64,000 nucleotides of DNA, taken from assembly GCF_000226975.2 (NCBI RefSeq), contig NZ_CP019285.1, positions 1,178,001 through 1,242,000 of the forward strand. The letters are read 5' to 3'. Numbering within the stretch: position 1 is the stretch's first letter; every line of letters begins with the position of its first letter. Under the pieces are notes generated by a model, which had not been told where the DNA came from, made no database searches, and saw only the letters and a list, made by a program, of their open reading frames with translations. Shown one piece after another: positions 1 through 64,000 of this stretch. A program made the position numbers and the translations under genes. Origin of the DNA: Halobiforma lacisalsi AJ5 (GTDB taxonomy: Archaea; Halobacteriota; Halobacteria; Halobacteriales; Natrialbaceae).

Positions 1-40
1 GCTGGCCAACGTCGTTTCGTGGTGACTTTAGAACGTCGTT

Positions 41-52
41 AAAATTTTATAG
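41..52 (+). promoter_or_regulatory. TATA-like box upstream of hisB
   Basis: An A/T run (AAAATTTTATAG) stands out in otherwise GC-rich DNA. Transcription would start near base 75, giving hisB an untranslated leader of roughly 100 bases, unlike the leaderless pattern of most genes here. I see no other gene in bases 1-175. Confidence 0.45.
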
Positions 53-175
53 AGCGATCTGCGGGCGTTTTCCGGTTTCGTCGTCGCTATCGGGTCAGGA
101 GGGGCGAAGTCGGGAGCGGTGCCCGCCACCGGAGCGAGCGCAACCGCCTTGTACCGCGGGTCCGATCGGTTCGAC

Positions 176-769
176 ATGAGCGACCACGATCGCACCGCGA
201 CCGTCACCCGCGAGACCGCCGAGACGGCGATCGACTGTACCGTGACGATCGACGGCTCCGGCGACGCCGACGTCGAGACCGGGATCGGTTTCTTCGATCA
301 CATGCTCGAGTCGTTCGCCAAACACGGCCTGTTCGACCTCGAGGTCGATTGTGACGGCGACCTCGAGATCGACGACCACCACACGGTCGAGGACGTGGCG
401 ATCGTCCTCGGGGAGGCGTTCGACGAGGCGCTGGGCGACCGTACGGGGATCGTCCGGTACGCCGACCGGCGGGTTCCCCTCGACGAGGCCGTCGCGGGTG
501 CAGTGGTGGACGTCAGCGGGCGGCCCCGGTTCTACTTCGACGGGACGTTCTCACAGGCGTCGATCGGCGGGTTCACGAGTGACATGGCGCGTCACTTCGC
601 CGAAACGCTCGCGATGAACGCCGGCCTGACGTTACACCTCGAGGTGACGGGCGAGAACGCCCACCACGAGGTGGAGGCGCTGTTCAAGACGCTGGCTCGG
701 ACGGTAGACGATGCGACGCGGCTCGACGAGCGCCGGGAGGACACGCCGAGTACGAAGGGAGCGCTCTAG
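176..769 (+). CDS. hisB: Imidazoleglycerol-phosphate dehydratase HisB
   Basis: Catalyses dehydration of imidazole-glycerol phosphate to imidazole-acetol phosphate in histidine biosynthesis, in the cytoplasm. The 197-residue length matches the monofunctional family. The metal-binding signatures are visible: [16 protein letters not shown] at about residues 36-51, the DDHH motif near 66-69, [13 protein letters not shown] near 158-170 and the terminal STKG. The ATG at 176 gives the normal N-terminus; an in-frame GTG at 119 would add 19 residues without family support. It stands alone here; no other his gene is present. Its stop overlaps by four bases the stop of the convergent glycosyltransferase. 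Confidence 0.96.
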
Positions 770-2100
770 TCGAGCGGGCGGGCTCTCTCCCCTTCCTGTT
801 CCTGTTCCTCGTCCCCGTTCTCGACCTCGACCTCGACCTCGACTTCGGCCTCGGCCTCGCTCTCGACGTCCTCCCCGGTTTCGCTCGCCTGCAGGCCCTC
901 GCCGACGAGCGACTCGGTTCCATCGTGTGCCCGAATGTCTCCCCGCTCGAGGGCCGGATTGACCGTTTCGACCGTCTCGGGCGGTACCTTCTCGGTCACC
1001 CGGAACTCGGAGACGGGCGAGACGATGCCCCAGGCCGCGCCGGCCGCGTGGAGCACGACGGCCAGCGGCGTCGCGAGGAGAAACGCCGGCCACAGGTACG
1101 GCTCGAGTCGGTAGGCCCGGATTCCGAACCACATGAACACGACGAGCACGACCGCAAGCGCCGCCGAAATCCCGCCGAACGCTCGAGCGAGCACCCCCAG
1201 CGTTCCCGTCTCGACGATGCCGCCGAAAACCCACGCCAGGACGAGCGGGGAACAGGCCCAGACGACCACCCGCGTCCCGTACAGCGGCCGGTACGAGAGC
1301 GGGAGGATACCACCGTCCTGGAGCGAACCGGAGATCCAGCGCCGGCGCTGGCGGATCATTGCCGATATCGTGGGCGGGGCCTGGTTCCGGAACCGGGCGT
1401 CGACCACCCGAAACGAGAACTCCTCCTCGCGGGCCGCCCGCCAGACGAAGTTCGTATCTTCGGTGACGGTCCCGACGTCCCACCCGATCCGTTCCTCGAG
1501 GTCGCGTCGAACCGCGATACCGCCACCCCAGGCGTAGAGGGGATATCGCAGCCGTGGAAACGCGAACTGCTCGAACTGGTAGCCGGTGCGGAACACCTCA
1601 CAGCAGTAGGTGAGCCACGATCCGGTGTAGATCGGCAGCTCCGTGAACTGGACGACGTCCGCGTCCGGAACGCCGGTGAACTCGGTGACGATGGTGTCCT
1701 CGTCGAGGTAGAGGACGTACTCCGTCTCACACTGGAGCGTCTGACTCGCCCATTCGAGCGCTCGTCCCTTGTTCGTCGCCTCGCAGTCGAACTCCTCGGG
1801 GACGACGTGTACCGTCGCCCCGTCGACGTCGATCGGCGTTTCGGCGATCACGTGGACGTCGTCGATAGCCGACGGGACCGAATCGACGGTCCCCTGGACC
1901 ACGCGCTCGCCGTCGACGGTGAGGATCCGGACCTGGACGTCCTCGAGTCCCCACTCGAACCGCTCGTCGTCCGGAGCACGGGAGAGTACGAACACTTCGT
2001 ACAGCCACCACAGGGCCGAGAGGGCGTACAGCCCGAACAACGTGCCGAGCAGAACGAAGAGCGCGATCGAGAGGGCTGACGAGAGGGTTGCGGTGTTCAC
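766..2100 (-). CDS. Membrane glycosyltransferase, GT2 family
   Basis: Probable processive glycosyltransferase that transfers sugar from a nucleotide-sugar at the cytoplasmic membrane face; acceptor unknown. One hydrophobic segment lies at the N-terminus, followed by the catalytic domain with DED at about residues 133-135 (D-x-D, nucleotide-sugar and metal binding), a TED motif near 213-215 and Q-R-R-R-W near 251-255, the signature of cellulose-synthase-like GT2 enzymes. Two or three membrane segments follow. The C-terminal tail is very acidic and encoded by a hexanucleotide-like repeat (about 800-860). I prefer the GTG at 2100, just before the first membrane segment; the frame can extend to a TTG at 2142, adding 14 residues. 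Confidence 0.8.
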
Positions 2101-2200
2101 CCCGCTTCCTAGAAGCGTTCGGAAGTAGTGTCTTTTCCCCAACGACGATTGTCACGGTGACGATCACGTCCTCATCGAGGAGGTTCTGCCCGACGAAACC

Positions 2201-3082
2201 TTACGGCCGGCGGAGTTTCCCCCGGTGTTCCTCGAACTCGCCCTGTTCGACCGCGTGATCGACGATCGCCTCGACGTCGTCGCTCTCGAGGTCGTACGCG
2301 CCGGCGGCCAGCGCCTCGGCTTCGGACCGTTTCACGGGGAAATCGCGGTTGCGCAGCAGGCGGACCACCTTCGCGTAGGCCTTCGAGGGGCGGGTCGGGG
2401 TCGATTCTTCCTCGTTCCCGCCAGACGCCTTCGCTTCCCGGGAGCCGGCTCCCGACCCGGGTTCGGACCCGGAGCTCGACCCGGATTCGGACCCGGTCCC
2501 GGCGCTCTCACGCGTCCGGGCTTTCCCGCCGGCGTCGGCTTCGACGCCCGTCTCGGCGTCGGTTCCCGTCGCGGACCGCTCCGGAATCCCGTCGTCACCG
2601 AACGTAATCTCTTCCTTGGAACTCGAGTCGGCCGACGTGTCGGGGGTCGCGTCCTCGCTCGAGTCCGTTGTCCCGTCGTCGGCCGACCTCGTCTCGGTGT
2701 GGGTCGTCTCGGTCTCGACGGGACGAGCGGCCTCGAGTTCGGGAGGCGAGTCCGACCCGGAGCTGGAGCGGGAGCCGGTGCTCTCCGAGCCAGCGGGGTC
2801 GTCGGTACCGCTCGAGTCGCGGTTAGTCCGTGCTCGTTCCGTTTTCGCATCGGTACCGCCCGAGGTCGCGGTCGCGGTCGCAGTCGCGGAGCCGTCCACC
2901 CCGCCCGCGGCACGGGCCAGCAGCGGCTCGAGCAGCACCTCGAGGCGGTCCTTGCACTCGGCACAGAGGACGACGCGGCGCTGTTCGTCTTCGGTCGGGG
3001 TCGGTTCGAGATCCCGCGGCAGCACCTCGAACGTGCCGGCGGCGTCGGCGTCACAGAAGTCACAGTTCCGGAGTGGTCGCAT
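2201..3082 (-). CDS. Zinc-binding N-terminus, low-complexity linker, C-terminal helical domain; unknown function
   Basis: A 293-residue protein not assigned to a known function. Residues 1-50 carry two C-x2-C pairs (CDFC near 7-10 and CAEC near 40-43), consistent with one zinc site. Residues about 65-225 are Ser/Thr/Glu/Asp-rich and probably disordered. The last 65 residues form a compact helical region (starting RPSKAYAKVVRLLRNRDFPV) that resembles small winged-helix or helical-bundle domains. The start ATG at 3082 lies 22-32 bases after a TATA-like box, so the message is probably leaderless. A role in protein or nucleic-acid binding is inference only. Confidence 0.6.
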   Translation of the reverse strand: MRPLRNCDFCDADAAGTFEVLPRDLEPTPTEDEQRRVVLCAECKDRLEVLLEPLLARAAGGVDGSATATATATSGGTDAKTERARTNRDSSGTDDPAGSESTGSRSSSGSDSPPELEAARPVETETTHTETRSADDGTTDSSEDATPDTSADSSSKEEITFGDDGIPERSATGTDAETGVEADAGGKARTRESAGTGSESGSSSGSEPGSGAGSREAKASGGNEEESTPTRPSKAYAKVVRLLRNRDFPVKRSEAEALAAGAYDLESDDVEAIVDHAVEQGEFEEHRGKLRRP

Positions 3083-3104
3083 ATCCTCCGGTGATGGCCG
3101 TCAA

Positions 3105-3114
3105 ACTAATAAAC
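3105..3114 (-). promoter_or_regulatory. TATA-like box for the zinc-binding protein gene
   Basis: On the minus strand this reads GTTTATTAGT, centred about 27 bases before the ATG at 3082, which fits a leaderless transcript. Confidence 0.5.
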
Positions 3115-3200
3115 GTCCGTCAGACGCCCCGTTTCCGTCCCCGCCCCGCCGACCCGGGTCGAAACTCGAGGAACGGGCGCCGCCGGCATCAACCACCGAT

Positions 3201-3210
3201 CATTATACCG
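3201..3210 (+). promoter_or_regulatory. TATA-like box for the ACT-domain gene
   Basis: CATTATACCG is centred about 29 bases before the ATG at 3235, consistent with a leaderless or nearly leaderless message. Confidence 0.55.
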
Positions 3211-3234
3211 TTGCACACGTACACTCGGCAACGA

Positions 3235-3738
3235 ATGTTCGACGAGATCATGGAGAAGTTCGAGGGCTCCCCGAGCCAGCAGGCGGTCATCCGGCTACTG
3301 CTCGAGCGGGGCTTCTCCGTCAACGACGACGGGCGGGTCGTCTCCGGCGGCATCGAGATCCCGAACACCGGAATCGCCCGCGAGATCGACGTCGATCGCC
3401 GCGTCGTCGACTCCACGACCGACGTCATCCTCGAGGATCCCGAACTGCGGCGCATCTTCCAGAACATCTCGCAGGTGCCCAGCCTGATGGACCTTGCGCC
3501 GGTGCTCGATCTGACGGTGCTGTCGATCGCGGTCGACGACCCCGAACGGGAGGGGATCGTCGCCGGTATCACGGGGACACTCGCCGACAACGGGATTTCG
3601 ATCCGCCAGACGATCAGCGAGGACCCGGAGTTTACCGACGAGCCACGGCTCTACCTGATCACCGACGAGGACCTGCCCGGCGACGTGATCACCGAACTTC
3701 GCGACCTCGATTTCGTTCGGAAAATCGAGATCCAGTGA
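3235..3738 (+). CDS. ACT-domain regulator of amino-acid metabolism
   Basis: A 167-residue soluble protein of the archaeal ACT-domain regulator type (COG2150-like). Residues 1-85 form a helical region with winged-helix character (EGSPSQQAVIRLLLERGF near 10-27, then IAREIDVDRRVVDSTTDVIL). Residues about 95-165 form an ACT domain (LTVLSIAVDDPEREGIVAGI, then DNGISIRQTISED), the fold that senses amino acids in many regulators and enzymes. It probably binds an amino acid and acts on gene expression or an enzyme; target and ligand cannot be read from sequence. It stops one base before the convergent gene at 3740. Confidence 0.8.
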   Translation: MFDEIMEKFEGSPSQQAVIRLLLERGFSVNDDGRVVSGGIEIPNTGIAREIDVDRRVVDSTTDVILEDPELRRIFQNISQVPSLMDLAPVLDLTVLSIAVDDPEREGIVAGITGTLADNGISIRQTISEDPEFTDEPRLYLITDEDLPGDVITELRDLDFVRKIEIQ

Positions 3739-3739
3739 G

Positions 3740-4180
3740 CTACTCGTCCGAATTCCAGTTCTGGCCGGAGTTCGGCTTCGAGTCCGGGTTCGCCGTCCCT
3801 GCGCCCGAGCCCGCGTCTTCGAGCACCGTCATGAGCGTGCTGGTCAGTTCTTCGAACCGCTCGATCGACATCGAATCGGTCGTCACCCAGACGCCGTGGT
3901 CGCCGCGGATGACCCGCGTCAGGTAGCCGTTCTCGAACATCCTGATCGTCGCCTCGTAGTCACCGAGTTGGGTGTTCCGGTATGCCGACTGGGCCCGGAA
4001 GCCGACACGTTCGTGATCGGCGAAGCCGACCAGGTCGGCGGTACGCTCGAGATCCGACCGCAGATACACCTGTTCGACCTCGTCCTCGGTGAAGTACGTG
4101 ATGCTCCGGAGTTCGTCCCCGACGGCGGTCCGACAGGCGGACAGCAGTTCGTCCATGAGTTCGTCGTCGACCGCGGACAT
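3740..4180 (-). CDS. Haloarchaeal small protein of unknown function, paralogue of the 27974 gene
   Basis: 146 residues, no signal peptide or membrane segment. The middle contains GDELRSITYFTEDEVEQVYL (about 19-38) and the later HGVWVTTDSMSIERFEEL (about 94-111). The same blocks occur in the product of the gene at 27974-28396 (GDELRSVVYFTPSDFDLLYV and DVGVVLTTDSMDVAAF), so the two are paralogues about 24 kb apart. This copy has an extra C-terminal Gly/Ser/Asn-rich tail of about 25 residues. Function is unknown; the predicted pattern is alternating helices and strands in a single domain. The ATG at 4180 is the start matching the paralogue best. Confidence 0.7.
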   Translation of the reverse strand: MSAVDDELMDELLSACRTAVGDELRSITYFTEDEVEQVYLRSDLERTADLVGFADHERVGFRAQSAYRNTQLGDYEATIRMFENGYLTRVIRGDHGVWVTTDSMSIERFEELTSTLMTVLEDAGSGAGTANPDSKPNSGQNWNSDE

Positions 4181-4342
4181 ATTCGTTCGGATATACTGGC
4201 GCGAGCGGCAATAGCGTATGGGTGGTTCCACAGCGGCGGGCGACCGACGGGCTCTTTTCGCGTTCCCGTCAACTACCGGTATGTTCGTTTCCGGACTCGA
4301 GGCCGGATCGCGGTCGCGGTCGGTGTCGGCAGGTGAGCGGCC

Positions 4343-4975
4343 GTGACCGATGGCGACACCGACGGTGACGCCGACGCGTACTGGACCGTCGCCGATCCCG
4401 CGACCGCCGAGTTCGTCGTCCAGGGATCGGAGTTCCTCGGCCACGTCCGTCCCGTCGACTCCGTCGAGGCCGCCGAGTCGTTCGTCGACGCCGTTCGGGC
4501 GGAGTACGACGACGCCACGCACAACGTTCCCGCCTACCGCGTCCGGGCCGACCCCGCGGGCGAACTCCTGCGGGAGTACTCGAGCGACGACGGCGAACCC
4601 TCCGGCTCGGCGGGCAAGCCGGCGCTGAACGTCCTTACGCAGCGCGACCTCGAGAACTGCGCGGTCGTCGTGACTCGCTACTACGGCGGGACGAACCTCG
4701 GGGTCGGGGGACTGATCCGGGCCTACTCGAAGGCGGTGAAAGACGCGGTCGATGCGGCAGGTGTCGTCGAGGAGCGACCGCACGAGACGGTCACCGTCAC
4801 GGTCGAGTACGACGATTCCGGCACCGTCCGGGGGGTCCTCGAGAGCGAGGGCTACGAGTTCGAGGCCGACTACGAGGCGGACGTCACCTTCCACGTGCGG
4901 GTGCCGATTGCCGAGGCCGAGGGACTTCGGGATCGGTTGCGCAGCGCGACCAGCGGGCGCGCGGACCTCGCCTAG
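4343..4975 (+). CDS. YigZ/IMPACT family protein (UPF0029)
   Basis: A 210-residue protein of the YigZ/IMPACT family, whose eukaryotic members regulate the Gcn2 stress kinase; the archaeal role is unsettled. Residues about 15-135 are the UPF0029 N-terminal domain with the conserved G-S-A-G-K-P (near 92-97) and the RYYGGTNLGVGGLIRAY block (near 111-127). The remainder is the small C-terminal ferredoxin-like domain (DUF1949 type). The start is a GTG preceded by AGGTGA six bases upstream (4331-4336), a good Shine-Dalgarno match, which decides the start. About 160 bases separate it from the divergent gene at 4180. Confidence 0.85.
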   Translation: MTDGDTDGDADAYWTVADPATAEFVVQGSEFLGHVRPVDSVEAAESFVDAVRAEYDDATHNVPAYRVRADPAGELLREYSSDDGEPSGSAGKPALNVLTQRDLENCAVVVTRYYGGTNLGVGGLIRAYSKAVKDAVDAAGVVEERPHETVTVTVEYDDSGTVRGVLESEGYEFEADYEADVTFHVRVPIAEAEGLRDRLRSATSGRADLA

Positions 4976-5045
4976 GGAGTAGCCGGTTCGAGAGCCGAGA
5001 GACGAGAGACGAAAGAGGAGAGACGATGGGCCCGCTCGCTCACAG

Positions 5046-5894
5046 TTACCCGATCCTGTCCACGAACCGCTCGCTCGCGGCGAGCACCGCGTCGGGATCC
5101 TCGAGGTCGTCGCGGTCGAAGCGAACGTCGAAGAGCCCGCGCTCGAGGACGAGTTCGCCCTCTCGCAGACGGGCGTGATCGACGTCGTCCCAGCGGACGA
5201 GGATCGCCGTGTACGGCCGTCGCTTGACCAGCCCGATGTCGTGGACGCGGAGTTCGGGTTCGACACCGGTCCCGGCTGGACGGAGCCGGCCCTCGACGAA
5301 ACCGCTGACGACCCAGAGGACTCCGAGACCCGCCCAGACGACCGCCCAGAGGCCGTCCCCGCCGAGCGCGTTGATTCCGGCCAGCAGTACCCAGAAAACG
5401 AGGAGGGCGGCGTCGAGCACCGGTCGACGCGGCGGCGTCCACCGACAGGTCGCGCGGGGCTCGCCGACGACGGTGTCGACGTATCGCGTCGTTGCGACCG
5501 CGGTCAGGGCGAGGGCGGTGACGGCGATCGCGACCCCCGAGAGGAGGGCGACGACGCCCGTGACCTCGGGAAGCCGACCGAGACCCGCGGCGAGGCCGAC
5601 GGCCGCGAACGGGAGCGCCGGCATGAGGGCCCCGATTCGACGGCGACGGCTACGCCCCAGTCGCTTCGAGAGCGGCGACACGCGCCGTGAGAGAAACAGT
5701 CCCGAGACGGTGCCGACGCCGAGCGCGACCCCCGCGAGCGCGAGGACGCGAAACGCGTTCGATCCGTCGGCTGCCGTCGCGATCGTGGCAGCGGCACTCG
5801 AGAGGAATACGCCGGCGTAGACGGCGGCGAGTCGGTCGACGACTCCGTCACGGGCTGCGGTGTTGCCGGCATCGGACGGGGAGGGCGAGGCCAT
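5046..5894 (-). CDS. Integral membrane protein of unknown function with C-terminal soluble domain
   Basis: 282 residues. About six hydrophobic segments occupy residues 20-200 (for example AAVYAGVFLSSAAATIATA and LLVFWVLLAGINALG). The last 75 residues are soluble and start with ELRVHDIGLVKRRPYTAILV, reading like a pleckstrin-like or bPH-type beta-rich domain with alternating strands. No transport or enzyme motif is visible. It is transcribed in the same direction as the TRAP permease gene but lies after it with a 69-base gap, so co-transcription is possible. I do not recognise a specific family. Confidence 0.65.
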   Translation of the reverse strand: MASPSPSDAGNTAARDGVVDRLAAVYAGVFLSSAAATIATAADGSNAFRVLALAGVALGVGTVSGLFLSRRVSPLSKRLGRSRRRRIGALMPALPFAAVGLAAGLGRLPEVTGVVALLSGVAIAVTALALTAVATTRYVDTVVGEPRATCRWTPPRRPVLDAALLVFWVLLAGINALGGDGLWAVVWAGLGVLWVVSGFVEGRLRPAGTGVEPELRVHDIGLVKRRPYTAILVRWDDVDHARLREGELVLERGLFDVRFDRDDLEDPDAVLAASERFVDRIG

Positions 5895-5963
5895 CAGCAG
5901 CGCGTTCGGGGGCGACGTGGAAATAGCTTGTCACGTCGTGCCGGTCGGGCCGGCGTCGTCCGC

Positions 5964-8693
5964 TCAGACGTCGCCGGCTGCCGGCGTCGACACGTCCGTG
6001 TCGGCGTTCGTGGGACTCTCACGGGACCGGTTCCGGTAGGTGAGTCCGACCAGCAGGGCCAGCCCGATCCCCCGAAGCGAGGCCGTGATCGTGAAGATCG
6101 TCAGCGCCGAGGGGATGCCGAGCAGGCCGAGCAGCCCCTCGACGATCAGCAGGGGAATCTCCGGCACCATCAGCAGGATCGAGGCAAGCGAGTAGAGTCC
6201 GCGCTCGAGGGAGTCGACGTCGGCGTACTGGTAGCCGATGATCGTCACGCCGAGCGCGTAGACGCCGAGGAACATCCCGACGACTGGGACGAGGACCTCG
6301 CTGGTGAAGAACCCGACGTCGGCGACGTCGCTCCAGCCGATGACCTCGCCGTCGCGAACGAGCAGGATGCCCGGCGAGAAGACGAACGCGAACGGGACGA
6401 GGATCTTGTTCAGCGAGAGCAGGAACGCGGTCGTCGCCGTCTTGAGTTCCTCGGCCTTCGCGACCCCCGCCGCGGCGAAGGCGGCGACCGCGACCGGCGG
6501 GGTGACGTCCGCCATCAGGCCGAAGTAGAGGACGAACAGGTGTGCCGCGAGGACGCCGATGCCGGCGTCGACCAGCGGCGTCTCGAGCATCGCGACCAGG
6601 ATGATGTACATCGCGGTCGTCGGCATCCCCATCCCGAAGAGGATCGCCGCGATCCCGGTCAGCGTGAGCAGGACGAGCATCGACCCGCCGCTGATCGCGC
6701 CGATGAGCGCGGCGAGATTCGGTCCGAGACCAGTGACGCTGATGACTCCCGGCACGATCCCTGCGGCGGCGACGGCGACGACGACGGTCGTCGCGGTCCG
6801 TGCGCCCGAGTCCATCGACTTCAGGATGAAGGTGCCAAAGCGGTACGCGGTGTTACTCGACAGTGACGGCCGGTCGACGGCCGACGCCCCCGCCCGAGCC
6901 GCCTCGTCGACGTCGTCGTCGAGCTCGAGCAGCGGCGAGTTCGCACTCCGGGTGGCGAGCAGGAACGCGAGGCTGACGAGGATGATGATGGTCCCGAGAT
7001 CGGAGGCCGTCGCCACGGCGGCCTCGCCGATCGAGTATGGCTCGGCAGCGACGCTGCTTGCGCCGACGGCCGCCCGCACGGCGTCGACGACGCCGGCCCC
7101 GGTCGTGACGTAGGCGGCGGCCTGGGCGAGCGAGAGGACGGCGATCGTTCCTACGAGTGGCACTCGCGTGCGCTCGTTGTAGGCGGCGACGACCGCGATG
7201 AGCGCGACGATCGAGACGATCGTGTACCAGCCGGCCCGGTTGACCGAGAACCGGGCGATCACCAGGAAGTACAGCAGGAGAACGATCGGTACGAGGTAGA
7301 ACCAGCCCGTTCGGAGGCTCTCGAGGGCGTCGGGGAGTTCTTCCCGTGAGAGGCCGCCGATCCCGCCACGGGCCGCCTCGAAGTGGACCATGACCCACAT
7401 CCCGAAGAAGAAGGCGATCGCCGGCAGGGTCGCGGCGATGATCACGTCGGCGAAGGGCGTTCCGGTGAGTTCCATGATCAGGAACGCCGCCGCACCCATT
7501 ACCGGCGGGAGGATCTGTCCACCCGAGGAGGCTGAGGATTCGACAGCCCCGGCGAACTCGGGCGTGTAGCCCGATCGCTTCATCAGCGGGATCGTGAACG
7601 CGCCCGTGGTGACGGTGTTGGCGATCGACGATCCCGAGAGCATCCCCATGAAGCCGCTCGAGACGACGCTGGCCTTCGCGGGGCCGCCTTTCTTGGTCCC
7701 GGTCAGCGAGTACGCGAGGTCGATGAACCACTTGCCTGCGCCGCTCATCTCGAGGAAGGCCCCGAAGAGGATGAAGATGTAGATGAAGCGGACGCTGACG
7801 GAGACGGGAGTACTCATCACGCCGGCTTCGGTGGTGAACCAGAGGTTGTAGACGATGTTCCCCCAGGATTCGGGCTGGATCGAGAGGACGCCGACGGGCG
7901 AGTCCCGCGGGACCAGGTACCCCCAGCGGGCATAGACGATGAACCCGGCGACGAGTCCCATCAACAGGCCGCCCAGCGCACGGCGGGTCGCCTCGAGGAC
8001 CAGCAGGATGCCGAGCACGCCGACCACGAACGCGTAGGAGGTCTCGTGGAACGGACCCCCGACGGCCGCAAGCCCCGTGACGAGCGTCTCGAGTCCCGGC
8101 AGCCACGGGTAGACCTCCTGGACCGGCGGCGTCGAGTGGATGCCGAAGACGGCGGCGTTCCGGATCTGGTCGAAGTTGCCCACGACGTACACCGCCGGGA
8201 GCAGGGACAGCACCAGCAGGAGGACGTCCAGCGGCGTGATCCGGTTCAGCGACGGGTCGACCGCGAGCCAGCGTACGACGTCGCCGAGTCGCTCGAGCGC
8301 TCGCGTGACCGGGCTGTCGGCACCGAACCGGTCTCGAGCGGCGGGCTCGACCGCGCCGAGCCGGCGGGAAACGGGGCCGTCGCCGCGGGTCGGCGGGTAC
8401 AGCAGGAACGCGAGCACCAGCGCGAACGTGACGTGGATGGTAAAGACCTGCAGCGGCTGTAGCGAGACGAGACTGACCTCGCCGGCGACCGGGAGGGTGA
8501 ATTCGAACTGGTAGCCGCGTGCGGCGATCCACATCTGGAACGCCGAGAAGGTAACACCGACCAGGGCGACGAAGATCGCCGTCAGCCCTCGATGGGTGCG
8601 GTTACGTTCGACTTCCTGAAGAACGTCCTCGGTTTCTTCCTCGGGGAGTCCGTCGTCCGAGAGCGAGTCCGTATCGCGAGTATCCGTGCTCAT
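5964..8693 (-). CDS. TRAP transporter fused permease, TAXI type (12TM/4TM fusion)
   Basis: 909 residues with roughly 18-20 membrane segments. It is a fusion of the small (DctQ-like) and large (DctM-like) permease subunits of a tripartite ATP-independent periplasmic transporter, driven by an ion gradient. Family features include SSGFMGMLSGSSIANTVTTG in the first half of the DctM part and GMGMPTTAMYIIL in the second half, the duplicated DctM core motifs. It is the last of three same-strand genes: binding lipoprotein (10574-9543), DUF1850 protein (9383-8715) and this permease, 21 bases downstream of the latter. Substrate is unknown; TAXI systems have been linked to glutamate and other organic acids. 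Confidence 0.93.
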   Translation of the reverse strand: MSTDTRDTDSLSDDGLPEEETEDVLQEVERNRTHRGLTAIFVALVGVTFSAFQMWIAARGYQFEFTLPVAGEVSLVSLQPLQVFTIHVTFALVLAFLLYPPTRGDGPVSRRLGAVEPAARDRFGADSPVTRALERLGDVVRWLAVDPSLNRITPLDVLLLVLSLLPAVYVVGNFDQIRNAAVFGIHSTPPVQEVYPWLPGLETLVTGLAAVGGPFHETSYAFVVGVLGILLVLEATRRALGGLLMGLVAGFIVYARWGYLVPRDSPVGVLSIQPESWGNIVYNLWFTTEAGVMSTPVSVSVRFIYIFILFGAFLEMSGAGKWFIDLAYSLTGTKKGGPAKASVVSSGFMGMLSGSSIANTVTTGAFTIPLMKRSGYTPEFAGAVESSASSGGQILPPVMGAAAFLIMELTGTPFADVIIAATLPAIAFFFGMWVMVHFEAARGGIGGLSREELPDALESLRTGWFYLVPIVLLLYFLVIARFSVNRAGWYTIVSIVALIAVVAAYNERTRVPLVGTIAVLSLAQAAAYVTTGAGVVDAVRAAVGASSVAAEPYSIGEAAVATASDLGTIIILVSLAFLLATRSANSPLLELDDDVDEAARAGASAVDRPSLSSNTAYRFGTFILKSMDSGARTATTVVVAVAAAGIVPGVISVTGLGPNLAALIGAISGGSMLVLLTLTGIAAILFGMGMPTTAMYIILVAMLETPLVDAGIGVLAAHLFVLYFGLMADVTPPVAVAAFAAAGVAKAEELKTATTAFLLSLNKILVPFAFVFSPGILLVRDGEVIGWSDVADVGFFTSEVLVPVVGMFLGVYALGVTIIGYQYADVDSLERGLYSLASILLMVPEIPLLIVEGLLGLLGIPSALTIFTITASLRGIGLALLVGLTYRNRSRESPTNADTDVSTPAAGDV

Positions 8694-8714
8694 GGTACGA
8701 TATAGTGTAGTGGA

Positions 8715-9383
8715 TCAGGGTTCGACTGTGACTGGATCGAGAGTAGGTGCGAGTATCGATAGCGGTTCCGCGAGTGGTATCGTGGCCCGAGCGCCGGCAG
8801 TCTCGAGAACGCCGCTGTCGCCGCCGGTGTCCGTCGTGACGGTCGCCTCCCCCGGAGGAGCGTTCGCGGAACTGCCCGGCCACGGGACCGCGTCGGTGAG
8901 CGACCGGTCGGCGACCGAGAGTACGACCGGCCCGTCGGTCCGTTCGACCAGGTCGTAGCGTTCGTCTCCGACGATCAGTTCGTGGCCGGCGATCTCCCCC
9001 GGCACGACGTTGAGCCGTTCGTAGGTGCCGTCCGGATAGACGACGAACCCGTCGTCGGTTTCCTCGATGTCGGCGTCCGAGGGGAGCCCCGCCCCGTGGG
9101 AGACGAACACCATCCGGTCCATCCGGAGCGCGCCGTCGTCGACGACGTAGATATCCTCGACCGGCGTCTTCTCCACGCTGTGCATGTACGAAACCGTCAC
9201 CTCAGTCCCTTCGTCGACTGGAACCTCGAGGACGCGGTCGCCGCCGTCGGCGTGTTCGACCACGAGGGTCGCGTCGGCGGTCAGTGCCGTCCCGACGCCG
9301 ACGACGACGCCGGCGAGGAGAGCGGTCGCTCCCAGTAACGCAAGGAAAACGACTGCAGTTCGTCGGTGAATCGCTCGAGTCAC
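8715..9383 (-). CDS. DUF1850 protein of the TAXI-TRAP cluster
   Basis: 222 residues with one N-terminal membrane segment (residues about 10-32) and the rest outside the membrane. The DUF1850 core is recognisable by VTVSYMHSVEKTPVEDIYVV near residues 62-81 and FVSHGAGLPSD near 93-103. Members of this family are usually found next to TAXI-type TRAP transporter genes, as here, and are presumed accessory proteins; the biochemical role is unknown. The start codon is GTG. The stop lies 21 bases before the permease start, so both are very likely one operon. Confidence 0.85.
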   Translation of the reverse strand: MTRAIHRRTAVVFLALLGATALLAGVVVGVGTALTADATLVVEHADGGDRVLEVPVDEGTEVTVSYMHSVEKTPVEDIYVVDDGALRMDRMVFVSHGAGLPSDADIEETDDGFVVYPDGTYERLNVVPGEIAGHELIVGDERYDLVERTDGPVVLSVADRSLTDAVPWPGSSANAPPGEATVTTDTGGDSGVLETAGARATIPLAEPLSILAPTLDPVTVEP

Positions 9384-9436
9384 GGTCAGGATCTGGCGTG
9401 AACGTGAAATCGAAACCGTGCCGGCACGATCGAGCG

Positions 9437-9468
9437 CTCGAGTGCCCGAGTGTCCGAGTGCCCGAGTG
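9437..9468. repeat. Four tandem copies of a degenerate 8-mer
   Basis: The unit (C/T)(C/T)CGAGTG is repeated four times head to tail in the 159-base gap between the TAXI binding-protein gene and the DUF1850 gene. It is simple-sequence DNA with no clear function; it could be a transcript-processing or spacing element. Confidence 0.6.
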
Positions 9469-9542
9469 CTCGCGTCGCCGGCCCGGTCGTTCGGTGCTCG
9501 GTCCGAAACGAGTGGAGTCGAGTCGCGGTCCGGAACCGATCG

Positions 9543-10574
9543 TTACCCGAAGTACGCTTCGGCGCCGGAGTGGAGATCGATCGGCATACCGTCCTGTGCG
9601 GAGTCGGCGTCGATGAACTCCTCTTTCTGGGTGATCTGGTCGGTGTTCTCGAAGATCGCCGTCGTCACTTCTTCGACGACGCTTTCGTCGACTCCTTCGT
9701 GGGTGGCGATCATCGCCTGGACCGACACCGTCTCGATGTCGTCGTCGATGCCGTCGTACGTGCCGCCGGGAATCGTGTCCTCGGCGAACCACTCGGCGTC
9801 GCCCATGACGGCCTCGCGAGTGTCGCCCGAAATCTCGACGATCGAGATGTCTTCGGTGGTCGCGAGTTCCTCGACGGAACCGACGGGCCAGCCGCCGACG
9901 ACGAACGCGGCGTCGACGTCGCCGTCGCGGATCTGGTCCGCGGCGGTGTCGAAGTCGCCGTTCTGTTCCTCGAAATCACCCTCTTCGATGCCGGCGCTCT
10001 CGAGGATCTGCAGGGCGTTGACCTGGGTCCCGCTCCCGAGGTCGCCAGTGTTGACCGTCGCGCCCTCGAGGTCCTCGATGGTGTCGATGCCGGAGTCGCC
10101 CTGCGTGAGGACGTGGATCGTCTCGGGGTACAGCGTCGCGACGCCGCGGAGGTTCTCGACGGGTTCGCCCTCGAACTGGTCGAGGCCGGTGCCGTTGAAC
10201 GCGAAGTAGCCGATGTCGTTCTGGATCAGCGCGAACTCGGCCTCCTCGCGGGCGAGACTGCCGACGTTCTCGACGCTCGCGCCGGTCGACTGGACCTGCA
10301 GTTCGTGGGGCGTCTCGGCGTCGACGATGCTCTTGAAGTCACCCGAAAGCGGGTAGTACGTCCCGCCGGTACCGCCGGCGTGCCAGGAGAGCACCTGTCC
10401 TTCCCCGTCGGCTCCGTCGTCTCCGTCGGCTCCGTCGTCGCCGTCGTCACCGTCGTCCCCGTCGGGGTCTTCTTCGTCCTCGACCGCGTCTTCGCCGATA
10501 CAGCCGGCCAGCCCGGTCAGTCCGGCAATACCGGTTGCTGCGACGAATTTACGTCTGTTAATGTGTTTCACCAT
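9543..10574 (-). CDS. TAXI-family TRAP transporter substrate-binding lipoprotein
   Basis: 343 residues. The N-terminus carries a twin-arginine motif (NRRKF, residues 6-10) and a lipobox (LAGC, Cys about 25), so it is exported folded and lipid-anchored outside the cell. A Glu/Asp/Gly-rich linker of about 35 residues follows. The mature domain has TAXI hallmarks: SWHAGGTGGTYYPLSGDFKS near 65-84 and LEGATVNTGDLGSGTQVNA near 169-187. It captures the substrate for the permease encoded downstream. A TATA-like box 24-34 bases before the ATG suggests it begins the operon with a leaderless transcript. Confidence 0.93.
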   Translation of the reverse strand: MVKHINRRKFVAATGIAGLTGLAGCIGEDAVEDEEDPDGDDGDDGDDGADGDDGADGEGQVLSWHAGGTGGTYYPLSGDFKSIVDAETPHELQVQSTGASVENVGSLAREEAEFALIQNDIGYFAFNGTGLDQFEGEPVENLRGVATLYPETIHVLTQGDSGIDTIEDLEGATVNTGDLGSGTQVNALQILESAGIEEGDFEEQNGDFDTAADQIRDGDVDAAFVVGGWPVGSVEELATTEDISIVEISGDTREAVMGDAEWFAEDTIPGGTYDGIDDDIETVSVQAMIATHEGVDESVVEEVTTAIFENTDQITQKEEFIDADSAQDGMPIDLHSGAEAYFG

Positions 10575-10597
10575 ATTACTATACTATTAGACAATAA

Positions 10598-10608
10598 GGT
10601 ATTAATAG
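10598..10608 (-). promoter_or_regulatory. TATA-like box for the TAXI-TRAP operon
   Basis: The minus strand reads CTATTAATACC, centred about 29 bases before the ATG at 10574. The surrounding region 10575-10690 is markedly AT-rich and holds a 10-base palindrome TGATATATCA at 10643-10652, a possible regulator site. Confidence 0.55.
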
Positions 10609-10730
10609 CTTCGATTCGACACCGTTCGAAACCATATGCTGGTGATATATCAGTAGGTCGTCCCCAAAAGAATTGTTCGTTTTTTGATGACTTTATCTCA
10701 GCGCTTCCGGAACGCCGTTGGGGGGACCGA

Positions 10731-10740
10731 AACCTATAGT
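10731..10740 (+). promoter_or_regulatory. TATA-like box for the S9 peptidase gene
   Basis: AACCTATAGT is centred about 28 bases before the ATG at 10764, consistent with a leaderless message. Confidence 0.5.
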
Positions 10741-10763
10741 CGGCCCCGCCGTCGTTCTCCCCT

Positions 10764-12917
10764 ATGGACAGGATCGATGCTAGCGATTATCACGACATCG
10801 TTCATGCCGAGGAACCGCGGGTCTCGCCGGACGACGAGCGGGTCGCCTTCGTGCGTCGCGAACCGGACGACGAGGAATCCTACGGCGCGACGATCCACGT
10901 GGTCCCCGTCGGCGGCGACGAGCCGACGCAGTTCACCGTCAGCGAAGGCGTCGACGGTCAGCCCCGCTGGAGCCCCAACGGCGATCGGCTCGCGTTCGCC
11001 AGCACGCGGGGCGAGAGCGACCGCCAGCAGCTGTGGATCCTCCCCACGTCCGGCGGCGAGGCCCGCCGCGTCACCGGCGTCGTCGGCGGGATCGCCGACC
11101 TCGAGTGGAGCCCGGACGGCTCTCGGCTGCTCTTCACCCAGCAGGTAGCCGCCGAGGACCGCGAGACGCACCGCGACTACGCCGTCGACCCCGACTACGA
11201 GCCCGAAGAGCCCGATCCGCGGGTCGTCGACCGGATGGTCTACCGCGCCGCGACGGAGTACTTCGACGGCCGCCGAAGCCACGTCTACGTCCTCGACGTG
11301 GAGGCCGCCCTCGAGGCCGACGACGAGGTATTACACGGCGAGGTCGGCGAGTCGGACGACGAGAACGATGAGAACGACGAAAACGACGACAGCGACCCCG
11401 TCCACCCCGACGACCATCCCATTACCCGGCTAACCGACGGCGACGAGGATTACATCGCGCCCACGTGGGGCGACGACGAGACGGTCTACTACGCCTCGAA
11501 GACCGCGGAGGAGGACGAGCACCCGGACGACTCGCTCACGTACGAGCTGTACGAGCACGACCTCGAGAGCGGCGAGGCGACGGCCTTCACGGAGACGACA
11601 GGGTGGATCGACTCGCTCGAGGCGACGGCCGACGGCCGGGTCGCGTTCCCGTACACGCCCGAGGAGAACGCATCGATGCGCCAGACCGAGATCACGGTCC
11701 ACGACCGCGAGGACGGGACGGAGGTCACGCCGACGGAGCCGCTGGATCGAACCGTCGGCCACAACTGCGCGTTCCGGCTCGATCCCGCGGGCGAGTCGCT
11801 GTACTTCACCACGCCCGACGAGGGCTCGCGAGTCCTCTGGACGGTCCCGATCGACGGGAGCGACGACCCCGCGCGGATCTACGGCGAGGGTGTCACGATC
11901 GAGGGCTTCTCCGTCGGCGAGAACGCGATCGCTTACGTCCAGAGCGAGTGGGACCACCCGGGCGACGTCTTCCTTTCGACTCGCGGGGGCAACGAGGTCA
12001 CCCGGCTGACCCGGGTCAACGACGACTCCCTCTCGGATCGGGCTGTCCGCCAGCCCGAGGAGATTAGGTTCGAGAGCGAAGGGGTCGAGATCCAGGGCTG
12101 GGTCCTGACGCCGCCGGAGTTCGACGCCGACGCGACCGACGAGGAGTATCCGCTCGTCGTCGAGATCCACGGCGGTCCCCACGCCCAGTGGACGACCGCG
12201 GGGACGATGTGGCACGAGTTCCAGACGCTCGCCGCCGAGGGGTACGTCGTCTTCTGGTGTAACCCGCGGGGCTCGACCGGCTACGGCGAGGACCACGCGA
12301 CGGCCATCGAGCGTGACTGGGGCGAGGTCACCCTCACTGACGTCCTCGAAGGCGTCGAGGAGGTCTGCGAACGGGACTACGTCGATTCAGACGAGCAGTA
12401 CGTCACGGGCGGGAGCTTCGGCGGGTTCATGACCGCCTGGACGGTCGCGCACACGGACCGGTTCGAGGCCGCCGTCTCCCAGCGTGGCGTCTACGACCTC
12501 ACGAGTTTCTACGGCTCGACGGACGCGTTCAAACTCGTCGAGGGCGACTTCGACACCACCCCCTGGGAAGAACCCGAGTTCCTCTGGGAGCAGTCGCCCG
12601 TCGCCCACGTCGACGAGGTCGACACCCCGACGCTCGTGCTCCACTCCGACCGGGACTACCGGACGCCGGCCAACACCGCCGAACTGTTCTACCTCGGCCT
12701 GCAGAAAGGCGGCGTCGATACCCGGCTCGTCCGCTACCCGCGCGAGGGCCACGAACTCTCCCGCTCGGGCGAACCCGGCCACGTCGTCGACCGCTTGGAG
12801 CGCATCGTTCGCTGGTTCGATGGCTACTCCGACTACAGCGAGGCGCCGCCGGCACTCGAGCGCGACCGGGGCGCGGGGCTCTCGAGCGCGCAAGAGGACG
12901 ACGGCGGGAAAGAGTAG
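10764..12917 (+). CDS. S9 family prolyl oligopeptidase-like serine peptidase
   Basis: 717 residues. The first ~440 form a WD40/beta-propeller (repeated W-S-P-D/N-G motifs, e.g. PRWSPNGDRLAF and LEWSPDGSRLLF) that gates access to the C-terminal alpha/beta-hydrolase domain. The catalytic Ser is in GGSFGGFMTAW (near residue 554), Asp in HSDRDYRTP (near 632) and His in REGHELSRSGEP (near 667). No signal peptide is seen, so it is cytoplasmic and probably cleaves short peptides, as acylaminoacyl-peptidase or dipeptidyl-peptidase-like members do. An Asp/Asn-rich insert (about 194-215) sits between propeller blades. Confidence 0.92.
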   Translation: MDRIDASDYHDIVHAEEPRVSPDDERVAFVRREPDDEESYGATIHVVPVGGDEPTQFTVSEGVDGQPRWSPNGDRLAFASTRGESDRQQLWILPTSGGEARRVTGVVGGIADLEWSPDGSRLLFTQQVAAEDRETHRDYAVDPDYEPEEPDPRVVDRMVYRAATEYFDGRRSHVYVLDVEAALEADDEVLHGEVGESDDENDENDENDDSDPVHPDDHPITRLTDGDEDYIAPTWGDDETVYYASKTAEEDEHPDDSLTYELYEHDLESGEATAFTETTGWIDSLEATADGRVAFPYTPEENASMRQTEITVHDREDGTEVTPTEPLDRTVGHNCAFRLDPAGESLYFTTPDEGSRVLWTVPIDGSDDPARIYGEGVTIEGFSVGENAIAYVQSEWDHPGDVFLSTRGGNEVTRLTRVNDDSLSDRAVRQPEEIRFESEGVEIQGWVLTPPEFDADATDEEYPLVVEIHGGPHAQWTTAGTMWHEFQTLAAEGYVVFWCNPRGSTGYGEDHATAIERDWGEVTLTDVLEGVEEVCERDYVDSDEQYVTGGSFGGFMTAWTVAHTDRFEAAVSQRGVYDLTSFYGSTDAFKLVEGDFDTTPWEEPEFLWEQSPVAHVDEVDTPTLVLHSDRDYRTPANTAELFYLGLQKGGVDTRLVRYPREGHELSRSGEPGHVVDRLERIVRWFDGYSDYSEAPPALERDRGAGLSSAQEDDGGKE

Positions 12918-13022
12918 GGTCCGACGACCGACTCGACGATCCCCGTCGGGATCCGCCCACTCGAGGCGGCGTCGATGCCGTCAGGGATCACTACTACGTG
13001 CGTGCCGGTCGTTCGCTCGGAC

Positions 13023-13217
13023 ATGGAGAAAAACGTCGGCGGTCTCGACCGTACGCTCCGATTCGTCCTCGGCGCGGCGCTGCTACTCGTCGGCTACCGA
13101 AACCGGGACCGGACCGCTGGAACCCTCGCGTTCGTTGCCGGGAGCGATATCTTCGCGACCGCGGTCATCCAGCGCTGTCCGGTCAACGCCCTGCTTGGTA
13201 TCGACACCTGCGACTGA
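13023..13217 (+). CDS. Small membrane protein of the DUF2892 (YgaP-like) family
   Basis: 64 residues starting MEKNVGGLDRTLRFVLGAAL, the characteristic N-terminus of DUF2892 proteins. Two hydrophobic segments are separated by a short Arg/Asp loop (NRDRTAG), and the C-terminus has two cysteines (QRCPVNALLGIDTC), both typical of the family. Bacterial relatives form the membrane part of YgaP-type rhodanese proteins. I start at 13023 because family members begin M-x-x-N-V-G; an in-frame ATG at 12975 would add 16 residues with no family support. Confidence 0.8.
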   Translation: MEKNVGGLDRTLRFVLGAALLLVGYRNRDRTAGTLAFVAGSDIFATAVIQRCPVNALLGIDTCD

Positions 13218-13223
13218 CCGGGA

Positions 13224-13670
13224 TCACGATTCGTCCGGGTCGTACGGAACCGCGTCGCCGTCGACTGACGGCGCGCCGATCGCGAGCACCTCGACCGGCG
13301 CGGTCGCGTCCTCGGGGTTGTACGCCCGGTGGGGCGCTTCCGGCTCCGCGGTGAACACCGCTCCCTCCGGCACCCGGAACTCCCCGTCGGGGGTCTCGAC
13401 GGCCAACTCGCCCGACAGGACCGTGAACGCCTCCTCCTGGCGCTCGTGGTAGTGGTAGGTCAACGGGAGCTGTTCGCCCGGCTCCGCGAGAAAACGGTTG
13501 ATCGCGACGCCCTCGAGTCCGGCGACGTCGCTTATCCGCCGGCAGTCGCTGGGCCGGCCCTCTAGCGGCTCGAGGTCGGTCGGGTCGACGACGGTGTAGG
13601 CGGAGGGGTCGGTCTCGCTCCGCTCCTCTCCCCCGTCCCCGTCCTCGCTTTCGTTCTCGTCTGAGACCAT
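13224..13670 (-). CDS. Cupin-domain protein
   Basis: 148 residues with a single cupin barrel. Motif 1 is seen as YHYHERQEEAFTVLSGELAV (about 70-89) with His and Glu metal ligands, and motif 2 around EPEAPHRAYNPED (about 110-122). The first 20 residues are an acidic tail. Such stand-alone cupins bind a metal and may act as dioxygenases, isomerases or sensors; the substrate cannot be told. It ends six bases from the convergent DUF2892 gene. Confidence 0.82.
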   Translation of the reverse strand: MVSDENESEDGDGGEERSETDPSAYTVVDPTDLEPLEGRPSDCRRISDVAGLEGVAINRFLAEPGEQLPLTYHYHERQEEAFTVLSGELAVETPDGEFRVPEGAVFTAEPEAPHRAYNPEDATAPVEVLAIGAPSVDGDAVPYDPDES

Positions 13671-13736
13671 ATCGGCTGGTCTCCGGGACCGGGCAAAAGC
13701 CCGGCGACGGCGGCGATTCCGACGACGGTCGCGACC

Positions 13737-14414
13737 TCAGGTCGTCCGGAACGCTCGGTCGCCGGCGTCGCCCAGGCCGGGAACGATGAAGCCGTTCTCG
13801 TCGAGTTTCTCGTCGATCGACACCGTCAGCAGGTCCGCCTCGGGGAACTCGTCGTCGATCCGGAGCAGCCCCTCGGGGGCCGAGACGGCCGAGAGGACGA
13901 TCAGGTTCTCCGGATCGGGCCCGCTCTCCGTGACGTGCTCGAGGACGGTACACATCGTCGAACCGGTCGCGAGCATCGGGTCGGCGATGATGACGGTGTC
14001 GTCTTCCGTGATCTCGGGAAGCTTGACGTAGTCGACCGTGATCGGGAAGGCACCGTCCTCGTCGCGGCCGGCCTCCTCGTCGCGGCTCGCGCTGATGACG
14101 CCCTGTCGGGCCCGCGGGAACGCCTTCAGCAGCCCCTCGACGAACGGCGTCGCCGCGCGCAAGACGTTGATGATGACGACGTCGTCGAGGCCACGGACCT
14201 GCTCGCCCATCGTCGCCTCGAGTGGCGTCTCGATCTCGACGTACTCGGTTTCCATGCGGCCGTCGATGATCTCGTAGCCGCAGATGCGGCCCAGTTTGAC
14301 CAGCCCCTTTCGGAAGCTGACCTGCTCGGTTTCGATGTCCCGAATCTGTGAGAGCGTGTGTTTCGCCAGTGCGTGGGTGACGAGGTACGCGTCGTCCCGG
14401 TCTTCGATCGGCAT
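13737..14414 (-). CDS. upp: Uracil phosphoribosyltransferase
   Basis: 225 residues, normal for the family. It converts uracil and PRPP to UMP in pyrimidine salvage. The PRPP-binding loop [11 protein letters not shown] lies near residues 132-142, the flexible-loop Arg region and [18 protein letters not shown] near 80-97, and the C-terminal uracil-binding [14 protein letters not shown] near 208-221. The ATG at 14414 yields the canonical N-terminus; the open frame further upstream is not needed. It is divergent from the DUF5828-like gene at 14609 across 194 bases, enough for two promoters. Confidence 0.95.
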
Positions 14415-14570
14415 ACTCGTACTGGCTCGCGCCGGGTAGTTGATGGTATCGATGACGCGCCGGTGCGAGTCGCGGTCGCACTCGAGTCCGCCCGCGAACG
14501 CGACCGCGAGTGCGACCGCGAGCACGAACGGCCGAGGGGAACACATGGGCTCGCAAGCGTCGGCGGAGAA

Positions 14571-14578
14571 GTTTATAC
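14571..14578 (+). promoter_or_regulatory. TATA-like box for the DUF5828-like gene
   Basis: GTTTATAC is centred about 34 bases before the ATG at 14609, so the leader would be only a few bases. The remaining 14415-14570 segment contains no convincing gene and must carry the upp promoter. Confidence 0.5.
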
Positions 14579-14608
14579 CGATCGGCCCCATACTACCGCG
14601 CCAGTCGA

Positions 14609-15463
14609 ATGGAAGAGAGCATCTCGGGGTTCAAAGTTCGCGGTGACTGGGGCGACGTCGTCGAGCACGGCGAACGGATCTCGCGCGCGCTCCGTGACGC
14701 CGGTGTCGGCGGCGACGATCCCGAGCGCGCGGTCCCGAACGGGACCGTCAACAGCGTTGGCAACGTGGGTCCCGCGGATTCGGCCGCGGGCGGGAGTGAG
14801 AGTGACGAGGACGACGCCACCGGTGCTGGCCGCGATCAGGAGGCAGTTCCGGATCGCGACGAACGCTTCGTCGACGCCTTCGAGGAGTGGGAAGAGTGGC
14901 GACCGAAAGCCCACGAAACGCTCGAGAGCGACGTCAGCGAGAAGACGGCCGACCAGGCCAGCGTCGAGGAGGGGAAGGGCGAAAAAGCTGGGAAAGAACC
15001 CGACGAGGACATCAAGACGGCCGGCGAGAAGCTCTCGGAGTCGTACGAACGGCTCGAGGACGACGACGCCGAGTCCGCGGTCGACAACTGGAAGGAGTCG
15101 ATCGACTACGTCGCGCGAGCGGCCGACTCGGCCAGTCGGAAGGCCCTGCGCCGGGTCGAGGACACGGTCTACCAGAACGTGATGACCCAGCTCGCGCCGT
15201 ACTACTTCGACAACGACCTCATCAGTGCGAACATCCAGCAGTCCGCACGCGGCAACGACGACGCCGAGCGGTTCGTCTTCGAGGTCAACATCAACGACGA
15301 CGACCTGAAAGACGAGGTCTCGGATCGGCTCGCCGAACTCGAGGACGAGGTCGACCGCTGGCACGTCCAGGTCGAGAAGGACACCGACGCCGCGGAGGCG
15401 ATCGAGGGGGCCGAGCCGCCGCCGGAGCCGGAAGACGACGAACCGACGTCGACGACGAACTGA
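14609..15463 (+). CDS. Haloarchaeal DUF5828-like protein
   Basis: 284 residues, soluble and highly acidic. An N-terminal conserved piece ([20 protein letters not shown], 4-23) is followed by a variable Asp/Glu/Gly-rich stretch (about 45-75), a helical segment with Lys/Glu repeats (about 85-165), and a conserved C-terminal domain ([20 protein letters not shown] near 172-191, then [14 protein letters not shown]). I match it to the haloarchaea-specific DUF5828 family from memory; no function is known. The neighbouring phosphate permease is on the same strand, 153 bases downstream. Confidence 0.65.
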
Positions 15464-15616
15464 GCTGCCGGGTCGTCGATCGGTGGGGCCGACCCTCTAT
15501 CCCCCAACGTCCACGGCAGGACACGCGGCCGAGGACCCCGACCGTCGACTGCGGACACCGCCCGACGATCGCAGGTCGGCACACACTTGTAGGATCCGCC
15601 AGTAGCCCCCTCGTAG

Positions 15617-16810
15617 ATGGTCGAGATCGCGACGGTCGCGACGTTCATGATAGCCGCCCTCGCGAGCCTCTTTATGGCCTGGGCGATCGGCGCCGGCTCG
15701 AGCGGTTCGACGCCGTTCGCCCCTGCAGTCGGGGCGAACGCGATTTCGGTGATGCGAGCCGGCTTTTTCGTCGGTATCCTCGGACTCGCGGGTGCGGTGT
15801 TGCAGGGCGCGAACGTCTCAGAGGCGGTCGGCACGGAACTGATCGGCGGGGTCGTCCTCGACCCGATGGCCGCGACGATCGCACTGGTCATCGCCGCGGG
15901 GCTGGTCGCGACCGGCGTCTTCGCGGGATACCCGATCGCGACGGCCTTTACCGTCACCGGTGCGGTCATCGGCGTCGGGCTGGCGATGGGCGGTGATCCG
16001 GCGTGGGCGAAGTACGGCGAGATCGCGACGCTGTGGCTCCTGACGCCGTTCGTCGGCGGTGGCCTCGCCTACGCGATCGCGCGTCTGCTCCGCCGGGAAC
16101 CCATCGCCGAGGAGTACCTGATCGCCCTGCTGGCCGCGTTCGTCGGGGTCATCGTGGCCAACATCGAGTTCGCGGCTCTGGGTCCCGCCGAGGCCGGCGG
16201 CGCGTCGATCGCCGAAGCCTCGAGCGCCTGGCTCCCGGGACCGGACCTCCTCGGGGTCGCGGCGATGACGCTCGTCATGGCGCTGCTCTGGACCGCGGCT
16301 ATCGGGATCGATCTCCGGAACGGCACCGAGCGCGGGGAACGGCACTTCCTGCTGGTGCTGGGGGGCCTGGTCGCGTTCTCGGCGGGCGGGAGCCAGGTCG
16401 GGCTGGCGATCGGCCCACTGATTCCGCTGTCGGGCGACGTCGGGTTACCGCTGATCGCGCTGCTGGTCGGCGGCGGGTTCGGCCTGCTGCTCGGTTCCTG
16501 GACCGGCGCGCCGCGGATGATCAAGGCGATCTCGCAGGACTACTCCTCGCTCGGCCCGCGGCGCTCGATCGCCGCCCTGATCCCCTCGTTCATCATCGCC
16601 CAGACGGCGGTCCTGTACGGCATCCCGGTCTCGTTCAACGAGATCATCGTCAGCGCCATCATCGGCAGCGGCTACGCCGCGGCCTCGGGCACCGGTGGCG
16701 GCGTCAGCGCCCGAAAGATGGGATACACCGTTCTGGCGTGGATCGGATCGCTCGCCGGCTCGATCCTCATCTCCTACGCCGGCTTCACTGCGTTTTCGTT
16801 GATTCTCTGA
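15617..16810 (+). CDS. Inorganic phosphate transporter, PiT family
   Basis: 397 residues with about ten membrane segments. The duplicated PiT signature is present: GANAISVMRAGFF near 38-50 in the first half and GTGGGVSARKMGYTVL near 357-372 in the second. The family imports phosphate with a coupled cation at the cytoplasmic membrane. No regulatory phoU gene accompanies it. Some PiT members carry sulfate instead, which cannot be excluded. I see no clear TATA box at the usual distance. Confidence 0.9.
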   Translation: MVEIATVATFMIAALASLFMAWAIGAGSSGSTPFAPAVGANAISVMRAGFFVGILGLAGAVLQGANVSEAVGTELIGGVVLDPMAATIALVIAAGLVATGVFAGYPIATAFTVTGAVIGVGLAMGGDPAWAKYGEIATLWLLTPFVGGGLAYAIARLLRREPIAEEYLIALLAAFVGVIVANIEFAALGPAEAGGASIAEASSAWLPGPDLLGVAAMTLVMALLWTAAIGIDLRNGTERGERHFLLVLGGLVAFSAGGSQVGLAIGPLIPLSGDVGLPLIALLVGGGFGLLLGSWTGAPRMIKAISQDYSSLGPRRSIAALIPSFIIAQTAVLYGIPVSFNEIIVSAIIGSGYAAASGTGGGVSARKMGYTVLAWIGSLAGSILISYAGFTAFSLIL

Positions 16811-16950
16811 CGCCGGTCGAGTGAAACCGGGGCCGCTCGAGCGCGCCGCTGGCCCTGACCGACCGCGAGTCGTCGCCGTCGGTCTCGACCGTCGAACCCG
16901 GGAAGGTCCAACATCGAACGGTCTTTACCCCGCGAGCGGCGAGTTCGACC

Positions 16951-17787
16951 ATGGACGAGGACGCGACTGCGAGCGCGAACGCCGACGCGAACGCGAATTC
17001 CGAGGCAGGTTCCCCTGCCGACGCCATCGATCCCGTCGATCCCGTCGATCCTGACGACCCCGGGACCGTCCAGTGGCGCCGCGACGCGTCGACCTCCTGG
17101 ACCGTTCGCCTGCTCTGGTCGCTCGGCGTCGGCACGTTCTTCGCCGCCATCTCCAACGTGGTGTTCTGGCGGCTGTACGACTTCACCGAGCAAGCCGGCG
17201 GCGCGACCGTGGAGATCGTCCAGACGATCTTCCTCGCGACGATCGCGGCCGTCGCCGTGACGGTCCTCGCACTCGCCGTCTCCGGGAACTCCGTCCAGCG
17301 CCTCGAGCGCCTCCTCGAGGCGCTCCCCGTCCCCTCCGGATCGCCGTCCCGACGCGGCCTGTCGCAGGCGCTCGACGCCGCGGTCGGGACCGTCGTAATG
17401 GCGGGGCTCATCGGCGGACTGGTCGTGGTCGGTCGTTCGGTCGCGGCGTCCGGCAACGGCGTCGGCGGCGTACTCGGTCCGGCAGCGTTTACCGGTCTGG
17501 CTGCCATCTCGATCCCACTCGCGCTCGTCGCTCTCGTGCTCGCATCCTTCCTGCGGTCGGTCGGCGCGGTCGATCGCACCGAGCGAACGATCTACCTCTA
17601 CGATCCCGACCGGGCAATCGATCTCGAGGTGATCCGCGACGTCTCGGTTCGGCGAATCGGCGACATCGCCGTGTTGAGCCTCGATTACGCCCAGCCTGGC
17701 GGGCAGTACGTCGCCGGACCGAGACGGATCGTCGTCCCGCCGTCGGTCGCCGAGGAGATTACCGGGCTGGTGGACTCGAGTCCCTGA
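16951..17787 (+). CDS. Membrane protein of unknown function with C-terminal soluble domain
   Basis: 278 residues. The first 45 are Ala/Asn/Asp/Pro-rich and repetitive. Four hydrophobic segments follow (about 53-75, 93-110, 150-170, 185-205). The last ~70 residues are soluble (DRTERTIYLYDPDRAIDLEV onward) and beta-rich, resembling the arrangement of the protein encoded at 5046-5894. No enzyme motif is recognised. CTTTACC near 16922-16928 sits about 27 bases before the ATG, so the message may be leaderless. The 3' end runs into a hexanucleotide repeat. Confidence 0.6.
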   Translation: MDEDATASANADANANSEAGSPADAIDPVDPVDPDDPGTVQWRRDASTSWTVRLLWSLGVGTFFAAISNVVFWRLYDFTEQAGGATVEIVQTIFLATIAAVAVTVLALAVSGNSVQRLERLLEALPVPSGSPSRRGLSQALDAAVGTVVMAGLIGGLVVVGRSVAASGNGVGGVLGPAAFTGLAAISIPLALVALVLASFLRSVGAVDRTERTIYLYDPDRAIDLEVIRDVSVRRIGDIAVLSLDYAQPGGQYVAGPRRIVVPPSVAEEITGLVDSSP

Positions 17788-17868
17788 TCCCGATTCTGAT
17801 CCTGATCCCGATCCTGATTCTGATTCTGATTCTGATCTCGATCCTGATCCCGAGCCTAGTTCTGATCC
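17781..17868. repeat. CTGATC/CTGATT hexanucleotide tandem array
   Basis: About 14 imperfect copies of a 6-base unit (CTGATC, CTGATT, CCGATC) lie head to tail just after, and touching, the stop of the membrane-protein gene. It is the first of two adjacent simple-sequence arrays in the gap between convergent genes. Confidence 0.85.
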
Positions 17869-17895
17869 TCCCTGTCGGTCCTCAACCGTCGAAAA

Positions 17896-17972
17896 ACGGG
17901 AACCGGGAACCGGGACCCGAGAACCGAGAACCGAAACCGGGAACCGAGAACCGAAACCGGAACCGGAACCGG
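17896..17972. repeat. GGAACC/GAGAACC-type short tandem array
   Basis: A second simple-sequence tract of 6-7-base units (GGGAACC, GAGAACC, GAAACC, GGAACC) ending four bases before the stop of the CNNM/CBS gene. Length polymorphism between strains is expected. Confidence 0.85.
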
Positions 17973-17976
17973 TCCG

Positions 17977-19431
17977 CTACTCCGGCGCGCTGTCGGCGAC
18001 GTCGCTCGTATCGGGTTCCGGCTCGAGCGGCGGTTCCTCGCTGTCGCCGTTTGCGTCGTCGGCTACATCACCGTCGACCTCCTCCGTTTCCATCGCAAGT
18101 TTTCGCAGCCGCGCTTTCATGATCCGCGTGTTCTCGACGCTCTCGACCGTGATTCGGACGCCGTCGTAGGTGATCTCTTCGCCTTCCTCGACGAGTCGGC
18201 CAGCCCGGTTGAAAATGAAGCCGGCGATGGTCTCGAACTCCTCGCCCTCGGGGAGATCGATCTCGAGGGCCTCGTTGACGTCCTCGATGTTGACCTCTCC
18301 CCGGACCATCACGGTGCGGTCGTCGAGTGCCTCGATGGGCATGTCCTCGCCGCCCTCGAGGATCTCGCCGATGATCTCCTCGACCATGTCCTCCATGGTC
18401 ACCAGCCCCTCGGTGGTGCCGAACTCGTCGATGACGATGGCCATGTGCATGCGGTTCTCGCGCATCTCGGTCAGGAGTTCGTCGACGTTCTTCGACTCGG
18501 GGACGTGTAGCGTCGGCTGGATCAGGTCGGCCAGGTCGAGTTCCTCGCTTTCGGTCTCGCCGTAGTTGAGATCGCGGACCAGATTGCGGATGTGGACGAT
18601 CCCCTGGACGTTGTCGAGGCTCCCTTCGTAGACCGGCACGCGGGCGTGACCGCTCTGGATACACGTCTCGATCGCCTCGTCGATGTCGGCGTCTTTCGGG
18701 ACTGCGGTCATGTCCAGCCGCGGGGTCATCACCTCCTTGACGATCGTGTTGTTGAACCGGAAGATGCGCTGGAGCATCTCGTGTTCGTCCTCCTCCAGGA
18801 CGCCCTCGCGCTCGCCGGATTCGATCATCTCCTGCAGTTCGTCGCGGGTGACGTACGGCGACTCGATCGCTCCCGTCGATCCGATGAGCTTGTTCACCTG
18901 CCTCGTCAGGTAGTCGAAGAGAACGATCAGCGGGTAGAGGACGTACTCGGTGGCTTTCAGCGGTTTGGCGATGCGGCGCGCCCAGGACTCGGTGTTCTCG
19001 ACCGCGTAGGACTTGGGGACGCTCTCACCGAACAGCAGGACGAGCGCGGTGATGCCGAACGTCGCCAGCAGGACGCCGATCAGCCCACCGAAGTAGATCG
19101 ATAGCAGCGCGGTCGCGATCGAGGACATCGCGATGTTGACGATGTTGTTGCCGACCAGAATCGTCACGAGCAGCCTGTGTGGGTCGTCCTTCAACGCCTT
19201 CGTGAGTTCCGCGCCCTCGAGTCCGTCCTCGACCATCCCCTCGAGGCGGTGTTTCGGCAGGTTGAACATTGCGATCTCGGAGGAGGAGAAGAAACCCGAC
19301 AGCAGGATGAGAACGACGATCGCGAGCGTACCGAGGATCGTCACCGTCGACTGGGCGACGTCGAGGCCCACGACCGGCACCTCGGCGGCGAACACGACAT
19401 TCGAGATCTCGAGCGGGAGCGAAAACGCCAT
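17977..19431 (-). CDS. CNNM/CorC-type membrane protein with CBS pair
   Basis: 484 residues. The first ~30 form a short hydrophobic leader, then a DUF21/CNNM membrane domain (three to four segments, residues about 30-175, including FFSSSEIAMFNLPKHRLEGM). Two CBS domains follow (about 200-330, with VMTPRLDMTAVPKDADIDEA and VDELLTEMRENRMHMAIVID) that bind adenine nucleotides, then a CorC_HlyC domain (about 345-430). Family members are implicated in magnesium or cobalt efflux and ion homeostasis; bacterial forms are often mislabelled haemolysins. The acidic last 45 residues are typical of this genome. Confidence 0.9.
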   Translation of the reverse strand: MAFSLPLEISNVVFAAEVPVVGLDVAQSTVTILGTLAIVVLILLSGFFSSSEIAMFNLPKHRLEGMVEDGLEGAELTKALKDDPHRLLVTILVGNNIVNIAMSSIATALLSIYFGGLIGVLLATFGITALVLLFGESVPKSYAVENTESWARRIAKPLKATEYVLYPLIVLFDYLTRQVNKLIGSTGAIESPYVTRDELQEMIESGEREGVLEEDEHEMLQRIFRFNNTIVKEVMTPRLDMTAVPKDADIDEAIETCIQSGHARVPVYEGSLDNVQGIVHIRNLVRDLNYGETESEELDLADLIQPTLHVPESKNVDELLTEMRENRMHMAIVIDEFGTTEGLVTMEDMVEEIIGEILEGGEDMPIEALDDRTVMVRGEVNIEDVNEALEIDLPEGEEFETIAGFIFNRAGRLVEEGEEITYDGVRITVESVENTRIMKARLRKLAMETEEVDGDVADDANGDSEEPPLEPEPDTSDVADSAPE

Positions 19432-19532
19432 CGATGTGGGCTCTTGTCGCCCGACCGGTTAACCGTTTACTGTTTTCCGCCCAGGTAACCGGCGACGACA
19501 CGTTTACCCGGCCGTTTCCCGAACGGGTGGGT

Positions 19533-19853
19533 ATGACCGAGCGCGCAACCGACGGCGATCCGCCGATCACGTTCTACCGACTGCAGGGGTGTCCCTACTG
19601 CGAACGGGTGACGCGCCTGCTCGAGGAGTACGACCTGGCCTACCGCTCGCGGTTCGTCGAGCCGATGCACTCCGACCGAAACGTCGTCAAGCGGGTCGCC
19701 GGCGTCCGGACGGTGCCGGTGATCGTCGACGAGAACACGGGCGTGACGATGGCCGAGAGCGCGAACATCGTCGACTACCTCGAGTCGACGTACGGCTCCG
19801 GAACCGAAGCCGAGAGCGCAGGGACTGGCGCAACCGCCGGAGGTGACGCCTGA
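19533..19853 (+). CDS. Glutaredoxin-like thiol protein (CPYC)
   Basis: 106 residues with a glutaredoxin/GST-N thioredoxin fold. The redox motif CPYC follows LQG near residues 19-22, the cis-proline TVPVIV near 62-67, and ESANIVDYLESTYG near 78-91 completes the family pattern. It reduces disulfides using low-molecular-weight thiols (gamma-glutamylcysteine in haloarchaea) or a reductase. The stop codon overlaps the ATG of the following redoxin gene by one base (TGATG), showing translational coupling. The last 17 residues are a Gly/Ala/Thr tail. Confidence 0.88.
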   Translation: MTERATDGDPPITFYRLQGCPYCERVTRLLEEYDLAYRSRFVEPMHSDRNVVKRVAGVRTVPVIVDENTGVTMAESANIVDYLESTYGSGTEAESAGTGATAGGDA

Positions 19854-20377
19854 TGCCCGACTTCGAGGTCGTCTCGCTCGAGGCGACGGACCACGTCGAG
19901 CCGGGCGACGAAGCGCCGGAGTTCACCCGGCCGCTGGTCAACGACGAGTACTGGGAGGATCGGTCGCTGTCCGACCTCGTCGCCGAAGGGGGAAGCGACG
20001 GCACCGGGGCGATCCTCGTCTTCACGCCTATGACGGGCTCGTTCCTCGCGAAGTACGTCTGGGACGAACTCGCCGACCGCGGCTGGGACGATGCCGCCCC
20101 CCGCGTCGTCGGGGTCACCGCCGCGAACCCCTACGGTGTCAAGCGGTTCATCGAGGACAACGACTACCCGTTCGATCTCTTTGCCGACCCGGCCAACGAA
20201 GTCGCCGAGGAGTACGGCCTGGCCCACGACCTGGACGGAATGGCCGGCGTAAGCGAACCCCGACCTGCCTTCGTGGCGCTGGACGACGATCTGACCGTCG
20301 AGGCGGTCTGGGTCGCCGAGGAGTGGCCCGAGTTCCCCGACTACGACGACCTCGAGGCGGAACTCGGCCTCGCGTAG
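19853..20377 (+). CDS. Cysteine-less peroxiredoxin-like protein
   Basis: 174 residues of the AhpC/TSA redoxin fold: an acidic N-terminus, PGDEAPEFTRPLVNDEYWED near 17-36, then AILVFTPMTGSFLAKYVWDE near 53-72 where peroxiredoxins have P-x3-T-x2-C. Here the peroxidatic position is occupied by a non-cysteine and the whole protein contains no cysteine at all, so it cannot be a thiol peroxidase by itself. Later elements GVTAANPYGVKRFIEDNDYP and LFADPANEVAEEYGL are normal for the fold. It is translationally coupled to the CPYC glutaredoxin gene, suggesting a joint role such as a scaffold, sensor or inactive regulator. Confidence 0.82.
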   Translation: MPDFEVVSLEATDHVEPGDEAPEFTRPLVNDEYWEDRSLSDLVAEGGSDGTGAILVFTPMTGSFLAKYVWDELADRGWDDAAPRVVGVTAANPYGVKRFIEDNDYPFDLFADPANEVAEEYGLAHDLDGMAGVSEPRPAFVALDDDLTVEAVWVAEEWPEFPDYDDLEAELGLA

Positions 20378-20435
20378 CCGGCGTGCCGGAACCGGACGAC
20401 AGTTTTTTGCCCGGGATCCGCCGAGTACCACCCGA

Positions 20436-21017
20436 ATGAGCGAGATCGACCGTGCGGCGGACGCGATCGAATCCGGGGAGCTGGTCGTCTACCCCACCGA
20501 AACCGTCTACGGGCTCGCGGCGGACGCGCTCGAGGCCGACGCCGTCGAACGCGTGTTCGAGGCGAAAGGCCGGGATCGGTCGAAACCGATCTCCTTCGCC
20601 GTCCCCTCGGTGCCCGCGGCGCTGCAACACGTCCGCGCGACCGAGCGCGAGCGACGGTTCATGGCGACGTTCCTGCCCGGTCCCGTCACCGTCCTCTGTC
20701 GCCGCGGCGACGAGGTACCGGACGTCCTCACGGCCGGCGCGGATCGGGTCGGCGTCCGCGTGCCGGACCACGACCTCGCGCTCGCGCTCTGTGAACGCGC
20801 CGGGACGCCGATCACCGCCACGAGCGCGAACGTCAGCGGCCGGGAGAGCGTCCGGACTGCGGAGGACCTCGACCCCGAGATCCGGGAGGCGTCCGCGGTC
20901 GTCCTCGACGGCGGCCGGACAGAGGGCACCGAAAGTACCGTCGTCGACGTCTCGAGCGAGACGATCCACCGCCGCGGCGCGATGGCCGACGAGATCGAAG
21001 CCTGGCTCGCGGACTAG
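20436..21017 (+). CDS. L-threonylcarbamoyladenylate synthase (Sua5/YrdC family)
   Basis: 193 residues, the size of the single-domain TsaC form. It makes threonylcarbamoyl-AMP from threonine, bicarbonate and ATP for the t6A modification of tRNAs reading ANN codons. Signatures: VVYPTETVYGLAADAL near 15-30, KGRDRSKPISFAVP near 46-59 (catalytic K-x-R), and TATSANVSGRESV near 128-140. A T-rich TATA-like tract (GTTTTTTGCCC, about 20402-20412) lies about 29 bases before the ATG. Its last four bases overlap the convergent Cas4-like gene. Confidence 0.93.
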   Translation: MSEIDRAADAIESGELVVYPTETVYGLAADALEADAVERVFEAKGRDRSKPISFAVPSVPAALQHVRATERERRFMATFLPGPVTVLCRRGDEVPDVLTAGADRVGVRVPDHDLALALCERAGTPITATSANVSGRESVRTAEDLDPEIREASAVVLDGGRTEGTESTVVDVSSETIHRRGAMADEIEAWLAD

Positions 21018-21706
21018 AGGCCGAGCAGCGACCGCAACGATCGGGTTCGGACGCCACACTCGTCGGCGAACTCGCAGGTGCGACACTTCGCCTCGTCGTC
21101 GATCCGCGGCGGCGGACCGTCGAGTTCCCGGACCGTCCGGAGCATCCGCCGGTACCCTGCTTTTCGGCGCGTGGTCAACTCGAGCGAGCGGATCTCGCCG
21201 TAGGCTGGGTACTCGATCCAGGCCCGGTCGACCGCCGTTTCACGCTCCCAGGCGAGTGCCTTTGCCGCCGCGACGGCGTGGACCGACTGGGGGTGCCAGA
21301 CGCCCCGTTCCGGGGGCCGCCCCGCGGAGACCAGGACCGGCTCGAGCGGGTCCGCGAGGACCTTGTGGACGATTCCGCGACAGTCCCGGCCCGTCACGAA
21401 CGCGTCCCGTACATCGGGATCGCGAAGCCGCTCCCAGTGGCCGGCCGAGGCGAGTCGGTCGCGGGTCGCCGCCAGTCGGTCGCGGTACGCGATGGGTGAC
21501 AGTTCGATCGGCTCGGCCTCGAGCACGTCGTCGTCGGCAGCGATCAGTTCCTCGTACCGGGGCTCGAGTCCACGGACGGCAGTGACTTCCGGCGGCGGTG
21601 TCGGATCGTACTCGCCGTCGTTCCGCCGGGTCTGGCGGTAATAACACTGTCGCGGACAGAACGCCGCGGTTCGCAGGTCGGTAAACGAGACGTACTCGAC
21701 GGTCAC
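21014..21706 (-). CDS. Cas4-like protein, probably without nuclease activity
   Basis: 230 residues. The N-terminal AFCPRQCYYRQ (Cys 17 and 21) and C-terminal KCRTCEFADEC (Cys 208, 211, 217) resemble the iron-sulfur cluster cysteines of Cas4/Dna2-type nucleases. However, where these enzymes have G-h-x-D and E-x-K, this protein has GIVHKV (111-116) and VLVSAGR (124-130), so key acidic and Lys residues appear replaced. No CRISPR array or other cas gene is in the window, as for the stand-alone Cas4-like proteins common in archaea. I start at the GTG at 21706; a TTG at 21733 would add nine residues. Confidence 0.72.
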   Translation of the reverse strand: MTVEYVSFTDLRTAAFCPRQCYYRQTRRNDGEYDPTPPPEVTAVRGLEPRYEELIAADDDVLEAEPIELSPIAYRDRLAATRDRLASAGHWERLRDPDVRDAFVTGRDCRGIVHKVLADPLEPVLVSAGRPPERGVWHPQSVHAVAAAKALAWERETAVDRAWIEYPAYGEIRSLELTTRRKAGYRRMLRTVRELDGPPPRIDDEAKCRTCEFADECGVRTRSLRSLLGL

Positions 21707-21799
21707 GCCCCGGTTGGCCGCCCGATCGTACAAAAACCCGCGTTCGACGGTGCGATAACCCGAACGCTCGAGTCGATAGAACGAGACAGCGAAGGCGAA

Positions 21800-22390
21800 C
21801 TAGAAGTCGACGTCCGTTTCCATCCCTTCGGTCGCATCCTCGAGGCCGTCCTCCCGGACGTCGCTGGTAATCTGCTGGGTGAGTTCCGCGTCGGCGAGGA
21901 TGCTGTCGAACTCGTCCCGGTAGCGGTCGTTTGCCGTTCGGGATTCGTCTTCGGCCTTCGCGACCCGCCGGTAGCGCCGAATCGCCTCCTCGTCGACGCC
22001 GTACTCTTCGGCCAGCGTCGCGTCGTCCTCGTCGCGGTCGCGGATCGCCGCCAGGTCGACCTCGTCGGCGTCTTCGTCGCTGATCAGGTGCAACGACATG
22101 CGCGCCTCGAAGATTTCTTCCGGATCAGTGTCGAGATCCTCGGCGAGTTCGGCGTCGGTTTGCTCGTCGTAGAACCCTCTGGCGATCGTCATGAGTTCCT
22201 CGTTCGAGAGGTCGACCTCGAACTCGTAGCGTTCACGCATCTGCGTGACGACGCTTTCCAGCCGTTCCTCGTCGGTTCGCTCGTCCCGATCGAGGGAGCC
22301 CCTGGTGTCCTGCTGGGACTCGGTGACGGTTTCCTCCCCGTCGGTGACGTCGGTGAAGATATCGCGCAATTCCTCCGTTTTTTCGTTCAT
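21800..22390 (-). CDS. Haloarchaeal conditioned-medium-induced protein 4-like protein
   Basis: 196 residues, no membrane segment, very acidic (MNEKTEELRDIFTDVTDGEE at the start). The sequence is mostly predicted helix, with a central region (about 60-135: NEELMTIARGFYDEQTDAEL, then ATLAEEYGVDEEAIRRYRRV) that reads as two helix-turn-helix-like modules. From memory it matches proteins annotated as conditioned medium-induced protein 4 in haloarchaea; the molecular function is not established, but the HTH-like repeats suggest nucleic-acid binding. The gene is divergent from the HdrD-like gene; its promoter has a clear TATA box for a leaderless transcript. Confidence 0.65.
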   Translation of the reverse strand: MNEKTEELRDIFTDVTDGEETVTESQQDTRGSLDRDERTDEERLESVVTQMRERYEFEVDLSNEELMTIARGFYDEQTDAELAEDLDTDPEEIFEARMSLHLISDEDADEVDLAAIRDRDEDDATLAEEYGVDEEAIRRYRRVAKAEDESRTANDRYRDEFDSILADAELTQQITSDVREDGLEDATEGMETDVDF

Positions 22391-22410
22391 GGGTGGACAC
22401 TCGCGACGGG

Positions 22411-22421
22411 CGGCTATTTAA
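22411..22421 (-). promoter_or_regulatory. TATA-like box for the Cmi4-like gene
   Basis: The minus strand reads CTTAAATAGCC, centred about 26 bases before the ATG at 22390, giving a leaderless transcript. Confidence 0.6.
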
Positions 22422-22535
22422 GCCTGTTGCCAGATAGCGTGGGCGAAGAACGACCACAAACAACAGTTATAAACGAGCAATAGACGGAAAATTTCCGCAA
22501 GAAGGCGGCAGGGTGCAACGTGGTGCGGTGTGACA

Positions 22536-22544
22536 AGAATTAAG
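22536..22544 (+). promoter_or_regulatory. TATA-like box for the HdrD-like gene
   Basis: AGAATTAAG is centred about 29 bases before the ATG at 22569. The 178-base divergent region 22391-22568 thus serves two leaderless genes. Confidence 0.5.
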
Positions 22545-22568
22545 TCATGCCCACCCCCGTGATTGAAC

Positions 22569-24755
22569 ATGAACGTCCTAGCCCAGTCGGACGTCGCGCG
22601 CGAGACCTACTGGGGGATCACGAACACCGAGTACGCGGTGTTCTACCTCCTGGCGGCCATCGCTATCGCGACGTTCGTCTACGGGGTCTACCAGCGGTTC
22701 AGCCGATACACGGACGGCGACGACGACCCGTTCGCCCGGCTGAACGATCTACCGAGCCGAATCGTCAACGGGGCCAAGATCGTCCTCTCGAACGAGAAAC
22801 AGTTCAACAGGGACCTCTACGGCGGCCTGATGCACTCGTTCATCCTCTGGGGGTTCCTGACGCTGTTCATCGCGACGCTGATCCTGATGGTCGACGAGTA
22901 CGCCTTCCAGAAGGTCCTGCACACGAGCTTCTGGGAGGGAACCTTCTATCTCTCCTACCAGTTCATCGTCGACGCGATGGGACTGTTGTTCGTCGTCGGC
23001 ATCGGGATGGCCATGTACCGCCGCTACTGGGTCCGCAACGAACGCCTCTGGGATCGCCATACCTCGAGCGAGGACGACGTCTTCATCTGGACGCTGTTCC
23101 TGCTGGGCCTCGGCGGCTTCCTCCTCGAGGGGCTCCGGATCTACAGTGCCGGCATCCCCGACCACGAAATCGTCAGCTTCGTCGGTTACGGGCTCGCGCT
23201 GGCTTTCGACGCGGCAGGCCTGTCCGTTCTGGGCGCGGAACAGGCCGGGGTCAACGGCGCCGGGCTGAACGCCGAGAACCTCCACTGGCTGGCCTGGTGG
23301 TCCCACTCGCTGATCGCGTTCTTCTTCATCGCGTGGATCCCCTACGCCAAGCCGTTCCACATGCTCTCCTCGTTCGCGAACGTCGTCGTCCGTGACGAGA
23401 AGGCCGGCAAGCGTCTCCCGAACGTCCCCTCGGACCTGGACGCGACCAACGCCGAATCCATCGATGACTTCACCTGGAAGGAGATCCTCGACCAGGACGC
23501 CTGTACCAAGTGTGGCCGCTGTTCGTCGGTCTGTCCCGCCAAAGCGTCCGATCGGCCCCTCGACCCGCGCAATGTCATCCTCGACCTGAAACAGTACCGC
23601 GAGGAACTGGACGCGGGCGGCGAACAACAGCCGATCGTCGCCGACGGCGGCACCTCCGTGATCGACGCGGAGACGATGGAATCCTGCATGGCCTGTATGG
23701 CCTGCATGGACGCCTGCCCGGTCGAGATCGAACACCTTCAGTCCTTTACCCGACTCAACCGACAGCTCACCGACCAGGGTGACGTCGACTCCAACATGCA
23801 GGACGTCTTCCAGAACGTCATGCAGAACGGCAACACCTTCGGCGACTCGCCGCGGTCTCGAGGCGACTGGGCCGACGACCTCGAGTTCGACGTCCCCGAC
23901 GCCCGCGAGGAGGAAGTCGACTACCTCTGGTACGTCGGTGACTTCCCGAGCTACGACGAGCGCAACAAGCAGGTCGCCCGCTCGCTGGCGACGATCCTGA
24001 AGGAGGCGGACGTCAGCTTCGGCATCCTCTTCGACGACGAGAAGTACGACGGCAACGACATCCGCCGGGTCGGCGAGGAACTGCTCTACGTCGAACTCGC
24101 CGGTCACCACGTCGAGACCTGGGAGGACTGCGAGTTCGACACGATCGTCTGTACGGACCCACACTCGTACAACACGTTCAAAAACGAGTACCCCGAGCTC
24201 AACTTCGACGAGTTCGCGGACGACCCGATGATGCCGTTCGAGTACGACGAGCAGTGGAACGAAGACGGCGAGATCGAGGTCTACCACTGGACCCAGGCCG
24301 TCGAGGAACTCGTCCAGGAGGGCAACCTCGACCTGAACGGCGACGAACTCGACTACACCGTCACCTACCACGACCCCTGTCACCTGGGTCGGTACAACGA
24401 CGAGTACGAAGCCCCACGCGAACTCATCCGTGCCACGGGCTGTGAACTCGACGAGATGCCCCGCAACCGCGACAACTCCTTCTGCTGTGGCGGCGGCGGT
24501 GGCGGCCTCTGGATGGACTTCGAGGAGGAGCCCAAACCGAGCGAAGAACGGATTCGGGAAGCGCTCGAGGACACCGACGCCGGTGCGGGCGTCGAGAAGT
24601 TCGTCGTCGCCTGCCCGATGTGCATGACGATGTACGAGGACGGCCGCAAGACCGGCGGCTACGAGGACGAGATCGAGGTCGTCGACGTCGCCGAACTAAT
24701 CGTCGAAGCGATCGGGAAAGAGGAGAAAGCCGAACTCGAGGTCGCCGCGGACTGA
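22569..24755 (+). CDS. Membrane-bound HdrD-like iron-sulfur oxidoreductase (NarI-like + 2x4Fe-4S + CCG domains)
   Basis: 728 residues. Residues about 1-275 hold five or six membrane segments with histidines positioned to bind b-type haem (e.g. GLMHSFILWGF and WWSHSLIAFFF), like the NarI/DUF3483-type anchor. Two 4Fe-4S sites follow: CTKCGRCSSVCP near 309-320 and CMACMACMDACP near 373-384. The C-terminal half has two CCG-type cysteine motifs (DPCHLGR, SFCCGGGGGG and VACPMCM, about 600-690) of heterodisulfide-reductase HdrD/GlpC proteins. Bacterial homologues of this layout connect electron-transfer flavoprotein to menaquinone; a similar quinone-linked role is likely but not proven. I start at ATG 22569. 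Confidence 0.88.
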   Translation: MNVLAQSDVARETYWGITNTEYAVFYLLAAIAIATFVYGVYQRFSRYTDGDDDPFARLNDLPSRIVNGAKIVLSNEKQFNRDLYGGLMHSFILWGFLTLFIATLILMVDEYAFQKVLHTSFWEGTFYLSYQFIVDAMGLLFVVGIGMAMYRRYWVRNERLWDRHTSSEDDVFIWTLFLLGLGGFLLEGLRIYSAGIPDHEIVSFVGYGLALAFDAAGLSVLGAEQAGVNGAGLNAENLHWLAWWSHSLIAFFFIAWIPYAKPFHMLSSFANVVVRDEKAGKRLPNVPSDLDATNAESIDDFTWKEILDQDACTKCGRCSSVCPAKASDRPLDPRNVILDLKQYREELDAGGEQQPIVADGGTSVIDAETMESCMACMACMDACPVEIEHLQSFTRLNRQLTDQGDVDSNMQDVFQNVMQNGNTFGDSPRSRGDWADDLEFDVPDAREEEVDYLWYVGDFPSYDERNKQVARSLATILKEADVSFGILFDDEKYDGNDIRRVGEELLYVELAGHHVETWEDCEFDTIVCTDPHSYNTFKNEYPELNFDEFADDPMMPFEYDEQWNEDGEIEVYHWTQAVEELVQEGNLDLNGDELDYTVTYHDPCHLGRYNDEYEAPRELIRATGCELDEMPRNRDNSFCCGGGGGGLWMDFEEEPKPSEERIREALEDTDAGAGVEKFVVACPMCMTMYEDGRKTGGYEDEIEVVDVAELIVEAIGKEEKAELEVAAD

Positions 24756-24808
24756 ACCGGTCGCGACTCTTCTTCGGAGCTTCGATTTGAGCGGTGTTGC
24801 GTTCCCTT

Positions 24809-24823
24809 CGACCCTTTGGGTCG
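24809..24823. other. Perfect hairpin CGACCC-TTT-GGGTCG in a 245-base convergent gap
   Basis: A six-base-pair perfect inverted repeat with a TTT loop, 54 bases after the HdrD-like stop. There is no T-rich tract after it, so a terminator role is only a guess. The rest of 24756-25000, between this gene and the leuS stop, shows no convincing gene. Confidence 0.35.
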
Positions 24824-25000
24824 GCGAACACGAGTGACGCGACGGAGTCGTTACGGGGATCTACAGGACCGGCGCGGTGGCGCGGTGCTGACAGTGCTGG
24901 CACTCGTCACGATTCGGAGGCGGACGATCGCCGTAGAAACGGGAGAAAGAACCCGGGTCGGAGCGAACCGGAACCGACTATCGGCCGGAAGCGAGCGGCG

Positions 25001-27748
25001 TCAGTCCTCGATCTCGATCGCCGGGCGACCCGGTTCGGCCTTCTTCAGCACGCCGCCGTCCTCGACCGCGTCGGCCTCGACGACCCGGACGTCGGCCTCG
25101 AACTCCCGCTCGAGCAGCCAGGCGGCCGACTCCAGAGCCGCGTACTCCTCGTCGGGCTCGAGGGTGCGCTCGAGGGCCTCGCGCTCGGCCTGCAGGTCCT
25201 GGCCGTAGTCGGCCGCGGCGTCGCCCTGCTGGCGGATGTGGTCGTGGCCCATGAGTTCCCCGATCAGGTTGTCGGCGTCGCTCTCGATCGCGACCTCGAG
25301 GGCGTCGTACTTCCACTCGGGCGCGACGACGATGTCGATGCGTTCGGGGTCCTCGATGCCAGCGACCTCGACGATGTCGCGGACGTCCTCGCGGGTGTTC
25401 TCGACCAGCCGGCGGCGTTTCTCGACCTCGTCGCGGTCGACCTCGGCCTCGGGCCACGGGGCGTCGACGACGAAGCCGTCGTTGCCCAGTTCGTCGTACA
25501 GTTCCTCGGCGAGGTGCGGCGCGACGGGGGCCAGCAGTCGGACGACCGCGGACAGCCCGCGCTCGTAGGTCCCGGCGTGGGGCTCGGCGTACTCGGCGTA
25601 CTGGCGCAGCGTCCCGACCAGGTCCTGGGTCTCGCGCAGGGCCTCGTTGAACGTGAGGTCGTCGTACTCCGCGCCGGCGATGGCGATCGTCGCGTCGATC
25701 TCGCTCTCGACGTAGCGGGCGACGGCGTCTTTCTCGCCGTCGTACCCGTTCGCTCGCGGTTGCGGCTCATCGCCGCTCGCGTCTTCCGCGGCGCGTGGCG
25801 CCGCGAACTCCTCGACCATCCCCTTCAGTCGGACCAGGAAGGCGTTCGTCGAGCGGACGCCCTCTTCGCTCCAGTCGAAGTCACGCTCGGGCTGGGCGGC
25901 CTGCATCATAAAGAGTCGGGCCGTGTCCGCGCCGTACTCCTCGACGATCCGCTGGGGGGAGACGACGTTGCCCTTGGACTTGGACATCTTCTCGCCCTCG
26001 AGTTGCACCATCCCCTGGGCCAGCAGGTTCGTGAAGGGTTCGCGGTGCTCGAGCCCCTCGTGGTCGGCCAGCACCTTGGTGAAAAACCGCGAGTACAGCA
26101 GGTGCATCACGGCGTGCTCGATGCCGCCGACGTACTGGTCGACCGGCATCCAGTCGTTGGCCCGCTCGAGGTCGAACGGCGCGTCCTCGAGGTCGGGGGA
26201 GACGTACCGCAGGAAGTACCACGAGGAGTCGACGAAGGTGTCCATCGTGTCGGTCTCCCGTTCGGCCGGCCCACCGCACTCCGGACACGCGGTCTCCTTC
26301 CAGTCCTCGGCGGCGTCCAGCGGGTTCCCGGTGGTGTTGATGAACTCCGGCAGTTCGACGGGCAGGTCCTCGTCGGGGACCAGGACGGGGCCACAGTCGT
26401 CGCAGTGGACGACCGGGATCGGCGTCCCCCAGTAGCGCTGGCGCGAGATCCCCCAGTCGCGTAGCTGGTACTGTGTCGCGTGCTCGGCGCTCTCTATGTC
26501 CTCGGTCAGGCGCTCGCGGGCGGTCTCGCTGTCCAGCCCCGAGTAGTCGCCGGAGTTGACGAGGACGCCGTCTTCGGTGAACGCCGCCTCGTCGACGTCG
26601 GGTGATTCGGGATCCTCGCCCTCCTCGGGTTCGGGCGCGACGACGGGGACGATCTCCTCGCCCATCTTCTGTGCGAAGTCGTGGTCGCGCTCGTCGTGGC
26701 CGGGGACGGCCATCAGCGCGCCGGTCCCGACGTCCGAGAGGACGAAGTCCGCGACGTAGACCGGGATCTCCTCGCCGGTCGCGGGATTCGTGGCGGTGAG
26801 GTCGGTCTCGACCCCGTTCGGCTCGTCGCCGTCGGGATCGGCCTCGTGCTCGATGAAGTGACGAACCTCCTCGTCCTCCTCGGCGAGTTCCTCGCTGATC
26901 GGGTGGTCCGGCGCGAGCGCGAAGAAGGTCGCGCCGTAGATGGTGTCGAGGCGGGTCGTAAACGCCCGGACCGGGCCGTACTCCCGCGGCTCGGTTCCCT
27001 CGCCGCGTCCGTCCGAGGCGCGTGGCGCCTCGCCGATTTCGAAGTCGACCTCGCTCCCATACTGGCGGCCGATCCAGTTGCGCTGCATCTGGCGCACCGA
27101 GTTGGGCCACCCCTCGAGGTCGTCGATGTCCTCGAGCAGTTCGTCGGCGTACTCGGTGATCTTCAGGAACCACTGCTCGAGTTCGCGGGTCTCGACGGGC
27201 GTGTCGCAGCGCCAGCAGAGTTCGGCCTCGCCTTCGACCTGTTCGTCGGCCAGCACGGTCTCGCAGTGGGGACACCAGTTGACCTCGGCGTCGCGGCGCT
27301 CGACGAGGTCCTCCTCGTGGAACCGTCGGAAGAGCCACTGGTTCCACTGGTAGTACTCCGGCGTACAGGTGGTGACCTCCCGGTCCCAGTCGTAGCCAAA
27401 GCCCATCGCCGTCATCTGGTCGCGCATCGTCTCGATGCAGTCGAACGTCCAGTCCCGCGGGTTGGTGTCGCGTTCCTTTGCCGCGTTCTCGGCCGGGAGG
27501 CCGAACGCGTCCCACCCCATCGGGTGGAGGACGTCGTCGCCCTGCATTCGTCGGTACCGGGCGTAGGCGTCCGTGATCGTGTAGTTGCGGACGTGGCCCA
27601 TGTGGAGCTTGCCGGACGGGTACGGATACATCCCGAGGACGTACGTCGGGTCCTCGACGTCGTCGGGCGTCCGATACGTGTCCGCGTCGTCCCACGCCTC
27701 TTGCCAGCGGCGTTCGACCGCTGCGTGGTCGTATCCCGCGTCACTCAT
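25001..27748 (-). CDS. leuS: Leucyl-tRNA synthetase
   Basis: 915 residues, class Ia synthetase charging tRNA-Leu. The HIGH motif appears as KLHMGHVRNYTITDAY near residues 47-62, and KMSKSKGNVVSP near 588-599. Two zinc-type cysteine clusters are visible (CPHCETVL...CWRCDTPV near 165-190, and CDDCGP/CPECGG near 450-495), and the CP1 editing domain lies about 220-440. The architecture is the bacterial-like LeuRS commonly found in haloarchaea. It carries two in-frame Ser/Glu/Pro/Arg-rich inserts that coincide with the two-hairpin DNA element described separately. A TATA box indicates a leaderless message. Confidence 0.97.
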   Translation of the reverse strand: MSDAGYDHAAVERRWQEAWDDADTYRTPDDVEDPTYVLGMYPYPSGKLHMGHVRNYTITDAYARYRRMQGDDVLHPMGWDAFGLPAENAAKERDTNPRDWTFDCIETMRDQMTAMGFGYDWDREVTTCTPEYYQWNQWLFRRFHEEDLVERRDAEVNWCPHCETVLADEQVEGEAELCWRCDTPVETRELEQWFLKITEYADELLEDIDDLEGWPNSVRQMQRNWIGRQYGSEVDFEIGEAPRASDGRGEGTEPREYGPVRAFTTRLDTIYGATFFALAPDHPISEELAEEDEEVRHFIEHEADPDGDEPNGVETDLTATNPATGEEIPVYVADFVLSDVGTGALMAVPGHDERDHDFAQKMGEEIVPVVAPEPEEGEDPESPDVDEAAFTEDGVLVNSGDYSGLDSETARERLTEDIESAEHATQYQLRDWGISRQRYWGTPIPVVHCDDCGPVLVPDEDLPVELPEFINTTGNPLDAAEDWKETACPECGGPAERETDTMDTFVDSSWYFLRYVSPDLEDAPFDLERANDWMPVDQYVGGIEHAVMHLLYSRFFTKVLADHEGLEHREPFTNLLAQGMVQLEGEKMSKSKGNVVSPQRIVEEYGADTARLFMMQAAQPERDFDWSEEGVRSTNAFLVRLKGMVEEFAAPRAAEDASGDEPQPRANGYDGEKDAVARYVESEIDATIAIAGAEYDDLTFNEALRETQDLVGTLRQYAEYAEPHAGTYERGLSAVVRLLAPVAPHLAEELYDELGNDGFVVDAPWPEAEVDRDEVEKRRRLVENTREDVRDIVEVAGIEDPERIDIVVAPEWKYDALEVAIESDADNLIGELMGHDHIRQQGDAAADYGQDLQAEREALERTLEPDEEYAALESAAWLLEREFEADVRVVEADAVEDGGVLKKAEPGRPAIEIED
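25752..25806. repeat. Two-hairpin in-frame element, copy 1 in leuS
   Basis: Hairpin A: GCGGC (25762-25766), loop TCATC, GCCGC (25772-25776). Hairpin B: CGCGGCGC (25787-25794), loop GTG, GCGCCGCG (25798-25805), a perfect 8-base stem. In the protein it encodes an insert around APRAAEDASGDEPQPRA. Closely related copies lie at 26985-27032 and 36298-36341. Confidence 0.75.
26985..27032. repeat. Two-hairpin in-frame element, copy 2 in leuS
   Basis: Hairpin A: CGCGGC (26985-26990) with GCCGCG (27002-27007). Hairpin B: CGAGGCGC (27014-27021), loop GTG, GCGCCTCG (27025-27032). Stem bases differ from copy 1 in a compensated way. It encodes an insert around EAPRASDGRGEGTEPRE. Confidence 0.72.
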
Positions 27749-27773
27749 TGCTGTGTAGACGTGAGACCTGACA

Positions 27774-27784
27774 CCTTATAATGG
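27774..27784 (-). promoter_or_regulatory. TATA box for leuS
   Basis: The minus strand reads CCATTATAAGG, centred about 31 bases before the ATG at 27748. The same 225-base region drives the divergent gene at 27974, which has a weaker CTTGATATC box near 27944-27952. Confidence 0.65.
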
Positions 27785-27973
27785 ATTCGAGCCACGGAGA
27801 CCTATTTCCTGGCAGCCGTGGTCCAGCTACCTCGTCGGCCGCGTTCGCGCTCGGGGTCACCTTCGAGTCCTCCCCCGCCCCTCGTCCGATGGCGGCTCGA
27901 ACTGCCGAAACGTCGGTATTTCGGCGGGTTTGGCGCCGAAACCCTTGATATCTCGAGGCGCGTATACTCCGTG

Positions 27974-28396
27974 ATGACACACCATACATTTGAAACCGAC
28001 ATCTCGGGGGGATCGGCGGACGAAATCGTACGAATCGCTCGAACCGGGATCGGGGACGAACTCCGCAGCGTCGTCTACTTCACGCCGAGCGATTTCGACC
28101 TCCTCTACGTCCGCCAGGACCTGTACGAATATCCCGACGAGGCCCGCGAGGCGAAGTCGGAACTGATCGACATGGAGACCGTCGGCTTCGCAGAGGTGCC
28201 CGTCCGCAACGGCCTCGAGGCCGTGGAGCACGCCAACGGGATCGGCGAGTACTTCTTTACCATTCGGGTCCACGGGGACGGCTTCGTGGTCAGAAAGATC
28301 GTCGACGACGTCGGCGTCGTCCTGACGACCGACAGCATGGACGTCGCCGCGTTCCGTGACGCGGCGACCGCGATCGAACGGCTGCTCTCGGAGTGA
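27974..28396 (+). CDS. Haloarchaeal small protein of unknown function, paralogue of the 3740 gene
   Basis: 140 residues, soluble. Blocks GDELRSVVYFTPSDFDLLYV (about 25-44) and DVGVVLTTDSMDVAAFRDAA (about 112-131) match the protein encoded at 3740-4180. The second half between them (ETVGFAEVPVRNGLEAVEHA, then EYFFTIRVHGDGFVVRKIVD) alternates strands and helices and reads as one alpha/beta domain. Function unknown. It is convergent with the Hsp20 gene, seven bases apart. ATG at 27974 follows a TATA-like box at the leaderless distance. Confidence 0.72.
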   Translation: MTHHTFETDISGGSADEIVRIARTGIGDELRSVVYFTPSDFDLLYVRQDLYEYPDEAREAKSELIDMETVGFAEVPVRNGLEAVEHANGIGEYFFTIRVHGDGFVVRKIVDDVGVVLTTDSMDVAAFRDAATAIERLLSE

Positions 28397-28403
28397 CGAC
28401 TCG

Positions 28404-28823
28404 CTACTCGATATCGATCGACTTCGAGCCCGTGCCGCCGCCGACCTTCGGCAGTCGCACGGTGAGCACGCCGTTCTCGTACCCGGCCGTCACCTCGTCT
28501 TCCTCGACTGGCTCCGGCAGACGCACTCGCCGACTCGCCGTCTTGCGGGTTCGTTCCCGACGCAGGTACTCGCCTTCGGCGAACTCGAGGTCGTCCTCGC
28601 GCGTCGCGTCGAGGCGGAGCGTGCCGTCCGAGAGGGTCAGTTCGATGTCGTCGGTCTCGTAGCCGGGGAGGTCGGCGGTGACGACGTACTCCTCGTCGGT
28701 GTCGGCGACGTCGACCGGCACCGAGCCCGGGACCTGGAGGCCGCCGCTGGTCATCCCCTCTTCGACCTGTCGGCTGACGCGGTCGAGCATTTCCTCGATT
28801 TCGTCGAACGGGTTCCGTCGCAT
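28404..28823 (-). CDS. Small heat-shock protein, Hsp20/alpha-crystallin family
   Basis: 139 residues. An N-terminal helical arm (MRRNPFDEIEEMLDRVSRQV) precedes the alpha-crystallin domain (about 45-130) with VVTADLPGYETDDIELTLSD and the closing GVLTVRLPKVG motif (A-x-x-x-n-G-v-L consensus). It is an ATP-independent chaperone that holds unfolding proteins. The C-terminal I-D-I-E resembles the I-x-I oligomerisation motif. ATG at 28823 is chosen for the usual M-R-R-N-P-F-D-E-I start. Confidence 0.93.
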   Translation of the reverse strand: MRRNPFDEIEEMLDRVSRQVEEGMTSGGLQVPGSVPVDVADTDEEYVVTADLPGYETDDIELTLSDGTLRLDATREDDLEFAEGEYLRRERTRKTASRRVRLPEPVEEDEVTAGYENGVLTVRLPKVGGGTGSKSIDIE

Positions 28824-28918
28824 GTACAGGGATACGGCCTCTAGCGAGATAAATTCTGCCCGCCCCGCGAGGACAGAACGGGGGCTGGATGCCGCCGCCC
28901 TCCGCTGATTCCGTGTGA

Positions 28919-29374
28919 TCACTCCGATAGCGTCGCGATCCCGTCCTCGAGGGCATCCTCCAGAACCTCGCGGGCGTGACCGTCCGGGTCGACGCCCTCG
29001 TAGACCGCTTTCACCTCGCCGTCGGCGAGCACGAACGTCGTCCGTGCGGCCGCGCCGCTCCGGACGTCGACGTCGAAGGCGTCGGCGACCTCCCCGTCGG
29101 GGTCCGCGAGCAGGTCGAACTCGAGGCCCTCCGACTCGCGGAACTCCCGGTGGGAGTCGACGTCGTCGGTCGAGACGCCGTAGACCGCGACGCCGGCGTC
29201 GCGGTAGGTCTCGAGTTCCCGCTGGAACTGGTTCGCCTCGACGGTACAGCCCGGGGTGTCGTCCCGCGGGTAGAAGTAGAGGACGGTCGGTTCCTCGAAC
29301 GCGGGGGAGACTTCCTCGCCGTCCTGGCTGGGTGCGGTGACGTCGGGTGCGTCCGCGCCGGTCTCGAGCGTCAT
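28919..29374 (-). CDS. bcp: Thiol peroxidase, Bcp/PrxQ type
   Basis: 151 residues. It reduces hydroperoxides with electrons from thioredoxin. The peroxidatic cysteine sits in YFYPRDDTPGCTVEA near residues 33-47 (P-x3-T-x2-C). No second cysteine is present, so it works as a one-cysteine enzyme needing an external thiol partner. It contrasts with the cysteine-less redoxin at 19853. GVSTDDVDSHREFRESEGL near 66-84 and FVLADGEVKAVYEGVDP near 115-131 complete the fold. It lies 54 bases after the prephenate dehydratase gene on the same strand. Confidence 0.93.
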   Translation of the reverse strand: MTLETGADAPDVTAPSQDGEEVSPAFEEPTVLYFYPRDDTPGCTVEANQFQRELETYRDAGVAVYGVSTDDVDSHREFRESEGLEFDLLADPDGEVADAFDVDVRSGAAARTTFVLADGEVKAVYEGVDPDGHAREVLEDALEDGIATLSE

Positions 29375-29427
29375 GAGTGCCCGTACTGCGAACGGCCGGA
29401 AACGGCTTTCGGTGACCCCGGCCGCCG

Positions 29428-30246
29428 TCACTCCACGACGTGTTCCGTATCGTACGACCCCAGCCGTCGCACCCAGCCGTTCTCCGCGAGTTCCTCGATC
29501 TCCTCTAAGGCCTCCTTCGTCCGGGACTCGTAGAGTCCCGCCTCGATGTCGACGTGGAAGACGTAGTCGCCGAGTCGCCGGCCGCTGGGCCGGGACTCGA
29601 CGCGGGTCAGGTTGATCGATCGGTCGGCAAACGGCTCGAGCAACTCGAGCAACAGGCCGGGGTAGTTGGCGTTCGGGTAGACGACCAGCGAGGTCTTGCC
29701 GCCGCCTTTCGAGCGCTCGTCGGCCGGCGCGACCGCGAAGAACCGCGTCGCGTTCGAGTCCTGGTCCTGGATGTCCTCCGCGAGCACCTCGAGATCGGTG
29801 CCGTTGCTCGCGTTGGCCGGGTGGCCGATCCCGGCGATCGAGGGGTCGTCGCGGGCGAACTCGACTCCCTGGGCGGTGCTCGCGACCGCCTCGAGGGTGG
29901 CGTCGGGGTGTTCCCGCTCGAGGTAGGAGCGACACTGCGCGAGCGCCTGGGAGTGGCTGGCGATCGTGTCGAACTCCGGCCCCTGGGCGAGCAGGGCGTG
30001 TCTGATCGGGGTGACGATCTCGCGGACGACGGCGACCTCGTATTCGGCGAGGGCGTCTAAGCTCTCCGTCACGGAGCCCTCGATGCTGTTCTCGATGGGG
30101 ATGACGCCTCGATCGTGTTCGCCGGCGGCGACGGCGTCGACGATGGCGGTTACCGACTGGCGGAAGTCGATCTCGTCCTCGTCGGCGACGGCGGTCGTCG
30201 CCCGGTGTGAGTAGGTTCCTTCGGGACCGAGCGTAACTGCGGTCAT
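29428..30246 (-). CDS. pheA: Prephenate dehydratase
   Basis: 272 residues, the stand-alone form. It converts prephenate to phenylpyruvate in phenylalanine synthesis. Residues 1-180 form the catalytic domain (LGPEGTYSHRA near 6-16, IPIENSIEGSV near 50-60 and SNATRFFAVAP near 157-167 with the T-R-F motif). The C-terminal ACT domain has LTRVESRPSGRRLGDYVFHV near 214-233, the E-S-R-P phenylalanine-binding motif of feedback inhibition. No aro genes are adjacent. The pheST genes with a Phe-rich leader lie about 5 kb away. Confidence 0.95.
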   Translation of the reverse strand: MTAVTLGPEGTYSHRATTAVADEDEIDFRQSVTAIVDAVAAGEHDRGVIPIENSIEGSVTESLDALAEYEVAVVREIVTPIRHALLAQGPEFDTIASHSQALAQCRSYLEREHPDATLEAVASTAQGVEFARDDPSIAGIGHPANASNGTDLEVLAEDIQDQDSNATRFFAVAPADERSKGGGKTSLVVYPNANYPGLLLELLEPFADRSINLTRVESRPSGRRLGDYVFHVDIEAGLYESRTKEALEEIEELAENGWVRRLGSYDTEHVVE

Positions 30247-30317
30247 TGCCAGCCTATTGCAGGGACGCTCGCAAAAACGCGTCGGGTCGACGACGACAGT
30301 GCTTCATGCTCTGCCAC

Positions 30318-30327
30318 AAATTATATC
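30318..30327 (+). promoter_or_regulatory. TATA-like box for the histidine kinase gene
   Basis: AAATTATATC would start transcription near 30350, giving a leader of about 32 bases that contains the ribosome-binding site below. Confidence 0.55.
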
Positions 30328-30367
30328 GGCTGACTGACGAACTCTTACGGAAGGACTGGCTCACGAT

Positions 30368-30374
30368 GGAGGTG
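30368..30374 (+). promoter_or_regulatory. Shine-Dalgarno GGAGGTG deciding the GTG start at 30382
   Basis: GGAGGTG ends seven bases before the GTG. An ATG at 30366 in another frame opens a 12-codon reading frame (to 30404) that overlaps the kinase start, so the site lies inside that short frame. Confidence 0.6.
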
Positions 30375-30381
30375 CACACCA

Positions 30382-32067
30382 GTGGCCGTAGGGAGCGAGC
30401 GTAGATCCTTTCACGTCCGGTACGCCGGGGTGGACGGATCGGTCCGCGACCGGGCGGTCGACGCGCTCGAGTCGACCTATCGAGTGACGACGGTCGCCGG
30501 GGTCGATTCGACGGCCGACCTGCTCGCAGACGACGTCGACTGTCTCGTCCTCGCGGCGGGAGCGACCGCGGAGTCGCGCTCGGTCGTCGACTGCCTCGAG
30601 TCGGTCGCGGCCGCCCGGCCCGACGTGCCGATCGTCCCGTTCGTGTCGCGGTCGGAACTGACCGACAACCGCCCGGAGTGGGTTCGTGCGCTGCTTCGGG
30701 CGAGTGTCGACGACGTCGTGTTCCGGGACGCCGGGTCGGAGCCGGGAACCGACGCTCCCCGACGGCTCCGGGACCGGATCGACGCCGTCTACGAGGCGTC
30801 GATCTCCGACGCCGGCGAGACCGTCCTCGAGGTCGCGCGCTCGCTGATGGGGGCCGCCCACGACGAGGTCGACATCGAGATCGAGTGGGGACTCGAGTCG
30901 GTCGGACGACGGCTCGATGCCGATCGGGCGCTCGTCTTCGAGTACGACGGGGACGACGAACGGCTCGTTCCGACTCACTCCTGGTTCGCCCGTCCCGAGT
31001 CGACCGACTCGGAGCCGGAACCGCTCCCGGCCGCGTCGTTTCCCGGGTTCGAGGAGGCGATTCGTGCGTTCGACGTTCACGCAGTGCCGGCCGGGACCGA
31101 CACGGAGACGGCGACCGGTACGGTCGGGGAGCCGGCGATCGACCTGGGGACCGAGGAGGGTCTCGAGATCCCCGAGGGGTTCATCGGCGATCTGGGGGCG
31201 GCCGCGGGTATCCGCGGCGGCACGGATCGTGGCTCCCCGGACCGTTCGCGGGACCCGCATCCGTACCTCGAAGTCCGCGACCTCGAGGCGCTGCTCGCGG
31301 TTCCGATCGTCGTCGACTGGGAACTGACCGGCGTCCTCGCCGTCGCGGGGCGGCAGTGCCGTCCCTGGCCGGAACAGCTCCGACGACAGCTCCGCACCCT
31401 GGGCGAACTCGTCGGTTACCGACTCGAGCGCCGCCAGCGGCGAGGGGAACTCGTCAGCCAGAACGAGCGCCTCGAGGGGTTCGCCTCCGTCGTCAGCCAC
31501 GACCTGCGAAACCCGTTGAACGTCATCTCGGGGTCGGCGGAACTCGTCGCCGAAACCGGCGACGACGCCTACCTCGAGGACGTGATCGACGCGGCCGACC
31601 GGATGGAGGCGATGATCGACGACCTGCTGACGCTCGCCCGTGACGGGGCCCGCGTCGGCGACACCGAACCCGTCGCGCTCGAGTCGGTCGTCAGGGACGC
31701 CTGGGACGACGTTGCCACCGACGGCGCGACCCTCGAACTCGAGCCCGACGATCTCCCCACGCTGGAGGCGGATCGGGGCCGGCTCCGGCAGGCCTTCGAG
31801 AACCTGATCCGCAACGCTATCGAACATAACGGCGACGCGGTGTCGATCCGAGTCGAAGCGACGGACGAAGGGTTCGCGTTCGAGGACGACGGCGTCGGGA
31901 TCCCCGAAGATCGCCGCGAGCAGATCTTCGAGGAGGGGTATACCGGTGACGGTGGAACGGGACTCGGCCTGTCGATCGTCGACCGGATCGTCTCGGCCCA
32001 CGGCTGGTCGGTGTCGGTCACGGACGGCGACGAGGGCGGAGCCCGGTTCGAGATCACGACGGAGTAG
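30382..32067 (+). CDS. Soluble sensor histidine kinase with pseudo-receiver and GAF-like domains
   Basis: 561 residues, no membrane segments. Residues about 8-118 have a response-regulator-like fold, but the expected phospho-acceptor region after strand 3 reads CLVLAAGATAES, without Asp, so it is a pseudo-receiver. Residues about 140-350 look like a GAF sensor domain with an insert. HisKA has SHDLRNP with His 373. The ATPase domain has LIRNAIEHNG, DDGVGIPED and GTGLGLSI near 525-532. It would autophosphorylate and signal to an unlinked regulator or transcription factor; no response regulator gene is next to it. Cytoplasmic ligand unknown. Confidence 0.9.
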   Translation: MAVGSERRSFHVRYAGVDGSVRDRAVDALESTYRVTTVAGVDSTADLLADDVDCLVLAAGATAESRSVVDCLESVAAARPDVPIVPFVSRSELTDNRPEWVRALLRASVDDVVFRDAGSEPGTDAPRRLRDRIDAVYEASISDAGETVLEVARSLMGAAHDEVDIEIEWGLESVGRRLDADRALVFEYDGDDERLVPTHSWFARPESTDSEPEPLPAASFPGFEEAIRAFDVHAVPAGTDTETATGTVGEPAIDLGTEEGLEIPEGFIGDLGAAAGIRGGTDRGSPDRSRDPHPYLEVRDLEALLAVPIVVDWELTGVLAVAGRQCRPWPEQLRRQLRTLGELVGYRLERRQRRGELVSQNERLEGFASVVSHDLRNPLNVISGSAELVAETGDDAYLEDVIDAADRMEAMIDDLLTLARDGARVGDTEPVALESVVRDAWDDVATDGATLELEPDDLPTLEADRGRLRQAFENLIRNAIEHNGDAVSIRVEATDEGFAFEDDGVGIPEDRREQIFEEGYTGDGGTGLGLSIVDRIVSAHGWSVSVTDGDEGGARFEITTE

Positions 32068-32198
32068 GCACTCTCGAGTCTCGCGGCGCGTTCGACCGCT
32101 GTGCCCTCGTCACACTCGCGGGGACCGTGCTGTCGTCCGCGTTATTACTCGTTGTCGCAGCCGCTCGAGCGGATGCGAGCGTGAAAAAGACCGGACTC

Positions 32199-32507
32199 TC
32201 ACTCGTCGAGGTGTTCGATTCCCTTCTTGGAGACGTTGGCCTCCGTGATCTCCTCGGGCATCCAGTCGGGCTTGTCGTCCGGTGCGGTCTCTTCCCAGGC
32301 CCAGCCGTCGTAGATGTGGACCTTGTCGGTTCCCTTCTCGCGGAGTCGGAGTTCGACGCGCTCGGCCTCGTCTTCGCTCGACCCGGGCTCGAGTCGCCGG
32401 GCTGCCTTGAGCGCCGCCTGTCGGGGAGTGTTCCCCGAGAAGACGCTCGACTCTTCGCCGTCCGATTCTCGCAGCGCAAAGTTTCGTTTCCCGTCTTCGC
32501 GTACCAT
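32199..32507 (-). CDS. MC1-family non-histone chromatin protein
   Basis: 102 residues. The MC1 fold is clear: RNFALRESDGEESSVFSG near 8-25, TPRQAALKAARR near 27-38, ELRLREKGTDKVHIYDGWAW near 51-70 and KPDWMPEEITEANVSKKGIE near 78-97, all matching methanogen MC1. The protein bends and compacts DNA. Compared with methanogen MC1 it has an acidic insert (about 39-49), as expected in a halophile. The ATG at 32507 gives the normal N-terminus. TATA box at 32541-32550. Confidence 0.93.
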   Translation of the reverse strand: MVREDGKRNFALRESDGEESSVFSGNTPRQAALKAARRLEPGSSEDEAERVELRLREKGTDKVHIYDGWAWEETAPDDKPDWMPEEITEANVSKKGIEHLDE

Positions 32508-32540
32508 GGTTTTCGCCTCCGTGTCAACCCAGCGCACGGG

Positions 32541-32550
32541 ATAGTATAAA
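32541..32550 (-). promoter_or_regulatory. TATA-like box for the MC1 gene
   Basis: The minus strand reads TTTATACTAT, 34-43 bases before the ATG at 32507. A further TATA-like tract CTTTAA at 32585-32590 lies upstream and may be a second promoter. Confidence 0.55.
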
Positions 32551-32695
32551 GATATCCCCGAAAATCGACCGACTGCGTCGGTATCTTTAAGTGGTTACGG
32601 ACGTCACTTCCCCGCAGTATCCGGTCTCCGGCGACCGAGGCTTTTGTCAGGAGAACGGTTTCGTGTCCAGTGACCGGTCGTTGGCGGGTAGAAAA

Positions 32696-32710
32696 CACTT
32701 AAGTATATCC
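32696..32710 (+). promoter_or_regulatory. TATA box for the AbrB-like gene
   Basis: CACTTAAGTATATCC gives a start site near 32733, only a few bases before the ATG at 32740. Confidence 0.55.
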
Positions 32711-32739
32711 TACGGCGAAGTTCGTCATAGAATCCCGCG

Positions 32740-32937
32740 ATGGTTCGGAAAAAGAAGCTGAGTCCAAGCGGTGCGAAAGACGAAGACGGCAACTACCACA
32801 ACGTCCATCTGAATCTCCACGAGGACGAACTCGCAGTCGCGGGCATGGACATCGGCGACGAGGTCTTCGTCCGGGTACGGGACGGTAAAATCATCATCCA
32901 GAAAGCGGACGAGGAAGAAGTCGAACACGAGTTCTAA
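32740..32937 (+). CDS. Small AbrB/SpoVT-like protein
   Basis: 65 residues. After a basic start (MVRKKKLSPSGAKDEDGNY) comes a pattern typical of the swapped-hairpin AbrB fold: LNLHEDELAVAGMDIGDEVF near 25-44 and VRVRDGKIIIQKADEEE near 45-61. Such proteins dimerise and bind DNA as transition-state or antitoxin regulators. No toxin-like gene is next to it, so a general DNA-binding regulator is more likely. It lies divergent from MC1 gene. Confidence 0.72.
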   Translation: MVRKKKLSPSGAKDEDGNYHNVHLNLHEDELAVAGMDIGDEVFVRVRDGKIIIQKADEEEVEHEF

Positions 32938-33065
32938 CACGGCCGTTCTTTCGCGAACCGAGTGCACTGTGGAGCAATAGGTCCACCTGCGTCGACTACA
33001 GTCCGATCCGTTTTTCCCACCACCTGCGGGTACCGACAGTTCGAGGCGCGGCCCGTCGCCAGTTG

Positions 33066-33116
33066 TTTAGGTTTACCTAAACTATTTATGCCGGCCAGCA
33101 TTTAGGTTGACCTAAA
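33066..33116 (+). promoter_or_regulatory. Paired palindromic operators flanking the TATA box (DtxR-like)
   Basis: Two near-identical 16-base palindromes, TTTAGGTTTACCTAAA (33066-33081) and TTTAGGTTGACCTAAA (33101-33116), are 35 bases apart. Between them lies the TATA-like CTATTTATG (33082-33090), about 30 bases before the ATG at 33117. The second site ends directly at the start codon, so it covers the predicted transcription start of a leaderless mRNA. The half-site TTAGGT resembles the consensus of DtxR-family metal regulators. A repressor bound at both sites would block TBP and RNA polymerase. Confidence 0.85.
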
Positions 33117-34118
33117 ATGGTTGGAACGACGCTCGAGGACATTCGTCAGTACGTCACGTCGCTCTCGAGCGATGCGGGCCGGTACTACCTCGTCTGCGGC
33201 CGGACCGGCGAGCAACCGGTCCCGGCGGCGGGACTGTCTTTCCCGAATCGGCCGGTTGCCAGGGCCGCGGCGCGAGCGACGGAACAGTACAGGGCAGCAC
33301 TTCGACGGTACGATCCGAGTCTCCCGACCTACGACGTCATCGTCTGTGAGCGGAACCGAGAACCGGTAGGGAGCTCCCAACACTCGTCGTCGGAGAGCAC
33401 ACGCGAGCGGGCCGAGCAGAGTACGGCTCCGAAGCGTCCGGCGTCGACCGAACCGTTCGGCGACGGCTCGTTGATCGACTTCTGTCACGCCGTCGCCGGC
33501 GCGGTGTTCGAGGCGATCGCCGTTTCTGCCCACGACGACCTCGAGAACGCGATCATGGAGACCTACTTCGACGTCGCCGAGCGTATCGAGCACACCGACG
33601 AACTCTGTCTGTGCCTGCTCGAGAGCATGGCCGCGGAGATGGCGGTCCTCGAGTCGACCGAGCAACGAGACCTTCTCCTCGGAGCCGCTCGGCGGCTTCC
33701 CGATTCCCCGCCGGCGGACGACCCGCTCGAATCGACGCTGGCGCAGTTGCAGGGGTCGGCGCTCCTCGGGGCATACACGATCCGGTCCCGAACGGTCGAA
33801 CCGGGGACTGGCGCGCGCTCGTGGACGGTTACTATCGACGACTACGCACTCGACGAACCCGTCCCGAACGCTGGCAACGGCGACATTGTGACGCTGCCGA
33901 TATCGCTCGAACTCCTCCGCCGATCCCCGAGCCGTAACCTGGCTATCGCCGGCGCTGAGGCTGAAGCTGACGCTGAGGCCGACGCTGAGGCTGAGGCTGA
34001 TGCTGAGGTCGGCGTCGAGTGTCGCTCCGATCCGTCGACCTATCGTGCGACAGTTACGACCGATCCGATGGATCGCTCCCGAGGACTGGTCCTCGCGTCC
34101 GGGGTGACCCGCCGATGA
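33117..34118 (+). CDS. Haloarchaeal protein of unknown function, first gene of the palindrome-controlled operon
   Basis: 333 residues, no signal peptide or membrane segment. Residues 1-80 form a conserved domain (VGTTLEDIRQYVTSLSSDAG, RYYLVCGRTGEQPVPAAGLS, then YDVIVCERN). A Ser/Thr/Glu-rich linker (about 81-115) leads to a helical domain (IDFCHAVAGAVFEAIAVSAH, then LENAIMETYFDVAERIEHTD) and a short beta-rich part. The C-terminus has an Ala-Glu-Asp repeat (about 278-300) coded by hexamers. I do not recognise a characterised family. Translation overlaps the next gene by ATGA. The operator arrangement predicts strong metal- or redox-dependent regulation. Confidence 0.7.
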   Translation: MVGTTLEDIRQYVTSLSSDAGRYYLVCGRTGEQPVPAAGLSFPNRPVARAAARATEQYRAALRRYDPSLPTYDVIVCERNREPVGSSQHSSSESTRERAEQSTAPKRPASTEPFGDGSLIDFCHAVAGAVFEAIAVSAHDDLENAIMETYFDVAERIEHTDELCLCLLESMAAEMAVLESTEQRDLLLGAARRLPDSPPADDPLESTLAQLQGSALLGAYTIRSRTVEPGTGARSWTVTIDDYALDEPVPNAGNGDIVTLPISLELLRRSPSRNLAIAGAEAEADAEADAEAEADAEVGVECRSDPSTYRATVTTDPMDRSRGLVLASGVTRR

Positions 34119-34963
34119 CCGACGCCGTTCCTGCGTTACTCGAGAACGCAACGGCGCGGGTCACGGACGAACGGGAAGCGGTGTCGGGGAAACTGTCGGC
34201 GGTCGACCGGTTCGCCAAAGGCGTCGATGCCCTTCCGGCGGTGGCAGCGATGTCTTCGTCGCCAGCCCCCGCGACCGCTCGCGTCGCGGATGGGGGCCGG
34301 GCCGTACCCGCTTCGAGCGTTGCCACCGTCCGTTCCGGACCGATTGCCGATGGCGAAGCGGTCGACGCCGACCGCCGGGCGGACGTTCGCGATCTGTTCG
34401 CGGAGACGATCCGCCCGTACAGCGTGGCGGACGTCGACGACGCCGAGCCGTTGTCGGCGACTATCGCGGAGGAACTCGGCGACGACGTCGCGGTCGCACT
34501 CGCGCCCTCGACCGACCGCCGGTTCACGGCCGACCTGAAGCAGGTCGTCCTCTCGGCGACTCGTCAACGCCGCGCCGAACTCGAGGCGATGGAACGCGCC
34601 CTCGATACCGAGGCCGAATCGCTCCGGTCGAGCGCCGACGCGGTCGTCGAGATCTGCGCGTGGCTCCTCGAGGCCGACGAGACTCCGCTTTCGGATCTGG
34701 GGTTCGAGGCACTGTGCCGTCGTCACGACCGGCTCGCGGAGCACCGGGCGACGTGCCGACGCCTCCTCGAGCGTCGGCAGTCGGTCCTGGGAGAAACGGC
34801 GGCATCCGGCGCTACGGCGGGTCTGCTCCACCGCTCGCTGGTGACCTATCTCTATCGTGACCTCCCGTCGGCGTACCCGGTCCTGTCGACGGTCGTTCGA
34901 TTACTCGAGCGGTGCCGGGAGTGTCAGCGGGTCGTCCGGGATCACCTCACTCGCCGGGTTTGA
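34115..34963 (+). CDS. Haloarchaeal protein of unknown function, second gene of the palindrome-controlled operon
   Basis: 282 residues, predicted soluble and mostly helical. The N-terminal half contains a long helix (LLENATARVTDEREAVSGKL) and an Ala/Pro-rich loop; the second half has helices with conserved spacing (ADLKQVVLSATRQRRAELEA, CAWLLEADETPLSDLGFEAL, LVTYLYRDLPSAYPVLSTVV). Its ATG overlaps the stop of the upstream gene in ATGA, so the two are translationally coupled and probably act together. No enzyme motif is seen. The pair is found, as far as I recall, only in haloarchaea, which I cannot verify here. Confidence 0.68.
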   Translation: MTDAVPALLENATARVTDEREAVSGKLSAVDRFAKGVDALPAVAAMSSSPAPATARVADGGRAVPASSVATVRSGPIADGEAVDADRRADVRDLFAETIRPYSVADVDDAEPLSATIAEELGDDVAVALAPSTDRRFTADLKQVVLSATRQRRAELEAMERALDTEAESLRSSADAVVEICAWLLEADETPLSDLGFEALCRRHDRLAEHRATCRRLLERRQSVLGETAASGATAGLLHRSLVTYLYRDLPSAYPVLSTVVRLLERCRECQRVVRDHLTRRV

Positions 34964-35026
34964 TCGCCGGCCACCGGTCCGCGACCTCCGGCCGACGGCC
35001 CGTGGCCGCCGGTCGTTCTCGCCCCG

Positions 35027-36790
35027 CTACCGGAGCGCCGCGAGGTCGAACTCGAAGCCGGCCACGGGCACCTCGAGGTCGTGCTCGACGAGCACCTTCG
35101 GGTGTACCTCGCCGATGACACCGACCGTCTCGCCGTCGATGACGACGCTCGCCGTTCGACCCGAAATGAAGGTCGGGTGCTCGGTCGGCGGGGTCTCCAG
35201 ATCGACGTCGAACTTCCGGCAGAGCGCCTGCAGGCGCGCCTTGGCGTCCTCGTAGCCGGCCTCGTGGCTCGCGAGGACGGCCCCGACGCGGCGCCGTTCG
35301 GCGACGCCGGTGTTCTCGCTCTCGTCGACCTCGGCGGTGAAGCCGATCTCCGCTAAGTCCTGCGGGTACGCGCGGTGAGTGTTGCGCTCCAGGACCATCA
35401 GCAGCGAGGGCGTGACCCACGTCCGCAGCATGGTGAAGTCCTCGCTGTATGGACCCTTGATCGTCGCCGGCTCGCCGGCGCCGTAGACGTCCTCGCCCGG
35501 CTCAACGTTGACCCGCTCGTAGTTCTCCTCCTCGCTGATCATGTGGAAGTTCAGCAGGTCCTCGAAGCCCAGCCCGACGAGTTGCTCGCGGACCGACCGC
35601 TCGAGGCGGGAGCGCTCGTGGCGGCCGCCGACGGTCCCGACGTCGGGGTATTTCGGCTCGAGGTCGTTGAAGCCGTAGGCCCGGCCGAGGTCGTCGATGA
35701 CGTCCAGCGGGTGGAGCACGTCGACGCGGTACGGCGGGATCGTGACCTCGTGGACGAGGTTGCCGTCGTCGTTCTCTTCTTTTTCTGCCTCGAGTCCCGA
35801 TCGCTCGGCGAGGTCAATCACCTCGTCGGGGTCGAGGTCGATGCCGAGGATCGTCTCGATCCGGTCGTGGGCGACCGTCTTCGTCTTCGTCGAGAGGTCG
35901 GGGCGGACGATTTCGTGGTCGGGGTACTCGACGGTCACTTCCTCGAGCGTGGCCCCGCGGGCGGCCAGCGCGTAGCAGACGATGTTGAGCATCTTGTCGA
36001 TCGTCCACTGGTCCGTGCCGGTCATCTCGACGAACAGGTCCCGCGAGTCGGTCGAGACCTCGGTGCGCCGGCCGTTGATCACCGGCGGGAACGAGAACAG
36101 CCCGAGATCGTCGTAGATCGCCGGATACCGCTCGTACTCGCTGACCAGATCGGCGTACGTCTCGCCGGTCGGGTGCTCCTCGAGGACGTCCGCGGGCGTC
36201 ATCTCCCGATCCGAATCGAGGGGGACGAAGGTGTCCTCGTCGGGCTCGAGACCGACGTACTCGATCGTCGGGGTCCCCTCGGTCGCGGGGCTCGCTCGCG
36301 GCTCATCGCCGCTCGCATTTTCCGATGCGCGTAGCGCATCGCGACCCTTGAGCATCGTGAGATCGTGAATCCCGATCGCGCCCTTCGCGCGCTTGCGGCC
36401 CATCGTCGCGTGGAGCTTCTCCTGTAGCTGAATGAGGGAGTCGAGGCCGTCCTCGTCTAAGTCGACGTCGCGGATCACCGCGCCCGTGACGTACGGCCGT
36501 TCCTCGGGCACCGACTCGTCGACCTCGATGGTCCACTCCGCGGAGTTGGTCGAGGGGACGTGCACCCCGCGGGCGTCGCCGTACTGGTAGCGCAGCGAGC
36601 GGGCGACCCCCTCGACCGAGAGCCGGTCGAGGCGGTCCGGTGCGAACTCGAGTTCGAACTCGCCGTCCTCGGTGCGGCCCTCGAACTCGAGGCCGAGGCC
36701 GAACAGGTCCGCCTTGAGCTCCTCGTCGCCTTTCTCCTCTTTGCCGGTCAGGTCGCGCAGTTCGTCGGGGTCGATGTCGACCGTGGGCAT
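35027..36790 (-). CDS. pheT: Phenylalanyl-tRNA synthetase beta subunit
   Basis: 587 residues, archaeal/eukaryotic-type beta subunit (no EMAP-like N-domain). It provides the B3/B4 editing region (about 100-280) and the B5 domain, then the catalytic-like domain at the C-terminus that pairs with PheS to charge tRNA-Phe. Its ATG overlaps the pheS stop (TGATG, base 36790), so both subunits are made in a coupled way. An in-frame insert around ASENASGDEPRASPATEG (about 148-170) coincides with the two-hairpin DNA element. Confidence 0.95.
   Translation of the reverse strand: MPTVDIDPDELRDLTGKEEKGDEELKADLFGLGLEFEGRTEDGEFELEFAPDRLDRLSVEGVARSLRYQYGDARGVHVPSTNSAEWTIEVDESVPEERPYVTGAVIRDVDLDEDGLDSLIQLQEKLHATMGRKRAKGAIGIHDLTMLKGRDALRASENASGDEPRASPATEGTPTIEYVGLEPDEDTFVPLDSDREMTPADVLEEHPTGETYADLVSEYERYPAIYDDLGLFSFPPVINGRRTEVSTDSRDLFVEMTGTDQWTIDKMLNIVCYALAARGATLEEVTVEYPDHEIVRPDLSTKTKTVAHDRIETILGIDLDPDEVIDLAERSGLEAEKEENDDGNLVHEVTIPPYRVDVLHPLDVIDDLGRAYGFNDLEPKYPDVGTVGGRHERSRLERSVREQLVGLGFEDLLNFHMISEEENYERVNVEPGEDVYGAGEPATIKGPYSEDFTMLRTWVTPSLLMVLERNTHRAYPQDLAEIGFTAEVDESENTGVAERRRVGAVLASHEAGYEDAKARLQALCRKFDVDLETPPTEHPTFISGRTASVVIDGETVGVIGEVHPKVLVEHDLEVPVAGFEFDLAALR
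36298..36341. repeat. Two-hairpin in-frame element, copy 3 in pheT
   Basis: Hairpin A: GCGGC (36298-36302), loop TCATC, GCCGC (36308-36312), identical to copy 1. Hairpin B: CGATGCGC (36323-36330), loop GTA, GCGCATCG (36334-36341), perfect and covarying with copies 1 and 2. Confidence 0.75.
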
Positions 36791-38304
36791 CAGTAGGTCA
36801 CCTCCGTGTTCCGCAGCAGTTCGAGGTCACACAGCGTTCCGTGGATGTCGCGGATGTCCTCGAAGCCGTACATCAGCATCAGCAGTCGCTCGAGGGCCAG
36901 TCCCCAGGCCATCACGTCGCATTCTACACCGAGGGGCTCTAACATCTCCTCGCGGAAGATGCCCGAGTTGCCGATCTCGACGAGTTCGCCGGTCGTCGGG
37001 TGGGTGCCGAACAGTTCGAACGACGGCTCCGTGTAGGGGTTGTAGTGGGGTTTGAACTGGATGTCCTCGATGCCGAACTGGGCGTAGAACTCCTCGAAGG
37101 TGCCCATCAGGTCCCGCACGGAGAGGTCCTCGGCCATCACCCACCCCTCGATCTGGAAGAATTCGAGCAGGTGGGTCGGGTCCAGCGTGTCGTTGCGGTA
37201 GACCTTCTCGACGCTGAAGAACCGCGCCGGCGGCTCGATCTCGCCGATCTCCTCGCCCGACAGGTACCGCGTCGACAGCGAGGTCGTGTGCCCGCGCAGG
37301 GCGAGCGCCCGCGCGAAGTCCTCGTCCCACGGCGAGTGGTACCCCTCGCCGTCCTCGCCGACGCCCTCCCGGTGGGCGCGCTCGACGTCCTCGACGAGTC
37401 CCTCGGGGAGGTCGTCGATGTGGGTCGGCTCCTCGAGGGCGAACCGATCCCAGTGAGTGCGGGCAGGGTGGTCCTGGGGCATGAACAGGCAGTCGTTGAT
37501 CCAGAAGTCCGCGTCGACGTGGGGACCCTGCATCTCCTGGAAGCCCATCCCGACGAGGACGTCCTTGACGCGTTCGGCGGTCTGTCGCAGGATGTGAACG
37601 TTGCCGCCGTCGACGCGCTCGGCGTCGGCCTCGACGTTGTAGTCGGCGAACTCGACCTCCTCCCACTCGCCGCTGGTGAGCAGTTCGGGGGTGACCTGCC
37701 CGACCGTCTCGGCGGTCTCGACGCCGGCCATCAGTTCGGTGACGCCGTCGTCGGTCAACGTTACCTCGCGGGCGGTCGTCTCGACGACCTCGACGAGGCC
37801 GCGCCGCTCGAGGCTCTCGAGGGTGTTCTCGTCGACGTCGGTGTCGGCGTCCCCGGCGGCGAGTCCCTCGAGGGCCGTCGCCTCCGCGTCGGCCGCGGGC
37901 TCGGCGTCCGGGTCGGCGGTGATCTCGCCGCTGTCGATGACGCCGTACCCCTTCCGGGCGTAGTTCGAGAGCGCGATGTCGACCGCGTTGCCCTCGAGGC
38001 CCGAGCGGCCGATGACCTGTCCCATCGAGACCGAATCCTCGTCGGCGCCGGCCTCGAGGGCGGCCTCGTAGAGACGTACTTCGGGCAGTTCGTCGGCAGC
38101 GTACTCCTGGCCCTCCTCGGTGAGTTCGATCGATTCGTCGACGCGCTCCTCGACCGTGACGAGTCCCTCCGCCTCGAGTTCGAAGGCCGCCCCGGTGACG
38201 GTCTCCGGCGGGAGGGCTGTCGCCTCGGCGAGGGCGTCGACGGACGTTGCCTCGTCCGCGCTCGCGGCCTCGAGGACCGCGACCTGTGATTCTGGGAGTT
38301 GCAT
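36790..38304 (-). CDS. pheS: Phenylalanyl-tRNA synthetase alpha subunit
   Basis: 504 residues, the archaeal length. The N-terminal ~220 residues carry winged-helix modules that bind tRNA. Class II motifs follow: motif 2 around FSVEKVYRNDTLDPTHLLEF, then FKPHYNPYTEPSFELFGT and the motif 3 AWGLALERLLMLMYGFEDIR near the C-terminus. First gene of pheST. No TATA box at the leaderless position is obvious in front of it; instead a short Phe-rich reading frame and a stem-loop lie upstream, so the mRNA probably begins near 38575. Confidence 0.95.
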   Translation of the reverse strand: MQLPESQVAVLEAASADEATSVDALAEATALPPETVTGAAFELEAEGLVTVEERVDESIELTEEGQEYAADELPEVRLYEAALEAGADEDSVSMGQVIGRSGLEGNAVDIALSNYARKGYGVIDSGEITADPDAEPAADAEATALEGLAAGDADTDVDENTLESLERRGLVEVVETTAREVTLTDDGVTELMAGVETAETVGQVTPELLTSGEWEEVEFADYNVEADAERVDGGNVHILRQTAERVKDVLVGMGFQEMQGPHVDADFWINDCLFMPQDHPARTHWDRFALEEPTHIDDLPEGLVEDVERAHREGVGEDGEGYHSPWDEDFARALALRGHTTSLSTRYLSGEEIGEIEPPARFFSVEKVYRNDTLDPTHLLEFFQIEGWVMAEDLSVRDLMGTFEEFYAQFGIEDIQFKPHYNPYTEPSFELFGTHPTTGELVEIGNSGIFREEMLEPLGVECDVMAWGLALERLLMLMYGFEDIRDIHGTLCDLELLRNTEVTY

Positions 38305-38428
38305 TCGCTTGGTTAGATGGCTGCGTGGCGGTCAGTTAGCGGTTCCGACTCGCGTCGGGGACGAGTTCGAACGGCGAGTCACGCGGCCTGCGTGGTCCGA
38401 ATCCCGTTCGCGATACCGATCCGCGACG

Positions 38429-38476
38429 GACGGTTTCGCCGCGGCGACCCGGTAGGGACGCCGCGGGTCCACCGTC
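38429..38476 (-). promoter_or_regulatory. Candidate pheST attenuator stem-loop
   Basis: Starting 10 bases after the leader-peptide stop, the transcript can form an outer 6-base stem (38471-38476 with 38429-38434), a symmetric 4x4 internal loop and an inner perfect 8-base GC stem (38459-38466 with 38439-38446) with a 12-base loop. No U-tract follows. The remaining leader 38305-38428 is GC-rich with further small inverted repeats (for example CCGAC/GTCGG and GACTCG/CGAGTC). No other gene is seen in 38305-38650. Confidence 0.5.
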
Positions 38477-38485
38477 TCGAGTCCG

Positions 38486-38575
38486 TCAGAAGAAGCCGAA
38501 ACCGAATCCCGACTGCGTGCGCTGTGGCTGGCTGGCGGTGGCGACACCGGCACGAGCGAGGGATTCGGCTGCCAT
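38486..38575 (-). CDS. Phe-rich leader peptide upstream of pheST (predicted)
   Basis: A 29-codon frame on the pheST strand starts with ATG at 38575 and ends with TGA. The peptide begins MAAESLARAGVATASQPQRT and ends QSGFGFGFF, with four Phe among the last six residues and codon use like the genes around it. A T-rich TATA-like tract (CGTTTTTGCCC, about 38598-38608) sits 28 bases upstream, so the frame would be translated leaderless. Phe codons placed directly before a stem-loop and the phenylalanyl-tRNA synthetase genes are the layout of bacterial attenuation leaders such as that of E. coli pheST. That this works in an archaeon is inference. Confidence 0.6.
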   Translation of the reverse strand: MAAESLARAGVATASQPQRTQSGFGFGFF

Positions 38576-38650
38576 ACACGTTCGATTCGTGACCGAGGGC
38601 AAAAACGTTGCGGGACGGTGGCACGGTCCGTCAGCCCGGCCGGACTCGCG

Positions 38651-39985
38651 CTAGCCGTTCGACAGCCGCGTCGTCTCGAGCGAGCCCGAATCGACCCAGA
38701 CGAAGCCGGACTGTTCGGCGGCGGCTTCGGCCCGGCGAACCGCGCCGGGGTCGAACTCCTCGGCGAACTCGATGCGGGTCTCGTCCGGTTCGGCGGCCGG
38801 GAGTTCCGGGAGGAAGTCGTCGTCCTCGAGCAGCCCTCGCACGGAGACGTCGCCGCCGGCGCCCAGCGCGGCCCCGAGCGCCCGGTAGCGGTCGTTCTCC
38901 GTCTCCCACTCGACGCCGCTGCCGAAGGAGTCGTTCGAGACCCGCGCGGTGTCGACGGTTCCGGAGAGCGAGCCGAATTCGGGGTCCCCTTCGATCGAGT
39001 CGAGTTTCCCGTCCCCGGTCGCTAGCGATTCCCGATCCGTCCCCTCGATTCCACTCCCGCCCCGGGCCTCGTCGTCGCACCCCTCGTCCTCGCTCACGCG
39101 CGAGACGGAGGGCGACCCGCGCAGTTCGAACCCGTCGGTCCCCCTCGAGGTCGCGCCAGAGTCCTCCGTGCTCCGGTTCCGGGTCCGGTTCGACCCGGCT
39201 TCGGCCTCCTCGATCAACGACGTCGCGTCCTCGGTCGGTGGCGTGCTCGCGTTCCGCTCGCGGTCGGTGGCCCAGTCGGGCCAGGGGCCGTCGCCGTCAG
39301 GGCCCTCCGCCGATTCGTCCCCGGCGTCGGGAACGTAGGCCTCGAGTCGAAGGCCGTCCTCCGGGAGCAACGGCCGGTCGAACGGTTCGATCCGCGGGCC
39401 GTACCGCTCCCGGAGGGACTCGAGTTCGCGGCCGTCGACCAGCGCGGCCCGCCAGCGGTCGACGCCAGCCGAGAGCAGGACGAACCGTGCGTCGGTGCCG
39501 GCCAGCAGCGACTCCTCGATCGCCCACAGGACCGCCGGCAGGTTGTCCGTCCCCAGGGGCGTCTCCGGGTACTCGAAGGAGGCCTCTCGCCGGCGGCCGT
39601 CGAGGTCGGCCGCCCGCAGTTCCAGTCGGTCCCGCGGGCCGGCCGTGATCGCCCGCTCGAGGTCGAACGACCAGCCGATCGATTCGAAGACGCGGGTCAA
39701 CTCGGCCGCGAGCGTCTCGCGGGGGTACCGCGCCGAGCAGTTGATTCCGCGGGCGCTGCGGGCCATAACCTCCCGCAGGACGGCCGTGCGGTCACGGCCG
39801 TCCGAGAGGACGTCGACGAGGGCAGCCTCGAGGGAGTCGGCCGTTCCGGGTTCGCCGGTTCCGTTGCCTGCACGGCGTTCGACGTCCGCGGGCCTGACGC
39901 CGAACGCGCCGAGCACGTCGGCCGCGAGGAGGTCGTCGGCGGTAGCGGTGGCGTCGCCGTCGTCGCCGGAGGGAGGGCCAGCCAT
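38651..39985 (-). CDS. Haloarchaeal protein of unknown function with disordered middle
   Basis: 444 residues, no membrane segment. Residues about 10-200 form a folded domain (DLLAADVLGAFGVRPADVER, then LTRVFESIGWSFDLERAITA, and FVLLSAGVDRWRAALVDGRE). Residues about 210-350 are Ser/Glu/Asp/Gly-rich and variable. The last 80 are conserved again (RYRALGAALGAGGDVSVRGL ... AAEQSGFVWVDSGSLETTRL). I do not recognise the family. The ATG at 39985 is preceded by AATATAAGTT (40011-40020), a TATA box at the leaderless distance; a TTG at 40012 is a poor alternative. It is on the same strand as pheST but 75 bases upstream of the leader, so independent. Confidence 0.65.
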   Translation of the reverse strand: MAGPPSGDDGDATATADDLLAADVLGAFGVRPADVERRAGNGTGEPGTADSLEAALVDVLSDGRDRTAVLREVMARSARGINCSARYPRETLAAELTRVFESIGWSFDLERAITAGPRDRLELRAADLDGRRREASFEYPETPLGTDNLPAVLWAIEESLLAGTDARFVLLSAGVDRWRAALVDGRELESLRERYGPRIEPFDRPLLPEDGLRLEAYVPDAGDESAEGPDGDGPWPDWATDRERNASTPPTEDATSLIEEAEAGSNRTRNRSTEDSGATSRGTDGFELRGSPSVSRVSEDEGCDDEARGGSGIEGTDRESLATGDGKLDSIEGDPEFGSLSGTVDTARVSNDSFGSGVEWETENDRYRALGAALGAGGDVSVRGLLEDDDFLPELPAAEPDETRIEFAEEFDPGAVRRAEAAAEQSGFVWVDSGSLETTRLSNG

Positions 39986-40087
39986 CACCCTGGACAACCA
40001 CGACCCGTCCAATATAAGTTCGTCAGACGCTGGGTCGCGAATCCGACCGTAGCTTTATGTCGTCTCCGGAGCCGATTCGGAACGTCC

Positions 40088-40474
40088 ATGACGCGGTGCC
40101 TGCCCCGCGCCGAGGTTCGCCCGACTCAGCTGTACCTCTCGAGCGAGAAACTCGCCGGCGTGCTCGAGTGGTTCGATTTCGACGAGCCGGAGTACGAGCC
40201 GCTCCCGGCCTTCGAACACCGGGGCGCGTGGTATCTCGCGGACGGACACACCCGCGCGTTCGCGGCCTCGCTCGCGGGCGTGGACACGATCCGGATCGAA
40301 CGCGATCCAGCGGTCCGCGAGACGTACGACTTCGAGGTGTACCGGCGGTGTATCGAGTGGTGTGCCGAGGCGGGCGTCGAGACGGTCGACGACCTCCACG
40401 GCCGGGTCGTCGGTCCCGAGGCGTACCGAGAACTCTGGGTCGATCGCTGTCAGCGGGTCGGTGACGGCGGCTGA
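40088..40474 (+). CDS. ParB/Srx-fold-like small protein
   Basis: 128 residues. The motif WYLADGHTRAFAASLAGV near 48-65 resembles the D-G-H-x-R core of ParB-like/sulfiredoxin-fold proteins that bind nucleotides, preceded by LYLSSEKLAGVLEWFDFDEP. The remaining C-terminal helix is rich in Tyr/Arg/Cys (YRRCIEWCAEAGVE). It is not a partition protein: there is no HTH DNA-binding region or parA neighbour. AGCTTTATGT (40051-40060) gives a TATA box. Divergent from the 39985 gene and convergent with trpS across an unusual nested inverted repeat. Confidence 0.72.
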   Translation: MTRCLPRAEVRPTQLYLSSEKLAGVLEWFDFDEPEYEPLPAFEHRGAWYLADGHTRAFAASLAGVDTIRIERDPAVRETYDFEVYRRCIEWCAEAGVETVDDLHGRVVGPEAYRELWVDRCQRVGDGG

Positions 40475-40553
40475 TACGGATCCCTGTCCCGATGTACGGC
40501 GCGACCGCGACAGGTCACGGTCGCGTCGGAAATAACGTATAGCAGTCCGTATC
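40473..40553. other. Nested inverted repeats between convergent genes
   Basis: Outer arms GATACGGA (40473-40480) and TCCGTATC (40546-40553) are perfect; inner arms GCGACCG (40501-40507) and CGGTCGC (40518-40524) are perfect. The outer arm begins inside the stop region of the 40088 gene, and the far arm ends five bases before the trpS stop. A bidirectional 3'-end structure or terminator is likely. Confidence 0.55.
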
Positions 40554-40557
40554 CCGG

Positions 40558-42165
40558 TCAGCGACGCCGGGGGGACTCGAGTTCGATGTCGGCTTCCTCG
40601 AGCAGCTCCTCGACCTCCTCGCGTTTCTCCTGGTGTTCCTCGAGGAATTCCTTCATCAGCTGTGCTGCCTGCTCCTTGCAGTCGCCACAGAGTCGCTCGC
40701 CGCCGACGCACTCGTCGTAGACGCGCTTGGCGAACTCGTCGTCGTCGCCGGACAGCAGGTACGCGTACAGCTCGTAGACGGGACACTCGTCCGCGCGGCC
40801 CCCCTTCTCGCGCTGTTCTTCGGCGGTCTCACGGCCGCCCGTGGTCGCGGCTTTCACCTTGCTGTAGCCGTCTTCGGGGTCGTCGAGCAGGGAGATGTGC
40901 GACGCGGGGACGGAGGAGGACATCTTGCCGCCAGTGAGGCCGGTCATGAACCGGTGGTAGATCGACGACGGCGGCTGGAAGCCGTAGCCGCCGTTCTCGA
41001 CCTCGACCTCGCGGGCCAACTCCTCGGCCTCGTCGCGGTCGATCTCGAAGGCGTCGACGTGGTTCTCGTAGACCCGCTTCTCGCCGTCGATCGCGTCGAT
41101 CAGGGCGTCGAACGCTTCCTCCGTCGCCCGCCGGTCGAAAAAGCGGGTGCGCGGCCGAAGCGGCTCCATCCCGCCCTCCTCGAGTTTCGTCAGCACCGAG
41201 TCGAGGGTGGCCGCATCGACGTCGAGATCCGACAGCGGCGTCTCCTCGAGCGCGTCGGCGACGTGCGTACACCGCAGGGTGTCGTCGTCGAAGTCCGCGG
41301 GGTCGAGCCGCTCGTGGAAGTCGGCGACGAGGTCCCGTTCCTCGGGCTCGAGTTCGAAGCTGGCGTAGGCCTCCGAGACCTTGAAGAAGCGCATCCGCTC
41401 GGCGAGGTCCCGGGCGAGCCGGACGTGGGGGTCCTGATCGGGCCCGACCGGAATCACGGTGGGCTTTGGCTCCTCGAGTTGCGGGTAGAGGATGTCGGCC
41501 ATCTGGGTGACGACCGACTGCATGTGCGAGACGTCGGTCTCGCCGTCGAAGCCGTAGATCGACTGGAACTCCGAGAAGTTCGCCTCCGCGCCGAGGTCGA
41601 ACGCCAGGTCCTGCAGTTCGCGGTTCGCGGACTGTCGATAGAGGGTTCCCTCCTCGGGGTCGAAGCCGAGCGCCAGCAGCGAGAGGAGGTAGTCGCGGGC
41701 GTGCTCGTCGATCTCCTCCCAGGTCATCCCGCGGGCCGCGTTGGCCTCCAGATCCGCGATCAGCGCGTAGGCGTCGGCCCCCTGCTGCTGGTGCCAGATG
41801 ATCTCGTCGAAGACCAACTTGTGGCCGATGTGGGGGTCGCCGGTCGGCATGAACCCGGAGAGGACGGCAGCGGGCTCGTCGTTTTGCATCGCCTCGGCCA
41901 CGGGGCGGTAGTCGCGGTGGCCGAAGATGACCCCGCGCCGCATCAGGTAGTGGGGGTTGGGCACCACCTCTAAGATCTCGTCGAACTCCTCGATGCCGAA
42001 CTCCTCGAACAGTTTGCGATAGTCGGAGACGGTCGAGGAACCCCACGGATCGAGCGCGACGTCATCGGCTCCAGCAGCGCCGCCGTCCGGCAACGGTTCA
42101 CCCGATTCGCTTCCAGTGGTCCCGGCGGTTTCCGGGGTCTCCTCGTGTGGATCGTCTCCGCTCAT
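40558..42165 (-). CDS. trpS: Tryptophanyl-tRNA synthetase
   Basis: 535 residues, archaeal/eukaryotic-type class Ic synthetase. HIGH appears as SGFMPTGDPHIGHKLVFDEI near 106-125 and the KMSKS variant as GGKMSSSVPAS near 410-420. An acidic N-terminal extension (MSGDDPHEETPETAGTTGSE) and a Lys/Glu-rich helical C-terminus (EEHQEKREEVEELLEEADIE) are present; a C-x2-C-like CVGGERLCGDCKEQAAQL near 495 suggests a metal site. The ATG at 42165 is chosen; the open frame further upstream is fortuitous. Confidence 0.95.
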   Translation of the reverse strand: MSGDDPHEETPETAGTTGSESGEPLPDGGAAGADDVALDPWGSSTVSDYRKLFEEFGIEEFDEILEVVPNPHYLMRRGVIFGHRDYRPVAEAMQNDEPAAVLSGFMPTGDPHIGHKLVFDEIIWHQQQGADAYALIADLEANAARGMTWEEIDEHARDYLLSLLALGFDPEEGTLYRQSANRELQDLAFDLGAEANFSEFQSIYGFDGETDVSHMQSVVTQMADILYPQLEEPKPTVIPVGPDQDPHVRLARDLAERMRFFKVSEAYASFELEPEERDLVADFHERLDPADFDDDTLRCTHVADALEETPLSDLDVDAATLDSVLTKLEEGGMEPLRPRTRFFDRRATEEAFDALIDAIDGEKRVYENHVDAFEIDRDEAEELAREVEVENGGYGFQPPSSIYHRFMTGLTGGKMSSSVPASHISLLDDPEDGYSKVKAATTGGRETAEEQREKGGRADECPVYELYAYLLSGDDDEFAKRVYDECVGGERLCGDCKEQAAQLMKEFLEEHQEKREEVEELLEEADIELESPRRR

Positions 42166-42280
42166 TATCCTCGGTTTGGCGCTCCGGCGCGCAAAAGCCT
42201 TCGCCTTCGGGCCGGCTCCCGTCGGCCTCGCCCACACCTTGCCCGAAACGGGAAGCCGATGCGATGTGAACAGCCACGAA

Positions 42281-42679
42281 ATGAACGTTCGCGTCTTCGG
42301 CGCCGACCGCGAGATCGATGGTTCGCTGATCCGGGACGACGCCGAAACGGTTCGGACGCAGCTCCGTGAGTACGAAGCCGGCGAGCAGACGGCGTTCGAC
42401 CTCGAGATCGACTACCCCGCGACCTTCACTGGCGACGTGATGCGCGTGATTGCGGACGTCCCGTACGGCGAGACCCGACCCTACGGCGATCTCGCCGCAG
42501 CGCTCGAGACCGCACCGATCGCGGTCGGACAGGCCTGCGGTCGCAACCCGATCCCGATCGTCGTCCCCTGCCATCGCGTCGTGGGCGCGGACTCGCTGGG
42601 CGGCTACGGCGGCGGACTCGACCTGAAGCGACGGCTGCTCGAGCACGAAGGCGCTGCTATCGTCTCCGACGAAACGTAA
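42281..42679 (+). CDS. ogt: Methylated-DNA--protein-cysteine methyltransferase
   Basis: 132 residues, a compact single-domain form. It removes alkyl groups from O6-alkylguanine by transferring them to its own cysteine, PIPIVVPCHRVVGADS near 90-105 (P-C-H-R-V). VPYGETRPYGDLA near 65-77 and the Asn-Arg helix GQACGRNP near 82-89 are typical. It is a suicide DNA-repair protein. An acidic N-terminal segment (about 10-45) replaces the larger domain of longer members. It is divergent from trpS (115 bases) and convergent with the CetZ-like gene. Confidence 0.93.
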   Translation: MNVRVFGADREIDGSLIRDDAETVRTQLREYEAGEQTAFDLEIDYPATFTGDVMRVIADVPYGETRPYGDLAAALETAPIAVGQACGRNPIPIVVPCHRVVGADSLGGYGGGLDLKRRLLEHEGAAIVSDET

Positions 42680-42698
42680 CCGTGGCTATCGCTTCCCG

Positions 42699-43898
42699 TT
42701 ATCCGGCCGTCCGCCGGATCGCCTCGAGGCGCTCGACCGGTTCGACGCCGGCAAACAGGATCGTCGCGAACACGCGGTCGCCGTCCGGCCGCGGCGCGTC
42801 GCCGCCGAGCAACTCCCGCGAGCCGGTCCTCGACTGCACCGTTCGTCGGCCGTCGGAGATCGCCTTCCGGTTGAGCCAGGCGGGCGGCCCGCCGACGATC
42901 ACCATCGCGGCGTCGGCGTTCTCGCGGTCGCACTCGAGGGTAAGTTTCCCGTTGAGCGCCTTGCTGATCGTCGTCTCGACGGCGCTGACCGCCGACGCGG
43001 TGTCGACGCTCGACTCCGCCGAGAACAGGCCGAGCCCGAACCGGGAGCCCCCGTCGTCGGATTCGACCTCCTGTTCGCCGTAGCCAAGCGTCGCAACGAG
43101 GGTCTCGTCGCCCCCGTCGAGGACCCGTGCCACGTCGCTGGCGTCGATCACGGTTTCGGCGACCTCGCCGTCGCTCTCGCTCGCGGCTCCGGCGGAGAAA
43201 AACGCCGCGACCCGGGTCGCGAGGTCGCGGTTGAGCCGGTCGCGACCCTCCGCGAGACGCTCGCCGGTGCGGAGCCAGGCCTCGTTGTCGAAACACAGCA
43301 CTGCGCTCGCGAGGCCGTCGAGCCGTTCGAGCGTTCGGGCGGCGTTTTCTTCCGCGAGCGGGCGGGTGTGGTCGTCCGTGTCCTCGGGCCCGTCCGCGCC
43401 TTCGGCAGCCGCGTCCGCCTCCGCGCCCGACTCCGGCTCCGGTACGACACCCTCGACCAGCGGATCCTCCGGCGGTTCGAGTTCGCGTTCGGCCGGTATC
43501 GTCGCGAGGACGTAGACCGGCTTGTCGTACACCGCCCGGAGCGTCGCGACGAGTTCCGGCGCCGTTCCCCCGCCGGTCGCGCCTCCGAGGCCGACGACCA
43601 CGAGGAAGGCGTCCGCGATCAACGGCCGCCCGTCGTCCAGGTGCCGACTGAGTTCGTCGACTGACGCGTCGCCCACCTCGAACCCGCGCTGGAGGTTGCC
43701 GTTGAGCCCGTTCCGGATCGTCTCGCCGTACCGGTGCCGGTTCGACTCGGGAATCGCCTCGAGCGCCGCCAGCCCGTCCGTATCGGTGTCGAACGCGAAC
43801 GCATCGCCCACGAACCGGTGATCCGCCGGCTCGGCCGCCAGAATCGCGTCGGCGATCCGACACCCCGCGCCGCCGACGCCGATCACCTCGAGTTGCAT
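42699..43898 (-). CDS. CetZ/FtsZ3-like tubulin-superfamily GTPase
   Basis: 399 residues. The tubulin/FtsZ fold is visible: MQLEVIGVGGAGCRIADAIL at the start (nucleotide loop 1), the GTP-binding G-box GLGGATGGGTAPELVATLRA at about 103-122, and CFDNEAWLRTGE near 202-213, matching CetZ more than FtsZ. CetZ proteins control cell shape in haloarchaea; canonical FtsZ divides the cell. This paralogue has an acidic insert (about 143-182) and looks divergent. The ATG at 43898 is preferred to a GTG at 43913. Confidence 0.85.
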   Translation of the reverse strand: MQLEVIGVGGAGCRIADAILAAEPADHRFVGDAFAFDTDTDGLAALEAIPESNRHRYGETIRNGLNGNLQRGFEVGDASVDELSRHLDDGRPLIADAFLVVVGLGGATGGGTAPELVATLRAVYDKPVYVLATIPAERELEPPEDPLVEGVVPEPESGAEADAAAEGADGPEDTDDHTRPLAEENAARTLERLDGLASAVLCFDNEAWLRTGERLAEGRDRLNRDLATRVAAFFSAGAASESDGEVAETVIDASDVARVLDGGDETLVATLGYGEQEVESDDGGSRFGLGLFSAESSVDTASAVSAVETTISKALNGKLTLECDRENADAAMVIVGGPPAWLNRKAISDGRRTVQSRTGSRELLGGDAPRPDGDRVFATILFAGVEPVERLEAIRRTAG

Positions 43899-43974
43899 AT
43901 CCGGACCTATCACATCGGGTGGGTTTCACAGTTCCGTTCGCGGCCGCCGACGGTGCCGACCTCGAGACCTCGGT

Positions 43975-44016
43975 CGCGTTACGGTGATCGCGTTACGGCG
44001 GTCGCCTTACGGCGTC
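43975..44016. repeat. Three tandem copies of a 14-base unit
   Basis: CGCGTTACGGTGAT, CGCGTTACGGCGGT and CGCCTTACGGCGTC run head to tail and end inside the 3' end of endA. Copies of CGxxTTACGG may help 3'-end formation or arise by slippage. Confidence 0.6.
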
Positions 44017-45104
44017 AACCGCTCGAGCGACCACCACTCGACGTCGGCGCCGTCCGCGTCGGTACCCTCGTCGTCGACCAGCGCGAACACCATCGTCTTG
44101 CGAACCCCGTGGGCGAGTCGGACGTCCAGCGCCAGGTCCCGTGGCTCGAAAACGTAGTCGGCGGGATGAACCCGGATCAGCAACTCGGAGTGGCCCAGGT
44201 CGTCGACCGACTCCACGTCCGCGTAGGTCCGGAAGTCCGCGCCGAACTTGTAGCCGGTCTTGGGGACGACGCCTCGGTCCCGAAGGGCCGTGTAGACCGC
44301 CAGCCGGCGGTCGAACCGCTCGCCCTCGACGTCCCGTCCCCGCCGGCGGACCGTCGCCGGCTCGAGGTCGATCGCACCCTGCTCGGCGAGGGCGGCCGCC
44401 TCGAGCAGCGAACACTGCAGGGTCGGTTCGTCGTACTCCCGGCCCTCGAGCGGCTGGCCGTAGAACGCCCGCTCGTAGAGGTCGACCGGGGGGTCCCAGA
44501 CGACCACTCGGTCCTCGAGCAGGTCGGCCTCGCAGGGACTGTCGGGGAGGGCGTCCGCCGAGTCGGAACCTCCGGTCGGGGCCCGGCGATCGACGTCGAA
44601 GTACGTGATCTCGCTCTCCTCGTCGACGACCGCGAGGACGCCCGGCGCGAGATCGCTCGCGGGCACGTCGGTTCGCTCGCCGATGACCCGCAGCGCGTAG
44701 GCGATCTCGCCGTCGCCGGGGCCCTTGCCGCGGGGGAAGACCGCGAAGTCGACCGGGCCGGCGGGCGGGTCGTCGATCCATGGCTCCGCGGCAGGCGAAA
44801 GGTAAAACCCTCGTTCGCGGAGGTCGGCGTAGACCAGGAAGCGTACGCCGAAGTCGTCGCCGGGTTCGCGGGCGACGAACGCCTGGAAGTCGAGCCGTTC
44901 GCCCGTCTCTTCGTGGACGACCGCCGCGAGGTCGCCCCTGTAGAGGAGGTGTGCCGCCTCGACCGGCGAGAGGGCGATCTGGTTGCTCCCGTCCCCGTCG
45001 GGCAGGGGGTAGCCGTACCCCCGCGAGTCGTGATACCGTTGGCGCGCGTCGCTCCCCACGGTGACGACGCCCGCGGCCTCGTCGAACCGCCCCTCGAGTT
45101 CCAT
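44007..45104 (-). CDS. endA: tRNA-splicing endonuclease, duplicated-domain form
   Basis: 365 residues: a fused pair of endonuclease repeats (residues about 1-165 and 180-365), as in haloarchaeal EndA dimers. It cuts introns from pre-tRNAs at bulge-helix-bulge sites. In the second repeat the catalytic Tyr lies in GYKFGADFRTYADV (about Y294), His in LGHSELLIRV (about H305) and Lys in GVRKTMVFAL (about K336). The first repeat keeps the fold (ALSPVEAAHLLYRG, then FLVYADLRERGFYLSPAAEP) without all residues. It lies 62 bases after the zinc-ribbon gene on the same strand. Confidence 0.93.
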   Translation of the reverse strand: MELEGRFDEAAGVVTVGSDARQRYHDSRGYGYPLPDGDGSNQIALSPVEAAHLLYRGDLAAVVHEETGERLDFQAFVAREPGDDFGVRFLVYADLRERGFYLSPAAEPWIDDPPAGPVDFAVFPRGKGPGDGEIAYALRVIGERTDVPASDLAPGVLAVVDEESEITYFDVDRRAPTGGSDSADALPDSPCEADLLEDRVVVWDPPVDLYERAFYGQPLEGREYDEPTLQCSLLEAAALAEQGAIDLEPATVRRRGRDVEGERFDRRLAVYTALRDRGVVPKTGYKFGADFRTYADVESVDDLGHSELLIRVHPADYVFEPRDLALDVRLAHGVRKTMVFALVDDEGTDADGADVEWWSLERLTP

Positions 45105-45166
45105 GTCGGGGCGTTGGCCGTCGGACACTAAGTGGCTGTGGATCGCTCGCTCGCGGCCGCCGCCGG

Positions 45167-45940
45167 TCAATCGTCCCCGGCCGCCTCCTCGGGCGACCGC
45201 TCCCCGATCGGATCGCAGGTGGCGTCGAGACACCGCATCCCGCTGCCCGTATCGAAGGTCGGCAGGCCACAGCGACACTGGCCGTCGATCACCCCTGCAG
45301 GCATCGCGAACCCGGTGTCGCAATCGGGGTAGTGCTCGCAGCCGGCGATGAGCCCGCCGCGTCGGAGGATCCGGAGGTCACCGTCACAGTCGGGCTCGGG
45401 GCAGTTCCACTCGCGGTCGAACGCTTCGGAGACCGCCTCGTCCAGGGACTCGCAGTCCCGGTCGAGACAGACGTCGAACGCGAGCCCCCGTTCGACGCGC
45501 ATCCGCGGGAGCCCGCAGTCGCAGTTGCTCGCGTCCTCCCGAATCGTCGCGTCCGCTGGCACGCCGTAGCGATCGCCGCAGTCGACGCAGTGGACGCCGT
45601 TCGAGCGGACGAGCGCGCCCCCGCAGTCGGGGCAGGTACCCACGACCGGGCCCGCGACCGAGGCGGGGTAGTGGGCGAACCCGTCCTGATCGTGGGCCGC
45701 GATCCGGAGCGTCTGCGTGTCCTTCTTCGCGACGAGGGTGAAGCCGTCCGCGCGGTCGCTCGAGACGCTGTCGGCCCGTGTGAGCCACGCGACGGGCTGG
45801 TAGCCGTCGGTGTCGTGGACCAGCACGGTGTTGTCGGGCTTGACGACCGTCGTCATCCGGCCGCGATACTCCTGGCGGTCGTCGGCCTCGGCGATCACGG
45901 TACAGTCGCCCGCGAGGACGCGGATCGCGTCGTCGATCAT
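45167..45940 (-). CDS. NucS N-terminal-like domain fused to topoisomerase-type zinc ribbons
   Basis: 257 residues. Residues about 8-75 (LAGDCTVIAEADDRQEYRGR, then VVKPDNTVLVHDTDGYQPVA) resemble the N-terminal DNA-binding domain of endonuclease NucS (DUF91), but the nuclease domain is absent. Residues about 105-245 contain three to four CxxC clusters (CPDCGGALV, CVDCGDR, CNCDCGLP/CLDRDC, CPEPDCDGDL, CRCGLPTF) of topoisomerase-I C-terminal zinc-finger type. It probably binds single-stranded or damaged DNA. Adjacent to endA. NucS, when present, removes mismatches; this could be a regulator or recruitment factor, which is inference. Confidence 0.75.
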   Translation of the reverse strand: MIDDAIRVLAGDCTVIAEADDRQEYRGRMTTVVKPDNTVLVHDTDGYQPVAWLTRADSVSSDRADGFTLVAKKDTQTLRIAAHDQDGFAHYPASVAGPVVGTCPDCGGALVRSNGVHCVDCGDRYGVPADATIREDASNCDCGLPRMRVERGLAFDVCLDRDCESLDEAVSEAFDREWNCPEPDCDGDLRILRRGGLIAGCEHYPDCDTGFAMPAGVIDGQCRCGLPTFDTGSGMRCLDATCDPIGERSPEEAAGDD

Positions 45941-46043
45941 AGGATCGGTGGCCGCGCGTTCGTATTTAAACTCGAGGACGCGACGACCGCCGGGATCGCC
46001 GGGAGACGTAACGCCTTTGTCCGCCCTCTCCGGGGACCCCGAT

Positions 46044-46850
46044 ATGACCGAGCCGAACGACGTCGCCGGTCCAGGGCCGGACTCGGCTGCCGACGCCGGA
46101 TCGGAACCGACGCGGGCGCTCGCGGAACTCGAGGCGCTCGAAGAGGAAGTAGCGAGGCTGAAACGCGTCGTTCGCGGTCGCGACGTGGGCGACGCGGACC
46201 CCGACGCTGTCAGAACGCGGTTCGAGGACGCTGCCGCCCACCTCCAGGACGCGCTCGCGGCCGCCAACGGCGGCCACGACCCAATCGACACGCGTTCGGG
46301 CGAGCGGATCACGCCGCTTGACCCCGACCCCGAGTCGATCGACCTCGAGGACGTCGCTCACGCGCTCTCGAACCTCAGCCGGTTCACCGGGCAGGGAACG
46401 GACTTCTACAGCGTCGCGCGCCACGCAGTCCACGTCAGTCACGAGGTCGAGGCCCGCGGCGGAACTCTCGCTGCCCAGCGGTGGGGCCTGCTCCACGACG
46501 CCAGCGAGGCGTACCTCGCGGACGTGCCCGCGCCGGTCAAACGGACGCTTCCGGGGTACACCCGCGCGGAGAAACGCCTGCACGCCGCGGTCCGCGAAGC
46601 GTTCGACCTCGAGGTATCGGCCGCGGACGAGCGACTGGTCGACGCCGCCGACGCCGACGTCGGCCGGTACGAACTGTCCGTCCACTTCCCGGCGTTTCAC
46701 GATCGGCCCGCCCTCGAGTACGAGGGCGACGCGCTGGACGGATCGGTCGCCGACGCAGCGCTGTACCGTCGCCGGGCGCGCGAGTTGGGGCTCCCGACCG
46801 CCGACCAATTCGACGCCGACTCGACTGGTAGCTCGGAGTCCACGCGCTGA
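46044..46850 (+). CDS. HD-domain hydrolase, YfbR-like 5'-deoxynucleotidase
   Basis: 268 residues. After a coiled-coil/acidic N-terminus (about 20-80) comes an HD domain: SVARHAVHVSHEVEARGG near 120-137, WGLLHDASEAYLADVPAPVK near 145-164 (H-D pair), and ADADVGRYELSVHFPAFHDR near 202-221. The HD pattern matches the YfbR/YedJ nucleotidases that dephosphorylate dNMPs. ATG at 46044 follows the CGACGATAT context; alternatives upstream lack support. It is convergent with phnE 78 bases away. Confidence 0.82.
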   Translation: MTEPNDVAGPGPDSAADAGSEPTRALAELEALEEEVARLKRVVRGRDVGDADPDAVRTRFEDAAAHLQDALAAANGGHDPIDTRSGERITPLDPDPESIDLEDVAHALSNLSRFTGQGTDFYSVARHAVHVSHEVEARGGTLAAQRWGLLHDASEAYLADVPAPVKRTLPGYTRAEKRLHAAVREAFDLEVSAADERLVDAADADVGRYELSVHFPAFHDRPALEYEGDALDGSVADAALYRRRARELGLPTADQFDADSTGSSESTR

Positions 46851-46928
46851 TATCGGGCGTGGGCTGGAAAAGAGTCGAACGGGATCGAAGCGAGAGGAAC
46901 GGAAAACGGGCGAACTGGACGGATTACG

Positions 46929-47816
46929 CTACTTCATCGCCGATTCGGCCATCCGCTGGGGAATGCTGACGACGAGTTCGATCAGGCCGTCGGCCTCCTC
47001 GTCGTCGCGGAGGTACGACCGGAGTCGCTGGCTGCCCATCTCGACGACGACGATCAACACGAGGACGACGACGATCCCCGCCATCATGTTCCCGTAGGCT
47101 CGCAGGTCCTGCTGGACCTGAATGACGACGCCGATTCCGCCCCCGCCCAGGAGTCCGAGCGTGACGGCCTGGCGAACGTTCACTTCGAAGATGTACAGCG
47201 TCCAGGCGATGAACGACGTCTTGACCTGGCTGATCATCCCGAAGACGACCGTCTGTGATTTCGAGGCGCCGGTGGTCTCCATCGCCTCGATCTGGCCGTC
47301 CTCGACCTCCTCGAGTTCGTCGGTGAACAGCCGGCCGAGGTTTCCGATGGTGCTCACCCCGATCGCGATCGTCGACGTGACGGCTGTCAGGCCGGACAGC
47401 GGGATGAAGATCAGGAACCAGACGAGCGCCGGGATCGCCCGCGAAACTCCCATGATCGACCGGAAGATGAAATTGAACGGATAGGGGGTCACCCGGCCGC
47501 TCCCCAGCACGCCGAGTAACAGTGCGAGCGGAATGCCAAGTATCGTTCCGGCGAACCCCATCGCGAGGGTGATCACCGACTCCAGCGGCAGGTTCCGTTC
47601 GACGATGAACCCCCAGTTGGGCGTGTAGCGGGCGAGTCGATCAGCGAACGAGGGCCACTGTCGGTAGAGATCGACCAGCGAGAACTCGAGCAGAATCAAC
47701 GATCCGTAGAGCGTCCCGGCGAAGACGATAGTCAAGAGTCCATAGAGGACCCACCGAACGCGCCGGGTGAGCCGGATCTGCTCGAGACGTTGCTCGACTG
47801 ACGTATCAGTACTCAT
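46929..47816 (-). CDS. phnE: Phosphonate/phosphate ABC transporter permease
   Basis: 295 residues with six membrane segments. The coupling loop EAMETTGASKSQTVVFGM near residues 180-197 (E-A-A-x-x-x-G motif) contacts the ATPase. It imports phosphonates or phosphite-like oxyanions with the PhnC and PhnD products. Its ATG overlaps the phnC stop by four bases, showing coupling. No phosphonate-degrading (C-P lyase) genes are in the window, so the substrate could be phosphite, arsenate analogues or phosphonate; not decided. Confidence 0.9.
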   Translation of the reverse strand: MSTDTSVEQRLEQIRLTRRVRWVLYGLLTIVFAGTLYGSLILLEFSLVDLYRQWPSFADRLARYTPNWGFIVERNLPLESVITLAMGFAGTILGIPLALLLGVLGSGRVTPYPFNFIFRSIMGVSRAIPALVWFLIFIPLSGLTAVTSTIAIGVSTIGNLGRLFTDELEEVEDGQIEAMETTGASKSQTVVFGMISQVKTSFIAWTLYIFEVNVRQAVTLGLLGGGGIGVVIQVQQDLRAYGNMMAGIVVVLVLIVVVEMGSQRLRSYLRDDEEADGLIELVVSIPQRMAESAMK

Positions 47817-48580
47817 TGTTCCACCATCGATTCGGAGTCCGTCCCTCCGAGGAATTCTTCCATATCGATACCACCGTACAGTTCGTCGATGACGTCGAAC
47901 GTCAGGTCGTCCCGGTAGCCGTCGAAGACGACCTGTCCGTCGGCGAGTCCGATGAACCGTTCGCCGAACTGCCGCGCGAGGTTGACCTGATGCAGGCTGA
48001 TCATCGTGGTCAGGTCCTGTTGTTCGGCTGCGCCCCGAAGGTATTGCATCACCGTCTGTGCGCTCCCCGGGTCGAGGCTTGCAACCGGTTCATCGGCCAG
48101 CAGGATACGCGGTTCCTGCACGAGTGCTCGAGCGATGCCGACACGCTGTTGCTGCCCGCCGCTCATTCGCCCGGCGCTCTGTTCGGCTTCGTCCAACAGC
48201 CCGACCATCTCGAGCGCCTCGAGGGCGCGAAGCTTGTCTTCCCGTTCGTTGAACCGAAAGAGACTACGAAGAAGGTCGGTTCGACCCAGCGCACCGCTGA
48301 GCGCGTTCGAGTACGCGCTCATTCCGTCGATGATGTTGTGCTGCTGAAAGACCATCGCGACGTCGTTCCGGTGGGACGTCACCGAATCGCCGTCGACGAT
48401 CACCTGTCCTTCGGTTGGCGTCGTCAGGCCGTTGATACACCTGAGGAGAGTCGATTTCCCCGACCCCGAGATACCGAGAACGACCGTAAATTCGCCTTCC
48501 GAAATTTCGAACGAGACGTTATCGAGCGCAACAGTTTCTCCGAATCGTTTTGTAAGGTTCTCTACCCGTATTGCGGACAT
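47813..48580 (-). CDS. phnC: Phosphonate/phosphate ABC transporter ATP-binding protein
   Basis: 255 residues. Walker A GISGSGKST near 35-43, signature MSGGQQQRVGIARAL near 138-152, Walker B ILLADEPVASLD near 158-169, and the switch His in ISLHQVNLARQF near 195-206. It powers import. It overlaps phnE by four bases and follows phnD by 39 bases, so phnD-phnC-phnE form one operon in that order. Confidence 0.93.
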   Translation of the reverse strand: MSAIRVENLTKRFGETVALDNVSFEISEGEFTVVLGISGSGKSTLLRCINGLTTPTEGQVIVDGDSVTSHRNDVAMVFQQHNIIDGMSAYSNALSGALGRTDLLRSLFRFNEREDKLRALEALEMVGLLDEAEQSAGRMSGGQQQRVGIARALVQEPRILLADEPVASLDPGSAQTVMQYLRGAAEQQDLTTMISLHQVNLARQFGERFIGLADGQVVFDGYRDDLTFDVIDELYGGIDMEEFLGGTDSESMVEQ

Positions 48581-48619
48581 TGTAGGGCTCGTATTGATAA
48601 TTGGTTATCGTCCGCTTAT

Positions 48620-49630
48620 CTATTCGTCGTCAGGAGCGAAGTCCTGGAACTCGAGGCCGAGTTCGTCGAGGATGTCCTGAACGGGCTGGTAATCGCTCCG
48701 ATCTGCGGGCTCGATCCCAGTAAACCAGAGCTGGTACTCCTCGTCGACGTCTTCGGGAACCAGATCGTTTTCGCCGGCCTCCAGCAATGCGGTCTCGAGG
48801 TCCTCTCGAACCGACGCGTCCCATGCGCTGCGGGCCATGATCGGGGCTCGCGGGAGCGGGTCGGAAACGGCGAGCAACTGCAGTTCCGGATTCTCGTCGT
48901 CGTCGATTCCTTCGCCTGCGCCGTCGTACTCGGCGGAGTGTTCGACGAACTCCGGATAGTCGTCGAACTGCTCCTGTGGTATCTGTGACGCCGAGGCGAA
49001 CGCGCCCGTCGCAGCCGCGACGATCTCTTCGTCGTTTTCCAGGCGTTCCCGGGACGTGTCGTGGTCGGGAGCCGTCCGGAGTTCGAGGTCGTTTGCCTCA
49101 CCGTCGGGGAAGTTTCCGACGTCGAGGCCGGCCTGGGACAGCATGACCGTCGGCGCGAGCGTTCCGCTGGTCGACATCCGGGCGCCGGTCGTCATGATTT
49201 CTCCTTCGAGATCGGCCAGTTCGTCGATCCCGCTGTCGGGCGTGGTCGAGATCGTCGAGAAGTATAGGGCCCCACCGAACGCCGTTCGCATGCCGATGAC
49301 GTCCGCGAATCCCTCCCCGGCGGGAACTGCCGTCGGCGACGTATCCGCGATGTCGGCCTGGTCGCTTTCCAGTGCCTCGAGCGTTTCGACGTAGCTTCCG
49401 GCCCGGATCAGGTCGATCGTCGCCCCTGTTTCTTCTTCCAGATACTCGGCCATCGGAGTGTACTCTTCGACGATGTCGGTCTGTTCCTCCGCTGGATTGA
49501 GGATGAACCGGACTGCGTCGCTCTCCGTGCTACCGATACAGCCGGCAGCCGCGGCCGTGAGTGCTACGCCCCCCGTTGCCTTCAGGAACGATCGTCGAGT
49601 GCTACCGCCACAGCCTGGTCTCTGGACCAT
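48620..49630 (-). CDS. phnD: Phosphonate/phosphate ABC transporter substrate-binding lipoprotein
   Basis: 336 residues. The N-terminus has a twin-arginine motif (STRRSFLKATGG, Arg 12-13) and lipobox (AAGC, Cys about 31). The mature PhnD fold shows RFILNPAEEQTDIVEEYTPM near 40-59, SPTAVPAGEGFADVIGMRTA near 95-114, and TGARMSTSGTLAPTVMLSQA near 143-162, the region that usually binds the oxyanion. It is anchored outside the cell. A TATA box 22-30 bases before the ATG heads the operon. Confidence 0.92.
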   Translation of the reverse strand: MVQRPGCGGSTRRSFLKATGGVALTAAAAGCIGSTESDAVRFILNPAEEQTDIVEEYTPMAEYLEEETGATIDLIRAGSYVETLEALESDQADIADTSPTAVPAGEGFADVIGMRTAFGGALYFSTISTTPDSGIDELADLEGEIMTTGARMSTSGTLAPTVMLSQAGLDVGNFPDGEANDLELRTAPDHDTSRERLENDEEIVAAATGAFASASQIPQEQFDDYPEFVEHSAEYDGAGEGIDDDENPELQLLAVSDPLPRAPIMARSAWDASVREDLETALLEAGENDLVPEDVDEEYQLWFTGIEPADRSDYQPVQDILDELGLEFQDFAPDDE

Positions 49631-49651
49631 GTCTGAAACCTAAACCCGATC

Positions 49652-49660
49652 GGCTTAAAG
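49652..49660 (-). promoter_or_regulatory. TATA-like box for the phnDCE operon
   Basis: The minus strand reads CTTTAAGCC, centred about 26 bases before the ATG at 49630, giving a leaderless message. Confidence 0.6.
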
Positions 49661-49803
49661 ACAATGATAATTGCTGGATATAGGACTATATATTCACGTT
49701 TTACGTTCTCTTCTCCGGAGGCTGAAAAATTCTCGCTGTCGTCGGGAGCGCCCGCCGGAATAGATCCGTTCGGATTTAGTACCAGTACGATCGAGGATCC
49801 GTC

Positions 49804-50310
49804 GTGGATCTGGACCGCCCAACGCTGATCGTCTACTGCGGGCTGCCGGGCGTGGGCAAATCGGCCGCCTCGGCCTACACCGCCGAGCGACTCCCGGCGA
49901 ACCGCTACCGGAGCGACGAGGTCCGCAAGGAACTGTTCCCGGAACCGACCTACACCGCCGAGGAGACGGACGCGACCTACGCCGAACTCCTCGAGCGCGC
50001 GCGTTCGGACCTCGAGTCGGGCCGCAACGTCGTCCTCGACGCGACCTTCCAGTCGAGGCCGTACCGCGACCGCGCAGCCGAAATCGCCCGGACGGCCGAG
50101 GCCGCTCGGGCCTTCGTCCGGGTGACGTGCGACCTCGAGGTCGTCCGGGAACGGCTCGAGGACCGTACGAACACCGTCAGCGACGCCCAGTTCGAGCAAC
50201 ACCTCCAGTTGCGCGAGACGTTCGATCCGCTCGAGCGCGACCACGTCGAGATCGACAACTCGGGGTCGCTCGAGGAGACGTATCGCCAGATCGATCGGGC
50301 GATACTGTAG
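49804..50310 (+). CDS. P-loop small-molecule kinase, zeta-toxin/gluconate-kinase-like
   Basis: 168 residues. Walker A GLPGVGKS lies near residues 13-20, and VVLDATFQSRPYRDRAAEIA near 76-95 carries the lid/Asp region of AAA_33-type kinases. The fold matches small nucleotide, sugar or polynucleotide kinases. Substrate is unknown; no antitoxin gene is next to it, which argues against a zeta-toxin role. The GTG start is at the first plausible codon after a GAGGAT Shine-Dalgarno-like sequence. Next gene is the HD hydrolase 93 bases downstream. Confidence 0.72.
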   Translation: MDLDRPTLIVYCGLPGVGKSAASAYTAERLPANRYRSDEVRKELFPEPTYTAEETDATYAELLERARSDLESGRNVVLDATFQSRPYRDRAAEIARTAEAARAFVRVTCDLEVVRERLEDRTNTVSDAQFEQHLQLRETFDPLERDHVEIDNSGSLEETYRQIDRAIL

Positions 50311-50403
50311 CGGTACGTCGATCCCACCTCGCTCCGTTCCGGCCCCGACGGGACCGATCAGGAACCACCGCGTCTATACGACCGCCGCGACGAGTGTCCC
50401 GCA

Positions 50404-51585
50404 ATGACCGTCATCAAGGACAGCGTCCACGACTACATCGAACTCGAGCCGACGGCGGAGGCGCTGCTGGACACCGCGCCGATGCAGCGACTCCGGTACG
50501 TTCGTCAGTTGAGTACGGTCCAGCTCGTCTATCCCTCCGCGAACCACACCCGGTTCGAGCACAGTCTCGGCGTCTATCACCTCGCCTCGGAGGCCGTCGA
50601 CCGGCTGCCGATCGACGACGACCTGGCTCGCCGGCTCCGGATCGCCGCCCTCGTCCACGACGTCGGCCACGGCCCCTTCGGCCACCAGACCGAAGCCGCC
50701 ATCGAGCGCCACCTCGGTCGCCACCACGACGAGATCGAGTGGCTGCTCGAGTCGACGGACCTCGGCCGCGTCCTCGAGGACCACGGGCTCGACCCCGAGG
50801 CCGTCGCCGCGACGGTCGACGGCCGCGGCCCGCTGGGTGAACTCGTCGCCGGCACGCTGGACGTCGATCGGATGGACTACCTGGTGCGGGACGCCCACCA
50901 CACGGGGGTCCCCTACGGGACGATCGATCACGCCCGGCTGCTGTACGCCCTCGAGGTCGTCGACGGCGAACTCGCGCTCGAGGAGGGCAACGTCGCGACG
51001 GCCGAGAGCGCGCTGATCGCCCGGACGCTGATGAACGCGACGGTCTACCGGCACCACGTCTCACGGATCGCGGGCGCGATGCTCGACCGGGCGAGCGAGC
51101 GACTCCTCGCCGACGGCGTCGTCGACCCCGAGTCCTTCGCGCGTCTGACCGACTCCGACCTGCTGGCGACGCTCGCGGAGTACGAGCGGACCGCCGCGTT
51201 CGCCGACCGCATCCGCGACCGCGACCTCTACAAGCGAGCGATCTGGGCGCGTCGCGACGCAGTGCCCGCCGCGTTCCGAGGGCTCGACTACGACCGCACG
51301 CGCGCCCTCGAGCGCGAAATCGCCGAGATTGCCGGTGTCGATCCCGAGGCGGTCATCCTGGACAGCCCCGGCGAGCCGAGCTCGCCGGAGTCGCGGGCAC
51401 GGATCGTCGTCGACGGCGAACTCCGCCGACTCGAGGAACGTTCGTCGCTCGTGGCGGGACTGGACGCCTGCGCGCGAGAGATCTGGCGGCTCGGCGTCTA
51501 CGCGCCCGAGTCGGTCCTCGAGCCGGTCGGCGAGGCGGCGGCGACGGTGCTCGACCTCGAGGACGGCGCGAACGTCCGTCCCTGA
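50404..51585 (+). CDS. HD-domain phosphohydrolase, SAMHD1/dNTPase-like
   Basis: 393 residues. The HD motif RFEHSLGVYHLASEAVDRLP near residues 50-69 and ALVHDVGHGPFGHQTEAAIE near 81-100 give the H...HD...D metal site typical of dGTPase/SAMHD1-family enzymes that split dNTPs into nucleoside and triphosphate. MDYLVRDAHHTGVPYGTIDH near 158-177 belongs to the same family pattern. The C-terminal ~200 residues are helical and support oligomerisation. Five bases separate it from the convergent MazG-like gene. Confidence 0.88.
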   Translation: MTVIKDSVHDYIELEPTAEALLDTAPMQRLRYVRQLSTVQLVYPSANHTRFEHSLGVYHLASEAVDRLPIDDDLARRLRIAALVHDVGHGPFGHQTEAAIERHLGRHHDEIEWLLESTDLGRVLEDHGLDPEAVAATVDGRGPLGELVAGTLDVDRMDYLVRDAHHTGVPYGTIDHARLLYALEVVDGELALEEGNVATAESALIARTLMNATVYRHHVSRIAGAMLDRASERLLADGVVDPESFARLTDSDLLATLAEYERTAAFADRIRDRDLYKRAIWARRDAVPAAFRGLDYDRTRALEREIAEIAGVDPEAVILDSPGEPSSPESRARIVVDGELRRLEERSSLVAGLDACAREIWRLGVYAPESVLEPVGEAAATVLDLEDGANVRP

Positions 51586-51590
51586 CGCTT

Positions 51591-51911
51591 CTATTCTCCG
51601 GATCCCGGCGACTCCGCGGCGTCGGCCGCCATCCGTCCTTCGTACTTCTCGAGCGCTTCCGCGAGCGCCGCCTCGGCGTCGATCTCGAGGGCGTCGGCGA
51701 GCGCCAGCAGGGCGAACAGCGCGTCGCCGACCTCGTCGGCGGCGAGGTCGAGATCCCCGGGGGCGTCGCCGTAGCCGGTCGACGTGTTGGCGTCCTTGGC
51801 GAGTTCGCCCATCTCGGAGACGAGATCGAGCAGTCGGAACTCGGGGGGCGTCTCGAGGTCGTGCTCCTGGACGAACTCCGCTACCTGTCGTTGGGCGTCG
51901 TCGACGTCCAT
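51591..51911 (-). CDS. MazG-like nucleotide pyrophosphohydrolase
   Basis: 106 residues. The family pattern E-x-x-E...E-x-x-D is seen as DLVSEMGELAKDANTS near 27-42 and AADEVGDALFALLALADALE near 55-74. It hydrolyses NTPs or abnormal dNTPs to monophosphates, a house-cleaning role. It is divergent from the DJ-1 gene (222 bases, no further gene seen). It and the neighbouring HD hydrolase could together control the nucleotide pool. Confidence 0.85.
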   Translation of the reverse strand: MDVDDAQRQVAEFVQEHDLETPPEFRLLDLVSEMGELAKDANTSTGYGDAPGDLDLAADEVGDALFALLALADALEIDAEAALAEALEKYEGRMAADAAESPGSGE

Positions 51912-52133
51912 ACGTCGCTCGAGACGGGGAACGTGTATGAACGGTGGTGGTTTGCGCTCCGGCCGTTCCGGACCGTGGACGGCGGCCGACGGGCGAACGG
52001 TACCGTCCTCGAGACTGCTCGGAGCGTCGCGCTCTGGTACCCGGCGGCTGACGGGGAGCGACGACCGACCGTCGGCCGACCGCCGTCTGCCGTAGGCGCA
52101 AGGCGTTTCCCGGCCGCCGGCGATCGGTTCACC

Positions 52134-52730
52134 ATGAGCGAGACGACCGCCGAGATCGTACTGTTCGACGGGTTCGACGAACTCGACGCGATCGGCCCCT
52201 ACGAGGTCTTCGAGAACGCCGCCGACCTCGGGGCCGATCTGGAGACCCGACTCGTGACGCTCGAGGGGGACGACGACATCGTGGCCGCGAGCCACGGGTT
52301 AGGCGTCGAATCCCAGGGAACGCTCGGCAAGCCGGACCTCCTCGTCGTCCCCGGCGGCGGCTGGACCGGCGAGGGCGGCGTCCGGGCGGTCGTCGAGGAC
52401 GGTTCGCTTCCGGACGCGGTCGACGAACGGTACACCGCGGGTGCGACGGTCGCGTCGGTCTGTACCGGCGCGATGATCCTCTCGGAGGCGGGGCTGCTCG
52501 AGGGGCGGCCGGCGGCGACCCACCCGGTCGCGGTCGACGATCTGGCGGGGACCGACGCCACCGTGGTCGACGAGCGGGTCGTCGACGACGGCGACGTGCT
52601 CTCGGCCGGCGGGGTCACCTCGGGGATCGACCTGGCGCTGTGGATCGTCGAACGGGAGTTCGGTGAGGACGTCGCTGACGCCGTCGGCGAGCGGATGGCC
52701 CACGAGCGCCGCGGGGAGGTGTTCGGGTAG
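52134..52730 (+). CDS. DJ-1/PfpI family protein
   Basis: 198 residues. The nucleophile-elbow cysteine is in VASVCTGAMILSEAGLLEGR (Cys about 110). The N-terminal EIVLFDGFDELDAIGPYEVF matches the AraC-N/DJ-1 subtype that acts as a stand-alone amidase, isocyanide hydratase or stress protein. Function in haloarchaea is open. Its stop is directly followed by the ATG of the HAD gene at 52731 with no gap, so both are co-translated. Confidence 0.88.
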   Translation: MSETTAEIVLFDGFDELDAIGPYEVFENAADLGADLETRLVTLEGDDDIVAASHGLGVESQGTLGKPDLLVVPGGGWTGEGGVRAVVEDGSLPDAVDERYTAGATVASVCTGAMILSEAGLLEGRPAATHPVAVDDLAGTDATVVDERVVDDGDVLSAGGVTSGIDLALWIVEREFGEDVADAVGERMAHERRGEVFG

Positions 52731-53381
52731 ATGCAGGCGGTACTGTTCGACATGGACGGCGTCCTCGTCGACAGCGAGGACTACTGGGTTCGCTTCGAGC
52801 GCGAGGAAATCCTCCCTGCCGCGGTTCCACACGCCGACGTCGACCTCGCCGAGATCAGCGGGATGAACTACCGGGAGATCTACGACTACCTCGAGGACGA
52901 GTACGGGACCGAGATCACCCGCGAGGAGTTCGTCGACCGGTTCGTCGCGACGGCCGAGGAGATCTACGGCGAACGGGTCACGCTGCTGGACGGCCTCGGC
53001 AACCTGCTCGCGGAACTCGAGGACCGCGGCGCGTCGACGGCGCTGGTCTCGTCTTCCCCACACGACTGGATCGGCGTCGTCCTCGAGCGGTTCGGCCTCG
53101 AGGGCGAGTTCGACCGCGTGATCAGCGCCGACGACATCGACGCGGCGAGCAAGCCCGCGCCGGACGTCTTCGAGTTCGCGGCCGACGAACTCGGCGTCGC
53201 CGCGGCGGACTGCGTCGTTGTGGAGGACTCCGAAAACGGGATCGCAGCGGGCGCGCGAGCGGGCGCGTCCGTCGTCGCCTACCGGATCGACGCCCACGGC
53301 GACATCGACCGGTCGCCGGCCGACGCCGTCGTCGACTCGCCGGCCGCGCTTCGGGCGAGCGTCCTCGAGCGGATCGAGTGA
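52731..53381 (+). CDS. HAD-superfamily hydrolase, beta-phosphoglucomutase-like
   Basis: 216 residues. Motif I LFDMDGVLVDSEDYW (catalytic Asp 8 and Asp 10), motif II LVSSSP near 105-110, motif III Lys in AASKPAPDVFEFA near 141-153 and motif IV VVEDSENGIAAGARAG near 163-178. It is a phosphatase or phosphomutase, cytoplasmic; substrate unknown. Overlapping no gene, it follows the DJ-1 gene directly, and 182 bases precede the next operon. Confidence 0.9.
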   Translation: MQAVLFDMDGVLVDSEDYWVRFEREEILPAAVPHADVDLAEISGMNYREIYDYLEDEYGTEITREEFVDRFVATAEEIYGERVTLLDGLGNLLAELEDRGASTALVSSSPHDWIGVVLERFGLEGEFDRVISADDIDAASKPAPDVFEFAADELGVAAADCVVVEDSENGIAAGARAGASVVAYRIDAHGDIDRSPADAVVDSPAALRASVLERIE

Positions 53382-53530
53382 CCGAAGGCTACGGGCGAAC
53401 GGCAACGACCGATCCACGACGCGACCGAAGCCGGAATGAACAGTTTCTGACAGATGACTCGAGGTCAGTAACTCTCCGGTCATCGGTTGAAATAGGGGCT
53501 GAGAACGAGAAACGAATATCGCGGGCGCAA

Positions 53531-53540
53531 GGTTTAGTAT
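53531..53540 (+). promoter_or_regulatory. TATA-like box for the AAA+/winged-helix/CARDB-like operon
   Basis: GGTTTAGTAT is centred about 28 bases before the ATG at 53564, giving a nearly leaderless message for the five-gene operon. I see nothing else definite in 53382-53563. Confidence 0.5.
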
Positions 53541-53563
53541 GCGAGAATGTAACTCACTCTACA

Positions 53564-54682
53564 ATGACACTCTTACCGGTCGATACCGACGTCCTGGAAG
53601 ACGTCTGTCGTGACATCGCCCAGGACAACTACGGATTTATCTACGTCTCCGACCAGAAAGGGGAGATCAAGTCCGCCTACGAGAGCGCGGACGTGGGGCT
53701 GGTGAACGCGCGCTCGCTGTCCTCGAGCGACATGCGCAAGGCCCTGACGGAGATGGCCGCAGACGAGTTCGTCGACCTCGAACAGCTCAGGGACGGCGTC
53801 TTCTACGTCGACCCGTTCGGCGTGAAAGGGAACATGAACATCACCCGGGAGCTGACCAACCTGTTCGGTCAACGCCTCGTCGTTACGGGCGAGACGCTGC
53901 GCTCCCGGTTCTCGCTGGCGATCGACGACATGGAATTCTTCGCCGACGAACTCGCGGACCGGAACTACCTCCGCCGGATCACCGCTGGGAAACGCGACTA
54001 CTACACCATCGGCCCGCAACTCAAGGAACACGCCGACGACGTGGGCCTCGATTCCCGGCTCGAGCGGGAGGCCTCGAACGGCAAGATCGCCCACAGCGAT
54101 CTCGAGAGCGTCATCGACGTCGACGCGACCTCGGACGTGATCCGCTATCTCGACCGCGAGGGGTACATCGTCGACCTCGACGGGGAGTACCTGGTCGAGG
54201 AGGCCATCGACGAGTACGGTCGCTACCTCGCCGAGGAGATCGAGGAAGCAGTCGAGAACGAGTTCGAGGAGTCGAGCTACGTCCTCCGGGTCGGCGAGTT
54301 CGACCAGGTCGTGGAAAACGAAATCGAGAGCCGGTTCGACGTCCTCTCGCAGGCCCGCAGCGTCCGCGGCGAGATCCTCGAGGAGACCCGGGCCACGCTC
54401 GTCGACCGGCTCGGCCTCGAGGAGGGGCGCGAGATGGTCGAGGCAACCGACCCCTTCGAGGACGTCGTCGAGGATCACGCCAGGCGGATCCTCACCGACC
54501 TGAAGGCCGAACAGGACCAGCTTCCCGGCACCCTCCCCGAGTGGATCGAACTCGCCGAGGAACACTTCACGGAACTACAGGTGAGTTCGACGACGGCGGT
54601 CAACGAGCACGTCCGGGACGCCGTCCGGGAACGGTACCGGTCACTGGTCAACGAAGAAGAGTTCGGCGGAATGGCGGCGTGA
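53564..54682 (+). CDS. Tandem winged-helix-like protein, operon gene 1
   Basis: 372 residues, soluble. The first ~30 residues (VCRDIAQDNYGFIYVSDQKG) precede successive helix-helix-hairpin units: about 105-150 (TLRSRFSLAIDDMEFFADEL, then NYLRRITAGKRDYYTIG) and 173-213 (AHSDLESVIDVDATSDVIRY, then GYIVDLDGEYLVEEA). The C-terminal third is helical and acidic. The repeat of winged-helix-like units joined by a helical C-terminus recalls ESCRT-II or UFL1-type adaptor proteins; the resemblance is by pattern only. It is the first gene of a five-gene operon with a coiled-coil protein, a helical protein, an AAA+ ATPase and a propeller/CARDB-like protein. Confidence 0.7.
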   Translation: MTLLPVDTDVLEDVCRDIAQDNYGFIYVSDQKGEIKSAYESADVGLVNARSLSSSDMRKALTEMAADEFVDLEQLRDGVFYVDPFGVKGNMNITRELTNLFGQRLVVTGETLRSRFSLAIDDMEFFADELADRNYLRRITAGKRDYYTIGPQLKEHADDVGLDSRLEREASNGKIAHSDLESVIDVDATSDVIRYLDREGYIVDLDGEYLVEEAIDEYGRYLAEEIEEAVENEFEESSYVLRVGEFDQVVENEIESRFDVLSQARSVRGEILEETRATLVDRLGLEEGREMVEATDPFEDVVEDHARRILTDLKAEQDQLPGTLPEWIELAEEHFTELQVSSTTAVNEHVRDAVRERYRSLVNEEEFGGMAA

Positions 54683-54735
54683 CACTGACACGAGCAACTG
54701 CGAATCGGATCTGACACACCTCATCGACTACCACT

Positions 54736-55800
54736 ATGCCACAAAAGTACGAATTCGAACGGATCGAAAGCGACGGACAGGAGTACGTGATCGCCGACCC
54801 GGTAAACCAGACCGACGACCCCGTGCGTCTCGACGCCCGCTGGATCGAGGGCGACGACGTCGAGGGTGAGTGGGAGCGGGCCGTCCGGGCGATCATCAAG
54901 ACCGACCTGCTCGGTTCGATGGAGCTCAAGGAGGGCAACGGCCGGATCGACCGCCGCCGTGCCATCGAGACGCTCGCGTCGGCCAGCGACGAGGAGGGTG
55001 ACATCGTCACCAGCGAACAGCAGGCGGAAGCACTCCTCGAGTTCTTCGCAGCCGAGGACATTCTCGAGCTCCAGGGCGGCCAGGTCGTCATGCTCCGGAA
55101 TCCGAGCGACAACCCCGACGAGATCAACGGTCGGATGATCCTCAACTGGGCGGCGGCGATCGACGCCTGTGTCGAGAAGATCACCGAGACGATCGACCGG
55201 GTCGACAGCGCGAAACAGAAACTCGAGAACCGGATGGACGACATCGATCAGGACTCGGGCAAGATCGACGAACACCTCGAGGAGACTGCCCAGGAGCTCC
55301 GGAGCCTCGGCGACGGGGCGGGCGTTCCGGAGGATCCGTCGACGCTGCCGGCCGACGAGCGGGACCGCTTCCAGCAGCTCAAGCGGAAGCTGATCTACCA
55401 CAAGAAGATGAAGGAGGCCGACCAGGAGAACCTGGCCGAGAAAGTCGAGAGCGGCACGGCTCGGCTGGCCGACAACATCGAGATGCTCGAGTCCGCGAAG
55501 AGCACGCTCGCGAACAAGCGCGAACAGGTCCGCACGCAGGCGCTGAAGAAGCAGACGTTCCCCGACGAGGCGATGAACATCGTCGACAACATGGGCGAAC
55601 TGACGACCCAGTTGGCCGGCGTCGGCGGCATCGAGGAAGCGATCGAGGAGACCCCGGACCACGAGGTCGGCAGCGTCGTCGACGACGTGCTCGGCAACAT
55701 CGAGAGCGTCGGCGAGACCGCCCAGCAGACGGCCGGCGAGGAGGTCACCGACGCCGACGGGGCTGCGGAGACGGAAACGAGCGAACTCGAGATGTCGTAG
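54736..55800 (+). CDS. Coiled-coil protein with winged-helix-like N-terminus, operon gene 2
   Basis: 354 residues, soluble, charged. Residues 1-125 include a winged-helix-like part (ASDEEGDIVTSEQQAEALLE and ILELQGGQVVMLRNPSDNPD). Residues about 135-315 are almost entirely amphipathic helix (AIDACVEKITETIDRVDSAK, LENRMDDIDQDSGKIDEHLE, RLADNIEMLESAKSTLANKR). The tail after a flexible acidic segment ends SELEMS. A charged helical hairpin followed by an acidic, short C-terminal motif is the layout of ESCRT-III-type proteins that an AAA+ ATPase remodels; this is an analogy from pattern, not homology shown. 53 bases after gene 1. Confidence 0.7.
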   Translation: MPQKYEFERIESDGQEYVIADPVNQTDDPVRLDARWIEGDDVEGEWERAVRAIIKTDLLGSMELKEGNGRIDRRRAIETLASASDEEGDIVTSEQQAEALLEFFAAEDILELQGGQVVMLRNPSDNPDEINGRMILNWAAAIDACVEKITETIDRVDSAKQKLENRMDDIDQDSGKIDEHLEETAQELRSLGDGAGVPEDPSTLPADERDRFQQLKRKLIYHKKMKEADQENLAEKVESGTARLADNIEMLESAKSTLANKREQVRTQALKKQTFPDEAMNIVDNMGELTTQLAGVGGIEEAIEETPDHEVGSVVDDVLGNIESVGETAQQTAGEEVTDADGAAETETSELEMS

Positions 55801-55801
55801 G

Positions 55802-56539
55802 ATGCACGCCGATTCGTTGCTTCGAGGGGTCGGCCGGGTCGCCGAACAGGGAGAGCACCTGCTCTCCTTGCGGACGCTGTCGGGGCCCGACCCGTCGCGA
55901 CGGGTCGACGTCGCGATGGGCGCGCTCGTCGATCTCGCGGAACTGCTGCGCGCCGGTGCGCCGTTTCCCCCGCGACCCGAGGTTGCCGGCCGCGGCAACG
56001 ACTCGAGGGTTCCCCACCCGGACGGCGGCTCCCGGGAGTCGTCTCCCGACGACACCGGAACCGAGGACGCGCTCGTTCGGCGCGTCCTCGAGGTCGGCGA
56101 CGAGCACGACGAGGTGACACTCGAGGCCTTCGACCCCGCAGTCGCCGACCGCATCGCGGACGCGAGCCGGTTCGAGACGGTCGGTTCTCGCGTGGTCGTG
56201 CCGCTCTCGTCGGCCGTCCCGTACGCCCGTAACTGGCGGCCGGTCATCGAGGCCCTGATCGACCGCGTCGAGGATGCTCTCGAGGACTTCAGGCGGATCG
56301 TACGCCGGGTGCGGGCAGCGGGTGGGAACGGGACGCTCGTGACCGGCTGCGAGGCGGTCGTCGAGATGCTCGAGACGCTCGCACTGGTCGTACAGCGGGC
56401 CGACGCGGATGCACGGTACGTCCGTGAGCGGACCGACCACCGCCAGGGCGAACTGCTCACGACGGTCGAGCGAGCCGCGACGCAACTGCGACCACAGCAA
56501 CGGACTCGGTCCCAGACACGGAGTGACGACAATGCTTAA
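55802..56539 (+). CDS. Helical protein of unknown function, operon gene 3
   Basis: 245 residues, soluble. Residues 1-60 are helical ([20 protein letters not shown], then ALVDLAELLRAGAPF). A variable Ser/Gly/Asp linker (about 61-85) is followed by a long helical bundle (VIEALIDRVEDALEDFRRIV, then CEAVVEMLETLALVVQRADA, TVERAATQLRPQQRTRSQTR). The ATG lies one base after the previous stop and its end overlaps the AAA+ gene by eight bases, so it is tightly co-translated. No motif is recognised; an adaptor between the coiled-coil protein and the ATPase is the simplest guess. Confidence 0.65.
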   Translation: MHADSLLRGVGRVAEQGEHLLSLRTLSGPDPSRRVDVAMGALVDLAELLRAGAPFPPRPEVAGRGNDSRVPHPDGGSRESSPDDTGTEDALVRRVLEVGDEHDEVTLEAFDPAVADRIADASRFETVGSRVVVPLSSAVPYARNWRPVIEALIDRVEDALEDFRRIVRRVRAAGGNGTLVTGCEAVVEMLETLALVVQRADADARYVRERTDHRQGELLTTVERAATQLRPQQRTRSQTRSDDNA

Positions 56540-58379
56540 CCTGACACCAATACTGAAACGAGACCAGCCGACGTCACGCATCAAGATCGGAGCCAAGAAG
56601 GTCGGACCGAACACCGACATCGTCGAGATTCGCCACAACGACAGGCGGGCGTTCTTCTACGTCGACCCCGTCGACGACTCGATCGTCGACGGGATCGGTA
56701 ACAAGGTCCGGATGCACCAGAACGTCAAGACGGTGTTCGGGGGGATCGACCGGGGGAAGGACTTCCTCGTCGACCCCGACGCGGCGAAACGCGACGTCGT
56801 CGAGTGTTCGGCCGCGAAGATCCACACCAGCGAGGTGCCGCCCGACGAGCTCGAGCCGTTCCTCCGGGAGAACGACTACCTGCTGCACCCGATGGAGGAG
56901 GTCGTCCCCAAGGCCAACAGCGACGAACTCGCGACCTTCGAGGTCGCGGCGATGGAGCCGACGGGGTACAACACGCTCCGTGTAACCCACAACACCGACC
57001 TCGAGTTCATCGACGCCGGCGAACTGCGGGAACTGCGAGCGACGCGAAACGCGGCGAGCCACGGCCCCGGCGCGCCGGGACCCGGCGGCCCGGAGGAGGC
57101 GGCCGGCGACGAGGAGGAGGTGCAGGTGTCGCTCGAGCCGAAGAAACCGACCGTCAGCTTCGAGGAGGACGTCGCCGGACTCCCGGAGGTCAAGCGAACG
57201 GCGGAGAACCTGCTCGCGCTGTTCGATCCGGACGTTCGCGACGAGGTCGTCGAGCGGTACGGCGACGAGTTCGCCTCGCGGGGCAACAGCATGCTGCTGT
57301 ACGGGCCGCCTGGCTGTGGGAAGACCCTCATCTCGGAGGCGATCGCCTACGAGGCGAAGTACAACTCGAACATCGAGGACAGCTACGGTGAGGTGAAGTT
57401 CCTCGAGATCAAGGGCAGTGACGTCCTCTCGAAGTACTCCGGCGAGTCCGAGAAACGCGTCGAGGCGATCTTCGAGAAGGCCCACGGGATCGCCCAGGAG
57501 GGGTTCGCGGTCCTCTTCTTCGACGAGGTCGACACCCTCATTCCGGATCGGGGTGACGACTCCCTGCAACGCCACGAGCGGTCGCTGACCAACGCCTTCC
57601 TCCAGGAGATGAACGAGATCGAGGACAACCTGCTCGTGATCGGGGCGACGAACATGCCCTTCACCATCGATCCGGCAGCTACTCGCCGGTTCCCGATCCA
57701 GCAGTTCATTCCCCAGCCCAACGAGGAGGTGATGGCCGAGGTCTGGCGCAAACACCTCTCCGAGATGTCCGGCACCGAGGGGATCGATTACGACCGCCTC
57801 GGCGAAGCCTCGAAGGGGTACACGCCGGCAGAGATCGCCGACCGCGTCCTCGGCAGCGAACTGCAGCGGGAGTTCGTCGAGAGCGTCTACCAGCCGGACA
57901 GGGAGCCGATCGAGCCGAACACCGACTACTTCCTCGAGCGGCTCGAGGGGACCGACCCGAAGACGATTCGCCAGTACGTCGCCAGCGTCCGGACCCAGAT
58001 CGACGACCTCGAGGGGTATCCGGAACTGCGCCGGTACGTCGAGGAGCAGGCCGAGCGTCTGGGAATGCGACTGGGACCGGGGTCGGGGCCGTCCTCGCTC
58101 GAGACGTTGCTCGAGGCGGGGGCGAACGCTTCGGAGTCGAACGCGGATGGCGGTGGCGCTAACGACGGTGACGGTGACGGTGATGGTGATGGCGGTGACG
58201 GTGACGGTGACGGTGACGGTGACGGAGGCGAGAGCGGGGCCGGGGGCTCGAGTTCGGCCGTCGGCGCCGACGGCGGTACCGACGAGTCGGGCACCGCGGA
58301 CGACGGCGCGTTCGAGTTCGGTGCTGACGGCGATACCGGCGATACCGGCGACGACGGAGGTGGCTCCGATGGCCGATAG
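56532..58379 (+). CDS. AAA+ ATPase, Vps4/Cdc48-like clade, operon gene 4
   Basis: 615 residues. An N-terminal beta-rich domain (about 15-170) precedes one classical AAA module: Walker A GPPGCGKT (258-265), pore loop SKYSGESEKR (300-309), Walker B VLFFDEVD (327-334), sensor 1 GATN (371-374) and the arginine pair in ATRRF (383-387). The helical lid follows (YTPAEIADRVLGSELQ). A single AAA module with the S-K-Y/W-x-G-E-S-E pore is shared with Vps4, katanin, spastin and proteasomal ATPases. The C-terminal tail (about 545-615) is Gly/Asp repeat coded by GGTGAC units and ends in an acidic segment. It overlaps gene 5 by eleven bases. Confidence 0.9.
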   Translation: MLNLTPILKRDQPTSRIKIGAKKVGPNTDIVEIRHNDRRAFFYVDPVDDSIVDGIGNKVRMHQNVKTVFGGIDRGKDFLVDPDAAKRDVVECSAAKIHTSEVPPDELEPFLRENDYLLHPMEEVVPKANSDELATFEVAAMEPTGYNTLRVTHNTDLEFIDAGELRELRATRNAASHGPGAPGPGGPEEAAGDEEEVQVSLEPKKPTVSFEEDVAGLPEVKRTAENLLALFDPDVRDEVVERYGDEFASRGNSMLLYGPPGCGKTLISEAIAYEAKYNSNIEDSYGEVKFLEIKGSDVLSKYSGESEKRVEAIFEKAHGIAQEGFAVLFFDEVDTLIPDRGDDSLQRHERSLTNAFLQEMNEIEDNLLVIGATNMPFTIDPAATRRFPIQQFIPQPNEEVMAEVWRKHLSEMSGTEGIDYDRLGEASKGYTPAEIADRVLGSELQREFVESVYQPDREPIEPNTDYFLERLEGTDPKTIRQYVASVRTQIDDLEGYPELRRYVEEQAERLGMRLGPGSGPSSLETLLEAGANASESNADGGGANDGDGDGDGDGGDGDGDGDGDGGESGAGGSSSAVGADGGTDESGTADDGAFEFGADGDTGDTGDDGGGSDGR

Positions 58380-61300
58380 CTACCGTCAGGTCGGCTCCTT
58401 CGAGAGCGGTCGAGTCGACGCAGTCGGGGTCGGCCGCGGAGCGATCGCCCTCGGGATCGGCACTCGCGTCGAGGTCGTCGAGGGGAGCCGGTCGACCGCG
58501 ATCGACCACGGCGACCGGATCGACGACGTCGCCGTCGCCGATCGGGTGGTCGTCCTCTCGTCCGGGGACCTGACGACCTACTCCCGGGACGGCGACCGGC
58601 TCTGGAGCCAGGGAATCGGCGACGCACACGCGATCGCCGCCGTTCCCGACGCCGGGATCTGCGGGGTGCTCGGACCGGATCGCCTCCGTGCCGTCGAGAT
58701 CGCGACCGGACGACAACGGTTCGACGTCGACCGAACCCGCCCCGGCGGCCGCGACGACGAACTGCTCGCAGTGCCGACCGGCTTCCTGATCGCCACCTGG
58801 TCGTTCCTCACGCACGTCGACCTCGAGGGCGAGGTCGACTTCGACCGCGACCTCTCGGCGGTGATCCGCAGCGTCGGCCGCTGTGACGACGTCATCGTCG
58901 CCGCCTTGCAAAGCGACCAGCTCGTGGGACTCCAGGCCGGAACCGGGGAACTCCGCTGGCGGACGGAACTCGAGGCGACCCACGTCGCCCCGGTCGGCGA
59001 GGGATCCGTGCTCGTCGGAACGGCCGCGGGCACGCGCGCAGTCGGTGCTGACGGGGCGACCGAACCCGTCGGTGACCTCCCGAACGGCGCGCCGTACGCG
59101 ACGCCGGACGGGGGGATCGTCTGCTCCGTGCGCGAGGGGACGGTCTCGACGCACGTCCACGCGGGCGATCAGCTAGCGCTTGCCGTCGCGACGGACTCGG
59201 TCGGCGTCGGCGGGACGATCGACGTCGAGGTGACGAACCAGACCGATCGGGAGCGAACCGCCTCGCTCGCCGTCGACGTCACGGGTTGTTCGCTCTCGCC
59301 GAGCGATCGAACCGTCAGTGTAGACCCCGGCGGGACCGAAATCGTCGACTTTCCGGTGTCGTCGGTCCGCGCGGAGGGGGACGCGGACCTGGCGATCGCG
59401 GTCGACGGCTCCGTCGCTCACGAGGCGTCGATCACCGTCGAGGACGCCGCCAGCGGCGGCATCGCCGTCGAAACGGCCCTCGAGACGCGCACGATCGAGG
59501 ACGGCGTCGCCGAACTCGAGGTCGCAGTCGAGAACGTCGGCGGGGTTTCGCTCGATAGCGTCACGTTGCTCGAGACGGAGGCCGGAACGGGCGAACTCCC
59601 GGCCGGCGAAACCTGGACGGGGACCGTGACTCGTCCCTACGAGCCCGAGCGCCGCGTCTCGGTCGGGCTCGAGGTCGCTCGCGGGGATCGGCGTCGGGAG
59701 TACGCACCGACGTGTACGCTCCCGTCCGCCCCGACGATCGATCTGGAATCCGGTCGGGACGCGCTTCGGGCGACCGTCGGGCTCGAGGGGGACGTGACGC
59801 TGTCCGATCGCCTGGTCATCGAGATGCCCGGAGCCGGACGCGTCCGGTCGCCGGTGACGATCGACGGCGACGAACTGCTGCTGGTCGTGCCCCAGTACGA
59901 GGAGGGGACGGCCCGCATTGGCTTCGACGCGCTCGGGATCGACGAGCGGATCCGGCTGTCGGATTCGGGTCCGTTCTCGACGCCGTCGCGTTCGAGTAGC
60001 CGGTCGGTGTCGGGAGCGGGGTCCCAGTCGCGTTCACGTTCGCAGTCCCCTTCCCGTTCCCAATCTCGATCCCGATCCGGCACCGATAGTGGAACCGAGT
60101 CCCGATCCGAGTCCCGTCCCCGCAGCGAGGCGACCGACGACACCGCTCGCTCGGACCCGTCAGAAACGGGATCACGAACGCGGGACGAGTCCCGTTCTCC
60201 GGCCGACGACGGATCGATTCCGGCGGCCGACGATGGCGACGACCGATCGGCTTCCGACACGACCGGATCACCGGCTCTCTCGGCGACGCGTCGCGTCCCC
60301 GATGCCGAGCCAGCGATCGGCCACGCGGTCCGCGATCGGATCGTCCTGCGAAACGAGGGCGACGGTCCCGCCGAAGACGTCGTCGTTGCAGTCGGTGACG
60401 ATCAACGCCGGGTCGGTACCCTCCCCGCCGGCGAGACGGTGCCCCTCGAGCGGGCGGTAGGCGTCGTCTCCCCGGACGGCGTCGTGCTACCGTCGGTGGA
60501 GATCGAGGTGGGGGACGCGGTCGTCGACCGTCTCCCAGACCGCCGTCTCGAGGCGTCCGTGGGAGGTATCGCCGTCAAGGCCGCGGTGGACCCGGACGAG
60601 GGGACGGTGGCTGCCGACCTGGTGAACCGCGACGATCGGGACTGTCGGGTGCTGGGGCTCGAACTCGCCGACGCACCCCGCCCGGAATCGCTTGGCGAGC
60701 GACTCGAGGCCGGCGAAACGACGACCGTGGCAGCTTCCGTCGCTCCCGACGGGCAGTTAGAAGCGCTGGGAGAGGGCGAGGCCGCTCCCCTCTCGATCGC
60801 CGTCCGGTACGCCGATGGGGAAGAGGAGACGATCGACGCGCTGGCGACGGTTGCCCCGCTCGAGGCCGCTGGTGACGGCGCGGCCGCCGGTGGCGAGGGT
60901 GGGGACGATCTCCTCGACGAACGGCCGCTCGCCGTCGAAATCGGCCCGGAAACCCAGGCTGCAGGCGAGTACGGCTCCGTCGTCCTCGTCTTCGAGAACG
61001 AGAGCGATCGCGCGCTGTCGGACGTCTCCGTCTCGGCCGAGGGCGATCCGATCAACGAGATGTTCTACTCGGAGGCCCGCCGCGAGCGACTCGCTGCCGG
61101 CGACTGGATCGAACACTTCGTCGATCTCGAGGCCGGCATCGAGGACCCCACCTTCGAGGCAGTGGTGAGCTACGCCGTCGACGGTGCCGAACGGGAGTAC
61201 ACCATCCGGGCGTCGGGCCCGGCCGTCGCAGACGAGGACGCCTGGACCGACGACCACCTCGAGGCGTGGTCGGTCGAACGACTCGAGAGCGCGGAGTCGT

Positions 61301-61380
61301 CGGCCCCCGATTCGGGGGCGACGCCGTCGGTTCCCGAACTCCCGTCGTCGCTGTCGACGCCGCTTCGCCGGGGTAACTGA
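58369..61380 (+). CDS. Beta-propeller plus CARDB/NEW3-like Ig domains, cytosolic, operon gene 5
   Basis: 1003 residues with no signal peptide or membrane segment. Residues about 5-260 form repeated short strands with PQQ/WD-like turns (VVLSSGDLTTYSRDGDRLWS, VAALQSDQLVGLQAGTGELR). From about 270 on there are Ig-like CARDB/NEW3 modules (e.g. IDVEVTNQTDRERTASLAVD, AELEVAVENVGGVSLDSVTL, VVAVGDDQRRVGTLPAGETV, VVLVFENESDRALSDVSVSA), separated by a Ser/Arg/Asp-rich disordered region (about 540-630). CARDB/NEW3 modules are normally extracellular or in secreted proteins, so a cytosolic member joined to an AAA+ ATPase operon is unusual. It may recognise or cage substrates for the ATPase. Confidence 0.8.
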   Translation: MADSYRQVGSFESGRVDAVGVGRGAIALGIGTRVEVVEGSRSTAIDHGDRIDDVAVADRVVVLSSGDLTTYSRDGDRLWSQGIGDAHAIAAVPDAGICGVLGPDRLRAVEIATGRQRFDVDRTRPGGRDDELLAVPTGFLIATWSFLTHVDLEGEVDFDRDLSAVIRSVGRCDDVIVAALQSDQLVGLQAGTGELRWRTELEATHVAPVGEGSVLVGTAAGTRAVGADGATEPVGDLPNGAPYATPDGGIVCSVREGTVSTHVHAGDQLALAVATDSVGVGGTIDVEVTNQTDRERTASLAVDVTGCSLSPSDRTVSVDPGGTEIVDFPVSSVRAEGDADLAIAVDGSVAHEASITVEDAASGGIAVETALETRTIEDGVAELEVAVENVGGVSLDSVTLLETEAGTGELPAGETWTGTVTRPYEPERRVSVGLEVARGDRRREYAPTCTLPSAPTIDLESGRDALRATVGLEGDVTLSDRLVIEMPGAGRVRSPVTIDGDELLLVVPQYEEGTARIGFDALGIDERIRLSDSGPFSTPSRSSSRSVSGAGSQSRSRSQSPSRSQSRSRSGTDSGTESRSESRPRSEATDDTARSDPSETGSRTRDESRSPADDGSIPAADDGDDRSASDTTGSPALSATRRVPDAEPAIGHAVRDRIVLRNEGDGPAEDVVVAVGDDQRRVGTLPAGETVPLERAVGVVSPDGVVLPSVEIEVGDAVVDRLPDRRLEASVGGIAVKAAVDPDEGTVAADLVNRDDRDCRVLGLELADAPRPESLGERLEAGETTTVAASVAPDGQLEALGEGEAAPLSIAVRYADGEEETIDALATVAPLEAAGDGAAAGGEGGDDLLDERPLAVEIGPETQAAGEYGSVVLVFENESDRALSDVSVSAEGDPINEMFYSEARRERLAAGDWIEHFVDLEAGIEDPTFEAVVSYAVDGAEREYTIRASGPAVADEDAWTDDHLEAWSVERLESAESSAPDSGATPSVPELPSSLSTPLRRGN

Positions 61381-61518
61381 GGCCGGTTCCCGGTACGGTC
61401 GTCCAACTCGCGCCCCCCGTTTTTCGCTCGGCTCGTTGTCGTAGTACAGTCTGTAAGACCGACCGATATCGGGAGGGAGTGGTCGAAAATCCGAGGATAG
61501 AGAGTTCGGAAGCCGGTG

Positions 61519-63849
61519 CTACACGAGGAAATCGCCGGCCACCGACTCGCGGGCGTCCTGGAGGTACCAGTACATCCGTCGAGCGGTTCGCGTGACGATC
61601 GCCGCCGCGACCAGCCCGTAGACCCCGATCGCGAGGAACAGCGAGAGTCGGGCCGTCTCGAGCGCGCTGGCACGGGTCTCGTGTTCGGCGGCCACCGCTT
61701 CGGCACGACTCGACTCGCCCGCGTCCTCGAACGCGGCGACCGCCTCGTCGTACGACTCGTGCAGCGCCGCGGTCCTGTCCGTGACGGTGTCGTACTCGGC
61801 CGGATTCAGGAGCAGCGGTTGCCCGAGGACGGTAACGAACTGCTCGGACTCCATCGACTCCCAGACCTCGTCGGCCTCCTGGGCGGCGCTCTCGCCCGTG
61901 GCGACTGCCTCGGAGTAGTCTTCGAACGCGGCCTCGGCGTCGCTCTCGAGTTCAGCCGCTCGCTCTTCGTCGCCCTGTAGCAGGACGACCCGTGCGAGGT
62001 CCCGCTGGATCGTCGCCTCCTCGAGCAGGGAGAGATCGCCCGACTCGAGTTGTTGCTCGTAGTAGGCCTCCTGTTCGTCGATCAGCCCTGTCAGGTCGTC
62101 CTCTGCGGTTGCGAGGACCTCGTCGCTGTCGGCCCGGAGTTCGTCGCCTTCGAGACGCTCCGCGTACAGCGTCATCGTGTTGTACGCGGCCGAGGCCTGT
62201 ACGATCTCGGCCTGGGCCTCGTCGTACTGGCCGTCCTCGAGCAGGGCCGTCGCTTCCTCCGACGCATCCAGATAGAGCGTCGACGCGCTGCCGAAGGTCA
62301 GAATCGTCGAGACGTCGTCGCCGTCGGCTTCCCCGGATCGCATCTGGGAATCCATCGTCTCGACCATCTCGAGGGTCCCGTCGGCGACGAGGCCGTCGTG
62401 TCCGGAGAGATCGTCCCGGATCGGATCGAGGTCGAGCGGGACGGGTGCGGCGACGATAGTCATCCGTTCGCTCTCGGCGTCGTCGCTGTCGAATTCGTAG
62501 GTCCACTTGTAGTTCGTCCCGAGTTCCGCGTCGGTGTCGAACTCGAGTGCGAACCTGACCGTATCCGACTCGCCCGCGAGGAGACCGCCCGGCGCGCTCT
62601 GGACGGTGAGCCAGTCGTCCGGGCCGTCCTCGAGCGTCATCTCGAGGTCGTAGATGTCGTTGTAGCCGAGTTCCTCTTCGACGGTGGCGGTGACTCGTTC
62701 GCCCTCGCCGATCGGTACGTCGCCGAGTGAGACGCTTTCGACCGCAATCCGCGTGTCGTGGACGATCTCGAGGTCCCCGTCGTAGCTCCCGCTTTCGACC
62801 GAGTAATCGGACGCGCTCGCGGTCGCCGAGAAGTCGTAGTCTCCCTCGGAGAGGCCGGTACTCGCCGTGACGACGACGTCGACCGTCTCGGTCGACCGGG
62901 CATCGATCTCGTCCGGAACGTTCTGGGTGTCGACCGAGATGTCCCAGCTCGAGGCCGAGGCGGAGACGCTGCTGACGTCGAGCGGCTGGTCGCCGTCGTT
63001 TGGCACCTCGAGTTCGATCGTCTCGGTGATCTCGTCGGTTTCGTCCCGTGGCTCGTCGAACACCATCGGATCGTCGAACTCGAGTTCGCCGAAGTAGCCG
63101 GGGTAGATGACTCGAGCCTCGACGTCGACCTGGCGGGTCTCGTCGTACTCGTATCGTGCATCCTCGAGTTCGACGGTCCAGGACAGCGACTCGTGTTGAT
63201 CGACGTCCTCGTCGACCGTGATCTGCCACTCGGCGGTATCCTCGCCGCCCGGACCGGTCTGGACGCTGCCTTCGCCCCAGCTACTGCCGTCCATGTCGTT
63301 CAACTCGAGCGTGGCGTCCGGATCGTCGTCCACGATCCGCCACTCGACGCCCTCGAGGCCGGTATCGCCGCCGACCTCCTCGATGACGACTTCCCCGCTC
63401 GCGGTTTCGCCGACGAGCAGGTCGCCGGCGTCCAGGGGATCGTCCTCGAAATCCGGAGTCGGTGGCTGGGCTTCGACGGTGACGGTGAAGTCGAACGATA
63501 CACCGTTGGCATCACCGTAGACTGTGTACGTGCCGGGGTCGGCGTCGTCGTCGACGTCGACGTCGAGATCGACGCTCTCGGAATCGCCCGGCGGGATCGT
63601 CACGGTCGTCTCCTCGACGTCGAACGGCTGTCCGCCGTCGTCGACGGAGATCGTCGCGTCGACGTCCTGTTCCTCTTCGGTCCCGCTCGTCCAGACCGTG
63701 ACCGTGGTCTCGCCCGTTTCTCCGGCCATCACCTCCACGTCTTCGGCGCTCGCACTGCTGACGGATGCCGCCTGTGCGGCCGGCACCATCGTCAACCCGA
63801 CCACTACTGCGAGCACCAGCAGTGCCACACTGCGCCTAGACATCCCCAT
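61519..63849 (-). CDS. Surface-anchored NEW3/CARDB-like Ig-domain protein
   Basis: 776 residues from the ATG at 63849. A signal peptide (SVALLVLAVVVGLTMVPAAQ, cleavage after AQA) leads to four or five Ig-like domains (about 30-500; e.g. TVTVWTSGTEEEQDVDATIS and IELEVPNDGDQPLDVSSVSA, EVPNDGD motifs). A helical stalk follows (about 520-720, AALLEDGQYDEAQAEIVQAS, LARVVLLQGDEERAAELESD), then one membrane segment (FLAIGVYGLVAAAIVTRTAR) and a short basic/aromatic cytoplasmic tail (RMYWYLQDARESV). It presents Ig domains outside the cell. The start overlaps the stop of the upstream gene, so the two are coupled, and it converges on the AAA+ operon. Confidence 0.82.
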   Translation of the reverse strand: MGMSRRSVALLVLAVVVGLTMVPAAQAASVSSASAEDVEVMAGETGETTVTVWTSGTEEEQDVDATISVDDGGQPFDVEETTVTIPPGDSESVDLDVDVDDDADPGTYTVYGDANGVSFDFTVTVEAQPPTPDFEDDPLDAGDLLVGETASGEVVIEEVGGDTGLEGVEWRIVDDDPDATLELNDMDGSSWGEGSVQTGPGGEDTAEWQITVDEDVDQHESLSWTVELEDARYEYDETRQVDVEARVIYPGYFGELEFDDPMVFDEPRDETDEITETIELEVPNDGDQPLDVSSVSASASSWDISVDTQNVPDEIDARSTETVDVVVTASTGLSEGDYDFSATASASDYSVESGSYDGDLEIVHDTRIAVESVSLGDVPIGEGERVTATVEEELGYNDIYDLEMTLEDGPDDWLTVQSAPGGLLAGESDTVRFALEFDTDAELGTNYKWTYEFDSDDAESERMTIVAAPVPLDLDPIRDDLSGHDGLVADGTLEMVETMDSQMRSGEADGDDVSTILTFGSASTLYLDASEEATALLEDGQYDEAQAEIVQASAAYNTMTLYAERLEGDELRADSDEVLATAEDDLTGLIDEQEAYYEQQLESGDLSLLEEATIQRDLARVVLLQGDEERAAELESDAEAAFEDYSEAVATGESAAQEADEVWESMESEQFVTVLGQPLLLNPAEYDTVTDRTAALHESYDEAVAAFEDAGESSRAEAVAAEHETRASALETARLSLFLAIGVYGLVAAAIVTRTARRMYWYLQDARESVAGDFLV

Positions 63850-64000
63850 CACCCACCGTCACGACGGACCCGACCTGCGCCCGTTCGTAGGTCCGTTGCC
63901 ATGCGAAGATCCGCCCCAGCAGGATCGTCCCCAACAGTCCGACGATCACGCCGTACCCTACGAGCACCGACGCCGACGCAATCGCCAGCGACAGGCGAGC
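63836..64000 (-). CDS. C-terminus of a membrane protein gene cut by the window end
   Basis: The last 54 codons of a gene on the minus strand. They encode one membrane segment (ASVLVGYGVIVGLLGTILLG) and a short cytoplasmic tail (RIFAWQRTYERAQVGS onward). Its stop lies inside the first codons of the NEW3/CARDB-like gene, the usual sign of one operon. Its function cannot be told from this fragment. Confidence 0.65.
   Translation of the reverse strand, partial: ARLSLAIASASVLVGYGVIVGLLGTILLGRIFAWQRTYERAQVGSVVTVGDGDV

Follow-up and report, generated by a model that had tools for sequence, protein, structure and literature searches.

Attenuation through a leader peptide is textbook knowledge for bacteria. 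In the E. coli pheM-pheST, trpL, hisL and pheL systems, a short open reading frame (ORF) containing a string of cognate codons precedes synthetase or biosynthesis genes, and at Streptomyces trpRS1 ribosome-mediated attenuation, again bacterial, employs a Trp-codon leader before the TrpRS gene. Synthetase genes are also governed by the status of their own tRNA through 5′ RNA, as in T-box riboswitches and thrS-type autogenous control.

The haloarchaeal leader described here resembles the E. coli pheM/trpL class in carrying a cluster of cognate codons in a short ORF directly upstream of the cognate gene and, we infer, in having an RNA structure that reads ribosome position. It departs from that class in that the mRNA is predicted to be leaderless, with start-proximal codons forming one arm of the switch; in lacking an intrinsic terminator with a U run, together with any antiterminator that we could find; and in possessing a hairpin, designated B, of a type absent from Rfam. 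Unlike T-box and thrS systems, the pheS leader contains a presumably translated sensor ORF. Ten pheS loci gave no Rfam match at gathering score, and an Rfam search of positions 38200-38700 of the window (the whole 64,000-nucleotide stretch of Halobiforma lacisalsi DNA that was analysed) gave no T-box match at E values up to 5, the only match being unrelated and sub-threshold. The element would appear to work like bacterial leader-peptide attenuation without the terminator by which that class is recognized. A full-text literature search, whose reach excluded the 2023 Haloferax small proteome and 2020 ribosome profiling studies, returned no archaeal leader-peptide attenuator. Our reading, to which we assign a probability of about 0.8 on comparative sequence evidence, is that a cis-acting, ribosome-read leader senses charged tRNA-Phe and tunes the expression of pheST accordingly.

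A Phe-rich frame upstream of pheST

The leader ORF encodes 29 amino acids plus a stop codon at 38486..38575 on the minus strand, with the translation MAAESLARAGVATASQPQRTQSGFGFGFF and the C-terminus SGFGFGFF. The initial annotation had singled out this C-terminus as Phe-rich, and the translation indeed places four Phe among the final six residues. It had also placed the frame ahead of pheST, and both genes do follow on the leader strand: pheS, the presumed target, at 36790..38304 (minus), and pheT, the presumed co-target, at 35027..36790 (minus). The name pheS comes from that annotation and from our own reading of the sequence, and pheT was named by position and by our own reading. In the window, 181 nt separate the leader ORF from the pheS start. 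A BRE/TATA-like element, P1 (CGCAACGTTTTTG, 38600..38612, minus strand), has its T run 26-30 nt upstream of the leader ATG, in agreement with the suggestion of a TATA-like tract at leaderless distance. Similar motifs recur in relatives with unchanged spacing to the leader ATG, which suggests that P1 is a promoter, and since leaders begin ∼28 nt past the TATA-like tract, they should be leaderless.

A transcript start upstream of the leader, as the initial annotation implied, is on record for Haloferax volcanii. The uORF section of Babski et al. (2016; PMC4983044) describes 97 H. volcanii transcripts with 5′-UTRs of 150-250 nt and tabulates 16 uORFs. Number 13 (26 aa, pI 5.9, 2772 Da) precedes pheS, HVO_2948, for which the table marks no additional start site, and number 12 (23 aa) precedes the tryptophan-tRNA ligase gene HVO_A0127 (PMC4983044). 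The dRNA-seq start accordingly lies 150-250 nt before pheS, with the 26-aa uORF between (PMC4983044). Phe leaders of 26 aa occur in six genomes of our group g40, which are probably Haloferax; their masses are 2792-2850 Da and their pI values 4.4-5.9. The length and pI of the H. volcanii pheS uORF fit these leaders, its mass being 2772 Da against 2792-2850. Selection of the eight g40 loci rested in part on the match of five of them to the stem A and Phe-run pattern described below. The uORF section of that paper is silent on the sequence of the peptide, its conservation and codon content, on RNA structure, and on any role in regulation or attenuation (PMC4983044).

Conservation of the frame in other haloarchaea was a check set beforehand, and it came out in favor of the leader. 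A PheS scan yielded 80 loci, 60 of which have an ATG-initiated ORF with at least three Phe among its last 10 residues; adding 60 further loci gave 140, of which 129 have distinct upstream DNA. At 100 of these 129 distinct haloarchaeal loci, spread over most of Halobacteria, pheS is preceded by a homologous short ORF whose C-terminus holds a Phe cluster, with 95 leaders accepted by rule and five by eye (L019, L024, L117, L153, L162). No leader was recognized at the other 29; L050, L080 and L168 were scored absent by eye. When a fixed criterion was applied (an ATG ORF of 20-50 aa with at least three Phe in its last 10 residues, within 480 nt upstream of pheS), 100 of 128 loci gave a hit, against a mean of 0.1 in dinucleotide shuffles and none on the reverse strand. 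Demanding in addition a tract that is T-rich or TATA-like between −34 and −22 left 99 of 128, with a shuffle mean of 0.0. A third batch of 20 haloarchaea, mostly from little-sampled genera, added leaders at 14 loci, some so strongly diverged (...DAFEPFFD, ...GSGFFFPRR) that little besides the Phe cluster is kept. Among 20 loci hand-picked from non-haloarchaeal genomes with matches, no leader was found.

Specificity was assessed with a pattern comprising both stem A strands and the Phe run, applied to 234 genomes. It matched 62 of them, at a single place each, and its reversed control matched none. By hand comparison against known pheS places, 59 of the 62 matches lie within ∼310 nt upstream of pheS on the same strand; the matches in G056, G149 and G220, which have no recorded pheS place, fall outside the 59. 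Because of its peptide end, GFGFGFF, the source genome is not matched by this strict pattern. Three leader peptides queried against NCBIfam and Pfam belonged to no family. Judged by these sequence comparisons, the leader frame at 38486-38575 (minus) is real, beyond chance.

Both ends of the peptide are strongly conserved and the middle drifts freely, with lengths of 24 to 48 aa. The longer leaders of L012, L016 and L022 (46-48 aa) keep both ends, and two of them have an internal repeat. Among the accepted leaders of one set, pheS lies 93 to 245 nt away. A minimal form occurs in the small-genome haloarchaea L172 and L231, where pheS starts ∼35 nt past the leader stop; this spacing is too short to hold P2 and a complete hairpin B, so hairpin B is not universal. 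A record labelled as a Pacearchaeota MAG (L025) carries a haloarchaeal pheS with a Phe leader and is probably a mis-binned contig.

Phe codons, stem A and hairpin B

The proposed sensor consists of Phe codons 24, 26, 28 and 29 (38489..38506, minus strand); the codons were identified by translation, and their U content marks them as the most U-rich stretch of the leader transcript. In 99 of 99 leaders the first Phe codon, located in stem A, is TTC, and the later ones comprise 187 TTC and 82 TTT. In a 63-locus subset, TTT accounts for 50 of 172 later leader Phe codons versus 55 of the 1195 Phe codons of pheS at these loci (Fisher p ∼1e-20, with related species counted although they are non-independent). 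Since the later codons vary between TTC and TTT, the amino acid is conserved and the codon is free, with a bias toward U. At all 100 leader loci, the U-richest 12 nt between the leader start and pheS fall on the Phe codons. At the level of codons, these sequences provide strong evidence for Phe sensing.

Stem A joins start-proximal codons to the Gly-Phe-Gly codons. Its 5′ strand, ORF nt 8-16 in codons 3-6 (38560..38568, minus), is supported by complementarity and covariation and is formed in the predicted fold; its 3′ strand, ORF nt 66-74 around Gly23-Phe24-Gly25 (38502..38510, minus), is likewise supported by complementarity and covariation. The codons for the conserved N-terminus (M-x-x-Glu-Ser/Pro) and the Gly-Phe-Gly codons are reverse complements of each other, and on this comparative evidence it is base pairing that explains the N-terminal peptide conservation. 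Over the ten core pairs in 97 distinct sequences (L019, which had a wrong anchor, was excluded), 872 of 970 cells are paired, whereas sliding the register gives at most 634. ORF nt 13, a T or C that specifies Ser or Pro, pairs with the third base of a Gly codon. Its combinations with the partner are T-A in 40 of the 97 sequences, C-G in 37, T-G in 18, C-T and C-C in one each, and C-A in none; at nt 8 they are C-G in 81, T-A in five, G-C in three and T-G in three, with five unpaired, and the shuffles behind these covariation counts ignore relatedness. Parsimony on a PheS tree of 63 loci indicates that nt 13 changed eight times and its partner five times, and the C-A cell was empty in only one of 174 accepted simulations of independent change on that tree. 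No excess is seen for the pairs at nt 7, 17 and 18, and stem A is accordingly taken as nt 8-16; most of the remaining pairs are nearly invariant and hence uninformative on covariation.

Hairpin B, of the form CGG-YGGA-stem-NGAAA-CCG, lies just past the leader stop at 38429..38476 (minus) and scores 49.3 bits with our model R1. A regular expression for the hairpin matched at 81 of 100 leaders. For alignment A1 we took 37 of 54 deduplicated hairpins, picked for similar length and hence biased toward well-behaved members; on these 37 sequences RNAalifold predicts nine pairs, eight of them with double changes, and GAAAC is invariant (37/37). In the source genome, the pheS copy is the best R1 match, and the next have E values of 0.008 and weaker; the others inspected (L174-L180) fall within open frames and were taken as chance. 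Three of the 29 loci scored as lacking a leader have hairpin B before pheS at E < 0.01 (L051, L071 and L168), and L051 and L071 retain a Phe-rich frame despite that scoring, from which we conclude that hairpin B goes with the leader. At L051 the frame, GFGFFFA, has no ATG-started ORF running into it, which may reflect decay or a sequencing error.

The longest T run between the leader stop and pheS is three or fewer at 100 of 100 leader loci, and no U-run terminator follows the leader at any of them. Neither a conserved antiterminator/terminator pair or alternative pairing partner nor a conserved pairing reaching the pheS start was found in the leader loci. Pairing of the Phe codons (CGGYTTY) with the 3′ arm of hairpin B (GAAACCG) was attractive by eye only; arm changes in L046, L143, L164 and L129 match the 5′ arm of B and not the Phe codons, and codon pairing was dropped. 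A kink-turn reading of the internal loop of B, worked by hand, gave no fit. Only in a Natrinema-type alignment and some relatives (L008, L018, L021, L034) does a GCCCGG/CCGGGC hairpin enclose the leader stop. Closer to pheS, a P2-like motif (CGGAACCGCTAACTGA, 38332..38347, minus) is a possible second pheS promoter common to most loci with and without a leader; it may provide leader-independent basal expression of pheS and could bypass the leader, but the H. volcanii table shows no start site at such a place (PMC4983044).

A Trp-codon leader before a second trpS

Like Streptomyces trpRS1, a second haloarchaeal trpS is preceded by a Trp-codon leader, which differs from the Streptomyces one in being archaeal, leaderless and equipped with a start-to-codon stem. 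The sample comprised nine plasmid trpS loci and relatives of the H. volcanii HVO_A0127-type protein, for which 77 of 234 genomes matched; from these, 50 upstream regions were taken, the 30 best-scoring loci plus 20 chosen ones (L268-L317). A short ORF with W-x(0-2)-W was present in 46 of the 50, versus a shuffle mean of 0.90 and three on the reverse strand. Two of the peptides read MTSALEWSWRWQTPSRADSVVVAGDVA and MVSTSHANCWRWHAFREVDSIAV. Near the start, the codons TCCGCTCTC are reverse-complementary to GAGAGCGGA, which directly follows the Trp codons, and equivalent pairs occur in other lineages: TCCGCTCCC/GGGAGCGGA, TCCACTTCC/GGAAGTGGA and TCGGCTCTCC/GGAGAGCCGA. A complementary run of at least 8, with G-U allowed, is found in 47 of 48 Trp leaders, a figure that stands without a shuffled control.

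Trp and Phe leaders encode different peptides and share the same start-to-codon stem. That unrelated leaders should combine this stem with codons matching their own synthetase is, in these sequences, the strongest argument for codon-specific sensing, and the existence of a Trp counterpart suggests that haloarchaea use such a solution generally and not as a one-off. No element like hairpin B was recognized in the Trp leader. At 46 of 47 Trp leaders, GCTC[ACT]CT followed by a pyrimidine-rich tract lies 21-41 nt past the leader stop and is possibly a terminator or cleavage signal. The Trp leader of the source genome (L298, G000:C1:724180-724900, beyond the window) has a GTG start and a single Trp codon.

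Ribosome position, output and rival explanations

Downstream of the leader, the base of hairpin B is separated by a median of 15 nt from the last Phe codon and 5 nt from the stop codon (77 loci). We modelled the effect of a ribosome by masking an assumed footprint that extends 15 nt to the 5′ side and 10 nt to the 3′ side of the A-site codon in 77 of the 81 hairpin loci, leaving out L019, L027, L041 and L137. In this purely thermodynamic model, which ignores kinetics and high salt, mean pairing probabilities are 0.57 for stem A and 0.48 for the B base with no ribosome; 0.00 and 0.43, respectively, with either the first or the last Phe codon in the A site; and 0.65 and 0.05 with the stop codon in the A site. 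These probabilities imply that A and B are set in opposite senses by ribosome position, although by pairing they are not mutually exclusive.

We infer the following chain of leader translation, stalling, A/B switching and effect on pheST. With ample Phe-tRNA, the ribosome would reach the stop codon and stem A would close behind it, burying the leader start; the B base would be blocked, the U-rich Phe tract would lie bare, and little pheST would be expressed from the leader transcript. When Phe-tRNA is scarce, a ribosome stalled on the Phe codons would hold stem A open, let B fold and cover the U-rich tract, and pheST would be expressed. The output, which is the least certain step, may be premature termination or cleavage by aCPSF1/FttA. 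aCPSF1 is described as binding terminator U-tracts and driving termination in Methanococcus (PMC8716108), and FttA-dependent termination is proposed to compete with coupled ribosomes (PMC11616081). A ribosome that stalls on the leader's sole U-rich part would be expected to block such termination.

The attenuation proposed in the initial annotation is supported in part: Phe sensing is favored by the codon evidence and by the cognate Trp leader, and classical transcription attenuation finds no support, with T runs of three or fewer and no conserved antiterminator/terminator pair found. The same absence of a U-run terminator speaks for an alternative output, in which Phe is sensed identically and no termination occurs, the stalled ribosome, the open stem A and hairpin B protecting the mRNA or aiding ribosome access to pheS. 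The ∼35 nt that separate leader and pheS in L172 and L231 would suit such an output, while distances of 93 to 245 nt elsewhere and the lack of conserved pairing extending to the pheS start would not, and the TTT bias fits selection for U-richness or slow decoding more easily than selection for stability. We regard a translational or stability output as a serious contender at somewhat less than even odds, and our preference for aCPSF1/FttA is by a small margin, the two being about as likely.

PheRS might bind hairpin B in autogenous control, much as E. coli ThrRS binds its own mRNA: the conserved YGAAA of B bears what we take to be a resemblance to the tRNA-Phe anticodon loop, GAAAC is invariant in 37 of 37 sequences, and B occurs only at pheS in the source genome. 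This analogy is nonetheless improbable, since the GAA of B sits in an internal loop and not a hairpin loop, the Phe cluster and stem A go unexplained, and the Trp leader has no recognized B-type element. Strong conservation of both peptide ends would also be expected of a small protein acting in trans and encoded before pheS by happenstance. We hold this to be very unlikely, given that base pairing accounts for the N-terminal conservation while the middle drifts, that the ORF adjoins pheS wherever checked, and that the Trp leader pairs another peptide with the same RNA logic. Because its two strands form an inverted repeat close to the promoter, stem A could be read as DNA sites for a transcription factor, with the ORF incidental, yet the two strands lie at varying distances from each other, in peptides of 24 to 48 aa, G-U pairs occupy positions where DNA would be mismatched (18 of 97 at nt 13), and the Phe codons vary synonymously, which makes this even harder to credit. 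Least plausible of all, to the point of being negligible, is a chance ORF without function, for which only the short length speaks and which is already refuted by conservation versus shuffles, the covariation of stems A and B, and the specificity of the pattern.

Returning to the ribosome-read leader, we offer as a tentative proposal, and a rather doubtful one, that it belongs to a haloarchaeal class of ribosome-position attenuators of its own, including at least pheST and the second trpS, in which leaderless first codons would serve as a switch arm, U-rich Phe codons would be the aCPSF1/FttA loading site that a stalled ribosome blocks, and attenuation would proceed with no terminator hairpin. 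Because leader-peptide attenuation depends on transcription-translation coupling, such leaders bear on coupling in archaea, about which a 2021 Haloferax study states that nearly nothing is known (PMC8576121). The element is compact, occurs in a genus amenable to genetics and comes with predicted single-codon and compensatory mutants, which brings in vivo tests of coupling, stalling and aCPSF1-dependent termination within reach.

Within the source genome, no cognate leader was recognized at 11 other synthetase genes found via PF00133 and PF00587 and named from our own reading of their sequences, nor at a prephenate-dehydratase-type gene or three chorismate-binding-type gene regions. At L199, 215 nt upstream of a MetS-like gene, the short ORF MTDLPPVDSFYSMPM follows a TATA-like tract at the distance expected of a leaderless start, perhaps by chance.

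Follow-up and report, generated by a model that had tools for sequence, protein, structure and literature searches.

The five-gene operon at positions 53564-61380 of the window, a 64,000-nucleotide stretch of the Halobiforma lacisalsi AJ5 genome, was found to make up one half of a cluster of 16 genes, whose other half encodes eight membrane proteins and three tubulin-superfamily GTPases. Judging from this composition, the cluster looks like a machine of the cell envelope that carries a cytoskeleton of its own. Our best explanation, which we consider a little short of an even chance, is that the cluster specifies a two-part envelope-associated machine, in which a tubulin scaffold is combined with an AAA-driven coiled-coil module and the operon represents the cytosolic ATPase half.

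The operon consists of P1 (53564-54682, 372 aa), P2 (54736-55800, 354 aa), P3 (55802-56539, 245 aa), the AAA+ ATPase (56532-58379, 615 aa), and P5 (58369-61380, 1003 aa), all on the plus strand. P1 and P2 are separated by 53 nt and P2 and P3 by 1 nt, the P3 and ATPase genes overlap by 8 nt and the ATPase and P5 genes by 11 nt, and a weak TATA-like sequence (TTTAGTAT) lies ~30 nt upstream of the P1 ATG. The first-pass annotation had described five co-directional, tightly packed genes behind a TATA box, and the same reading frames, spacings, and weak box were found again. It had also proposed a neighborhood survey. In this survey, homologs of P1, P2, the ATPase, and P5 occurred in the same order in 36 of 38 related loci, the remaining two ending at contig edges, which indicates that the operon is real and not a product of chance; its order is repeated in ~37 further haloarchaeal genomes. 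On the other hand, the unit is not confined to these five genes, as conserved minus-strand genes extending from P6 to ~79976 accompany them.

This convergent cluster (61.5-80.0 kb), which had been missed previously, lies mostly past the window end, where coordinates were extrapolated from locus L078. On the minus strand it comprises P6 (61519-63852; signal peptide, Ig-like domains, a helical part, and a C-terminal transmembrane segment; NPCBM_assoc, E 1.8e-11), P7 (343 aa; 63836-64000 in the window and to 64867 beyond; signal peptide, helical ectodomain, and C-terminal transmembrane segment), P8 (64870-67917), TubA (67925-69151), P10 (69152-71257), P11 (71254-72351), a small transmembrane protein (72348-72635), TubB (72632-73924), P13 (74284-76323), TubC (76532-78160), and P15 (78270-79976). 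Several of the membrane proteins have ectodomains or coiled coils. This half, the larger of the two, keeps its gene order between genomes, with the tubulins belonging to the most strongly conserved of its proteins.

TubA, TubB, and TubC matched the Pfam Tubulin family with 35.9, 60.2, and 43.4 bits, respectively, all above the curated cut-off of 33 bits. Multiple alignment with FtsZ revealed that they keep the T1, T3, and T4 GTP-binding loops and the catalytic acid pair of T7 (D-x-x-[DE]), and they share the GTPase domain with CetZ and FtsZ. However, in a tree with CetZ and FtsZ references from their own genome only, each formed a deep clade (support 100/99-100) outside both FtsZ and CetZ. This placement speaks against membership in CetZ, as the own-genome CetZ clade (98/96) excludes all three. 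TubC also differs in an N-terminal Cys/His zinc-finger-like stretch and in a K that replaces G in T4. Judged by sequence, TubA-C are three separate tubulin-superfamily families. A tubulin-like GTPase accompanied by membrane and accessory proteins is also found in the FtsZl1 system (Pfam Tubulin_2; Makarova and Koonin 2010, PMC2875224), whereas the window system has neither a Tubulin_2 nor a vWA gene and adds the AAA/winged-helix operon. In genome G081, a Tubulin_2 protein is encoded near a TubC-like gene.

The ATPase contains a single AAA module with intact Walker A/B, sensor 1, and arginine fingers. The motifs GPPGCGKT, FFDE, and GATN were found, as was SKYSGESEK, the Vps4/Cdc48-type pore motif recognized in the first-pass annotation. 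In an AAA tree that left out katanin, spastin, and TACK CdvC, the system ATPases and Vps4 were grouped with a support of 100/98, and AU tests rejected placement with Cdc48-D1 (p 0.004) and PAN (p 0.006). The Cdc48-D2 placement gave p = 0.052, and the stem of the system ATPases, outside the sampled Vps4 proteins, is very long (3.6 changes/site). Placement with Vps4 thus held against Cdc48-D1 and PAN but not firmly against Cdc48-D2, and within the tree the ATPase appears to side with Vps4, though not securely. By raw similarity its best PDB matches are Cdc48, and a search of haloarchaea with the CdvC family NF041006 gave nothing above the cut-off and did not separate Vps4 from Cdc48.

An MIT domain, suggested earlier as a possible feature of the ATPase N-terminus, was found neither in the window ATPase nor among the 25 listed of the 42 families matched by 11 homologs. 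The N-domain is instead Cdc48/VAT-like, with the CDC48_2 N-subdomain matched in 4 of the 11 ATPases of the group (best E 7e-5). The protein therefore resembles Vps4/CdvC in its one AAA module, pore-1 motif, and tree position, and differs from them in its N-terminus, very long stem, and acidic C-tail. In addition, the Pro-Gly that Cdc48/PAN have in the arginine-finger region is missing here, a deletion shared with yeast Vps4 but not with Main-clade archaeal Vps4. Co-occurrence with the tubulins, the Vps4-side position, and this deletion would agree with a severing motor which acts on TubA-C filaments like katanin or spastin, with P1-P3 as targeting adaptors. Nevertheless, Pro-Gly is likewise missing from L007, another AAA gene in this genome, the tree included neither katanin nor spastin, and, as described below, TubC loci occur in genomes without P2 and the ATPase gene does not follow the tubulins. 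We consider such a motor distinctly unlikely.

P1 is predicted to contain winged-helix repeats, based on its sequence pattern and on sub-threshold Pfam matches to MarR/Mnd1/Cullin. A profile search of P1 against PDB sequences returned only G6PDH (chance-like) and SelB (E 0.14); of the ESCRT-II/UFL1-like character ascribed to it earlier, the winged helix is retained by pattern, whereas a match to ESCRT-II or UFL1 did not appear in this search. Judged from gene order, P1 is arCOG11740-like and P2 arCOG11741-like. The AlphaFold2 model of P2 (pLDDT 76.5, pTM 0.68) has an N-terminal beta part, a winged helix (~46-120), long helices at 132-191 and 206-272, and then shorter helices; the tail is flexible and acidic. 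That of P3 (pLDDT 82.8, pTM 0.73), a fast-evolving protein which holds the position of the published 'PspA-like / ESCRT-III-like' candidate, shows an N-terminal hairpin, a winged helix (83-132), and three helices. By hhalign no homology was observed between P1 and P2, and the alignment of P2 with P3 (E 8e-4, probability 24%) gives a weak hint that these two may be paralogous. In Halorubrum, identity is 37-38% for P2 and 26-30% for P3, compared with 75-87% for P1, the ATPase, and the tubulins, a joint divergence as expected for direct partners.

The similarity of P2 and P3 to other coiled-coil proteins was analyzed by several approaches. A Snf7 or PspA/IM30 signature was absent from the window P2, from all 7 families matched by 16 P3 members, and from the 25 listed of the 38 families matched by 20 P2 members. 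Profile searches with both proteins against PDB sequences were discarded as chance-like (designed alphaReps and, for P2, CdvA with E 0.19). Foldseek searches with both models gave nothing below E 0.001, CdvB2 appearing first at rank 31 (E 0.41). The best VIA rows included IncA (Z 10.5) and BAR (Z 8.0) for P2 and were the MukF helical domain (Z 12.6-13.6) for P3, values approximately in the range expected for helical bundles. Hence, of the ESCRT-III-like coiled coil previously seen in P2, the long helices, together with a winged helix, are supported by the model, whereas a Snf7/PspA signal and a specific ESCRT-III fold match are not. Because such a signal is missing and fold searches did not single out an ESCRT-III fold, the identity of P2 or P3 as ESCRT-III is unproven. 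The resemblance of P3 to MukF and a sub-threshold MukF_M match of P2 (E 0.003) might point to DNA or plasmid segregation or transfer, in which a tubulin and a winged-helix adaptor work like TubZ-TubR together with MukE/MukF-like winged-helix proteins; winged-helix proteins do adjoin the tubulins, and the cluster is plasmid-borne in some genomes. However, P1 and P2 are strongly acidic (net charge -50 and -48), TubZ-TubR-like centromere repeats are absent from the three intergenic stretches checked, the MukF Z scores are near the helical-bundle background, the system has eight membrane proteins, and in the window genome the cluster is on the largest contig (4.16 Mb), all of which make this role highly improbable.

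P5 gave sub-threshold matches to PQQ-propeller (E 3e-5) and CARDB (E 0.1) and no hydrophobic segment was found along its 1003 residues. These matches agree with the initial description of P5 as a cytosolic protein, probably composed of a beta-propeller and Ig/CARDB-like domains.

It had also been suspected that ESCRT-related systems have been proposed outside Asgard archaea and that this locus might be one of them. The locus indeed matches the Halo_adaptin group, which, in the main text of Makarova et al. 2024 (PMC10936438), is proposed as ESCRT-like, a distant ESCRT relative restricted to Halobacteriales; the P5-type protein is called 'adaptin-like' and the genus Haloquadratum is named. As described there, the two share the gene order (winged helix, winged helix/coiled coil, small helical protein, ATPase, and propeller/Ig, with the winged helix of P1 taken from sequence pattern), a Vps4-like ATPase with a VAT/Cdc48-type N-domain and no MIT, and Ig, membrane, and CetZ-related proteins in the rest of the locus; orthology to arCOG11740/11741 and WP_014555335.1 would be a further mark of the group. 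The operon has thus already been proposed as ESCRT-like. The membrane/tubulin half extends that main-text description, which has one CetZ-related protein, by three tubulin families and eight membrane proteins, by two separable halves, and by TubC loci in genomes without P2. This proposal, the tree position of the ATPase, and the long helices after the winged helix of P2 favor a strict ESCRT system, in which P3 (or P2) would be a derived ESCRT-III membrane-constricting polymer, the ATPase Vps4, P1/P2 ESCRT-II-like, and the tubulins accessory. Considering the missing PspA/Snf7 signal, the low rank of CdvB2, the MukF matches of P3, and the size of the membrane/tubulin half with its well conserved tubulins, we regard it as rather unlikely.

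P2 was detected in 38 of the 391 genomes searched, and all 38 also have TubC (Fisher p ~8e-51, relatedness ignored). This includes three Halopenitus genomes in which a distance of 71 to 265 kb separates the halves or each is placed on a contig of its own. The comparison shows that the two halves are inherited together even if unlinked. Gene-to-gene distances were moderately congruent (Spearman 0.5-0.77), which cannot alone tell co-function from common ancestry. Where the halves are unlinked, the ATPase gene stays with P1-P3, apart from the tubulins, and in two further genomes, which lack P2, propeller and TM/coil proteins are encoded in the TubC loci; the ATPase thus seems to be tied to P1-P3 and not to the tubulins.

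Given its patchy spread, the cluster has a function that haloarchaea can do without; two cluster-bearing genomes are low in GC (47-49%) and might belong to Haloquadratum. Together with plasmid carriage, the joint divergence of P2 and P3 beside conserved neighbors, and a variant locus in genome G031 with a MoxR gene (bpMoxR, 26.9 bits vs. a cut-off of 27), the patchy spread might also reflect a conflict or defense device whose build is related to that of the MoxR-vWA-propeller ternary systems and in which P2-P3 would serve as a diversifying specificity cassette. Against this, PADLOC gave only generic AAA (IetA, TRIP13) and weak coiled-coil matches, no nuclease or toxin domain was detected, and no relative of P1 was found among viral contigs. 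Such a device is very unlikely.

In the envelope-associated machine that we favor, TubA-C, as predicted GTPases, would polymerize in a GTP-dependent manner along the inner face of the membrane. The filaments would be held in place by P10, P13, and P15, all membrane proteins, and by P5, a propeller/Ig adaptor that may bind either cargo or a complex of P6/P7/P8/P11. On this scaffold, P2 and P3 would build a winged-helix/coiled-coil assembly; the single-ring ATPase, recruited via its own Cdc48-like N-domain, would thread and disassemble it, like Vps4 with ESCRT-III. We infer both substrate and function: the likely purpose would be local remodeling of the membrane or surface layer, such as vesicle budding or protein sorting, and not cell division, because the genome has FtsZ genes of its own.

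More broadly, and with somewhat less than even confidence, we propose that the three tubulin-superfamily families, the Vps4-side ATPase, and the eight membrane proteins constitute one envelope-spanning apparatus, a previously unrecognized cytoskeletal machine in which the AAA/winged-helix operon would plug into a more ancient core of tubulin and propeller, one that is also found without the operon. If this is true, the two classical principles of membrane remodeling, tubulin/FtsZ and ESCRT/Vps4, would be combined in a single prokaryotic device; if the halves form one machine, FtsZ/tubulin-type GTPases would be coupled with a Vps4-type ATPase, although the two are usually viewed as alternatives for membrane work. 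The full set, OE_RS12000-12020 and OE_RS12025-12075, is present on plasmid PHS2 of the culturable laboratory strain Halobacterium salinarum R1, so the question of the two halves is testable there, and such tests would also bear on membrane remodeling by the proposed haloarchaeal ESCRT systems.

The five open reading frames P1, P2, P3, AAA and P5 lie on the plus strand at 53564-61380, where the first-pass annotation had placed them, with the last four one base apart or overlapping. In a class-wide search of 391 Halobacteria genomes with P2, a protein with a predicted winged helix and long helices, 38 gave a match, and these span 16 of 86 genera. Of 38 loci fetched from 37 other genomes (one genome carries the locus twice), 36 have homologs of P1, P2, the ATPase and P5 in the same order, and the other two are interrupted by contig ends. 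Thus, the five-gene arrangement is real and conserved. Across these loci, P2 identity falls to ~27-40% and ATPase identity is >50% throughout, and P3 is in some too divergent to be detected by blast. The operon matches the proposed ESCRT-like Halo_adaptin group of Makarova et al. (2024; PMC10936438), who propose vesicle formation or protein sorting; neither later papers under this group name nor an experimental test of the group were found in the literature searched.

The surprising part of the system lies outside this operon. P6 (61519-63852, minus strand), omitted from the first-pass annotation and kept in 34 of the compared loci, begins a convergent minus-strand run which in this genome continues past the end of the window (L077, L078) to ~79976, in the order P6, P7, P8, TubA, P10, P11, a small TM protein, TubB, P13, TubC and P15. 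This order recurs in the compared genomes, P11 and the small TM protein being least conserved. Hydrophobic segments are present in P6, P7, P8, P10, P11, the small TM protein, P13 and P15; no convincing one was seen on inspection of P1-P5 and TubA-C. An open reading frame that we read as a Ski2-type helicase gene follows.

TubA, TubB and TubC all exceed the Pfam Tubulin cut-off of 33 bits (35.9, 60.2 and 43.4 bits, respectively). Alignment with FtsZ and CetZ from the same genome revealed intact GTPase motifs: all three keep the T1 glycine loop, T3 and the T7 D-x-x-[DE] pair, and their T4 loops read GGGTGNG, GGGTGCG and KGTGCG, respectively. In the phylogenetic tree they form three separate clades (each 100/99-100) outside CetZ (98/96) and FtsZ. 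The genome has nine tubulin-superfamily genes in total. Because two of the others encode FtsZ, a role of the system in cell division is less likely. A divergent CetZ-like gene outside the cluster (42699-43913, minus strand; T4 GGATGGG) groups with CetZ (98/96) and adjoins what we read as TrpS-like and tRNA-endonuclease-like genes.

TubC was detected in 40 of 391 genomes, namely all 38 with P2 and two divergent ones (Fisher P ~8e-51, uncorrected for relatedness), and none was seen in ~200 genomes of the same phylum outside Halobacteria. Three Halopenitus genomes retain both halves although these are separated by 265 kb in one, by 71 kb in another and placed on different contigs in the third; the gene order of the second half is kept. 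Judged from these genome sequences, the two halves belong together; gene content, conservation and co-inheritance are established. The class-wide search found no P2 in the two divergent genomes, G081 and G031, where TubC adjoins large propeller proteins and TM/coiled-coil proteins. The G081 locus (L174, 5896-19543) encodes a TubC-like protein with a zinc-finger-like N-terminus, a 1144-aa Tubulin_2 protein (FtsZl1), a 1127-aa propeller and membrane proteins. The G031 locus (L177, 5357-19881) encodes a TubC-like protein, proteins that look like P10 and P13, a propeller/Ig protein of 1058 aa, a MoxR AAA protein and a 456-aa protein without Pfam match but with a glycine-rich tubulin-like GGSGNG motif. 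These two loci suggest that a tubulin/propeller core may exist without the AAA operon.

The ATPase had been noted for a Vps4/Cdc48-type pore motif. In a tree with Methanomicrobia-type Vps4 (full-length CdvC-model matches), yeast Vps4, Cdc48 D1/D2 and PAN, the system ATPases side with Vps4 as a single clade (100/98 for the branch uniting them with Vps4), and AU tests rejected a clade with D1 (P = 0.004) or PAN (P = 0.006). However, a clade with D2 was disfavored only at P = 0.052, and raw similarity favors Cdc48. Since the stem of the system clade is very long, the placement supports a Vps4 affinity but does not prove it. The ATPase motifs are intact, with motor residues invariant across 11 homologs. 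Like yeast Vps4, all system ATPases lack the Pro-Gly of Cdc48/PAN in the arginine-finger region; it is also missing in another AAA protein of this genome. The suggested check for an MIT domain gave no match in the window ATPase or among the 25 families listed of 42 matched by 11 homologs; CDC48_2 was matched in 4 of 11 ATPases, in agreement with the VAT-N domain stated for the Halo_adaptin ATPase in the text of Makarova et al. (PMC10936438).

A strict ESCRT system is a rival explanation, and an ESCRT-III-like coiled coil had been proposed. The AlphaFold2 model of P2 (pLDDT 76.5) does have long helices after a winged helix, and that of P3 (pLDDT 82.8) combines a hairpin at the N-terminus with a winged helix and three helices. 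However, Snf7 and PspA models matched neither any P3 member nor the P2 of the window, and no fold search of the P2/P3 models singled out ESCRT-III. The top rows for P3 were MukF (Z 12.6-13.6), and P2 had a sub-threshold MukF_M match; this likeness may just reflect a common helical arrangement. The alignment between P2 and P3 is weak and centers on the winged helix and an 'NW' helix. P2 (37-38% identity) and P3 (26-30%) of three Halorubrum genomes have diverged far beyond P1 and the ATPase (75-87%, as are the tubulins in the two genomes measured), suggesting a direct partnership between the two and perhaps their exchange as a unit. In L053, L054, L055 and L183, P2 (and P3 where found) is far more divergent than surrounding genes, as if the two had been replaced together. 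In the proposed mechanism, the ATPase would disassemble a P2/P3 assembly; a tubulin-severing ATPase and a conflict device are rival explanations.

A complete cluster, from P1 (OE_RS12000) to P15 (OE_RS12075), is carried by plasmid PHS2 of the laboratory strain Halobacterium salinarum R1 (L182, 20001-41107), with ISH elements upstream and with TubB and TubC annotated as 'cell division protein FtsZ'. Natrinema and Halobaculum plasmids carry it as well, and a DNA segregation apparatus is a further rival. P1, P2, the ATPase and tubulins of a genome from another family (G140; L044 and L082) are 82-88% identical to those of the window, a similarity across families that may reflect horizontal transfer. 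A second cluster copy in one genome (L076, G340:C2:1-20000) is cut at the contig start, and its TubC is in two pieces, one with a stop.

Membership in a proposed ESCRT-like group accounts for most of what is seen in the system. Beyond the text of Makarova et al. (PMC10936438), the present comparison shows that the tubulins fall into three families and how far the second half extends, that both halves are kept in genomes where they are unlinked, that TubC loci occur in genomes lacking P2, that P2 and P3 diverge jointly, and that plasmid PHS2 holds a complete cluster; some of this may already be listed in the supplements of that paper. A reasonable hypothesis is that tubulin filaments would form on the inner membrane face, with the propeller/Ig-like protein as adaptor, and that the system may function in membrane or surface remodelling.
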